A stretch of DNA of 33,034 bases, taken from assembly GCA_027622655.1 (NCBI GenBank), contig JAQBYI010000037.1, positions 1-33,034 of the forward strand, written 5' to 3'. This document shows, piece by piece, positions 1 to 33,034 of this stretch. Source of the DNA: Gemmatimonadota bacterium (lineage in GTDB: Bacteria; Gemmatimonadota; Gemmatimonadetes; Gemmatimonadales; Gemmatimonadaceae). The position numbers and the translations under genes are program-made. The notes under the pieces are model-generated. The model did not search any database, had not been told where the DNA came from, and was given only the letters and a program-made list of their open reading frames with translations. The first letter of the stretch is position 1. Each line of letters opens with the position of its first letter.

Positions 1-114
1 GGAAGCAAGAGACAACGACGACATGCGGACATCCTCGATCACCCTCGTACACTAAACTCCGGGAGGATCGGTGTCTCACTCATATTGGCAGAGAGGGGAC
101 GCCGTCGATCGCGC

Positions 115-1032
115 CTAGTTCTTTCCGCGGAAAAGCCCCTTCATACGCGAAAAGAGTCCAGCGCTGTCCGGCTCGGGCGCGGCATCCGATTCGAGGGCCG
201 CGGTGAGCGCGCTGGCGAAGTCGACTACACTTGTAAAACGTGCCTTTGGATCCTTCGCGAGCCCGCGCATGACCACCGCCTCAACAGAAGAACCGTATGC
301 GATGTCGGGCTTTGCCTTGTTGAGCGCAATGGGCGGTTGCGAGAGCAGTTGGGTGAACATCTCTCGCGGGGACTTGGCGGTGTACGGTAGCGTACCCGCC
401 AGCAGCAAGTAGGCAATGCACGCCAGACTATACTGGTCTGCGGCCGGCGTTACGATTTCTCCGCTGAGTGCTTCAGGCGCTACGTACATCAACGTTCCGA
501 CAAAGAAGCCGGCTCGGGTCAGTCGTTCGTCGGGCGCAACGTCTGTCGCCGTAGCGATGCCGAAATCCAGCAACTTGACGTTGCGGGTCTCGGGATCGTA
601 CATCAAATTTTCTGGCTTCAGGTCGCGATGTACGATGTCATTCGCGTGAGCAGCGTTTACGGCATCAGCTATTTGCTTTACGATCGCCGCAACTTCGTCC
701 GGAGGTAGCGGAGCGCTCGTTTTGGCATAACCTTCGAGCAATTCGCCAGCGGCCCACTCAATGGCGAGAAAGTGAACACCATCGCCCGACTCGCCAAGCT
801 CAATTGTTCGCACAACGTTCGGATGCTGTACGCGAGTGCCGAAAGACGCCTCGCGGAGAAACCGGGCTACGGCCGTGCGGTCCTGTCGAAGCTTGGAGCG
901 CAATACCTTCAGGGCAACGGTACCGTGCTCCTGGTGTGTGGCTCTGTAGACTGTGGCTGTGCCACCCTCGCCCACACGCTGCTCGAGGGAGTATCCAGCA
1001 ATAGTTGTTCCAGTGAGGGGATCGCGCGACAC
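115..1032 (-). CDS. Hanks-type serine/threonine protein kinase, soluble
   Basis: A eukaryotic-like protein kinase that phosphorylates Ser/Thr on partner proteins; the substrate cannot be told from sequence. From the GTG start at 1032 the product is 305 aa. The glycine loop VGEGGTATVY lies near residues 20-29, the ATP-anchoring Lys of ALKVL near 42, the catalytic loop HRDLKPEN with Asp near 137, and DFG near 155-157. All key residues are present, so it should be active. The kinase domain fills almost the whole protein; the short tail is basic and there is no membrane segment or PASTA sensor domain, so it is probably cytosolic. The open frame extends to a TTG at 1110, but that extension resembles no kinase and GTG 1032 sits just before the fold. 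It diverges from the GWxTD lipoprotein gene. Confidence 0.9.
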   Translation of the reverse strand: MSRDPLTGTTIAGYSLEQRVGEGGTATVYRATHQEHGTVALKVLRSKLRQDRTAVARFLREASFGTRVQHPNVVRTIELGESGDGVHFLAIEWAAGELLEGYAKTSAPLPPDEVAAIVKQIADAVNAAHANDIVHRDLKPENLMYDPETRNVKLLDFGIATATDVAPDERLTRAGFFVGTLMYVAPEALSGEIVTPAADQYSLACIAYLLLAGTLPYTAKSPREMFTQLLSQPPIALNKAKPDIAYGSSVEAVVMRGLAKDPKARFTSVVDFASALTAALESDAAPEPDSAGLFSRMKGLFRGKN

Positions 1033-1104
1033 CGGGGCGAACCTAAGGCGCGGGCAGCTTGGGAGCAAGCGAACGGACCGAACGGCAGAGGGGTAGATAT
1101 AGGG

Positions 1105-2520
1105 ATGCAACCCAGAATGACGCTATTCAATACAGTGATTCGCATGTCAGCGCACGGCTGGCGCGCCGCCCTTCTCACGGCAACACTGGGGCTGGCTGCG
1201 GCGTGCGGCGGTGGACGGAGTGGACCGCCGGCGGGGGGACCTTCTCCGTCCGGTTCGCCACGGAGTTCGCTTGGACCTCAAGGGTACGATGTAGTTTCGC
1301 TCTTTCGTGGTCTGGGCCTCCTCGCGCGCGGCGCCCCACTGCCCTTTGTTGGCAGCGTGTCGTTTTTTGCTTCTGAATTCCCCGATTCGACGCACACCCT
1401 TGTCGCGGTGTCGCTGGCGAATACTTCACTGACCTTTGCGCGGGAATCCGATCGTTATCGTGCTGGCTATTCCGTGACGATCGTTTTTCGAAACGGGCCA
1501 ACGGTTGTACGAAACATCGAAGCACACGAGACGGTTGTTGTCGGAAGCTTCAAAGAGACGACCCGGACCGACGAGAGTATTCTGTTCGAAGAAGTGATCA
1601 CGATTCCTCCTGGGCGCTATGAGTTCACCGTTAGCGTACGTGACGATGGCAGTGCGCGGACGACGGAAGACGCTGCAACGCTCGAGGTTCCGGCCAGCGC
1701 GACGGTGGGTCTATCCACGCCCGTGTCGTTTGCCCGCGCGACCTTGCGCACCCGCCTTGGATCGATCCCTCAGATCATCGTGAATCCGACAGCCGCGGCG
1801 ATTTTCGGGCGTGATTCCGTTATTCCATTCTTTCTCGAGGGGTACGGCAGCTCGGATAGCACCCACGGCGTACAGTACGCTGTCAGATCAGAAGATGGAC
1901 GAGGGTTGTTTGTCGACTCGACAACTCTCATGCGTCATGGGGCTGTGCACTCGGGAACGATCAACATTCAGGCAAGCCGTTTAGGCATCGGAGCAATGAC
2001 GCTCACGGCGTGGTCGCCAGGGAGTCCTGACACGGTTCGCGCGCCGATGTTTGTTGGCTTTGGGGCGAACCTTCCGCTCGCGTCCTACGACGAAATGGTG
2101 AACTACCTTCGATGGTTCGCGTCTCCGTTTAGCATTCAGAAACTCAAGGACACTCCACCCGAAGCGAGGCCTGCGGCGTGGGCTGAATTCGTAGATCTCG
2201 CCGCAGAGCAACACCGGTCGACGGAAGCGCTGCGCGAGTATTTCGTTCTGATGGCAGACGCCAATGCGCGATTTCGTGAGGAGGCGTCTCCCGGGTGGAT
2301 GACAGACAGGGGTCGCGTGCTTCTGGGCCTTGGGCGCCCCGACCAGGTATACGAGCAACCCGCGCGAACGCTTTCGGAACGCGGGCGCCAGCAATTGTGG
2401 GAGTACAGCCGCGAAAACGTCGTCATCACGTTCTTCGATCAAAGCGGGTTTGGGCGATGGAGGCTCACGCAGTCGAGCGAAGCCGAGTTCATGACTGCAT
2501 GGCGCCGCCGAGTGCAATAG
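1105..2520 (+). CDS. GWxTD-domain lipoprotein
   Basis: A predicted outer-membrane or periplasmic lipoprotein of unknown biochemical role. The N-terminus has a hydrophobic segment ending in the lipobox LAAAC, followed by a Gly/Pro/Ser-rich linker. The middle is beta-rich and the C-terminal quarter contains GWMTD at residues 397-401, the signature of the GWxTD domain family, followed by GRVLLGLGRPDQVYE, typical of that domain. The open frame runs much further upstream, but that part overlaps the kinase gene antisense. Starts at ATG 1105, 1117 or 1144 all keep the signal peptide; 1105 has a purine-rich AGAGGGG about 11 bp upstream and gives 471 aa. It ends 9 bp before polA, so the two may be cotranscribed. 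Established: GWxTD proteins are common in Bacteroidota, Gemmatimonadota and similar phyla. The function is not known. Confidence 0.82.
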   Translation: MQPRMTLFNTVIRMSAHGWRAALLTATLGLAAACGGGRSGPPAGGPSPSGSPRSSLGPQGYDVVSLFRGLGLLARGAPLPFVGSVSFFASEFPDSTHTLVAVSLANTSLTFARESDRYRAGYSVTIVFRNGPTVVRNIEAHETVVVGSFKETTRTDESILFEEVITIPPGRYEFTVSVRDDGSARTTEDAATLEVPASATVGLSTPVSFARATLRTRLGSIPQIIVNPTAAAIFGRDSVIPFFLEGYGSSDSTHGVQYAVRSEDGRGLFVDSTTLMRHGAVHSGTINIQASRLGIGAMTLTAWSPGSPDTVRAPMFVGFGANLPLASYDEMVNYLRWFASPFSIQKLKDTPPEARPAAWAEFVDLAAEQHRSTEALREYFVLMADANARFREEASPGWMTDRGRVLLGLGRPDQVYEQPARTLSERGRQQLWEYSRENVVITFFDQSGFGRWRLTQSSEAEFMTAWRRRVQ

Positions 2521-2529
2521 CGCACCGGA

Positions 2530-5373
2530 ATGACAGCGAAACCTCCACGAAGGCTCTTTCTAGTTGACGGCTATGCTCTGATCTACCGGTCGTTCTTCGC
2601 CTTGGCCGACCAGCAGTTGGTGAGCAGCAAAGGCGAAAACACTGCGATCGCACGTGGGGCGACGGAGTTTCTGCGCAAACTGCTCGACCGCCACAAGCCA
2701 GACTATCTGGGGTGGGTGCATGACGCGGGGCTGTCGTTCCGCCACGAGACCTATCCGGAATACAAGGCGACGCGCGAGCGCCTGGAGCCACAGCAACAGG
2801 CTGATTTCGACACCGGAATCGAGCGGGTCAGCGAAATCCTGTCAGCCTACCAAATCCCGATTCTCGAACTCGAAGGATTTGAGGCGGACGACGTCATAGG
2901 CACGCTGGCGCGACAGGCATGTGAACAAGGGATTGAGACGGCGATTGTCTCGGGCGACAAGGACTTCGTTCAGCTGGTCAGGCCCGGCGTGAAGATCCTC
3001 AATCCTTGGCACGGGCGCCCAGGCCGAACTACCGAAAAATGGTACGACGACGGAAACGCGTCCGAGCGGCTTGGCGTGGTACCAGAGAGAGTAATCGACT
3101 ATCTCGCCTTGCTTGGAGATAGTTCCGACAACATTCCTGGCGTCCGGGGAATAGGTGAAAAGACGGCCCACGCGCTGATTGAGAAGTGGGGGCCGCTCGA
3201 GAACATTCTGGCCCATTTGAGCGAGATCGAGCCCAAGCGCGCGCGGACAGCGCTCGAGGCGAACGCTGCGAATGGAGTCATGTCGAAAGACCTTGTCACC
3301 ATTCGAACTGATCTGGCGATAACGCTTGAGTTGCCGGCGCTTCAGGTGCGGGAACCGGACTGGGCCGCGCTGCGCGAGTTGTATGTGCGATTGGAGTTTC
3401 GGATACCGGCCCAGGAGGCGGCCGCGAAGGCTGACAGCGGTCTCGGTGCCGCACCAAGCGACACGAATTCAGCAGCACCCGCGGTCACGTACGAGATAAT
3501 TGACACGCTCGAAGGCGTCAGGCGGGTAGTCGCGCTTGCACGCGCGGCAGGATCCATGGCCGTTCACACGCAAACAATCCTAGACCCGGGCGCCCCCCCG
3601 GTGATCGATCCAATGCGTGCGCAGCTAGTCGGGCTCGGAATAGCCACCGCACCGGGAACGGCGTTCTACCTCCCGTTCCGACACCGCGGACCGGAGCTCG
3701 CTGTTCCGGAACTGGGAGTCGGCGTCGCACAAGCCGATCAAACGACTGGCACACTGGTTCGAAACCTTCCCGATCCACTGGCGGTGGAACTCGAAGAGTT
3801 GCGCGCGCTGCTAGCCGACGAGACCGTTACAAAGATCGGCCACAATATTAAGTACGATCTACTTGTCCTTCGGCGAGAAGGGATTCCACTTGGCGGGATC
3901 GAGTTCGACACAATGCTGGCGAGTTATCTCCTCGATCCGGGCCGACGTTCGCACGAACTCGACGCGTTGTCGATCGAGTTTCTGCAGCGTTCGATGACCG
4001 CATACGGCGACGTTGTTGGCAAAGGCAAACAGCAGCTTTCATTCGATCGCGTCGCCGTTGACCGGGCACGCGACTATTCGGCTGCGAAGGCCGACGTGAG
4101 TCGAGAGTTGCGCCAGTTGCTCGAGCCGCGACTCACCGCCGTCGGAGCCGATCGGCTGCTGCGAGACGTGGAACTGCCGCTGGTCGGCGTGCTCGCTGAC
4201 ATGGAGTGGACCGGAATCGGCATTGACGTCCCATGGTTCCATTCGCTGAAAACGAGATTTTCGCGCGAACGCGGCGTTGCGGAAACAGCGATTTACGAGG
4301 CGGCGGGCGAACAGTTCAACATCAATTCAAACCGGCAACTGGCTGCGATTCTTTTTGATCGGATGGGCCTTCCGGTGCGTAAGAAGACGTCGACGGGTCC
4401 AAGTACGGACGCGTCGACGTTGCAACAACTCGCGGATGAAGGTCACGCGCTGCCGGCCCTCATTATGGAGTACCGGGAGTTTGCGAAGCTCGAAAGCACG
4501 TACCTGGACACGCTGCCGAAGCTGGTTAATCCGACCACGGGCCGGTTGCACACGTCGTACAACCAGGCAGTAGCCGCCACGGGACGACTCGCGTCGAGCG
4601 ATCCAAACTTGCAGAACATCCCGATCCGGCGGGAATTGGGAAAAGCGATCCGCCAGGGCTTCATCCCCAGACAGGGATGGAAACTTCTGGCAGCAGACTA
4701 CTCGCAGATCGAATTGAGACTACTGGCTCACCTGTCCGGCGATCCAGTTTTTGTCGACGCATTTGTTGCCGGCGGCGATATTCATCGACAGACAGCCGCA
4801 GTCATATTTGGCGTGGCGCTGGCAGACGTGACGGGAGAAATGCGCGCACGAGCCAAGACAATCAATTTTGCGACTATATATGGACAAGGAGCTCACGCTC
4901 TGTCGCAGCAGCTCAAGATTGAGCACGCCGAGGCTAAGCAGTTCATCGAAACGTATTTCGTGAGATTTGCAGGGGTTAGGCGGTTTTTGGACGACACCGT
5001 GGTGATGGCAAGAGAGAAGGGATACGTCGAAACGATTCTTGGCCGTCGCCGATACATTCCTGAGCTTCAGGATCGAAACTTCAATACCCGGGCGTTCGGC
5101 GAACGAACGGCGCAAAACTCGCCTATTCAAGGGTCCGCCGCCGACCTTATCAAACTGGCGATGATAAGGGTCCACAATGAAATGAGTAAACGGCGACTGG
5201 CGAGCAGGATGCTGCTACAGGTGCACGATGAACTGGTTTTCGAGACACACCCCGATGAAGCCGATGTGCTGACCTCCCTTGTAGTCAGTTCAATGACGGG
5301 CGCAGTCAAACTCGCAGTGCCGCTGGTTGTGGACGTCGGAATAGGCGACAATTGGCTTGAAGCCAAGGCATGA
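2530..5373 (+). CDS. polA: DNA polymerase I with apparently inactive proofreading domain
   Basis: Family A DNA polymerase for Okazaki-fragment processing and repair synthesis, 947 aa, close to the usual length. The 5' nuclease domain is intact: LVDGYALIYRSFFA with Asp13, ADD at 119-121, SGDKD at 141-145, and GDSSDNIPGVRGIGEKTA. The polymerase domain is also intact: motif A DYSQIE with Asp723, motif B with Lys776 and Phe780 in KTINFATIYG, and motif C HDE at 899-901. In the 3'-5' exonuclease domain, the place of E. coli D355-x-E357 reads H346-T-Q348, and the place of D501 reads Lys520; only the exo II Asp443 in HNIKYD remains. Proofreading is therefore probably lost, as known for Taq and Bacillus enzymes (by residue alignment, inference). 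The gene follows the GWxTD lipoprotein by 9 bp. Confidence 0.97.
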   Translation: MTAKPPRRLFLVDGYALIYRSFFALADQQLVSSKGENTAIARGATEFLRKLLDRHKPDYLGWVHDAGLSFRHETYPEYKATRERLEPQQQADFDTGIERVSEILSAYQIPILELEGFEADDVIGTLARQACEQGIETAIVSGDKDFVQLVRPGVKILNPWHGRPGRTTEKWYDDGNASERLGVVPERVIDYLALLGDSSDNIPGVRGIGEKTAHALIEKWGPLENILAHLSEIEPKRARTALEANAANGVMSKDLVTIRTDLAITLELPALQVREPDWAALRELYVRLEFRIPAQEAAAKADSGLGAAPSDTNSAAPAVTYEIIDTLEGVRRVVALARAAGSMAVHTQTILDPGAPPVIDPMRAQLVGLGIATAPGTAFYLPFRHRGPELAVPELGVGVAQADQTTGTLVRNLPDPLAVELEELRALLADETVTKIGHNIKYDLLVLRREGIPLGGIEFDTMLASYLLDPGRRSHELDALSIEFLQRSMTAYGDVVGKGKQQLSFDRVAVDRARDYSAAKADVSRELRQLLEPRLTAVGADRLLRDVELPLVGVLADMEWTGIGIDVPWFHSLKTRFSRERGVAETAIYEAAGEQFNINSNRQLAAILFDRMGLPVRKKTSTGPSTDASTLQQLADEGHALPALIMEYREFAKLESTYLDTLPKLVNPTTGRLHTSYNQAVAATGRLASSDPNLQNIPIRRELGKAIRQGFIPRQGWKLLAADYSQIELRLLAHLSGDPVFVDAFVAGGDIHRQTAAVIFGVALADVTGEMRARAKTINFATIYGQGAHALSQQLKIEHAEAKQFIETYFVRFAGVRRFLDDTVVMAREKGYVETILGRRRYIPELQDRNFNTRAFGERTAQNSPIQGSAADLIKLAMIRVHNEMSKRRLASRMLLQVHDELVFETHPDEADVLTSLVVSSMTGAVKLAVPLVVDVGIGDNWLEAKA

Positions 5374-5583
5374 CCACGAAGACTCGACTAAGTTGCAGAC
5401 TGCGTCATTCAGATGCGAAACGAGCGTCATAAAGTGAGAGTCCTGTGTTGGCCTATCCCGGAAACCCTTGATTCACATTGGGTTAGCATGACGAAAACGT
5501 TCGGCCCCGCGATTGCCGTTCGACTAGACATGGTCCATCAGGCGAGTCACGTTGACGGAGAGCCATGTGTGAGGTCGAGCACA

Positions 5584-6000
5584 ATGAACTTCGCTGGCCG
5601 TGGTAACGACGGAAAGCGTGAACCCCGACGCACGGGCTTCACGCTGATTGAGTTGCTTATCGTCGTGGTGATTATCGGAATCCTCGCGGCTATCGCGATT
5701 CCGGAATTCCAGAACACCAAGGGAAAGGCGAACGCCGCGGCGCTAAAGTCCGATCTTCGAAATCTTTCAACGGCTCAAGAAGCGTATTACTTCCAAAACA
5801 CCTCGTACACATCCGATCTCTCCCAGCTGAGCTACCGAAACTCGCCAGGTGTGAACCTCACCGTCATTGACGCCACTGGTTCTGGCTGGTCGGCAAAGGC
5901 AACACACCCGGCGTCGTATCCACTCACGTGTGCGCTTTTTGCTGGAAATGTGACTGCCCTGGCGCCGGCGACAGTTGAAGGCCTGATTGGGTGCCAGTAG
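5584..6000 (+). CDS. Type IV pilin-like prepilin
   Basis: A major or minor type IVa pilin, or a pseudopilin, 138 aa. After an 18-residue basic leader comes the class III signal TG^FTLIELLIVVVIIGIL, with the conserved Glu at position +5 of the mature protein, so it should be processed by a PilD-type peptidase and anchored in the inner membrane before assembly. The rest is a short globular domain. Two cysteines near the C-terminus (LTC and the penultimate IGC) could form the usual D-region disulfide. ATG 5584 is chosen because it has GAGG about 10 bp upstream and gives a normal leader; the open frame continues upstream to 5413 without pilin-like sequence. No other pilus gene lies nearby, so its assembly partners must be elsewhere. 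Confidence 0.9.
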   Translation: MNFAGRGNDGKREPRRTGFTLIELLIVVVIIGILAAIAIPEFQNTKGKANAAALKSDLRNLSTAQEAYYFQNTSYTSDLSQLSYRNSPGVNLTVIDATGSGWSAKATHPASYPLTCALFAGNVTALAPATVEGLIGCQ

Positions 6001-6302
6001 GCGGGACTGAGATCGCTGCGATTCCGTGGCGAGAGTTCGGCCGCTGGCGACACGGGGTGGAGCACGCGCTCACCGGAGGGTTGTGGTTGCATCGCCACAC
6101 ATGGAAGGGCCACTCCATGGCCCACCTGGTCTCGTCGGACCGTGGCCAACTAGAGCGCGTTGGCTTTGTTCTAGGGCTTAACCCTTCCCGTCTTCAGTTT
6201 CGTCCACTGCGCGATCCACGTACCGGCGTTCGCGCCGCGGCTTGGCACTGGGATCTCGTCGGGCCGTGGGTGCCAGCCGGCGTGCTAGACCAGCGAGGCT
6301 GA
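5991..6302 (+). CDS. Small hypothetical protein, weakly DUF4031-like
   Basis: A possible 103-aa protein that I cannot name firmly. Its second half contains HSMAHLVSSD, then a leucine/glycine helix ending GLNPSR, and near the end AAAWHWDLVGPW. The order 'His-Leu-Val-x-Asp, then Leu-Gly, then His-x-Asp-Leu' recalls the DUF4031 pattern, from memory only. The GTG start at 5991 overlaps the end of the pilin gene by 10 bp, with GAAGG about 10 bp upstream; GTG 6057 is another choice. Its end overlaps the last 18 bp of the convergent permease gene. Codon choice looks protein-like, but the overlaps at both ends keep confidence moderate. It could also be a chance open frame. Confidence 0.45.
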   Translation: MPVGGTEIAAIPWREFGRWRHGVEHALTGGLWLHRHTWKGHSMAHLVSSDRGQLERVGFVLGLNPSRLQFRPLRDPRTGVRAAAWHWDLVGPWVPAGVLDQRG

Positions 6303-7214
6303 CCGATTGAGTGCACGCCCGAGCGCAGCTGGCGCCGACCCGGAACCTCGGAGCGCGGCCATGGCTAGCAAGGTCAGCACATATGGAGCTGCAAGGACGA
6401 TGTTGTATGGCACGTTCCAGCCAAGCGACTGCGCCAGAAACTGCAGCGCACTCGCCGATCCAAACAGAAGAACTCCGAGTAATACTCCAACCGGTCGCCA
6501 GCGGCCGAGCGCGACAACGGCAACGGCGATGAACCCACGGCCGGCCGACATGCCGTCGGAAAACGTGCCTGTCTGCGCAACCACAAGCGTCGCGCCTCCT
6601 ACTCCGGCCAGGAACCCACACACACAAAGCGCCATGAACTGGACCTTAGCGGGACTGTGGCCGGCGGCGATAACCGCTGGCGGATGTTCCCCTGCCGCAC
6701 GCAACACAACGCCACCAATCGTTCTGTAAAGCGCATACGCGACAAGCGGAAACAGCGCATAGAGGATGTAGGTGGGAAGGGACTGCGAGAACAGGGCCGG
6801 CCCGATGATGGGTATGTCAGCGAGAAACGGAATTCGTAACTCGGGCAACGTCGCCACGTGAATAGCGCTCGCGCCGCCGCCAGTGAGCGCGCGATGCACG
6901 GTCGCGCTAAGTCCGAGCCCGAGAATGCTTACCGCAGCGCCGACGATGATCTGTTGTGCCCGCAGCACAAGAACAAAAAAAGCGAAAATCAACCCAATGC
7001 AGAGCCCGGCGGAGCCACCCGCGAGCAGTCCGGCCGAAGGGCCGAACGCCACGGTTGCGACCAGCGACGCGAGTGCACCACACACAATCGCCCCTTCGAG
7101 GCCGAGGTTGATGACACCACTGCGTTCGGCCACGAGTTCTCCGAGTGCCGCGAACGCCAGAGGTGTGGCTCCGCGAACAACAGCCTCCAAAAATCCGTCA
7201 ATTGGTATGGTCAC
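6285..7214 (-). CDS. Nucleoside-type ABC transporter permease 2
   Basis: An inner-membrane permease subunit of the branched-chain/ribose-type (BPD_transp_2) family, 309 aa, with about eight to ten hydrophobic segments. The stretch GELVAERSGVINLGLEGAI near the N-terminus is typical of the second permease of BMP-dependent nucleoside or purine transporters (for example NupQ/YufQ of Bacillus). It starts with GTG at 7214 and overlaps the stop of permease 1 by 4 nt (GTGA), so it is translationally coupled. It is the last gene of the operon. The partner is permease 1 (7211-8266); together they form the channel for the substrate delivered by the BMP-type lipoprotein. The exact ligand, whether guanosine, other nucleosides or something else, cannot be read from sequence. 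Confidence 0.92.
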   Translation of the reverse strand: MTIPIDGFLEAVVRGATPLAFAALGELVAERSGVINLGLEGAIVCGALASLVATVAFGPSAGLLAGGSAGLCIGLIFAFFVLVLRAQQIIVGAAVSILGLGLSATVHRALTGGGASAIHVATLPELRIPFLADIPIIGPALFSQSLPTYILYALFPLVAYALYRTIGGVVLRAAGEHPPAVIAAGHSPAKVQFMALCVCGFLAGVGGATLVVAQTGTFSDGMSAGRGFIAVAVVALGRWRPVGVLLGVLLFGSASALQFLAQSLGWNVPYNIVLAAPYVLTLLAMAALRGSGSAPAALGRALNRSASLV

Positions 7215-8266
7215 AAAGCTCGCGCCACGCGGAATTTTCGAGCCAACAGGGCTTCTGCTGCAGGAAGCGCCAGTACACCGAGCAGGATGACGGCGGCGAG
7301 AACCGAGGCAAACTCGGCAGGAATCCCCGCATTCCTCTGCATGGAATCAGCGCCGGAACCCAAAGCGCCGAACAGCACGGCAGAAGCGATGATTCCGATC
7401 GGATGCAGCCGACCGAGCAGCGCGACTGCGATCGCGGTGTACCCGTATCCCGGCGACAGCCCCTCGTAGAGCCGATAGGTCACACCGGCAACTTCTGAGA
7501 ATCCGGCGATTCCGGCGATGGCACCACTCGCCAGCAGTGCAGATGCCTGCACTCGCCCGACGGCGATGAGTCCAGCGCTTTCGGCGGCACTCCGGCTGAT
7601 TCCTGAAATACGGGCGCGAAAACCTGCGGCGGTATTCTGAAACACCCACCAGGCGCCAATCGCAACAAGTAGAGCGATGACAAAGCCCCAGTGAAGCCGT
7701 TGGCTGTCCACGAGGAGCGGCAGTCGTGCCGACTCGCCGAGCGGTAGCGTCTGCGGGTAAGTGAACGTTGGTTCCTGTAGCGGCCCACGTACCAGAAATC
7801 CGACGGCATTAATCGCGACGAAGTTCAGGAGAAGCGTGCTGACGACTTCAGTGACGCCAAACCGGGCCTTGAGCCACGCGGCAATGGCCGCCCAGCCCAT
7901 GCCGGCTGTGGCGGCGGCAGCGAACTCGAGCGGTAGCATCATGACTGCGGATTCAACGGGTGCGTGAAGCCCAACCGCGGCCGCTGCGGCTGCTCCAGCG
8001 AGGAATTGGCCCTCAGCACCGATGTTGAGCACCCCGGCGCGAAACGCCACGGCGACGGCCACACCGAGAAACAACAATGGTGTCGTTCGCTTGAGGGTTG
8101 CCGAAAAGATGGCAAATGATCCCCCGAAGGCACCGTCGAGCGCCGCGCGCGCCGCCGTGGAAACATCGAAGCCCGCGAGCGCGATCGTGAGAGAGACTAA
8201 CGACAGTGCTGCCACGACGACCACAGTCAGTGACAGAAGTTGTAGGGGGCGCGAACGACCGATCAT
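7211..8266 (-). CDS. Nucleoside-type ABC transporter permease 1
   Basis: An inner-membrane permease of the same BPD_transp_2 family, 351 aa, with about eight to ten hydrophobic segments. It carries FRAGVLNIGAEGQFLAGA, the hallmark of the first permease of BMP-type nucleoside transporters (NupP/YufP-like), and the later TEVVSTLLLNFVA and AVALLGRLHPIGI motifs. I start it at ATG 8266 because this overlaps the ATPase stop as TGATG; the open frame begins 24 codons earlier inside the ATPase gene, in sequence unlike a permease. It forms a heterodimeric channel with permease 2. Confidence 0.93.
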   Translation of the reverse strand: MIGRSRPLQLLSLTVVVVAALSLVSLTIALAGFDVSTAARAALDGAFGGSFAIFSATLKRTTPLLFLGVAVAVAFRAGVLNIGAEGQFLAGAAAAAAVGLHAPVESAVMMLPLEFAAAATAGMGWAAIAAWLKARFGVTEVVSTLLLNFVAINAVGFLVRGPLQEPTFTYPQTLPLGESARLPLLVDSQRLHWGFVIALLVAIGAWWVFQNTAAGFRARISGISRSAAESAGLIAVGRVQASALLASGAIAGIAGFSEVAGVTYRLYEGLSPGYGYTAIAVALLGRLHPIGIIASAVLFGALGSGADSMQRNAGIPAEFASVLAAVILLGVLALPAAEALLARKFRVARAL

Positions 8267-9729
8267 CAAAGGCCAACCATCGCAGCGCCGATCGAAACGG
8301 CATCGCGCGGTACTGCCCGTACCTGCCCAGCGTGGCAAACGAATATCCGGTCGGCGATTCCGAGGAGTTCGTCGATGTCGGTCGAGAAAACAACAACCGC
8401 AGCGCCGGCAGCACGCGCGGCGCGAAACTGGTCGAACACCGCAATCGCTGCTCGCACATCGAGGCCGCGCGACGGATTCTCAGCTACGACGGCAATTGGC
8501 GATACTCCCAACTCTCTGGCTAAAACAAAACGTTGTTGGTTGCCTCCGGACAACTCTGCCACCGTAGCCACCTCGGTTCCACCCAGCACTGCGTAGCCTT
8601 TGATCGCGGCGGTTGTTTCCTGCGCAACAGATTTCCAGCTCAAGAAACCAGAACGTGCCCCGGCCCCGCGGAGTGCGAAATTTTCCAGGAGGGAAAGCTC
8701 TTCTATGAGTGCGTCCCGTAGTCGGTCTTCCGGCACGAAGCCAACCGATTCTGGGAACGAAACATCGCCGCTTGTCGGAACGAGACGGCCCGCCAGAACC
8801 CGAAGCAATTCGTGTTGCCCGGCTCCTTCGACTCCGGCAACACCCACGATCTCTCCAGGAAAGACGCTCACTGACGCGTTCTTGAGCCTGAAGTTTCCGG
8901 AGGAATCGGCGACACAAACGTTGTCGATCACAAGACACGGTTCGGCGGGCAGCGTGCCAGCGGGTGAAGGTTTAACCGAACCGCCTGAGCCTATGCTCGG
9001 CTGCTCGCCGAGAATGGCATCGAGCACTTCGGATTGGGTACGAACGCCAGCGTTGGCAGAGAGCACCGTGCGTCCCGTCCTAAGCACGGTAATCGTGTCA
9101 CCATGTTCCAGTGCTTCTCGAATCCGGTGGGTAATGACGATGACAGCACGCTGTTCGCTCGATACGAACGTTTTCAGCCATCCGAACAGATCGCGAGCGT
9201 CCGCTGGCGAAAGCACAGCGGTTGGCTCGTCGAGTATCAGGATGCGCGGTTCGTGCGCGAGCGCCTTGACGATCTCAGCTTTTTGCTGCGCCGCGACAGA
9301 TAGGCGGCCCACGACCGCATCGGGCACAACGTTGAGGCCGGCCGCCTCGGCGATCACTCGCACTCGCCGTGCGGCAGCGGTAGGAGAAAAGCGTCGAAAA
9401 TAGCGACGCTCAGTCAGGGCAACGTTCTCGGCAACCGTCATGGAAGGCACGAGAGATGAATGCTGCTGTACGGCGCCAACACCGGCTTCGATCGCCTGAG
9501 CGCCGGAGTTCCACGTCACAGGAATACCGTCGAGCAGCACCTCTCCCGAATCGGGCGCCAGGAGGCCTGCAGCTACCCGAAGGAGCGTGGTCTTGCCGGC
9601 GCCGTTCTCTCCGAGCAGGACGTGGATGGTTCCGGCTCGAACTGCAAGCGAGCCATCCGCGAGCGCAATCGTTCTACCGTACCGTTTCTCGATCGCACGA
9701 AGTTCGAGAATCGGCGGAATCGATGTCAC
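8266..9729 (-). CDS. ABC transporter ATPase with two nucleotide-binding domains (BMP/nucleoside type)
   Basis: The energy-coupling subunit, 487 aa, with two ABC domains as in the ribose/nucleoside (CUT2) group. Domain 1 has Walker A GENGAGKTTLL, the variant signature LSVAAQQKAE, and Walker B ILILDEPTAVL. Domain 2 has a degenerate Walker A, GVEGAGQHELL, lacking the Lys-Thr pair; its signature LSGGNQQRFVLAREL is intact and the Walker B region reads VVAENPSRGLD. One working and one degenerate site is normal for this group. It starts with GTG at 9729, overlapping the nif3-like stop by 4 nt (GTGA), and ends in a TGATG overlap with permease 1. The nearest named relative is NupO/YufO. Confidence 0.95.
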   Translation of the reverse strand: MTSIPPILELRAIEKRYGRTIALADGSLAVRAGTIHVLLGENGAGKTTLLRVAAGLLAPDSGEVLLDGIPVTWNSGAQAIEAGVGAVQQHSSLVPSMTVAENVALTERRYFRRFSPTAAARRVRVIAEAAGLNVVPDAVVGRLSVAAQQKAEIVKALAHEPRILILDEPTAVLSPADARDLFGWLKTFVSSEQRAVIVITHRIREALEHGDTITVLRTGRTVLSANAGVRTQSEVLDAILGEQPSIGSGGSVKPSPAGTLPAEPCLVIDNVCVADSSGNFRLKNASVSVFPGEIVGVAGVEGAGQHELLRVLAGRLVPTSGDVSFPESVGFVPEDRLRDALIEELSLLENFALRGAGARSGFLSWKSVAQETTAAIKGYAVLGGTEVATVAELSGGNQQRFVLARELGVSPIAVVAENPSRGLDVRAAIAVFDQFRAARAAGAAVVVFSTDIDELLGIADRIFVCHAGQVRAVPRDAVSIGAAMVGL

Positions 9730-10502
9730 AGGCCTGTTGGTGCCGCGATGAACTGGTGTGGAAGGTCGAACTTGGTGGAGAGGTGTTCTCCGAGGGCAGT
9801 CACGCCGAGAGTCTCTGTCGCATAGTGCCCGGCGTAGATGATGACCAGACCGCGCTCGGGCGCGTCCACGGCAGTCCAGTGCGGGCCTTCACCGACAATC
9901 AGTGTGTCGATTCCCAACGCAGTGGCTTCGTCGAGCGTTGCGCCGCCGGCTCCGGCGCCGGAACAAATCGCCCAACGCCTTGTCTGCCGATCGGCGTCGA
10001 ACGCAGACGCAACAGCATTACCGCCATGCGTGGCGGAGAACCTGGCGACTCGAGCGACCAACTCACGCGTCGGCGTATCTGAGCTGCCCTGTACGCCACA
10101 GGCCACACCCTGATAGTGAGCGAACCCATCGGTGACAGGTAGCGAAAGCTCTGCCGCAAGCAGGCGTGAGTTTCCGAATTCACCATGCGCGTCAAGCGGA
10201 AGATGCACGGAATAGAGCGCGACGTCGTGATCGAACAGCAAGCGGATTCGCTCGTATTGGTGTCCTGCAATCGGCTGCAGACCGCTCCAGAACAGCCCGT
10301 GATGCACCAGCAACAGGTTCGCGCCCGACGCGACAGCTCTGCGAATGGCCAACTCAGAGGCGTCAACAGCAGTGGCTAAGCGTGTGATCGGGCCACTGTG
10401 TGCGACCTGAACACCGTTGATTGCGTTCGGATAGTCAGGCGTGTCGCGCACGTGGAGGAGCTTGTCGACGTGCGCAGCGAGGTCGTTGAGCAAAACGGTC
10501 AT
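9726..10502 (-). CDS. Nif3-like dinuclear metal-centre protein
   Basis: A Nif3/YbgI/YqfO-family protein of 258 aa, the short form without the inserted domain seen in some relatives. Metal-binding signatures are visible: VHHGLFW near residues 65-72, SVHLPLDAHGEFGNS near 97-111, and GEGPHW and AGHYATET towards the C-terminus. Family members bind two metal ions and have been annotated as GTP cyclohydrolase type 2, but the true reaction is uncertain. It starts at ATG 10502 overlapping the BMP lipoprotein stop (ATGA), and ends overlapping the ATPase start (GTGA). It is thus locked inside the transporter operon, which suggests a role in handling the imported compound, perhaps hydrolysis of a nucleoside or nucleotide derivative (inference). 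Confidence 0.9.
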   Translation of the reverse strand: MTVLLNDLAAHVDKLLHVRDTPDYPNAINGVQVAHSGPITRLATAVDASELAIRRAVASGANLLLVHHGLFWSGLQPIAGHQYERIRLLFDHDVALYSVHLPLDAHGEFGNSRLLAAELSLPVTDGFAHYQGVACGVQGSSDTPTRELVARVARFSATHGGNAVASAFDADRQTRRWAICSGAGAGGATLDEATALGIDTLIVGEGPHWTAVDAPERGLVIIYAGHYATETLGVTALGEHLSTKFDLPHQFIAAPTGL

Positions 10503-11533
10503 GGCGTGACGCGCCCAGGCGGCAAAAAACTCCCTTGGCGCATCAATGACTGGACCGAGTCAATTCGCGCGAGATCCGTCGTGGAGGCGCTTTTGGCGAG
10601 CAGGGGGCTTGGCTCCCAACGAACAACGTCGTCCCCAGTTCCAAAGCGGATAACTCGAGCCTTGAAGCTTCCTGACTGAACTTCCTTGGCGACTAACAGG
10701 AATGCGTGGGGCACGTTGATTACAACGCTGCCAAGCGTAACTTCGGGAGCCAGGTTGTTCTGGTTTGCATTCGACCCGACGATCAGAAGTCCCTTCCCTT
10801 CTCTTGCGGCCTGGAATACTCCGAGTCCGGCGGCGTCGGCATTCTGAAAGATCACGTCTGCACCTCGGCGCGTGAGCGCGATGGCCTGCTCTTTGCCGGC
10901 GCTCATATCGTCCCAATTGCCGAGGTAGGTAGTGATGACTCGAATACCGGGCCGGAGCAGCTGTGCCCCCTCAGCAAAAGCATCGAACGATGATTTGACC
11001 GGTGGGAGCTCGGTGCCGCCAATCGTTGCAATGACCGAGGTCTTCGAGAGAGCGGCTGCCGCCATTCCAGCAATAAACGACGGTTCGTCGAACGCGAACG
11101 ACAGCGCAGCAACGTTTGGGAGGACGGTTTCGCCGCCCGTCGTCACAAAAATCGTTGCTGGATAGGCTGCAGCAACTCGAACGGCGGCATCTTGAAACTC
11201 GAAGCCGTGCCCAATGACGAGCGAGTAGTCGGCGGCTCCGTATTGGCGAAAGTTCTCTTCGAAATCTGCCGGCGTCCGGACCTGTATGTGGCTGATCTGA
11301 GCGCCGAGGCTGTCTCTGATGCGTAGCAACCCGGCATATGCGCTTCCATTCCACGCTTCGTCGGAGATTGGGCCTGGAGTTAGAAGCGCGACGCGAAATG
11401 CACCGCCCTGCCGGCCCTCCTGATCTCCTCCGCACGAAGTTGCGAATGCCGGCAGCATCAGCAGAAGAATCACGAGCCATAGACGGCAGTGTATTATGTT
11501 GCCGGACAGCAAGTTGCGAAAAATTGTAAACAC
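10499..11533 (-). CDS. BMP-family substrate-binding lipoprotein
   Basis: The extracytoplasmic binding component of the transporter, 344 aa. An N-terminal hydrophobic segment ends in a lipobox-like FATSC followed by GG, so the protein is probably membrane-anchored. The mature part shows the Bmp/Med (PnrA-like) pattern: RVALLTPGPISDEAWNGSAY, VIGHGFEFQDA, SFAFDEPSFIAGMAAA and GADVIFQNADAAGLGVFQA. PnrA-type proteins bind purine nucleosides; the ligand here is inferred. The GTG at 11533 is the best available start; no clear ribosome-binding site is seen. It lies 36 bp after the bactofilin gene on the same strand and overlaps nif3-like by 4 nt, heading the five-gene transporter operon. Confidence 0.92.
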   Translation of the reverse strand: MFTIFRNLLSGNIIHCRLWLVILLLMLPAFATSCGGDQEGRQGGAFRVALLTPGPISDEAWNGSAYAGLLRIRDSLGAQISHIQVRTPADFEENFRQYGAADYSLVIGHGFEFQDAAVRVAAAYPATIFVTTGGETVLPNVAALSFAFDEPSFIAGMAAAALSKTSVIATIGGTELPPVKSSFDAFAEGAQLLRPGIRVITTYLGNWDDMSAGKEQAIALTRRGADVIFQNADAAGLGVFQAAREGKGLLIVGSNANQNNLAPEVTLGSVVINVPHAFLLVAKEVQSGSFKARVIRFGTGDDVVRWEPSPLLAKSASTTDLARIDSVQSLMRQGSFLPPGRVTP

Positions 11534-11569
11534 CAGTTTAGTCTGGAAGGGCGCGCCTTTTTGGAATAC

Positions 11570-11992
11570 CTACGCCCGCGCTATCCGTAGTGGCTCCGAC
11601 TTCGACGCTACGCCGGCGTTCATTCGAACCTGTCCATTGATTTTCGCGCCTTCAATGACGACGATGGACTTCGTGTCGATGTCGCCTGTCACGGAAGCGG
11701 TTGTCTGCAACTCGAGCCGTTCGCTTGCAGTGACAGATCCTTCAACTGCTCCACCCACGACAACTTCGTCGCCTGCGACGTTTCCGCGGACAACGCCACC
11801 TCGCCCGAGCAAAACCTGGCGAGCGCCCCGGATCGACCCGTTTACCTCTCCGTCGATCTTGAGCACGCCAGATGATTCTATGTCACCCGTGATCGTCATT
11901 CCCGCTGCGATGATGGAAAGCGCTCCTTCCACTGGTGCGGCTGCGGCGCGGGCTTCCGGGCGCTGAGGACCATCTTTTCCGAACATTGCCAT
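11570..11992 (-). CDS. Bactofilin
   Basis: A polymerising cytoskeletal protein of 140 aa. After a disordered Ala/Pro-rich N-terminus, repeats of about ten residues form the right-handed beta-helix typical of bactofilins: ALSIIAAGMTITGDIESSG, LKIDGEVNGSIRG, VRGNVAGDEVVVGGAVEGSV and VTGDIDTKSIVVIEGAKINGQV. ATG 11992 is chosen over an earlier start at 12013 because GGAG sits 7 nt upstream. Bactofilins act as membrane-associated scaffolds for cell shape, division or chromosome positioning. Here the gene lies about 80 bp after the membrane coiled-coil gene and near parB and parA on the same strand, which points to a role with the ParABS machinery (inference). Confidence 0.92.
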   Translation of the reverse strand: MAMFGKDGPQRPEARAAAAPVEGALSIIAAGMTITGDIESSGVLKIDGEVNGSIRGARQVLLGRGGVVRGNVAGDEVVVGGAVEGSVTASERLELQTTASVTGDIDTKSIVVIEGAKINGQVRMNAGVASKSEPLRIARA

Positions 11993-12071
11993 TTTGCTGC
12001 TCCATCGGTTCAAGTCAGAATCATATACGGATCGTGTGTTCGCCGGCTGGATTGTCTTGCTTCGCTCACGG

Positions 12072-12464
12072 TCAGGGAACTATCGGCCTTGATCCCGCGG
12101 GCGCCGGGCGGCTCAACATCGCCTGTACTTGGTCGTATCTCGCCTGAAGATCCCGGATGGTTTTCTCAAGCGTATCAAGCCGCACAGCATCCTGTTCCAT
12201 ACGCGCGATACGGTTGGTGAGGACGGGCACTCGAGCGGCCTGAAACGCCAGGTATCCCCAGCTCAGAATCATCGCCAGCAAGGCAAGGCGAGTCCAGCGA
12301 TTTGAGATTGCCCGGGCCACTCGAACTTGCCAGTGTCGCAAAACAAACGTGCGGTGGGCAAGCCCACTTTCTCTCTGTACGTGAACGATCATCGCTCCCA
12401 TGTTGGCAGCGAAAAGATTTCCGTGACCGTCCGATTTTGGGGTAGCCCTGGATGGGTTTGCCAT
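12072..12464 (-). CDS. Membrane-anchored coiled-coil protein between parB and bactofilin
   Basis: A 130-aa protein with no catalytic domain that I can see. Residues about 59-77 form one membrane segment (LALLAMILSWGYLAFQA), and about 82-117 are a Leu/Ile heptad stretch likely to be a coiled coil. The layout of basic N-terminus, membrane anchor and coiled coil resembles the N-terminal part of LytM/M23 endopeptidases, which often sit beside bactofilin genes, but the peptidase domain is absent. The sequence just downstream, before the bactofilin gene, does not supply one. Its ATG overlaps the parB stop as TGATG, so the two are translationally coupled. It might anchor ParB or the bactofilin to the membrane (inference). 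Confidence 0.8.
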   Translation of the reverse strand: MANPSRATPKSDGHGNLFAANMGAMIVHVQRESGLAHRTFVLRHWQVRVARAISNRWTRLALLAMILSWGYLAFQAARVPVLTNRIARMEQDAVRLDTLEKTIRDLQARYDQVQAMLSRPAPAGSRPIVP

Positions 12465-13390
12465 CAGAGCACTTCGCGTGTTGGGCCGAGCAGCAGGTCA
12501 AGCATTCGCTCGAGGTCGTCGGCTGAGTAGAAAGAAAGCCGTACATCGCCCCGCCCGGCCGCAGAGACGGTGACGGAGACGTCGGTCTGAAATTTTCGAC
12601 GGAGCTGTTCTTCAATTCCGCGCGCTTCGGCTGGCCGCTCTGGCGCACCAGCGTCCTTTTTGGCGCGCACCCTTGTCTTAATGGATCCTGACTCGCGAAC
12701 ACGTCGCTCGACTTCGCGGACGGTCATTCCGTCTGTCGCGATCGCCGCAGCAAGCGCGGCCATCGCGCTTGAGTCTGACAATCCGAGCAGCGCGCGCGCG
12801 TGGCCGAGCGACACTGCGCCAGTGCGGACGAGGGTCAAGACGGTTTGAGGCAAGGCGAGCAGGCGCAGCATGTTCGCTACGGTCGATCGCTCACGGCCCA
12901 CAGCGTCGGCAACTTGCTGTTGCGTCAACGAGAATCGTGTCACCAACGCTTGGTACCCTTCCGCTTCTTCAATAGGGTTCAGGTCGCTTCGCTGCAGATT
13001 CTCGATGAGTGCCAGAGTGAGAACTGCTTGGTCATCGAGTTCGCGGACGTGTACAGGAACTTCTCGCCATCCTAGTGACTGAATAGCCCGAAATCGGCGC
13101 TCGCCGGCGACAATCTCGTACGAAGCTCCAACCGGTCGGACAAGCAACGGCTGCAGGAGGCCGTTGGACCGAATGCTCGATCGAAGTTCAGCGAGCTCGC
13201 CCTCATCGAACTCACGACGAGGCTGAAGTGGATTCGGAGTAATCAGTTTGACAGCAATAGTTTGAAATCCTGGGGCGGCTGGAGTATCTGCCTTCGTCGG
13301 GAACTTGAGGTCCGCTCTCGCGGCTCCGCTTGTTGGGGCAAGCAGCGCGTCGAGCCCACGGCCAAGCCTGCGAACCCTGTCTGATGACAT
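12464..13390 (-). CDS. parB: Chromosome-partitioning protein ParB
   Basis: The centromere-binding CTPase of the ParABS system, 308 aa. The N-terminus RRLGRGLDALL is the ParA-stimulating motif usual in chromosomal ParBs. The CTP-binding and arginine region GERRFRAIQSLG lies near residues 95-106, and the helix-turn-helix TQQQVADAVGRERSTVANML near 150-170; the C-terminal part should dimerise. ATG 13390 has a GAGAAG-like element just upstream. It follows parA by 24 bp and is coupled to the membrane coiled-coil gene by TGATG. A parS site lies 64 bp upstream of parA. Confidence 0.97.
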   Translation of the reverse strand: MSSDRVRRLGRGLDALLAPTSGAARADLKFPTKADTPAAPGFQTIAVKLITPNPLQPRREFDEGELAELRSSIRSNGLLQPLLVRPVGASYEIVAGERRFRAIQSLGWREVPVHVRELDDQAVLTLALIENLQRSDLNPIEEAEGYQALVTRFSLTQQQVADAVGRERSTVANMLRLLALPQTVLTLVRTGAVSLGHARALLGLSDSSAMAALAAAIATDGMTVREVERRVRESGSIKTRVRAKKDAGAPERPAEARGIEEQLRRKFQTDVSVTVSAAGRGDVRLSFYSADDLERMLDLLLGPTREVL

Positions 13391-13414
13391 TATTACTTCT
13401 CGAAAGAATAGTGA

Positions 13415-14224
13415 TTAAATGACTGCAATGGCTGGCTGCTCCGGTTGCTCTGTCCGTTCGCTGCGTTGAATCAGTTCGCGGACCACGCCGAGGTACGCCT
13501 GGGCGCCAACCGACGAAACGTCGTATGTAATGATTGGCTTGCCAAAGCTCGGCGCTTCCGCAAGACGAATATTGCGGGGGACAACACTTTCGAACACAAG
13601 TGCGCCAAAATGTGCGCGAGCATCCTCGGCTACCTGGCGAGACAAGTTCAGTCGAGAATCGAACATCGTGAGTAACACGCCATCAATGCCAAGCGATGGG
13701 CTGACCCCCTGCTGCACTGTTTCGATCGTCCTGAGCAACTGAGAAAGTCCCTCTAGTGCGTAGTACTCACACTGAAGAGGGATCAGGACAGCGTCGGCCG
13801 CAGCAAGCATGTTCAGTGTGATCAACCCGAGGGACGGCGGACAATCGATGATTACAAAATCATAGTTACCGCGAAGATGCTCGAGCCCTTCCCGCATGCG
13901 CAGCTCACGACCAGGCTCGCCGGCTAGTTCTACTTCCGCCGCAGCAAGGTCTGGCGTTGCAGGCATGACATCAAGTAGCTCAAACTGGACGGATCGAATG
14001 ACAGCTTCGGCGGCAAGCGTCGGATCCAGAAGTACATCATATGTGCTGGTCGCTATTGACTGGCGCTGCAATCCCACACCGCTGGTAGCGTTGGCCTGCG
14101 GGTCGCCGTCGACGAGGAGTACTCGCCGTTCGGCCGCAGCCAAGCCGGCCGCAACATTTACTGCTGTTGTGGTCTTACCCACTCCGCCCTTCTGATTTGC
14201 GATTGCAAGAACTCGGGACGCCAT
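13415..14224 (-). CDS. parA: Chromosome-partitioning ATPase ParA (Soj)
   Basis: A deviant Walker ATPase that binds the nucleoid and drives ParB-parS separation, 269 aa. KGGVGKTTTAVN with the signature Lys12 and Lys17 lies at the N-terminus, followed by LLVDGDPQANAT and IDCPPSLGLIT, the A' and B-type motifs of the ParA/MinD family. ATG 14224 is used because the protein then starts MASRVLAIANQKGG as expected; the open frame continues 13 codons upstream. It is the first gene of the par cluster, with parS directly upstream, and parB follows after 24 bp. Confidence 0.97.
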   Translation of the reverse strand: MASRVLAIANQKGGVGKTTTAVNVAAGLAAAERRVLLVDGDPQANATSGVGLQRQSIATSTYDVLLDPTLAAEAVIRSVQFELLDVMPATPDLAAAEVELAGEPGRELRMREGLEHLRGNYDFVIIDCPPSLGLITLNMLAAADAVLIPLQCEYYALEGLSQLLRTIETVQQGVSPSLGIDGVLLTMFDSRLNLSRQVAEDARAHFGALVFESVVPRNIRLAEAPSFGKPIITYDVSSVGAQAYLGVVRELIQRSERTEQPEQPAIAVI

Positions 14225-14286
14225 CTGCACCACATGGAATAGAGTTCGGCAACCTACACACACGGCCGCACGCCGCGCAAGCCAAA

Positions 14287-14304
14287 TTGTTCCACGTGGA
14301 ACAA
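14287..14304. promoter_or_regulatory. parS: parS centromere site
   Basis: A perfect 18-bp palindrome, TTGTTCCACGTGGAACAA, whose 16-bp core TGTTCCACGTGGAACA differs from the Bacillus consensus TGTTTCACGTGAAACA only at a symmetric pair of positions and matches a variant used in many phyla. It sits 62 bp upstream of the parA start codon, where chromosomal parS sites are often found. ParB should load and spread from here. Confidence 0.93.
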
Positions 14305-14623
14305 TATTCTGTGTACGATCTTGATGTGCCGAAAAACAGGATACTCACTATCCACGAGAGGAGATTATTCGTAGTTGCACAAACATTTGTTTATAAACAT
14401 ACATAACTAGTTTCTTTGCAACTGTTTACGAACGCTAATGCGTCGGAACCACATCACTAAGCGTGGTTGACGACGGTTTTTCCACTATCAAGGCGGGGTT
14501 GAGGCGCCGTGGACTGCGGAACGGCCGTTCTCCGCAAGTCCGCTCGGACTAAGCTCGGACTAAGTGCGCTGTTAGGATGATCGCTACGTGCGGCGCGGCT
14601 TGTCTGGTCTGACGATTGTCGAG
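14305..14623. other. Intergenic, partly A+T-rich region
   Basis: About 320 bp between parS and the end of the glycosyltransferase gene, with no gene that I can support. Positions 14305-14425 are clearly richer in A+T than the surroundings and should hold the parA promoter on the minus strand, although I cannot fix its boxes. One sequence, CTATCCACG near 14349, is a 7-of-9 match to the DnaA box TTATCCACA, and TTTTCCACT near 14479 is also 7 of 9. Both are too weak to argue for an origin. An 11-bp tandem repeat lies at 14542-14563. Confidence 0.5.
14542..14563. repeat. 11-bp tandem duplication
   Basis: Two exact adjacent copies of GCTCGGACTAA in the spacer downstream of the glycosyltransferase gene. 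It could be a binding site or simple slippage; nothing else in the window matches it that I noticed. Confidence 0.7.
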
Positions 14624-16654
14624 CTACGGGCGAGAAGCGCTCGGCGCACGGCTTCGTTCAATGGGAATCCAGCGCAGGGGCGCTGTTCCGTCTACACCAT
14701 CGCGACGGACAACAAAAACACGGCGCTCTGGAAATCGATTTATTAGTTTGGAATCCCGCTCATGAAAGTCTCTGGCATAAACATTTCCGGATGTTCGGTC
14801 GAGCAGGAATGGTGGGAACAGCGCGTACCCGTCACGATCTTCGGAAACGCGAGCGCTGCATATGCTGTCGTATACGCTACCAGGAAGCATTCGCTCTGTT
14901 GTGTCAGGCGACACGGTGCTTGCTCGAAGGGATGTCGAATCGCGCATGAGCGGACGAAGCCTGGTCTCCACTACCCCACCCCGCTCTCCCCGTCGCTCAG
15001 CATCGGCAATCCCGTGCTCGAGCGAGCACGCGTCGATATTGCGATACAGAGCGGCCGTCGCGCTGCGGGAAACACCAAGTGCCCAGAGACGCGCGATCAG
15101 CTGCGCGCCCCAGCTCTCCCGGACGAACACAAGAGCGTTGGTCGCGCCAGCCGCTGCAGCTTCGGCGCCATAATCGGTTCGCATTGAGGTCAATCCCGAT
15201 CGGTACTGAGAGATACGGACCGGTACGCCGATAGCGTACGTGAGAATCACAGCCGCACCGAGAGCACCAGCGCTTGCAGTTCGTACGACTCGGCGAGTTT
15301 CACGATTCGCGATATGCCGCGCAAGTCGAATGCACAGCAGCACGAGTATGGGAATCCACGGCGTAACGAAGCGAGGGCCGAGATAGAAGCCGTCGTGCCA
15401 ATAGGCGAAATAGAGCAGACTGTGCACGCCGGTCGCGACAAGTAGATACCGCTCGATTGCGGTGAGCGGGACGGCGATAGCGAGTGCTACGATCGCCGGC
15501 AAGAGGGAAGGGAACGGCGCCTCGAACAGATACCCGTTGAGTCGCGTCACGTATAGGGACAGGAGCTCTAGGCCACGTTGCGGTGTGTGTGCATCACCCC
15601 ACGGTGCAGCGTGAAAGCCGAGTCCGTGGGACGATCCCCAGAGCACCTCGTAGCCGAACGACGTTGGTGAACCTGTCGTTCGAACGTTCACCCACATCAC
15701 AAGCGCTACGGGAATTGCGAGCCCAATTGCCGCGCCGGCGACCGGTGCCCGGAGACCGCGATCTGATCGCGCGCGCCAGAGCAACCAGAACGCCGCGGGG
15801 ACAGCGAACGCAACTGCGTCGAGCGGACGGACGGCGAATGCGCACCCTGCCGCCAAGCCCGCGGCGAGTGCCCACGCTACTCTATGCTGAGCGACGATAC
15901 CCTTTTCCGAGAGCACGCGCGTGAGAGAGAGCGAGCCCAGGAGAATCCACATCACCACGGGTCCGTGGCTCATGTGCGACGAAAACTGAAATACCGCAAA
16001 TGACCCAAGTCCAAAAACCGCGGCGCCCCCCAGTACCGTCAACGGGGACTCGTCGCCGTACACGGCGCGTAGAATTCGAGCGAATACAAAGACGGCGATG
16101 GCGCCGCATAGCGGGCCGACCACCCATTCTGCGTTCAGTAGCGATCCGAGTGCGAGCATGGCCGGCCAGCCAGCCGGGAACTGAGAGTAGAAGCGCTCTC
16201 CCAAATCGACCATATGCAGCATGGAAAAAAACTCAGGAGCGCTGTCAGTCGGGACGAACAAGTGTCCAGCCGCGTACATTCGCGCCTGCAGCACTTGTAC
16301 CAATTCGTCGATGAGGAGCGGTTTCCCAGCGAACACGACGCGTGCGACCACCAGGTAGGTCATTCCACAAAACGCAGCAACAGAAATATCTGCGCGAACG
16401 GGAAAGCGTCGCAGCACGGCACCTATCGATTGCCCTCGATGTGCCAGTCGGGCGCCAAGTTCAGACAGCCTCCCACGCCACGAGATCGCGGCAACGGTGC
16501 CCACCCCGATGCAAATCGCGATACCGATTGCCCACTCGTCCCACCTTCGTGAATATCCGGGGTCTGCAAGGCCACCTGGAATCCACAACGCGATGGGCAG
16601 CACACCGAGCGCGAGTAGAAACACGGCCGTGCTACGCACCAGCAAGCGGCCCAT
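14624..16654 (-). CDS. GT-C fold membrane glycosyltransferase (PMT/ArnT-like)
   Basis: A large polytopic membrane protein of 676 aa with about a dozen hydrophobic segments and a soluble C-terminal part. The pair Asp116-Glu117 in LLIDELVQVLQARMYAAG, after the first membrane segments, is the acidic catalytic motif expected in the first external loop of GT-C enzymes that use lipid-linked sugars. Later features such as FYSQFPAGWPAML and WHDGFYLGPRFVTPW fit the GT39/GT83-like group. Donor and acceptor are unknown; a glycan on lipid or protein is likely. ATG 16654 starts directly before the first membrane helix. It lies 68 bp after mnmG on the same strand, in the place where rsmG is often found between mnmG and parA. 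Confidence 0.8.
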   Translation of the reverse strand: MGRLLVRSTAVFLLALGVLPIALWIPGGLADPGYSRRWDEWAIGIAICIGVGTVAAISWRGRLSELGARLAHRGQSIGAVLRRFPVRADISVAAFCGMTYLVVARVVFAGKPLLIDELVQVLQARMYAAGHLFVPTDSAPEFFSMLHMVDLGERFYSQFPAGWPAMLALGSLLNAEWVVGPLCGAIAVFVFARILRAVYGDESPLTVLGGAAVFGLGSFAVFQFSSHMSHGPVVMWILLGSLSLTRVLSEKGIVAQHRVAWALAAGLAAGCAFAVRPLDAVAFAVPAAFWLLWRARSDRGLRAPVAGAAIGLAIPVALVMWVNVRTTGSPTSFGYEVLWGSSHGLGFHAAPWGDAHTPQRGLELLSLYVTRLNGYLFEAPFPSLLPAIVALAIAVPLTAIERYLLVATGVHSLLYFAYWHDGFYLGPRFVTPWIPILVLLCIRLARHIANRETRRVVRTASAGALGAAVILTYAIGVPVRISQYRSGLTSMRTDYGAEAAAAGATNALVFVRESWGAQLIARLWALGVSRSATAALYRNIDACSLEHGIADAERRGERGGVVETRLRPLMRDSTSLRASTVSPDTTERMLPGSVYDSICSARVSEDRDGYALFPPFLLDRTSGNVYARDFHERDSKLINRFPERRVFVVRRDGVDGTAPLRWIPIERSRAPSASRP

Positions 16655-16722
16655 ACGAGTGCCGGCAACGGTTGAGTCTGTTCGGCCGGAGGACGTCCGA
16701 CCGCCGCTGGGAAGTTCAGTGT

Positions 16723-18609
16723 TCAGCGGACCCGCTCGATCTCCAGCACAAGATTCTGGAGGTCTGATGGACTGACGCCTGGAATCGTTGCCGCTTGCGC
16801 AAGACTCACAGGACGACGCTCAACCAGCTTGTGGCGTGCCTCTGTGCTGAGCGACTTCATCGTTGCGTAAGGAGCGTCAAGTGGGAGCGCGAATGCGCCT
16901 AATGAACGCATCCGTTCGGCGTTTGCGCGTTCGCGCGCAAAGTAGCCCGAATACTTCAACTCAAGCTCTACGCTGACGAGCGACTCATCGTCGGCGGGGC
17001 GGGCAAGTTGAGCGGCGTCGAGCAGGTCACCCAGCGCGACCCCGGTCCGACGCGCGAGTTCTGCGACGCGCACGGCGTGCGTCAGAGGTGTGGATCCCGA
17101 CGCGACAAGAACAGGATCCGCATCATCCGGGGAAATACTGCAATCACCCGCGCGAGTCAGTAGCGCGTCTTCATCGGCAATGCGGCGATCAACAGCCGCG
17201 CGCTCTTCGTTTGAATACAAGTCCAACGCGATGCCGAGCGGACCAAGACGGCGAAGCGCGTTGTCCTGACGAACCGTGAGACGGAACTCGCTTCGCGACG
17301 TAAACAGGCGATACGGTTCGTCGACGCCGCGGGTGACCAAGTCGTCGACAAGCACGCCTATGTAGGACGATTCCCGTCCGAACGTAATCGGTTCGCGTTC
17401 GGCCGCCCGCCGCCCGGCGTTGAGTCCGGCGACGAGACCCTGCGCGGCGGCTTCCTCGTATCCAGTTGTTCCGTTCACCTGCCCGGCAAAGAACAGGCCG
17501 CTCACAAGGCGCGATTCCAGAGAGGGAAAGAGACCAGTCGGAGGATAGTAGTCATACTCGATCGCGTAGCCAGGCCGAGTCATCTCGACTTGCTCGAGCG
17601 CTGGCACAGAGCGCAGCAGCTCGAGCTGCACCTCAGCCGGGAGTGATGTCGAGAGTCCGTTGACGTACATCTCAGGCGTGTCGAGCCCTTCAGGCTCAAG
17701 AAAAACCTGATGTCGTTGTGCGTCAGGAAACCGGACGACCTTGTCCTCGATGGATGGGCAGTAGCGAGGGCCGCGCGCGCCGATGGCGCCGCCGTACATC
17801 GCGGATCGGTGGATATTGGACACGACCACGTCCTTTGACCGAGCCTCGGCCCACGTCAGCCAACACGGCACCTGCGGCAGTCGATCGGCGGAGGGGCTAA
17901 GGTGCGCCCATCGATACGCGAAAGCGTCGATCTCGCTGTCCTGGCGCTCTGTCCGCGCGTAGTCGACCGTACGTCCGTCAATGCGAGGCGGCGTACCGGT
18001 CTTGAACCGCGCGGTTTCGAATCCGTACGCTTCGAGCTGCTGTGCGAGCTCGCTAGTGGGCGGTTCGCCCGCACGGCCGCCGGGAATCTGGAGGTCAGTG
18101 CCGATGAATATTCGTCCACGCAGGAAGGTGCCCGTGGCGATTACCACAGTGCGCGCGCGCAGCGTCGTGTCGGCTGTTGTACGGACGCCGGCAACGGAGC
18201 CATCTCGATTGAACGAGAGCGCAGATACCGTCGCCGGTACGATCGTCAGACCGGGCCACGCGGCCAGGATCGCCTGCATTTCCCGGCGATAACGAACGCG
18301 GTCGCACTGTGCCCGCGGTGCCCAAACAGCTGGCCCTTTGCCGCGGTTGAGCATTCGGAATTGAATCGCGGCACGGTCTGTTACACGGCCCATTACACCG
18401 CCGAGGGCATCGACCTCTCGTGCGACGGTGCCCTTGGCAATGCCGCCGATAGCCGGATTGCACGACATCTGCCCAATTGTGTCGGCGCTGCTCGTGACGA
18501 GCGCAACACGGCGGCCACCCGAGCGCGTCGCGGCGACGGCCGCTTCTACGCCGGCGTGTCCGCCTCCGACCACAATGACATCGAACTCGTCTACGCTTGC
18601 AGGTTCCAT
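16723..18609 (-). CDS. mnmG: tRNA uridine-5-carboxymethylaminomethyl modification enzyme MnmG
   Basis: The FAD-dependent subunit that, with MnmE, modifies the wobble uridine (position 34) of certain tRNAs. At 628 aa it has the standard length. The dinucleotide-binding motif VVGGGHAGVEAA follows the N-terminus, then PAIGGIAKGTVAREVDALGG, RYCPSIEDKVVRF and GLFFAGQVNGTTGYEEAAAQG, all characteristic; the helical C-terminal part should bind tRNA and MnmE. ATG 18609 is chosen because AGAGAG lies just upstream and the flavin fold begins at once; the open frame extends to 18702 without conserved sequence. Its start is only 23 bp from the divergent ORF at 18633. Confidence 0.97.
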   Translation of the reverse strand: MEPASVDEFDVIVVGGGHAGVEAAVAATRSGGRRVALVTSSADTIGQMSCNPAIGGIAKGTVAREVDALGGVMGRVTDRAAIQFRMLNRGKGPAVWAPRAQCDRVRYRREMQAILAAWPGLTIVPATVSALSFNRDGSVAGVRTTADTTLRARTVVIATGTFLRGRIFIGTDLQIPGGRAGEPPTSELAQQLEAYGFETARFKTGTPPRIDGRTVDYARTERQDSEIDAFAYRWAHLSPSADRLPQVPCWLTWAEARSKDVVVSNIHRSAMYGGAIGARGPRYCPSIEDKVVRFPDAQRHQVFLEPEGLDTPEMYVNGLSTSLPAEVQLELLRSVPALEQVEMTRPGYAIEYDYYPPTGLFPSLESRLVSGLFFAGQVNGTTGYEEAAAQGLVAGLNAGRRAAEREPITFGRESSYIGVLVDDLVTRGVDEPYRLFTSRSEFRLTVRQDNALRRLGPLGIALDLYSNEERAAVDRRIADEDALLTRAGDCSISPDDADPVLVASGSTPLTHAVRVAELARRTGVALGDLLDAAQLARPADDESLVSVELELKYSGYFARERANAERMRSLGAFALPLDAPYATMKSLSTEARHKLVERRPVSLAQAATIPGVSPSDLQNLVLEIERVR

Positions 18610-18632
18610 CGTCTCTCTGGTATCGTGGCGAC

Positions 18633-18923
18633 ATGCCAATTCAGCTTGTATCTGGCGCACCAACACTCGTCGTTCGTCGTAGCGCATTCGAGCGCGCTGC
18701 ACTGACCCGCGAAGCGATCGACCGCGCCCTGTTACTCACCGACGAAGAGTTTCGCGTTGAGCGCGGCCTCATTGCCATCGGTCCGATCTACGAGGATGAC
18801 GGACTTGTTGCGCTGGTAAGAGCGTTCGAAGACGCGGGGCTCACCTATTTCGATGACTTCTTTGAAATGAGCGGCAACTGGCCCGAGTGGCTGTCGCTCC
18901 TCTCGATGGCGCGCGAAGCGTAA
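18633..18923 (+). CDS. Small hypothetical protein, acidic
   Basis: A 96-aa protein that I do not recognise. It starts MPIQLVSGAPTLVVRR, then has a helical Ala/Leu/Glu-rich segment (RSAFERAALTREAIDRALLL), a beta-like stretch RGLIAIGPIYEDD, and an aromatic acidic segment FDDFFEMSGNWPEWL. It has no signal peptide, membrane segment or cysteine, and looks like a compact soluble protein. ATG 18633 diverges from mnmG with only 23 bp between start codons; its end is 32 bp from the convergent dienelactone hydrolase gene. Codon use is like the neighbours, which supports its being a real gene. Confidence 0.72.
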   Translation: MPIQLVSGAPTLVVRRSAFERAALTREAIDRALLLTDEEFRVERGLIAIGPIYEDDGLVALVRAFEDAGLTYFDDFFEMSGNWPEWLSLLSMAREA

Positions 18924-18955
18924 GCGGTAGTCATGTGCTCCGCGCGCCGATTGGC

Positions 18956-19972
18956 CTATCGTGCGAGATGTCGTTTGAGAAACGCCACCGTTTTCGGCCA
19001 TGCGTCTCTTGTTGCGGCGACGTTCGCGGTCCCGGCGTCGGCGTTTCTACCGGTTGCGGGATCGTCTTGCGCACGGAGAAATCCGTGAATCGCTCCATCG
19101 TAGTCGCTTCCCGAGTAGTCCTTCTTGAGCGCCTTCATCACGGAATCAATCGCGGGCATCATGGCTCCGATTCGCGCGTCTCGCGACCCATTCAGCAACA
19201 TCACGGGCGCCCGGATCTTCGCGAGCGAGTCAACCATGACTGATCCGGCCACCGCAGGGGTGGTTGCGGTTGCTGGCTGACCACGGGAAGTGTACGGCGA
19301 TCCGTAAAACGCGACCCCGCCAGAGTAGCCAGCGACTCCTCCGTTTACAGCGTGACCCCAGACCGCGCTACCACCCCAGCAATACCCGATAACGGCGTAG
19401 CGGGGAAGTGCAGACGGCAGTGTCATTGCAAAGTTCGCGGCCGCCGCGATAGCACGGTTCTTTTCGGCGGCGTCCACTCCGCTGATCAACTTCACGGCCG
19501 AGTCGCGTGTCAGTTCGACGATGCTCGGACCGCCGCGCACGCGTGAATTGAAATCTGGAGCGACGGCAATGAATCCCTCGGCGGCAACCTGATCGGCGAC
19601 ACCGCGAATCCACGTGGAAAGTCCATAGATCTCGTGCACCACAACAACGACCGGCGCATTATCGCGGCGTACGGGATAGACGACCCACGCCATCAACGAA
19701 TCTGCGGATCCCGGCGTCCATGCAATTTTCACCCACTCGCCGTGCCTCGGGCTCGCTGCTAGCCGCGCAGCTGCTGTCACGTCACTTGCCGGAAGCCCGG
19801 GAATGCCCTGCTTTTCGGGCAACGCACTGGCAGTCGGGAGCGAGAAATGCAGGTCGGCTGGCGCCATGTGCACCAAATGGTCATCGGCCCCGGAGGCGCT
19901 GACCGACTGCCAGCGCTGGACCGAACAGGCGGACAGCGCAAGCGCACCAACAACAATGAGTTGACGTTTCAT
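18956..19972 (-). CDS. Exported dienelactone-hydrolase-family lipoprotein
   Basis: An alpha/beta hydrolase of the dienelactone hydrolase family, 338 aa. The lipobox ALSAC puts the lipidated Cys at position 16, so unlike the classical cytosolic enzyme it is exported. The nucleophile elbow GYCWGG has Cys198, with Asp265 in GSRDARI and His296 in AIHGF completing a Cys-Asp-His triad; Glu114 in VHEIYG matches the family's active-site Glu. Residues about 20-80 before the hydrolase domain form an extra linker. The substrate is unknown; many members act on esters or lactones unrelated to dienelactone. It is monocistronic as far as I can see. Confidence 0.88.
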   Translation of the reverse strand: MKRQLIVVGALALSACSVQRWQSVSASGADDHLVHMAPADLHFSLPTASALPEKQGIPGLPASDVTAAARLAASPRHGEWVKIAWTPGSADSLMAWVVYPVRRDNAPVVVVVHEIYGLSTWIRGVADQVAAEGFIAVAPDFNSRVRGGPSIVELTRDSAVKLISGVDAAEKNRAIAAAANFAMTLPSALPRYAVIGYCWGGSAVWGHAVNGGVAGYSGGVAFYGSPYTSRGQPATATTPAVAGSVMVDSLAKIRAPVMLLNGSRDARIGAMMPAIDSVMKALKKDYSGSDYDGAIHGFLRAQDDPATGRNADAGTANVAATRDAWPKTVAFLKRHLAR

Positions 19973-20102
19973 CTATACACACCGGGACATAGAGGGAACT
20001 CGGAAGCTACGCGCCGAGCGGTGTGCTTGCGAGTCTCATCCAGAGCCAGCGTCGGAGGTCGGAGCCCAGTGACGCACTCACATTCCTTCCGAATGCAACC
20101 GG

Positions 20103-20978
20103 TCAGCGAGTAGGCGTGCGCCTCGTCTCAGGGCGCAGAACCAGATACGTGCGCCCGGCCAGGACCACGGGATCGGCGGCTTCCCGCACCTGATCGAAAT
20201 CACCGACCCGCGGAACTGAATGCCGAACATCGATGGCGAGCCCTCGTGCCCGAAGCATCAGGACTGCGGCGGAACGGACAAGCGATGAGTCAAAGCTGAA
20301 TGCATCCCGAATCGCCACGCCTCGTGGGTGAGCCCCAAACGCGTTTAGCACATCGGCCAGCTTGGCTGCCCGGTTGCCCGATAGACTCACCACGATATCA
20401 ATGGTTGTTGCCGTTTTGGCGGTACCATGGAATACCGCAGCCACTTCACCCGCGATCACGCACGAGAGTCCAGAGTCCATCAGTGCCGCGATGAACTCAC
20501 CGGCTACCGAAGGCTCGGCCTCACTGTGCGTGGTTGCGAGCGCACGTTCGATCCTCAACGCGCTGCTTTCCGGAGACACGCCGCCGCCCGCGCTTACCAC
20601 CGGAGTCGCCGCATCCTTGGTGGAAGACTTTCGTGGCCGTCCTCTGCGTTTCGGTACCGCTAGGTGGATCGCCGCTGCCACAGCGAGTGCCGCGCTGTCG
20701 TGAAAACGGGAGATATCAACGCTCACAGCTACAGACTCGTCGCGAGTCGCTCCGAGTCGAACTCTACCGGCGTCCTTGCTGATGGTCTTCAGAGCATCAG
20801 CTCCAGCGACAGCGGCCCCAACCGAAACACCGATTCCATCGGCGAGGTGGTGCACGAGTCTCCACCAAACGGCGTCGTCAACCGTTCTCAGGATTGGTCT
20901 CCCAGTCCGGCGAGCGGCGTTGTATAGCCATTTTGGCTCACAACCAATCGTAAGTGCGAGCGCGGCATCAGAAAGCAA
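20103..20978 (-). CDS. HTH / AT-hook / nucleotidyltransferase-like protein
   Basis: A 291-aa protein of uncertain function with three recognisable parts. Residues about 1-64 look like a helix-turn-helix DNA-binding domain. KRRGRPRKS at 110-118 is an AT-hook, which binds the minor groove of A+T-rich DNA. Residues about 160-285 resemble the MNT/AbiEii-type nucleotidyltransferase fold: CVIAGEVAAVFHG, then TATTIDIVVS, then RGLAIDVRH and VVLAGRTYLVLRPE. In that fold the motif is usually R-x-T-x-D-x-D; here only Asp194 is left and the first Asp position reads Thr, so catalysis is doubtful. The protein ends where relatives usually continue with a Lys-containing helix, so the C-terminus may be trimmed. 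TTG 20978 has GGAG 5 nt upstream. An A+T-rich stretch lies directly upstream. Confidence 0.72.
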   Translation of the reverse strand: MLSDAALALTIGCEPKWLYNAARRTGRPILRTVDDAVWWRLVHHLADGIGVSVGAAVAGADALKTISKDAGRVRLGATRDESVAVSVDISRFHDSAALAVAAAIHLAVPKRRGRPRKSSTKDAATPVVSAGGGVSPESSALRIERALATTHSEAEPSVAGEFIAALMDSGLSCVIAGEVAAVFHGTAKTATTIDIVVSLSGNRAAKLADVLNAFGAHPRGVAIRDAFSFDSSLVRSAAVLMLRARGLAIDVRHSVPRVGDFDQVREAADPVVLAGRTYLVLRPETRRTPTR

Positions 20979-21133
20979 CTGTACTCCAGGAGAGACTTGG
21001 AAAATAATAATATATCTTGTCCAACAAGTTGATTTTCAGAATTAAGTCTCCATACTAATGTCAGAAACAAAACTTCCAAAAAAGACCTATTTTATCGCGC
21101 TTAAAGAGCCAGTATAGAGCTATAATAACGCCA
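20979..21133. other. A+T-rich intergenic stretch upstream of the HTH/AT-hook gene
   Basis: About 155 bp of markedly A+T-rich DNA in an otherwise G+C-rich window, between the YheT-type hydrolase stop and the HTH/AT-hook gene. Read on the minus strand, TTGGCT near 21144 followed by TATAGC about 15 bp on is a weak promoter candidate. Small inverted repeats such as CTTGT-CCA-ACAAG near 21017 are present. It is a plausible target for the AT-hook protein's own binding (inference). Confidence 0.4.
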
Positions 21134-22105
21134 CTATACAGCCAACTTCGACAAGTAATCAACCACGCGACGCTCCATGTAGTATTTGGAGAAAAACGGC
21201 TGACCTTCGACCCATCCAACATGGCCACCGCGCACCGTAAACTCACACTTCAAGCTTGGCGATTCTTGTGCGCGCTCAACTGCAGCGTGAACTACTGATT
21301 TGGGAACGAACGGATCGTCATGAGCGCCAAACAACAGCGTTGGTACCCTCACCTGATGTAGAACGAACAAAGAGCTCGACTTCGCGTAATAGTCAGCCGC
21401 ATCGTCAAAACCGTGAAGCGGCGCGGTCGCGGCATCGTCAAACTCCCAAAAAGTTCGGGCGACTAGAATCCGATCGGCACGGAGCAGGTCCGGGCGCTGC
21501 AGCGCCTTTCGGAGTGCCTTTGGCTTGAGCGTGGCAAGGAAGTGTTTTGTGTAGAGGGGGGAAATCCCACGCTCCAGGTATCGGGATCCAGCCGCCAGGT
21601 CGTAGGGCACGCTCACGGCCGCTGCTCTTGCGACCAAAGTCGCAGCCGCCGCGCCCGCGTCGCCGAGCCACTTGAGAAGCACGTTTCCTCCGAGGGAAAC
21701 GCCGCAGATCACAAGGGGACTACTCGGCGACTGCACGGCAAAGCGGCGCACGATGAAATCCAAATCCGATGTTTCGCCCGAGTGATACAAACGCGGAGCA
21801 GTATTGAGTTCGCCGTCACACGAGCGGAACAACAACAAGTCTCCACTCCATCCCCTCGTCCGTGCTTCGGCCAGCAGTCCATGGGCGTACTTGGCACGCA
21901 CCGTCCCTTCCAGGCCGTGCAGCACGAGGAGGTGGGGAACACCAGCTCGTGCCGAACCCATTCTTGCCAAGGTGAGGTGGTCTCCGTCTGGCGTCGCTAC
22001 ACGCTCGAGTCGGTCGTGCATCAGGCGCTGCCGCCGCCCCTTCTTCCCCCAAATCGTGGGCAAATGTGGGCCCGGCAGCCACCAACACGGTTTGAACTCA
22101 CTCAC
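21134..22105 (-). CDS. YheT/ABHD-type alpha/beta hydrolase
   Basis: A hydrolase of the YheT (ABHD1/3-like) family, 323 aa, probably an esterase or lipase acting on acyl lipids at the membrane; the substrate is unknown. Family landmarks are all visible: WWLPGPHLPTIWG at the N-terminus, LLVLHGLEGT, RSCDGELN, RLYHSGETSD, the nucleophile elbow GVSLGGN with the catalytic Ser, GAHDDPFVP with the acid, and RGGHVGWV with the catalytic His. GTG 22105 is chosen because GAGG lies 8 nt upstream; the frame extends to a TTG at 22153 in sequence unlike the family. It diverges from the ArsC/terC pair. Confidence 0.9.
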   Translation of the reverse strand: MSEFKPCWWLPGPHLPTIWGKKGRRQRLMHDRLERVATPDGDHLTLARMGSARAGVPHLLVLHGLEGTVRAKYAHGLLAEARTRGWSGDLLLFRSCDGELNTAPRLYHSGETSDLDFIVRRFAVQSPSSPLVICGVSLGGNVLLKWLGDAGAAAATLVARAAAVSVPYDLAAGSRYLERGISPLYTKHFLATLKPKALRKALQRPDLLRADRILVARTFWEFDDAATAPLHGFDDAADYYAKSSSLFVLHQVRVPTLLFGAHDDPFVPKSVVHAAVERAQESPSLKCEFTVRGGHVGWVEGQPFFSKYYMERRVVDYLSKLAV

Positions 22106-22231
22106 GAAGTACGCCTCATGCGGATGCAGGTGTTGCGGAAACGGCGGGCGCAACGTCGCCTAGGCCGACGTGCAACCATATAGTAGTATGCGACCCAGTC
22201 CAGGCGTGGCTACCAACAGTACTGCCGGCGG

Positions 22232-22597
22232 GTGAACGTGGAAGTACAGGTATTCGGAACAAAAAAAAACCAGGAAACGCGCACCGCCCTCCGGTTCTTC
22301 AGTGAGCGGCGCGTAAGGGTGCATTTCGTCGACCTCAAAGAGCGCGCTGCCAGTCGCGGCGAGTTGACGCGATTCATTCAGAAATTCGGTATCACGGCAC
22401 TCATCGATATGGACTCGACTCGGTATCGCGATCTAGGCCTCTCAGTGGTCCGGTATTCAGACGATCGTTGGATCACATGCCTCTGTGATGAGCCGCTGGT
22501 TCTCCGTCAACCGCTTGTTCGCTACGGAGCGAAGTTGACGCTCGGTTCCGCCGATGCTGAATGGCGGCAGTGGGTAGAAGCGGGGAAGCGCACGTGA
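22232..22597 (+). CDS. ArsC/Spx-family protein lacking the active-site cysteine
   Basis: A thioredoxin-like protein of the ArsC/Spx family, 121 aa. The fold is clear from VQVFGTKKNQETRTALRFF, VHFVDLKERAASRGELTRF, IQKFGITALIDMDS and the late EPLVLRQPLVRYG, which holds the conserved Arg-Pro-type turn. In redox-active members a Cys follows the first strand (NC or PNC); here that place reads KKN (residues 11-13), so arsenate reductase chemistry is unlikely. It may be a binding or regulatory protein. GTG 22232 starts it, and the stop overlaps the terC start by 4 nt (GTGA), so it is coupled to the membrane protein. A run of nine A residues encodes the KKN stretch. Confidence 0.8.
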   Translation: MNVEVQVFGTKKNQETRTALRFFSERRVRVHFVDLKERAASRGELTRFIQKFGITALIDMDSTRYRDLGLSVVRYSDDRWITCLCDEPLVLRQPLVRYGAKLTLGSADAEWRQWVEAGKRT

Positions 22598-23577
22598 CGC
22601 TGGTGTGGGTGGGCTTTCTGCTCTTCGTGATCGCTATCCTCGCACTTGACCTCGGTGTGTTCAACCGACGCGACCACGTGCCCAGTGGACGCGAGGCGAT
22701 CGCGTTCACGATGTCCACGGTTCTGCTTGCGCTGGTTTTCGCAGTGTTTGTCTTCAAGGCGTACTCAGAGCATTGGCAGGGACTCGGATTATCCGTTGAC
22801 GCGATCGACGGACGCATCAACGACGGGCGTTCCGCCGCGGTGAAGTTTCTCACGGGCTATTTCGTCGAGCTCAGTCTCTCCATGGACAACGTGTTCGTGA
22901 TGGCGCTGATATTCGCGCACTTGCGCGTGCCGCCCCAGTATCAGCATCGCGTCCTGTTCTGGGGGATCCTCGGCGCACTGGCCATGCGCGGTGGGATGAT
23001 TGCCGTCGGTGCCGCGCTCGTCTCGCGTTACCACTGGGTGATGTATCTATTCGGCGCATTCCTGATCCTGACATCGCTAAAGATGTTGCTGACCAAGGAA
23101 CGGGACGAGACGCCGGAGGAACGGTGGATCGTGCGATGGTTGAATCGCCACTTCAGGGTCACGCGCGAGTTTCACGAACAGCACTTCTACGTGTTGGTCG
23201 AAGGCAAGCGCTGGCTCACGCCGCTGGCGGTCGCGCTGGTGCTCGTGGAAACGACGGACCTTCTCTTTGCGGTCGATTCAATTCCCGCCATCTTCGCGAT
23301 TACTACCGATTCGTTTCTCGTCTTTACATCAAACGTGTTCGCTATTCTTTGCCTGCGATCACTCTATTTCGGCCTGGCAGACCTGTTGAAAAAATTCCGG
23401 TACCTCAGCGTGTCTTTGGCCGTGATCCTCGGACTCGTCGGCGTCAAAATGCTGGCCGGCATCTGGGTAGACCGCTGGCTTGGTGAGCTCCAGAACGTTG
23501 TTCTCCTCGCAACAGTCATCGGCATTCTCGCGACCGGTGGAATCGCCAGCGCCGTGGTGGATCGGCGTCGCTGTTAG
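22594..23577 (+). CDS. TerC-family membrane protein
   Basis: An integral membrane protein of the TerC/Alx family, 327 aa, with about eight membrane segments. Signature stretches are ELSLSMDNVFVMALIF, with Asp in a membrane helix, and ETTDLLFAVDSIPAIFAIT, with two more acidic residues, then FTSNVFAILCLRSLYF. Family members are linked to metal-ion (notably manganese) efflux, tellurite resistance and metalation of exported proteins. GTG 22594 is preferred over ATG 22561 because it overlaps the upstream stop as GTGA, has GGGGAA about 6 nt upstream and gives a normal N-terminus. The stop codon falls in the first copy of a 13-bp repeat (23577-23615). Confidence 0.94.
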   Translation: MTLVWVGFLLFVIAILALDLGVFNRRDHVPSGREAIAFTMSTVLLALVFAVFVFKAYSEHWQGLGLSVDAIDGRINDGRSAAVKFLTGYFVELSLSMDNVFVMALIFAHLRVPPQYQHRVLFWGILGALAMRGGMIAVGAALVSRYHWVMYLFGAFLILTSLKMLLTKERDETPEERWIVRWLNRHFRVTREFHEQHFYVLVEGKRWLTPLAVALVLVETTDLLFAVDSIPAIFAITTDSFLVFTSNVFAILCLRSLYFGLADLLKKFRYLSVSLAVILGLVGVKMLAGIWVDRWLGELQNVVLLATVIGILATGGIASAVVDRRRC

Positions 23578-23615
23578 GGCCGGCCGTTAGCGCCGGCCGT
23601 TAGGGCCGGCCGTTA
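23577..23615. repeat. Three 13-bp tandem repeats between convergent genes
   Basis: Three adjacent 13-bp units: GGGCCGGCCGTTA, GCGCCGGCCGTTA, GGGCCGGCCGTTA. Each contains a G/C palindrome, and GGCCGGC-N7-GCCGGCC can pair into a 7-bp stem. The terC stop (TAG) uses the TA just before the array plus its first base; the M1 aminopeptidase stop (TAA on the minus strand) lies at the end of unit two, and unit three encodes its last residues. It could act as a weak two-way terminator or be a slippage product. Confidence 0.8.
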
Positions 23616-26218
23616 GCGCGGATTCGTGCCGTGCGCTCGAGTTCGTCGGCGCTCTGGAGGACCTTCAACCGAAGGTCGTCGGCGAGCATGGGATGTGAGG
23701 TCAACCAATCGCGAACAATTGCAGCGGCCTCAGCGTCTGTCTGGCCTCCAAGGAATGCACCAAGCCAAGAACCAAGAAAGAAAATTCGCCTATTCTGCTG
23801 AATGAAGGGGAGGGAATCGAGTGCTGGGCGAAGGTAGGGTAGCGTCAAGGCGGAGTGCTCGACGGCATTGAACGCTCCAAGCGATCCGCTGGCCCAGTCT
23901 TCATTGAGCGTGAGGTCGGCGAAATACCGTGCGAAATAGTCAGCTTTGACCGCGGCCGACTTTCTCGCGGCGCCAGCGCTGAATGCTCGTCTTTGCCCGT
24001 CCGCAGTGGTATCACGGCTCGACTGGACACTCAACATGGACTCGGCTCGATTGTCGTCGAGCACCAGGAGCCTATTCACGATCGACCAGCGAGTCGGGTC
24101 ACGCACGGGCTCACCGACGATCGAGTCGGCGCCAAAGACACCGATGAGGCGAGTTCGGGCCGCATCGGTGGCCGAAAGTCCAATAAACGCATCGAGCATG
24201 CTGCGTCGAACACCGAAAGACCGCGCCGTATCGCTCAGTCCTGCCCACAAGACGGCCTCGGCGAGTGGCTGGAGTTCCGCTGCTTCCGTTTCAGTGACAT
24301 AGACACGAATGGCCCGGTCGAGCCGCCCAGCGAGGCCCGGCAAGATTTGCTCGTCCAGTTCAAGCGGCAATTCGCGGAGAACCAGTCGTGCGAAACGCGC
24401 GGGCGCGATACGATACTCGCGAACCTGATCCCATAGCGCTCCCCAGAGCATGCTCCTGAGAAGCGGATCGCGCACCGAACGTAGCGCGCCAGCCTCGAGT
24501 GCCCGCATGCTGGCGCTGTCGAGCAAGGAAACGAAATAACCGTAGTCGTCGGCGTTCGGAAACACGAACAGGGGAGCCAGCTTGCCACGCGCGGCGGCGA
24601 TTTCAGTCGTTGTGCCAGTGAGATCCACGTCAATTCGTTCGGCTGGAGCATTCGCGTAGGCCAGCAACACGCGTGTGCGCATCGGCCATGCGTCTGAGCC
24701 CGAAAGCTCCGGGTTCGCAGCGCGCTGGGTGAGCGTGAGGCGAACGATGCGGCCGTCACGAACTTCGACCGCCGGTTCGACGATCGGCATTCCGGGACGA
24801 AGCATGAAATTCCTGCCGAACGCTTCGAGACGCAGCCCCGACGCCCGCCCGATGGCCGAGAGCAGGTCCTGCCAGGTCGCATTCGCATATTCGTGGGTTC
24901 GCAAAAAATCACGCACGCCTGTGCGAAACGCTTCTTCTCCCGCCAAGTGATTCAGCTGTTTGAGCACGCTCGGGGCCTTGTTGTACACGATCGGGCCGTA
25001 CGCACTCTTGGCTTGGTCAAGGTTTGCCATGGCCTGCCAAAGGGGTGTCGTACCGAGCGTCTGGTCGACGCCATACGCTGACGGCTTGTTGGATTGATAG
25101 AACGTCTTCCATGCGTCAGCAGTCGGCTCGAGCTCCGAGAGAGCCTTGGCACCCATGTACGTAGCGAATCCTTCTTTCAGCCAGAGGTCGTCGAACCAGC
25201 GCATTGTGACGAGGTCACCAAACCACTGGTGTGCCGTTTCGTGCAAAATCGTCGAAAAACGGCCGACGCGCCTGGCCAGAGTCGGTCGGTCACGAAAAAT
25301 GAAGCGATCCTCGTTGTACATAACGAGGCCGGGATGCTCCATACCGCCGAACGGGAATGCCGGTGCCAGCATCATGTCGAACTTTTCGAACGGGTACGGC
25401 CGTCCGAAATAGCCTTCCATCCATTCCAGCGCGCGATGAGAAAGCGAAAGCAAAGAGTCCGCGTCTACTTCAAGTGCTCGTGACTTGCGAGCGTACAGGT
25501 TGATGGTGCGGCTTCCGACGGCATGCGTAAACTTCGTCCACGGACCTGCGGCGAACGCGATGAGGTACGTGCTGAGCGGTCGGGTCTCGGTGAAACGCGT
25601 CGTCACAGTGGCACCAGCAGTATCGGCCGCCGAAACAGAGCCGTTGGCGAGCACGGTCCACGTACGGGGCGCACGAAGCGTCAGTGTTACGCGGGCCTTG
25701 AGGTCGGGCTGGTCGAAGCATGGGAACAACTGATTAGCGTCGGCCGGAACGAGGAGCGTATACAAATAGTTACTGCCATCGACCGCATCGCGAGTACGGA
25801 TGATACTTGCTCCGCTCGGCGCGATATCCGATACAAAATCGACAGTGATTGCATTCGGGCCTTGTCGAAGGTCAGCTGCCGGCACGCGAATGTGGTTGCC
25901 GTTGAACGCAGTGCTGTCCGACGAACGGCTGTTGATTCTCAGCGCCGTCACGCGCCGGCCACGGAAGTCGAGAATCACGTCGGACGAGTCGGACCGGGCG
26001 AACGTGATCGAAACCGAACCGACCGCGCTGTCTACGCTGGAGAGATCGATGGTAAGATCGTAGCGCACGTCGCGAAGTGCGGCGGATCGTGCGCGCGCAA
26101 GTTCGATCGACACCCCGTGGCCGTCCAGCGCTGCGGCGCTTTGCGCCACAGTCCGCTGAGCGTCGACTCGATCTGCAACAAGGAGCGCCAGCACAGCAAT
26201 CGCAATCGCTCTCGTCAT
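23600..26218 (-). CDS. Exported M1-family aminopeptidase
   Basis: A zinc metallopeptidase of the M1 (aminopeptidase N-like) family, 872 aa. A signal peptide (residues 1 to about 20, ending VDA-Q) indicates export. The exopeptidase motif GGMEHPG (GAMEN equivalent) is at 291-297 and the zinc site HETAHQWFGD, HExxH at 326-330 with the third ligand Glu349 in WLKEGFATYM, is intact. The N-terminal beta domain contains CFDQPDLKAR, and the C-terminal 400 residues form the helical ERAP1-like cap. It should remove N-terminal residues from peptides in the periplasm or outside. ATG 26218 overlaps the tag stop by 4 nt (ATGA). The last codons lie in a 13-bp repeat. Confidence 0.95.
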   Translation of the reverse strand: MTRAIAIAVLALLVADRVDAQRTVAQSAAALDGHGVSIELARARSAALRDVRYDLTIDLSSVDSAVGSVSITFARSDSSDVILDFRGRRVTALRINSRSSDSTAFNGNHIRVPAADLRQGPNAITVDFVSDIAPSGASIIRTRDAVDGSNYLYTLLVPADANQLFPCFDQPDLKARVTLTLRAPRTWTVLANGSVSAADTAGATVTTRFTETRPLSTYLIAFAAGPWTKFTHAVGSRTINLYARKSRALEVDADSLLSLSHRALEWMEGYFGRPYPFEKFDMMLAPAFPFGGMEHPGLVMYNEDRFIFRDRPTLARRVGRFSTILHETAHQWFGDLVTMRWFDDLWLKEGFATYMGAKALSELEPTADAWKTFYQSNKPSAYGVDQTLGTTPLWQAMANLDQAKSAYGPIVYNKAPSVLKQLNHLAGEEAFRTGVRDFLRTHEYANATWQDLLSAIGRASGLRLEAFGRNFMLRPGMPIVEPAVEVRDGRIVRLTLTQRAANPELSGSDAWPMRTRVLLAYANAPAERIDVDLTGTTTEIAAARGKLAPLFVFPNADDYGYFVSLLDSASMRALEAGALRSVRDPLLRSMLWGALWDQVREYRIAPARFARLVLRELPLELDEQILPGLAGRLDRAIRVYVTETEAAELQPLAEAVLWAGLSDTARSFGVRRSMLDAFIGLSATDAARTRLIGVFGADSIVGEPVRDPTRWSIVNRLLVLDDNRAESMLSVQSSRDTTADGQRRAFSAGAARKSAAVKADYFARYFADLTLNEDWASGSLGAFNAVEHSALTLPYLRPALDSLPFIQQNRRIFFLGSWLGAFLGGQTDAEAAAIVRDWLTSHPMLADDLRLKVLQSADELERTARIRANGRP

Positions 26219-26859
26219 CTGGGATTCTTCCTCAGTTGTTCCGCACGAACACGAATGTCACAGCCATGGACGTGGTCGTTGACCAGCCCCATGGCCTGCA
26301 TGAATGCATATGCCGTTGTCGGTCCCACAAAGGTCCAGCCGCGTCGCTTGAGTTCCTTGGAAAGCGCCGTGGAGTCGGGTGTTGACGGCATGGTAAGCAA
26401 CTTGCGCCACGTCAGGCGCTTCGGCCGCAATTTTGCGGCGTGCTCAAACTCCCAGATGAACGCGGCGAGCGATCCAAACTCACTCTGCAGCTCGTGGCAG
26501 CAGCGGGCGTTGTTGATCACACTTTCGATCTTGCCGCGGTGGCGTACAATTCCTGCGTCAGACATCAGCCGGTTGACGTCGCGCGCAGTAAAGCGTGCGA
26601 TGCGGGCGGTCTCGAATCCGGCGAATGCACGCCTGAAGTTCTCGCGTTTTCGGAGAATCGTGAGCCACGACAAGCCGCTCTGGAATCCCTCCAGCGACAG
26701 CTTCTCAAAGAGCCTCGTGTCGTCGTGCACGGGGAATCCCCACTCACTGTCGTGGTAGCTGACGTAGAGCGGATCATCGCCGCACCAGGCGCAGCGGGTT
26801 ACCCCGCCGGCACTCTTCAAGCCAATAGGCACGGGTCGAAGATAGCGGTGCGCGGCCAC
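26215..26859 (-). CDS. tag: DNA-3-methyladenine glycosylase I
   Basis: Removes 3-methyladenine from alkylated DNA as the first step of base excision repair. The product is 214 aa from GTG 26859, longer than the usual 190, so the true start may be nearer the conserved TRCAWCG (residues 21-27). Zinc ligands are present: Cys23 at the N-terminus, His36 in YHDSEWG, and His196 and Cys200 in NDHVHGCDIR. The catalytic Glu57 is in LSLEGFQSGLSW. It is coupled by a 4-nt overlap to the exported M1 peptidase gene, an unexpected partner. No ribosome-binding site distinguishes the possible starts. Confidence 0.94.
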   Translation of the reverse strand: MAAHRYLRPVPIGLKSAGGVTRCAWCGDDPLYVSYHDSEWGFPVHDDTRLFEKLSLEGFQSGLSWLTILRKRENFRRAFAGFETARIARFTARDVNRLMSDAGIVRHRGKIESVINNARCCHELQSEFGSLAAFIWEFEHAAKLRPKRLTWRKLLTMPSTPDSTALSKELKRRGWTFVGPTTAYAFMQAMGLVNDHVHGCDIRVRAEQLRKNPR

Positions 26860-27242
26860 ACCGAAGGCCCATTATCGGGTGGTGCGCTGACCTCCAGAAC
26901 ACGCGGCCATCGGGAGCCCACGGAGTGCCAGTCTATGAGCAGTCCAAGAGCAGTGGAATAGCACCAAGATGGACCTCGTTCGCGCGCCCGTCGAATCCAT
27001 GGGCAGACTATATCCACAGACGGGGACTGGACCGGTCTAGGAGATTGATGGCTTCACAATCGATCTAAGTATGTGCACGCCCGCGTGATCAAAGTGCCCC
27101 ATGGCGGCGCTGCCAAAAAGCGCACCGGAGACCAGCAATCAGCTGCCATGTGTACAGTAGAACTGCTCCGGCAAGGCAGTCAGCACAAAAACAAAGATCA
27201 TATATTGCGTTGGTAATAAGAATGTTACAGATTTCATGGAAC
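26860..27242. other. Intergenic region upstream of the winged-helix/nucleotidyltransferase pair
   Basis: About 380 bp between the divergent tag and winged-helix genes, with no gene that I can support; open frames here are short and unlike proteins. The last 70 bp are A+T-rich. An imperfect inverted repeat GTAATA-AGAA-TGTTAC (27213-27228, one mismatch) and a perfect one that reaches the start codon (27232-27248) suggest operator sites. No convincing -35/-10 pair stands out. Confidence 0.5.
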
Positions 27243-27248
27243 ATGAAA
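27232..27248 (+). promoter_or_regulatory. Perfect 7-3-7 inverted repeat over the start codon
   Basis: TTTCATG-GAA-CATGAAA, with the ATG of the winged-helix gene (27243-27245) inside the right arm. As DNA it could be an autoregulatory operator for the encoded winged-helix protein. As RNA it could form a short hairpin hiding the start codon. The role is inferred from position and symmetry. Confidence 0.6.
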
Positions 27249-27791
27249 CAGCTCTCTCTGCGTCCAGGCGACGTCGTGGTAGCGCTCCAACTGGCATTAT
27301 TGCCGGTTTCTCGCCTTGAGGACATCTCCTCCGCTACGCTTCGAAGCCTCGGCGAGGTACACAACGCAGTCGTCAGGCTCCGCTCAGCGCGCCTACTCAA
27401 GCCAGAGGCTCGCGAGGTCGTTCGGGAACCGTTGCTGAACTTCATTCGTTGGGGAGTGCCGTTTGCGTTCCCAGCTGTAGTGGGCGGCATGGCTCTCGGC
27501 GTGACAACCGGAGTGGTCCCGAGCAGCGGTCTCGGCGCGAATCAATCCGCAAATAGCGCGGAAGTGGCATCCAGCGAGTTCGTCTGGCCAAGCAGCACTG
27601 GAACGACACGAGGCCAGGCGCTCGTACCACTCTATGCCAGGGCCCCTGAGCTCGTCGCCATCAACCCGGCGCTCCGCACACTGCTGTCCCTGGTGGATCT
27701 GATTCGAATCGGTGGCGCACGAGAAGGCAGCAACGCCATTGCGGCAATCGCGCACGAACTGACGCGAATCGATACGAAGGACGGAGTGTGA
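27243..27791 (+). CDS. Winged-helix regulator-like protein paired with a nucleotidyltransferase-like gene
   Basis: A 182-aa protein of a widespread but uncharacterised family that usually lies directly before an AbiEii-like nucleotidyltransferase gene (recognised from memory of conserved pattern). Residues about 5-55 form a winged helix: LRPGDVVVALQLALL, then ISSATLRSLGEVHNAVVRLRSARLL with the recognition helix. After it come the family landmarks LLNFIRWGVPFAFPA (64-78), FVWPSSTGTTRGQALVPLY (113-131) and LLSLVDLIRIGGARE (147-161). It probably binds DNA and its partner. ATG 27243 starts the conserved part; ATG 27222 and an earlier start are open but add unlike sequence. It overlaps the next gene by 4 nt (GTGA). 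By analogy with AbiEi/AbiEii it may be the repressor or antitoxin-like half (inference). Confidence 0.75.
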   Translation: MKQLSLRPGDVVVALQLALLPVSRLEDISSATLRSLGEVHNAVVRLRSARLLKPEAREVVREPLLNFIRWGVPFAFPAVVGGMALGVTTGVVPSSGLGANQSANSAEVASSEFVWPSSTGTTRGQALVPLYARAPELVAINPALRTLLSLVDLIRIGGAREGSNAIAAIAHELTRIDTKDGV

Positions 27792-28480
27792 CCGACTACG
27801 CGACACAGCTCCTTCTCCCGGTCGCAACGGCCATTCGACCAGCGCTGAACAGGGTTGTTTTTATTGGCGTCGAAAGCTGCGGTGACTACTTCCGCGTTGA
27901 TGCCGACCGTGTGAGAGGAGCGTCGCTTCGACACCTTGCTGCTACGACGCTGGCGACAGTTTCGCTCGACCGGATCGGCGCAGAACTCGTGGCCAGCGGA
28001 CTCTATCGTGACCTGCGGGGTACAGATGAAGAGGAGTGGGTCACTTCCACGGGCTTTCGGATCGTTATCTGTGGCGCTCCGGCCGATACCGCTGATCCGA
28101 TCGAATCAATGATCCGCGAATACGCCGTGCTGCTCACGAGAACGCTCGCGCTTACCCCCGACGTGTCCGTCCGCGTGAGTGCCCCGGCAACACTATTTGC
28201 GCTGTGGTGGCTCAGGCATGCCAAACGCCGCACATCAATGTCGGAGTGTCCACTCATTGAGGATATCATTGAACTGGTCGCCAGGCACCCGGCGCTGACG
28301 GATGAAATAGAGGCCGTACCGGCCGAACTACGAACATTCATCGCGACGGCCGCAGGCGGGTTCCTGGCCGACGACAGCGCGGAGTGGGTAATCGCCCGCG
28401 CATTGACGGATGCGAGGTTGACCCCGTCCGTAGTCAGGCCGGTCGTGTCTGCGTTCCGAAGAATCGCAGGCTATCCGTGA
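27788..28480 (+). CDS. Degenerate AbiEii-like nucleotidyltransferase family protein
   Basis: A 230-aa partner of the preceding winged-helix protein. Its shape follows the AbiEii/AbiGii-like nucleotidyltransferase family: RVVFIGVES at the usual VFVGG strand (22-30), VSVRVSAPATLFALWWL at the late strand and helix (126-142), and SECPLIEDIIELVARHPALTDEI (152-174), which matches the family's SHDLEDIIxVxDGRPEL segment. The catalytic signature is missing: R-x-T-x-D-x-D is replaced by RVRGASLRH (41-49), and the usual Lys of the late helix is Trp/Leu. Nucleotide transfer is therefore doubtful. It may act as a binding or regulatory protein, or be decaying, though the frame is fully open and codon use is normal. 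It starts with GTG overlapping the upstream stop by 4 nt. Confidence 0.65.
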   Translation: MTDYATQLLLPVATAIRPALNRVVFIGVESCGDYFRVDADRVRGASLRHLAATTLATVSLDRIGAELVASGLYRDLRGTDEEEWVTSTGFRIVICGAPADTADPIESMIREYAVLLTRTLALTPDVSVRVSAPATLFALWWLRHAKRRTSMSECPLIEDIIELVARHPALTDEIEAVPAELRTFIATAAGGFLADDSAEWVIARALTDARLTPSVVRPVVSAFRRIAGYP

Positions 28481-28500
28481 CCCAGCTGCTGTGCGACGGC

Positions 28501-29466
28501 TCAGAACTCGCCGACGAAACCAATCTCGGGCTCGAGCACCTGCCCAAATCGCGCCTGTACGGCATCCTGGAGAAATCGAATCAACGCGCGCACGTCGGCC
28601 GCAGATGCTCCGCCCCCATTAATGATGATGTTGGCGTGCAGCTGCGAGACCCGAGCGTTTCCGACTCGATGTCCCTTGAGGCCACATTGATCGATGAGTC
28701 TGCCAGCGCCAACGCCTTCAATCTTCTTGAATATCGAGCCAGCGCTTGGTTCAACGTCGAGTACGGGGTGCCGAGAACCGCGCCACTCGAGGTTTTCGAG
28801 CGCGATTCGCTGAATGTCAGCACGCTCACCGGCCGCCAAACGGAAAGTGCCGGAGAGCGCAACCTCGCCGGACCCATGCAATCGACTCGTGTCGTAGCCG
28901 AAGTGCATCTCGGCGCTGCCGACGCGTGTTCGCTCGCCACTGGGCATCAAGAGTTCGACCGACTCGACGAACTCTGCCAGAAAAACAGTGCGCTCGCGCG
29001 CGGGCGCTGGCGACAGAAAGTGCAGGTTCTGCCAGAGCGCGCCACCCACCGTGCTTGGAATGCCCACAAAATGTTCGAAACCCGAGAGGCCGCGACTGGC
29101 ACACTCACGGATCAGATCACCGACAACCACCCCGGTGTCCGCGGTCACGCGGTCACCCTCGAACGTCATCTGCCCGGCGGCGTTCCGAATCACCAGGCCA
29201 CGAACACCGCGATCACCAACCAGGATGTTTGCACCAAGGCCCAGGATCATCCACGGAATGCCGGCGCCTCGCGCAGCCGCTACCGCGTTTGCGAGATCGG
29301 CGCCCGAAATGGCATCGTACACAGCATCGGCGGGTCCACCAATCCTGAATGTGGTGAGCGGCGCAAGCGGGACGCCGAACCGCAGCCGATTTCGGTCGAC
29401 GGAGTCAGGTAATGATGCGAGCAACAGCTCACCCGCGCGACGCGCGGCTGCAACCTCAGGGGTCAT
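28501..29466 (-). CDS. murB: UDP-N-acetylenolpyruvoylglucosamine reductase
   Basis: The FAD- and NADPH-dependent enzyme that makes UDP-N-acetylmuramate in peptidoglycan synthesis, 321 aa. FAD-binding stretches TTFRIGGPAD, LGLGANILVGDRGVRGLVI and GIPSTVGGALWQN are present. SAGSIFKK holds the catalytic Ser, and EPEIGFVG near the end holds the catalytic Glu. CGLKGHRVGNARVSQLHAN is the usual type II region. The insertion with ALWQNLHFLSPAPARERT, instead of the common GGAxxMNAGAYG, marks a less usual sequence group. ATG 29466 gives a normal length; the frame extends to 29538. It stands apart from other cell-wall genes, between unrelated neighbours, and converges on the nucleotidyltransferase-like gene with a 20-bp gap. 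Confidence 0.95.
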   Translation of the reverse strand: MTPEVAAARRAGELLLASLPDSVDRNRLRFGVPLAPLTTFRIGGPADAVYDAISGADLANAVAAARGAGIPWMILGLGANILVGDRGVRGLVIRNAAGQMTFEGDRVTADTGVVVGDLIRECASRGLSGFEHFVGIPSTVGGALWQNLHFLSPAPARERTVFLAEFVESVELLMPSGERTRVGSAEMHFGYDTSRLHGSGEVALSGTFRLAAGERADIQRIALENLEWRGSRHPVLDVEPSAGSIFKKIEGVGAGRLIDQCGLKGHRVGNARVSQLHANIIINGGGASAADVRALIRFLQDAVQARFGQVLEPEIGFVGEF

Positions 29467-29566
29467 GATGTGGGAAATCAATCGGCGGTCCGAACTGGCC
29501 GCCAGCCGGGCCGGTAATTCAGCGGTACGACAACGCATGATTTTTGCGATAAAACGGGCGAGTCTG

Positions 29567-30958
29567 ATGGGTGCGATACGACGCCTGTTACCTGTACTGA
29601 TGTTGATCTCGTCGTTCGCCAGCCCGGCGCCGGCGCAGCGCGCACACCTCGAGAAAGTCGTTCAGCGACGGGTGCTTGCCAACGGACTTGAGGTGATCGT
29701 TATAGAGAATCACGGTGTTCCGCTGGTGACGGCCGAAGTGACCGTCCGGAACGGGGCGTTCACGCAAACGCCGCAGTATGCCGGTCTCGCGCATCTGTAC
29801 GAGCACATGTTCTTCAAGGCCAACGATCAATTTCCCGTGCCGGACGAGTACATCGACGAAATGTCGAAACTTGGCGCGGTGTTCAACGCGTCCACGCGCG
29901 AAGAGCAGGTGAACTATTACCTCACCATCTCGGCCGATTCACTTGCGGTCGGGCTCAGGTTGCTTGCGTCCGGATTCCTGGCTCCGACTTTTCGTGCGGA
30001 TGAACTCGCGAGGGAGCTTCAGGTCGTGATCGGCGAATACGATCGCAATGAATCCAGTCCGTTCTTTCGGATGGAACAGGAGGCGGGGAAGCTGCTTTGG
30101 GGAACAGCGTGGAGTCGAAAGAACGTGATCGGCGACCGCGACGTCATCCTTGGCACGACGCCGCAGAAGTTGCGAAACATTCAGCAGCTCTACTATGTGC
30201 CGAACAATTCGGTGCTCATTCTTTCCGGCGACGTCGATCCTGGCGCAGGCTTCGCACTGGCCGAACGGTTCTTTGGATCGTGGAAGCGCGGTGACGATCC
30301 CTTTGTGAAGTCGCCGATTCCACGCATTCCGGCTCTTGCCGGCCCCAAGGCTGTCATCATCGAAGAAAACGTGAACGCGGTCACCGTTCTGGTGCAGTGG
30401 CACGGCCCGAGCGTGCGAACGGACGAGACCGCTACGTTTGTAGCTGACGTCTATTCCGACGTCCTCAACAATCCACAATCACGCTTCCAACAGCGGCTGG
30501 TTGACTCGGGGCTATGGCAGGGCGTCGGAGTCAACTACTACACGCTGAACAATGTTGGTCCGATTTCGGTGAGCGGGCAGACCACACCGGAGCGACTTCG
30601 CGAAGCGATCCGCGCGCTGTTCGCAGAACTGCGGGCGTCAGTCGAGCCGGGGTACGTGTCCGCGGAAGAGCTCGCGGCGACCAAGGCGAATCGGTCGGTA
30701 ACGACCGAGTTCGGAATGGAACGAAGTTCCGAATTCGCGCACACGATTGGTTTCTGGTGGAGCGTGTCCGGGCTCGACTATTACCTGAAGTACCTTGACG
30801 AAATGGCGAAGCGCAGCGCGACCGACCTGCAGCAGTACGCTCGCAACTATATCATAGGCAAGCCGTACGTTATCGCCGTCATGATTCCCCCTGCAGACAG
30901 GCGTCGGATCAACCTGACTGAGCGCGAACTCATCCTTATCGGGGGGACGGTCAGGTGA
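29567..30958 (+). CDS. Exported M16 peptidase, zinc-binding subunit
   Basis: A zinc metallopeptidase of the M16 (pitrilysin/processing-peptidase) family, 463 aa from ATG 29567. The signal peptide runs MGAIRRLLPVLMLISSFASP to about residue 24 (PAPAQ). The inverted zinc motif HLYEH lies at 76-80, with the third ligand likely Glu147 in VVIGEYDR. In the C-terminal domain the Arg/Tyr pair that holds the substrate carboxylate seems incomplete: SRFQQRLVDSG has Arg, but no matching Tyr is seen. ATG 29537 is an alternative start, ten residues longer. It overlaps the second M16 gene by 4 nt (GTGA), so the two form a two-subunit enzyme, as known for Sphingomonas M16B proteins. Confidence 0.93.
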   Translation: MGAIRRLLPVLMLISSFASPAPAQRAHLEKVVQRRVLANGLEVIVIENHGVPLVTAEVTVRNGAFTQTPQYAGLAHLYEHMFFKANDQFPVPDEYIDEMSKLGAVFNASTREEQVNYYLTISADSLAVGLRLLASGFLAPTFRADELARELQVVIGEYDRNESSPFFRMEQEAGKLLWGTAWSRKNVIGDRDVILGTTPQKLRNIQQLYYVPNNSVLILSGDVDPGAGFALAERFFGSWKRGDDPFVKSPIPRIPALAGPKAVIIEENVNAVTVLVQWHGPSVRTDETATFVADVYSDVLNNPQSRFQQRLVDSGLWQGVGVNYYTLNNVGPISVSGQTTPERLREAIRALFAELRASVEPGYVSAEELAATKANRSVTTEFGMERSSEFAHTIGFWWSVSGLDYYLKYLDEMAKRSATDLQQYARNYIIGKPYVIAVMIPPADRRRINLTERELILIGGTVR

Positions 30959-32286
30959 TCGCGCTTCTGTCCACCCTGACGCTTGCGCTGGCGCTGTCGT
31001 CTACGCCGGTATCTCCCAGCGCCCGGAATGCGCCTGTCGTGGCGCCGGCTGCGGATTCATTGAAGACGATGTACTCCGTGGGCGGCGTGCGCGTTATTCA
31101 CCGGCGTGCGAATGTCAGCACCGTCGTGACGAACATCTACCTGCTGGGAGGGGTTCGAAGCGCACCCGCCGGTCGGTCTGGAATTGAGAACTTCCTGCTC
31201 CAGGTTGGTGAACGAGGAACCGCTAAGTATCCCCGCGATGTACTGCGCCGCTCGCTCGCGCGAACCGGGAGTGAGATGGTGATTGAGTCTCGCGAAGACT
31301 GGACGATGATCGGCGCGCGAACAACGCCAACCGCGCTCGATTCAACCTGGGCGATTCTTGCCGACCGCGTCATGAGCCCCCGGCTCGATTCGGCAGACGT
31401 CGAGTTCGTGCGCGAGCAACTCCTGTCGGCGCTGCGACAGCGAAGCGACAGCCCCGACGCGATGCTCGCGTACTTGTCCGATAGCACGGCGTTCGCCGGG
31501 AGTTCGTACGCGCTGTCTCCCGTAGGAACAGAAGGGACGATTGCCAACACGACTCACGCCGAACTGGTTCGGTTCCAGCGAGAGCAGATCGTAAAGTCGA
31601 GAATATTGCTGGTTGTCGTCGGTAACGTGGACCGTGCGACGGTCGAACGAATGGTTAGCGGGACACTGGCCTCGCTTCCAGCGGGAAGCTACGGCTGGAC
31701 GATGCCGGACACACTTCCGACCGGAGGGAGCGATGCGTTGATCGTGCGCCGGGCCGTTCCCACCAACTATCTGCAGGGTTCATTTCAAGGGCCCCCGGCG
31801 ACCAGTTCGGACGCAGCCGCGCTCCGCGTGGCCTCGGCCGTCTTGTCGGGCCGACTGTTCGGAGAGGTGCGTTCGAAGCGAAATCTCACGTATGCCGTTA
31901 GCGCGAACTACAGCGATCGTGCACTCACCTCCGTGGGTTTATACGTGACGACAACGTTTCCTGATTCGGTCGTCGCGTTGATGGCGGCGGAGGTCGGGAG
32001 GCTGCAGACGTTCGAAATCCAAACGAACTATCTCCTGCCCATCATTCAACAGTTCATCACCGAGTACTTTCTCGAGAACGAAAGCTCGACTGCGCAGGCG
32101 AACTTTCTAACTCGAGCGCTTCTGTATCGAGGCGACTTCTTGGCCGGCGAGAGGTTTGTGTCTGATCTCCGGGCGGTAACAGGGGCGGATGTGCGTCGGG
32201 TGGCACGGCGCTATTTTCAAAACCCTCGCTGGGTCTATATCGGTGACCCATCACGAGTTAGCCGTGAAAAACTCACCGGGTTCTGA
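30955..32286 (+). CDS. Exported M16 peptidase, non-zinc subunit
   Basis: The partner of the preceding gene, 443 aa. A signal peptide of about 20 residues is followed by an M16 fold in which the HxxEH site reads GIENFLLQVG, so there is no zinc site. The C-terminal half keeps the substrate-side pair in EVRSKRNLTYAVSA (Arg...Tyr), which the zinc subunit lacks. In known M16B heterodimers the two halves of the active site are split in just this way. Start GTG 30955 overlaps the upstream stop. A G/C-rich hairpin follows the stop. Confidence 0.92.
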   Translation: MIALLSTLTLALALSSTPVSPSARNAPVVAPAADSLKTMYSVGGVRVIHRRANVSTVVTNIYLLGGVRSAPAGRSGIENFLLQVGERGTAKYPRDVLRRSLARTGSEMVIESREDWTMIGARTTPTALDSTWAILADRVMSPRLDSADVEFVREQLLSALRQRSDSPDAMLAYLSDSTAFAGSSYALSPVGTEGTIANTTHAELVRFQREQIVKSRILLVVVGNVDRATVERMVSGTLASLPAGSYGWTMPDTLPTGGSDALIVRRAVPTNYLQGSFQGPPATSSDAAALRVASAVLSGRLFGEVRSKRNLTYAVSANYSDRALTSVGLYVTTTFPDSVVALMAAEVGRLQTFEIQTNYLLPIIQQFITEYFLENESSTAQANFLTRALLYRGDFLAGERFVSDLRAVTGADVRRVARRYFQNPRWVYIGDPSRVSREKLTGF

Positions 32287-32299
32287 CACCTGAAATACC

Positions 32300-32330
32300 C
32301 CGGGGCCACCGAAGGCACCCCGGCGTGTTT
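32300..32330 (+). terminator. Possible weak terminator after the M16 pair
   Basis: CCGGGG and CCCCGG pair around a 12-nt interior that can itself fold (CC-GAA-GG), followed after CGTG by only three T residues. The stem is strong but the U-tract is poor, so termination may be partial. Confidence 0.35.
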
Positions 32331-32345
32331 GCGTTCTCAATAGAT

Positions 32346-32361
32346 TGTGAATAATTTCACA
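32346..32361. promoter_or_regulatory. CRP-type palindromic operator
   Basis: TGTGA-ATAATT-TCACA, a perfect TGTGA-N6-TCACA, the consensus of CRP-family regulators. It lies about 70 bp before the start of the copper-protein gene. A weak downstream promoter guess is TTCGCG (32370) and TATGAC (32392), which would place the operator at about -50. Which Crp/Fnr family member binds is unknown, since none is encoded in the window. Confidence 0.6.
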
Positions 32362-32432
32362 TTCTCGGCTTCGCGAGTCAGCGGGCCCAGATATGACAGC
32401 TAAACCAAACGGTCACTGGAGGATTCAGGAAA

Positions 32433-32936
32433 ATGAAGTTCAAGGGAATCGCGCTCGTCGCGAGCGTACTGGTGTTAGGCGCGTGCGGCGGTGGCGAGAC
32501 GACGGCCGAAGCGCCTGCGGCTGCTCCGGCTGCCGCTCCGGCTGCAACTCCCGCTGGCGGAGCGATGGCGTCCGGAACGGCGATGCCGATTACGGGCAAG
32601 ATGATCGAAATCAGGATGGTCGGTGATGCGAAGGGATACCGATACGAGCCGGCTATTGTCAGCGCCCAGGTCGGCGACGGACTGAAGTTCCTCATGGAAT
32701 CGGGCGGCCCACACAACGTGGCGTTCGAAGCGTCGATGATTCCAGCTGGTTCGGCCGCGCAGCTCGATGCCAACTTCGGCACCGACAAGATCGGCACCAT
32801 GTCGAGCGGCCTGAAGATGGCTCCAGGCGAGTCGATCACGATCTCGCTTGGCGGGCTCCCTGCTGGTGTGTATGAGTTCAACTGCACGCCGCACCTCGCG
32901 ATGAACATGAAGGGTACGCTCACAATCACACCGTAA
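32433..32936 (+). CDS. Plastocyanin-like blue-copper lipoprotein
   Basis: A small type 1 copper electron carrier, 167 aa, anchored by a lipid. The lipobox LVLGAC gives lipidated Cys18, followed by an Ala/Pro-rich linker (about 25-45). The cupredoxin domain begins near residue 55. Copper ligands are visible: His94 in GGPHNVAF, and Cys151, His154 and Met159 in FNCTPHLAMNMKG, with the spacing of plastocyanins (C-x2-H-x4-M). It should shuttle electrons at the outside of the inner membrane or in the periplasm, as in respiration. ATG 32433 has GGAGG about 10 nt upstream. It stands alone, with a CRP-type operator before and a strong terminator after. Confidence 0.93.
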   Translation: MKFKGIALVASVLVLGACGGGETTAEAPAAAPAAAPAATPAGGAMASGTAMPITGKMIEIRMVGDAKGYRYEPAIVSAQVGDGLKFLMESGGPHNVAFEASMIPAGSAAQLDANFGTDKIGTMSSGLKMAPGESITISLGGLPAGVYEFNCTPHLAMNMKGTLTITP

Positions 32937-32961
32937 TCTGATTCTTTGTGATCTTTTGGTT

Positions 32962-33000
32962 GCAGGCGCCCGGCTTCTTGCCGGGCGCCTGCTTTTTTTC
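32962..33000 (+). terminator. Intrinsic terminator of the copper-protein gene
   Basis: A perfect 13-bp stem, GCAGGCGCCCGGC and its complement, around the 5-nt loop TTCTT, followed by seven T residues. It starts 26 bp after the stop codon and is a classical rho-independent terminator. Confidence 0.95.
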
Positions 33001-33034
33001 TGGCTCCGACGGCCTTTGTATCTCATATCGGCTC

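Follow-up and report, generated by a model that had tools for sequence, protein, structure and literature searches.

Probable loss of the proofreading site of DNA polymerase I in a Gemmatimonadota species, and recurrent alteration of this site across the phylum

The window studied here, that is, the whole analysed stretch of 33,034 nucleotides, encodes a DNA polymerase I (Pol I) in which proofreading has very probably been lost, as suggested by sequence alignment, a structure model and analogy with characterized enzymes. Bacterial Pol I fills gaps and removes primers. We regard it as highly likely that this is a Pol I of the ordinary bacterial type, in which the proofreading site was lost on the species' own branch and the rest of the enzyme was kept. 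Proofreading loss itself is a functionally known kind of change in bacterial Pol I; the frequency and fine grain of its recurrence inside one phylum may be new.

Gene and Domain Organization

In a draft genome of 3.14 Mb (115 contigs, 99.67% complete, 4.2% estimated contamination), the window constitutes contig 52. The sequences most closely related to it come from Gemmatimonadota, as seen in the best four rows of named records and also among genomes that share its genus and family. The polA product carries 5' nuclease, exonuclease-like and polymerase domains on a single chain (Pfam, NCBIfam), which identifies it as a Pol I orthologue (PolA1). The actinobacterial PolA2 (APEX) is described in a recent survey (Nucleic Acids Res. 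2026, PMC12926913) as lacking the 5' nuclease domain and is ruled out by the presence of this domain. The polymerase and 5' nuclease motifs are described as complete in the first-pass annotation; both catalytic polymerase aspartates are found (DD at E. coli 705/882), and both nuclease families score over cut-off, with acidic motifs read by eye (Table 1).

Table 1. Features of the polA gene in the window.
Feature	Coordinates	Strand	Basis
polA, DNA polymerase I, 947 aa	2530..5373	+	TIGR00593, 912.6 bits (cut-off 600); sole PF00476 match in its genome
5' nuclease (flap endonuclease) domain, aa 8–277	2551..3360	+	PF02739 and PF01367 over cut-off; acidic motifs GFEADD, GDKDF and GDSSDN by eye
Vestigial 3'-5' exonuclease domain, aa 325–540 (limits chosen by the authors)	3502..4149	+	PF01612, 56.9 bits (cut-off 23.6)
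Exo I, H346-T347-Q348 where D-x-E is expected	3565..3573	+	Alignment with E. coli and relatives
Exo II, GHNIKYD, aa 437–443, Asp443 retained	3838..3858	+	Alignment
Exo III, Y516-S-A-A-K520 where Y-x3-D is expected	4075..4089	+	Alignment with E. coli and relatives
Polymerase domain, aa 571–944	4240..5361	+	PF00476, 515.9 bits; equivalents of Asp705/Asp882

Residues of the Exonuclease Site

In the PolA alignment, His346, Gln348, Asp443, Tyr516 and Lys520 of the window pair with D355, E357, D424, Y497 and D501 of E. coli. The five DEDDy residues, read in this order, become HQDYK in the window, with two of the five residues and one of the four carboxylates retained. Exo I reads VHTQT versus FDTET in E. 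coli, exo II GHNIKYD versus GQNLKYD, and exo III YSAAKAD versus YAAEDAD. The substitutions that had been read from the sequence alone, His346-Thr-Gln348 and Lys520, are thus confirmed together with their residue numbers; the span assigned to them, 3568–4093, is a few bases off, since the altered codons occupy 3565–4089. In the reading frame, H346 is CAC (3565–3567), T347 ACG (from 3568), Q348 CAA (3571–3573), Y516 TAT (from 4075), K520 AAG (4087–4089) and D522 GAC (from 4093).

The site also retains Asp522, N439, K441 and Y442, along with Asp443 and Tyr516; the retention of the last two, Asp443 being the exo II aspartate, is unmentioned in the first-pass annotation.

Acidic residues supplied to the metal sites from elsewhere in the domain had been named as what would speak against a loss. 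In a sequence comparison with 11 intact members of the genus, D360, D403, E423 and E476 are acids unique to the window, and none of them lies inside the three exo motifs. The domain is present and three of its four catalytic carboxylates are replaced, which by sequence places the protein with the inactivated-exonuclease Pol I of the Bst and H. pylori kind.

Fold of the Exonuclease Domain

The AlphaFold2 model of aa 312–545 (65 sequences) has a mean pLDDT of 93.4 and a pTM of 0.89. When VIA-align was run on the best 1000 chains of Foldseek, Klenow fragment 1kfs ranked first (Z 27.6, rmsd 1.6, 199 residues, 35% identity), with model residues 8–234 laid over 1kfs 328–527 (model residue n is aa n+311), and Bacillus chains came next with Z of about 19–20. 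By this comparison, the window domain has the RNase H-like DnaQ fold. In the model, the exo I residues sit on strand 31–40, the exo II helix 129–138 begins directly after N439 (residue 129 is aa 440), and Y516 and K520 lie on the long helix 199–226.

Selectivity of the Changes

Across 41 exonuclease columns with a conservation of 97% or more in the 112 Gemmatimonadaceae loci that are intact, the window is changed in three of the four catalytic columns versus none of the 37 others (Fisher p = 0.00038), and with a 90% conservation cut in the same set the figures are 3/4 versus 2/59 (p = 0.00098). Since this intact set was picked for having DEDD, a choice that favours the catalytic-column result, the test was redone with a reference of 74 PolA proteins from other phyla, of which 70 read DEDYD. 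With this reference, 3/4 catalytic columns are changed versus 2/24 others among those at least 90% conserved (p = 0.011), and two further thresholds give 3/4 versus 4/37 (p = 0.012) and 3/4 versus 8/46 (p = 0.029). Five loci (L062, L096, L122, L123 and L124) yielded no ORF, and for this reason L062 and L096 are missing from the 74 outside proteins.

The data do not support a general decay of the domain. The terminal branch ratio of the exonuclease part to the nuclease and polymerase parts is 1.93 in the window, within the range of the 32 intact tips of the 35-protein tree described below (0.74–3.07, median 1.50), and the near-invariant non-catalytic columns are unchanged, as given above. For dN/dS by domain, dS is near or beyond saturation for the pairs that include the window.

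Age of the Loss within the Genus

The genus is represented by 18 genomes, of which three are unscored: G092 (no PolA match), G203 (short stretch only) and G204 (no exonuclease part). Twelve of the 15 scored loci are intact, and no two of the three altered ones share a pattern: HQDYK in the window, NEDYG in G205 and DCQYR in G202. In a tree of 35 PolA proteins built with the exonuclease part excluded, the window clusters with G208, G173 and G207, all DEDYD; the printed support around this group is 81–99, and the node joining the window and G208 has no printed value. Because its three nearest relatives in this tree are intact, the loss is placed, as read from these sequences, on the window's own branch, unless the relatives regained the site. 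The earlier suggestion that the loss might mark the lineage does not survive these data.

Distribution across the Phylum

Among 257 Gemmatimonadota loci from 256 genomes (G273 gave two), aligned with E. coli and scored at the four carboxylates, the site is intact in 150, altered in 102 and unscored in 5 owing to gaps or X (Table 2). One carboxylate is changed in 15 of the altered loci, two in 11, three in 38 and four in 38; D501E is the sole change in four of the 15 single-change loci, and activity may survive there. The proportion of 102/252 is no even sample because family genomes joined the set later (154 of the 179 family genomes have an exonuclease match, and only some of the 154 are in the locus set); in an even draw of 200 genomes, 178 were scored, 90 of them altered and 88 intact.

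Table 2. State of the four PolA carboxylates by family. Family f8 contributes no locus to the counts.
Family	Intact	Altered	Unscored	Remark
f1	112	26	3	
f2	17	20	0	
f3	2	1	0	
f4	2	3	0	
f5	9	37	2	
f6	2	0	0	
f7	0	11	0	
f9	0	4	0	
f10	6	0	0	The only entry outside the window's class

Of 95 scored genera, 47 contain intact loci only, 37 contain altered loci only and 11 are mixed; the mixed count is the part least dependent on the tree and rests on the genus labels of the tool. On a polymerase-domain tree of 254 tips, for which four loci were too short, irreversible counting gives 35 losses when at least one carboxylate is changed and 25 when at least two are, and Fitch counting gives 31 and 23 changes, respectively. 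Some exo II changes fall on branches counted as intact. These are three of the 12 Asn-to-Asp gains at position 420 treated below, of which one leads to a clade of 39 tips and another to a clade of 19, and a single D424 change out of 15, located on the same 39-tip branch. The deep part of the count thus hinges on topology and on possible gene transfer or regain. Repeated loss throughout the phylum agrees with the view that Pol I proofreading is often left undefended by selection.

At the polymerase site, Asp705 and Asp882 are both present in 252 of the 258 rows (E. coli included), the rest being three '--', two 'D-' and one 'DN'. The Y-family polymerase domain PF00817, considered for a link between its absence and the loss of proofreading, is missing from 9/90 altered versus 10/88 intact genomes when at least one changed carboxylate defines the altered state (p = 0.81), and from 3/81 versus 16/97 when at least two do (p = 0.0066, uncorrected for kinship); one genome without PF00817 was taken as G011 by elimination. 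Outside the phylum, three Nitrospirota loci (L078, L082 and L093) look altered.

Comparison with Known Systems

According to the survey cited above, about half of Pol I orthologues carry DEDDy substitutions, distributed largely by phylum and commonest in Firmicutes, Tenericutes and Actinobacteria, and a link with translesion synthesis is suggested (PMC12926913). In contrast to this largely phylum-specific inactivation, the Gemmatimonadota loci form a mosaic inside the phylum and inside genera. The main text of the survey contains no word starting with 'gemmatimon', and a literature search by title, with most subscription papers outside its reach, found no paper on Pol I proofreading in Gemmatimonadota.

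An experimentally tested precedent is the Pol I of H. pylori, which lacks D355, D424 and D501 and shows no editing of 3' mismatches, extends mismatched primers and carries out mutagenic lesion bypass (PMC3121766). Like the window enzyme it has three carboxylates gone with the fold likely kept, but the missing carboxylates of the window are D355, E357 and D501. H. pylori is also described there as having no translesion polymerases, whereas the window genome has one PolY match. The first-pass reading of a lost proofreading function is strongly supported by this precedent together with the alignment and the confident Klenow-like model.

The large fragment of Geobacillus stearothermophilus (Bst) resembles the window enzyme in keeping the exonuclease fold; Bst is said to lack exonuclease activity yet to form proofreading-type complexes (PMC5990039), and activity of a Geobacillus enzyme is reported to be restored by active-site point changes alone (cited in PMC5990039). 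The exo II Asp, lost in Bst (FDSKRA), is retained in the window. We take Bst to carry Lys at the exo III Asp position and to retain the exo I Glu, which the window has lost. Mycobacterium Pol1 (6vdc/6vdd, M. smegmatis) matches the window fold with Z 20.0 and a domain 25% identical; 6vde, presumably from the same organism, has HEAKLA at exo II, with Asp and Tyr replaced, unlike the window. Taq DNA polymerase I, which is known to lack proofreading, aligns strongly with the window in its polymerase and 5' nuclease parts, but its middle part barely aligns (one stretch, −1.0 bits), whereas the window has the whole exonuclease domain.

A Shared Exo II Signature: Remodelling or Drift

The altered loci resemble each other at exo II. 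Position 420 is Asp in 73/102 altered versus 1/150 intact loci, Asp being present in 18 of the 35 loss clades and the majority residue in 17. K422 is retained in 101/102 altered loci, Y423 has become Arg or His in 48/102, and D424 is replaced by Ala, Ser, Thr or Gly in 61/102 and is still Asp in 32. In the loss clades changed at a given carboxylate, the most frequent residue is Arg or Lys in 11/28 at D501 versus 0/14 at D424, with 2/20 at D355 and 3/17 at E357. Parsimony puts 14 of the 15 D501-to-Arg/Lys gains (p = 3.9e-5) and 9 of the 12 Asn-to-Asp gains (p = 0.019) on altered branches, which make up 41% of the tree length. By match ranges, Bst FDSKRA sits on HNIKYD of the window and follows the pattern D-x-K-R-A.

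Such regularity could reflect directed remodelling, in which selection removed the carboxylates in favour of lesion bypass, mismatch extension or DNA binding without catalysis, and in which older losses, instead of drifting, approach a shared new exo II signature. The near-restriction of Asp420 to altered loci with Lys422 kept, the preference for a basic residue at D501 over D424 and the pattern held in common with Bst speak for this reading, which we nevertheless consider unlikely. The window itself retains N439 and Y442, only 9 of the 12 Asn-to-Asp gains fall on altered branches, and Arg also arises at D355 and E357. Moreover, in the model N439 immediately precedes the exo II helix, so that an Asp there may simply cap the helix once DNA binding is unneeded, and high GC would favour Arg and Ala; on these two grounds, structurally constrained drift can account for the exo II pattern, in part or in full.

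A more specific proposal, to which we give a similarly low probability, is that the Pol I exonuclease domains of separate lineages were rebuilt in one way once catalysis had gone: exo II would pass from N-x-K-Y-D to D-x-K-[R/H]-[A/S/T], and Arg or Lys would often replace the Asp of exo III. The result would be a metal-free pocket whose positive charge substitutes for the lost ions and which holds frayed primer ends uncut. The window would then represent an early stage, with K520 in place and exo II untouched; since N439 and Y442 are retained, the sequence does look early-stage. As a convergence, the shared exo II change (Asn to Asp, Lys kept, Tyr often Arg or His, Asp often Ala, Ser or Thr) may be new.

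Residual Activity and Sequence Quality

Much less probable is a residual or altered exonuclease, in which slow cleavage would be supported by Asp443 and Tyr516 together with an acid close by, for instance D360. The six retained residues of the site are what this reading can draw on, but single carboxylate changes already cripple the Klenow exonuclease and D360 is outside the motifs. H. pylori Pol I, without three carboxylates, showed no editing (PMC3121766).

That the contig is a contaminant, or that the changes arose in assembly or sequencing, is very improbable, although the draft state of the genome and its contamination estimate could be adduced for it: the codons GAC, GAA and GAC of the relative G208 became CAC, CAA and AAG in the window through at least four base changes, for which a single sequencing error is insufficient, these changes affect catalytic sites only and two of the codons lie more than 500 bases from the third, the reading frame is open, the closest relatives belong to the same genus, the gene is the sole PolA match in a nearly complete genome, and altered sites are also found in single-contig genomes, e.g., G017, G058, G125 and G158.

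Consequences for the Enzyme and the Genome

We return to the reading of an ordinary Pol I with an erased proofreading site. With three of the four two-metal carboxylates replaced by His, Gln and Lys, the altered site should neither bind metals nor cut a mismatched 3' end. Because its length and evolutionary rate are within the range of intact relatives, the domain is probably still required as a structural part and may also serve as a passive pocket in which frayed primer ends are held. By analogy with H. pylori Pol I, the window enzyme would depend on base selection alone and should extend mismatches, and some lesions should be bypassed more easily.

The single C-family polymerase match in the genome lies in a 1198-aa DnaE (above cut-off for TIGR00594 and NF004226), whose N-terminal part matches by eye the PHP motif HHDHEH[C/H]DH given in the survey (PMC12926913). 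Two RNase_T matches were found: a DEDDh exonuclease of 254 aa (TIGR00573 over cut-off, motifs by eye) and a DEDDh domain within a UvrD-like protein of 1002 aa (motifs by eye). Since DnaE and the two DnaQ-type exonucleases look intact by motif, replicative proofreading probably persists, by way of a DnaQ-type exonuclease, the DnaE PHP domain or both, and that of Pol I alone is probably gone.

If the exo II change holds, it would provide a sequence sign by which losses of long standing could be told from recent ones, that of the window included. On the proposal of rebuilding along one path, the Gemmatimonadota, in which intact and altered sites occur in sister species, would offer a natural experiment on the worth of Pol I proofreading. 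The state of Pol I differs between species of one genus, so closely matched pairs could be compared for mutation rate, lagging-strand mutation spectrum and lesion bypass.

Exonuclease II Motif of Altered PolA Proteins

Among the aligned loci, the second exonuclease motif of altered Gemmatimonadota PolA proteins repeatedly takes a GHDLKR-like form, with Asp at E. coli position 420 and Lys422 kept. The same combination is found in Bst, the large fragment of Geobacillus stearothermophilus DNA polymerase I.

Irregular polA Genes and Genomic Context

In the draft genome G273, PolA exonuclease matches were located on two contigs (L285 and L286); either the genome has an additional polA gene or its bin is mixed. 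The genome search found no PolA match in G092, a member of the window's genus listed as 98% complete, and this reflects either an assembly gap or a real absence. The polA gene of G101 contains one internal TAG that splits the ORF.

The genes flanking polA and other features are listed in the table. The set at 6285-11533 resembles a nucleoside importer cassette, nucleoside being our guess at the substrate. For the 676-aa ORF, there were zero Pfam matches at E 0.001.

Features of the window, its genome and genome G101
Feature	Location	Strand	Remark
GWxTD-domain protein	window 772-2520	+	strand of polA; ends 9 bases upstream of it
Type IV pilin-like protein	window 5413-6000		N-terminal methylation motif; directly after polA
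Two permeases, ABC ATPase, NIF3/DUF34 protein, PnrA-like binding protein	window 6285-11533	-	
ParB and ParA-like pair	window 12464-14263	-	
676-aa ORF	window 14624-16654	-	
UvrD-like helicase with DEDDh exonuclease domain	L370:2286-5294		1002 aa; genome of the window
polA of G101 (L144)	G101:C162:5109-7853		

Altered Sites outside Gemmatimonadota

At the positions of E. coli PolA D355, E357, D424, Y497, and D501, altered exonuclease sites were also observed on contigs titled Nitrospirae (L078, HEDYW), Thermodesulfovibrionales (L082, NEDYN), and Nitrospirota (L093, HVDYN). Judging from these residues, the mosaic loss of the exonuclease is possibly wider, and Gemmatimonadota may not be the only phylum in which it occurs.
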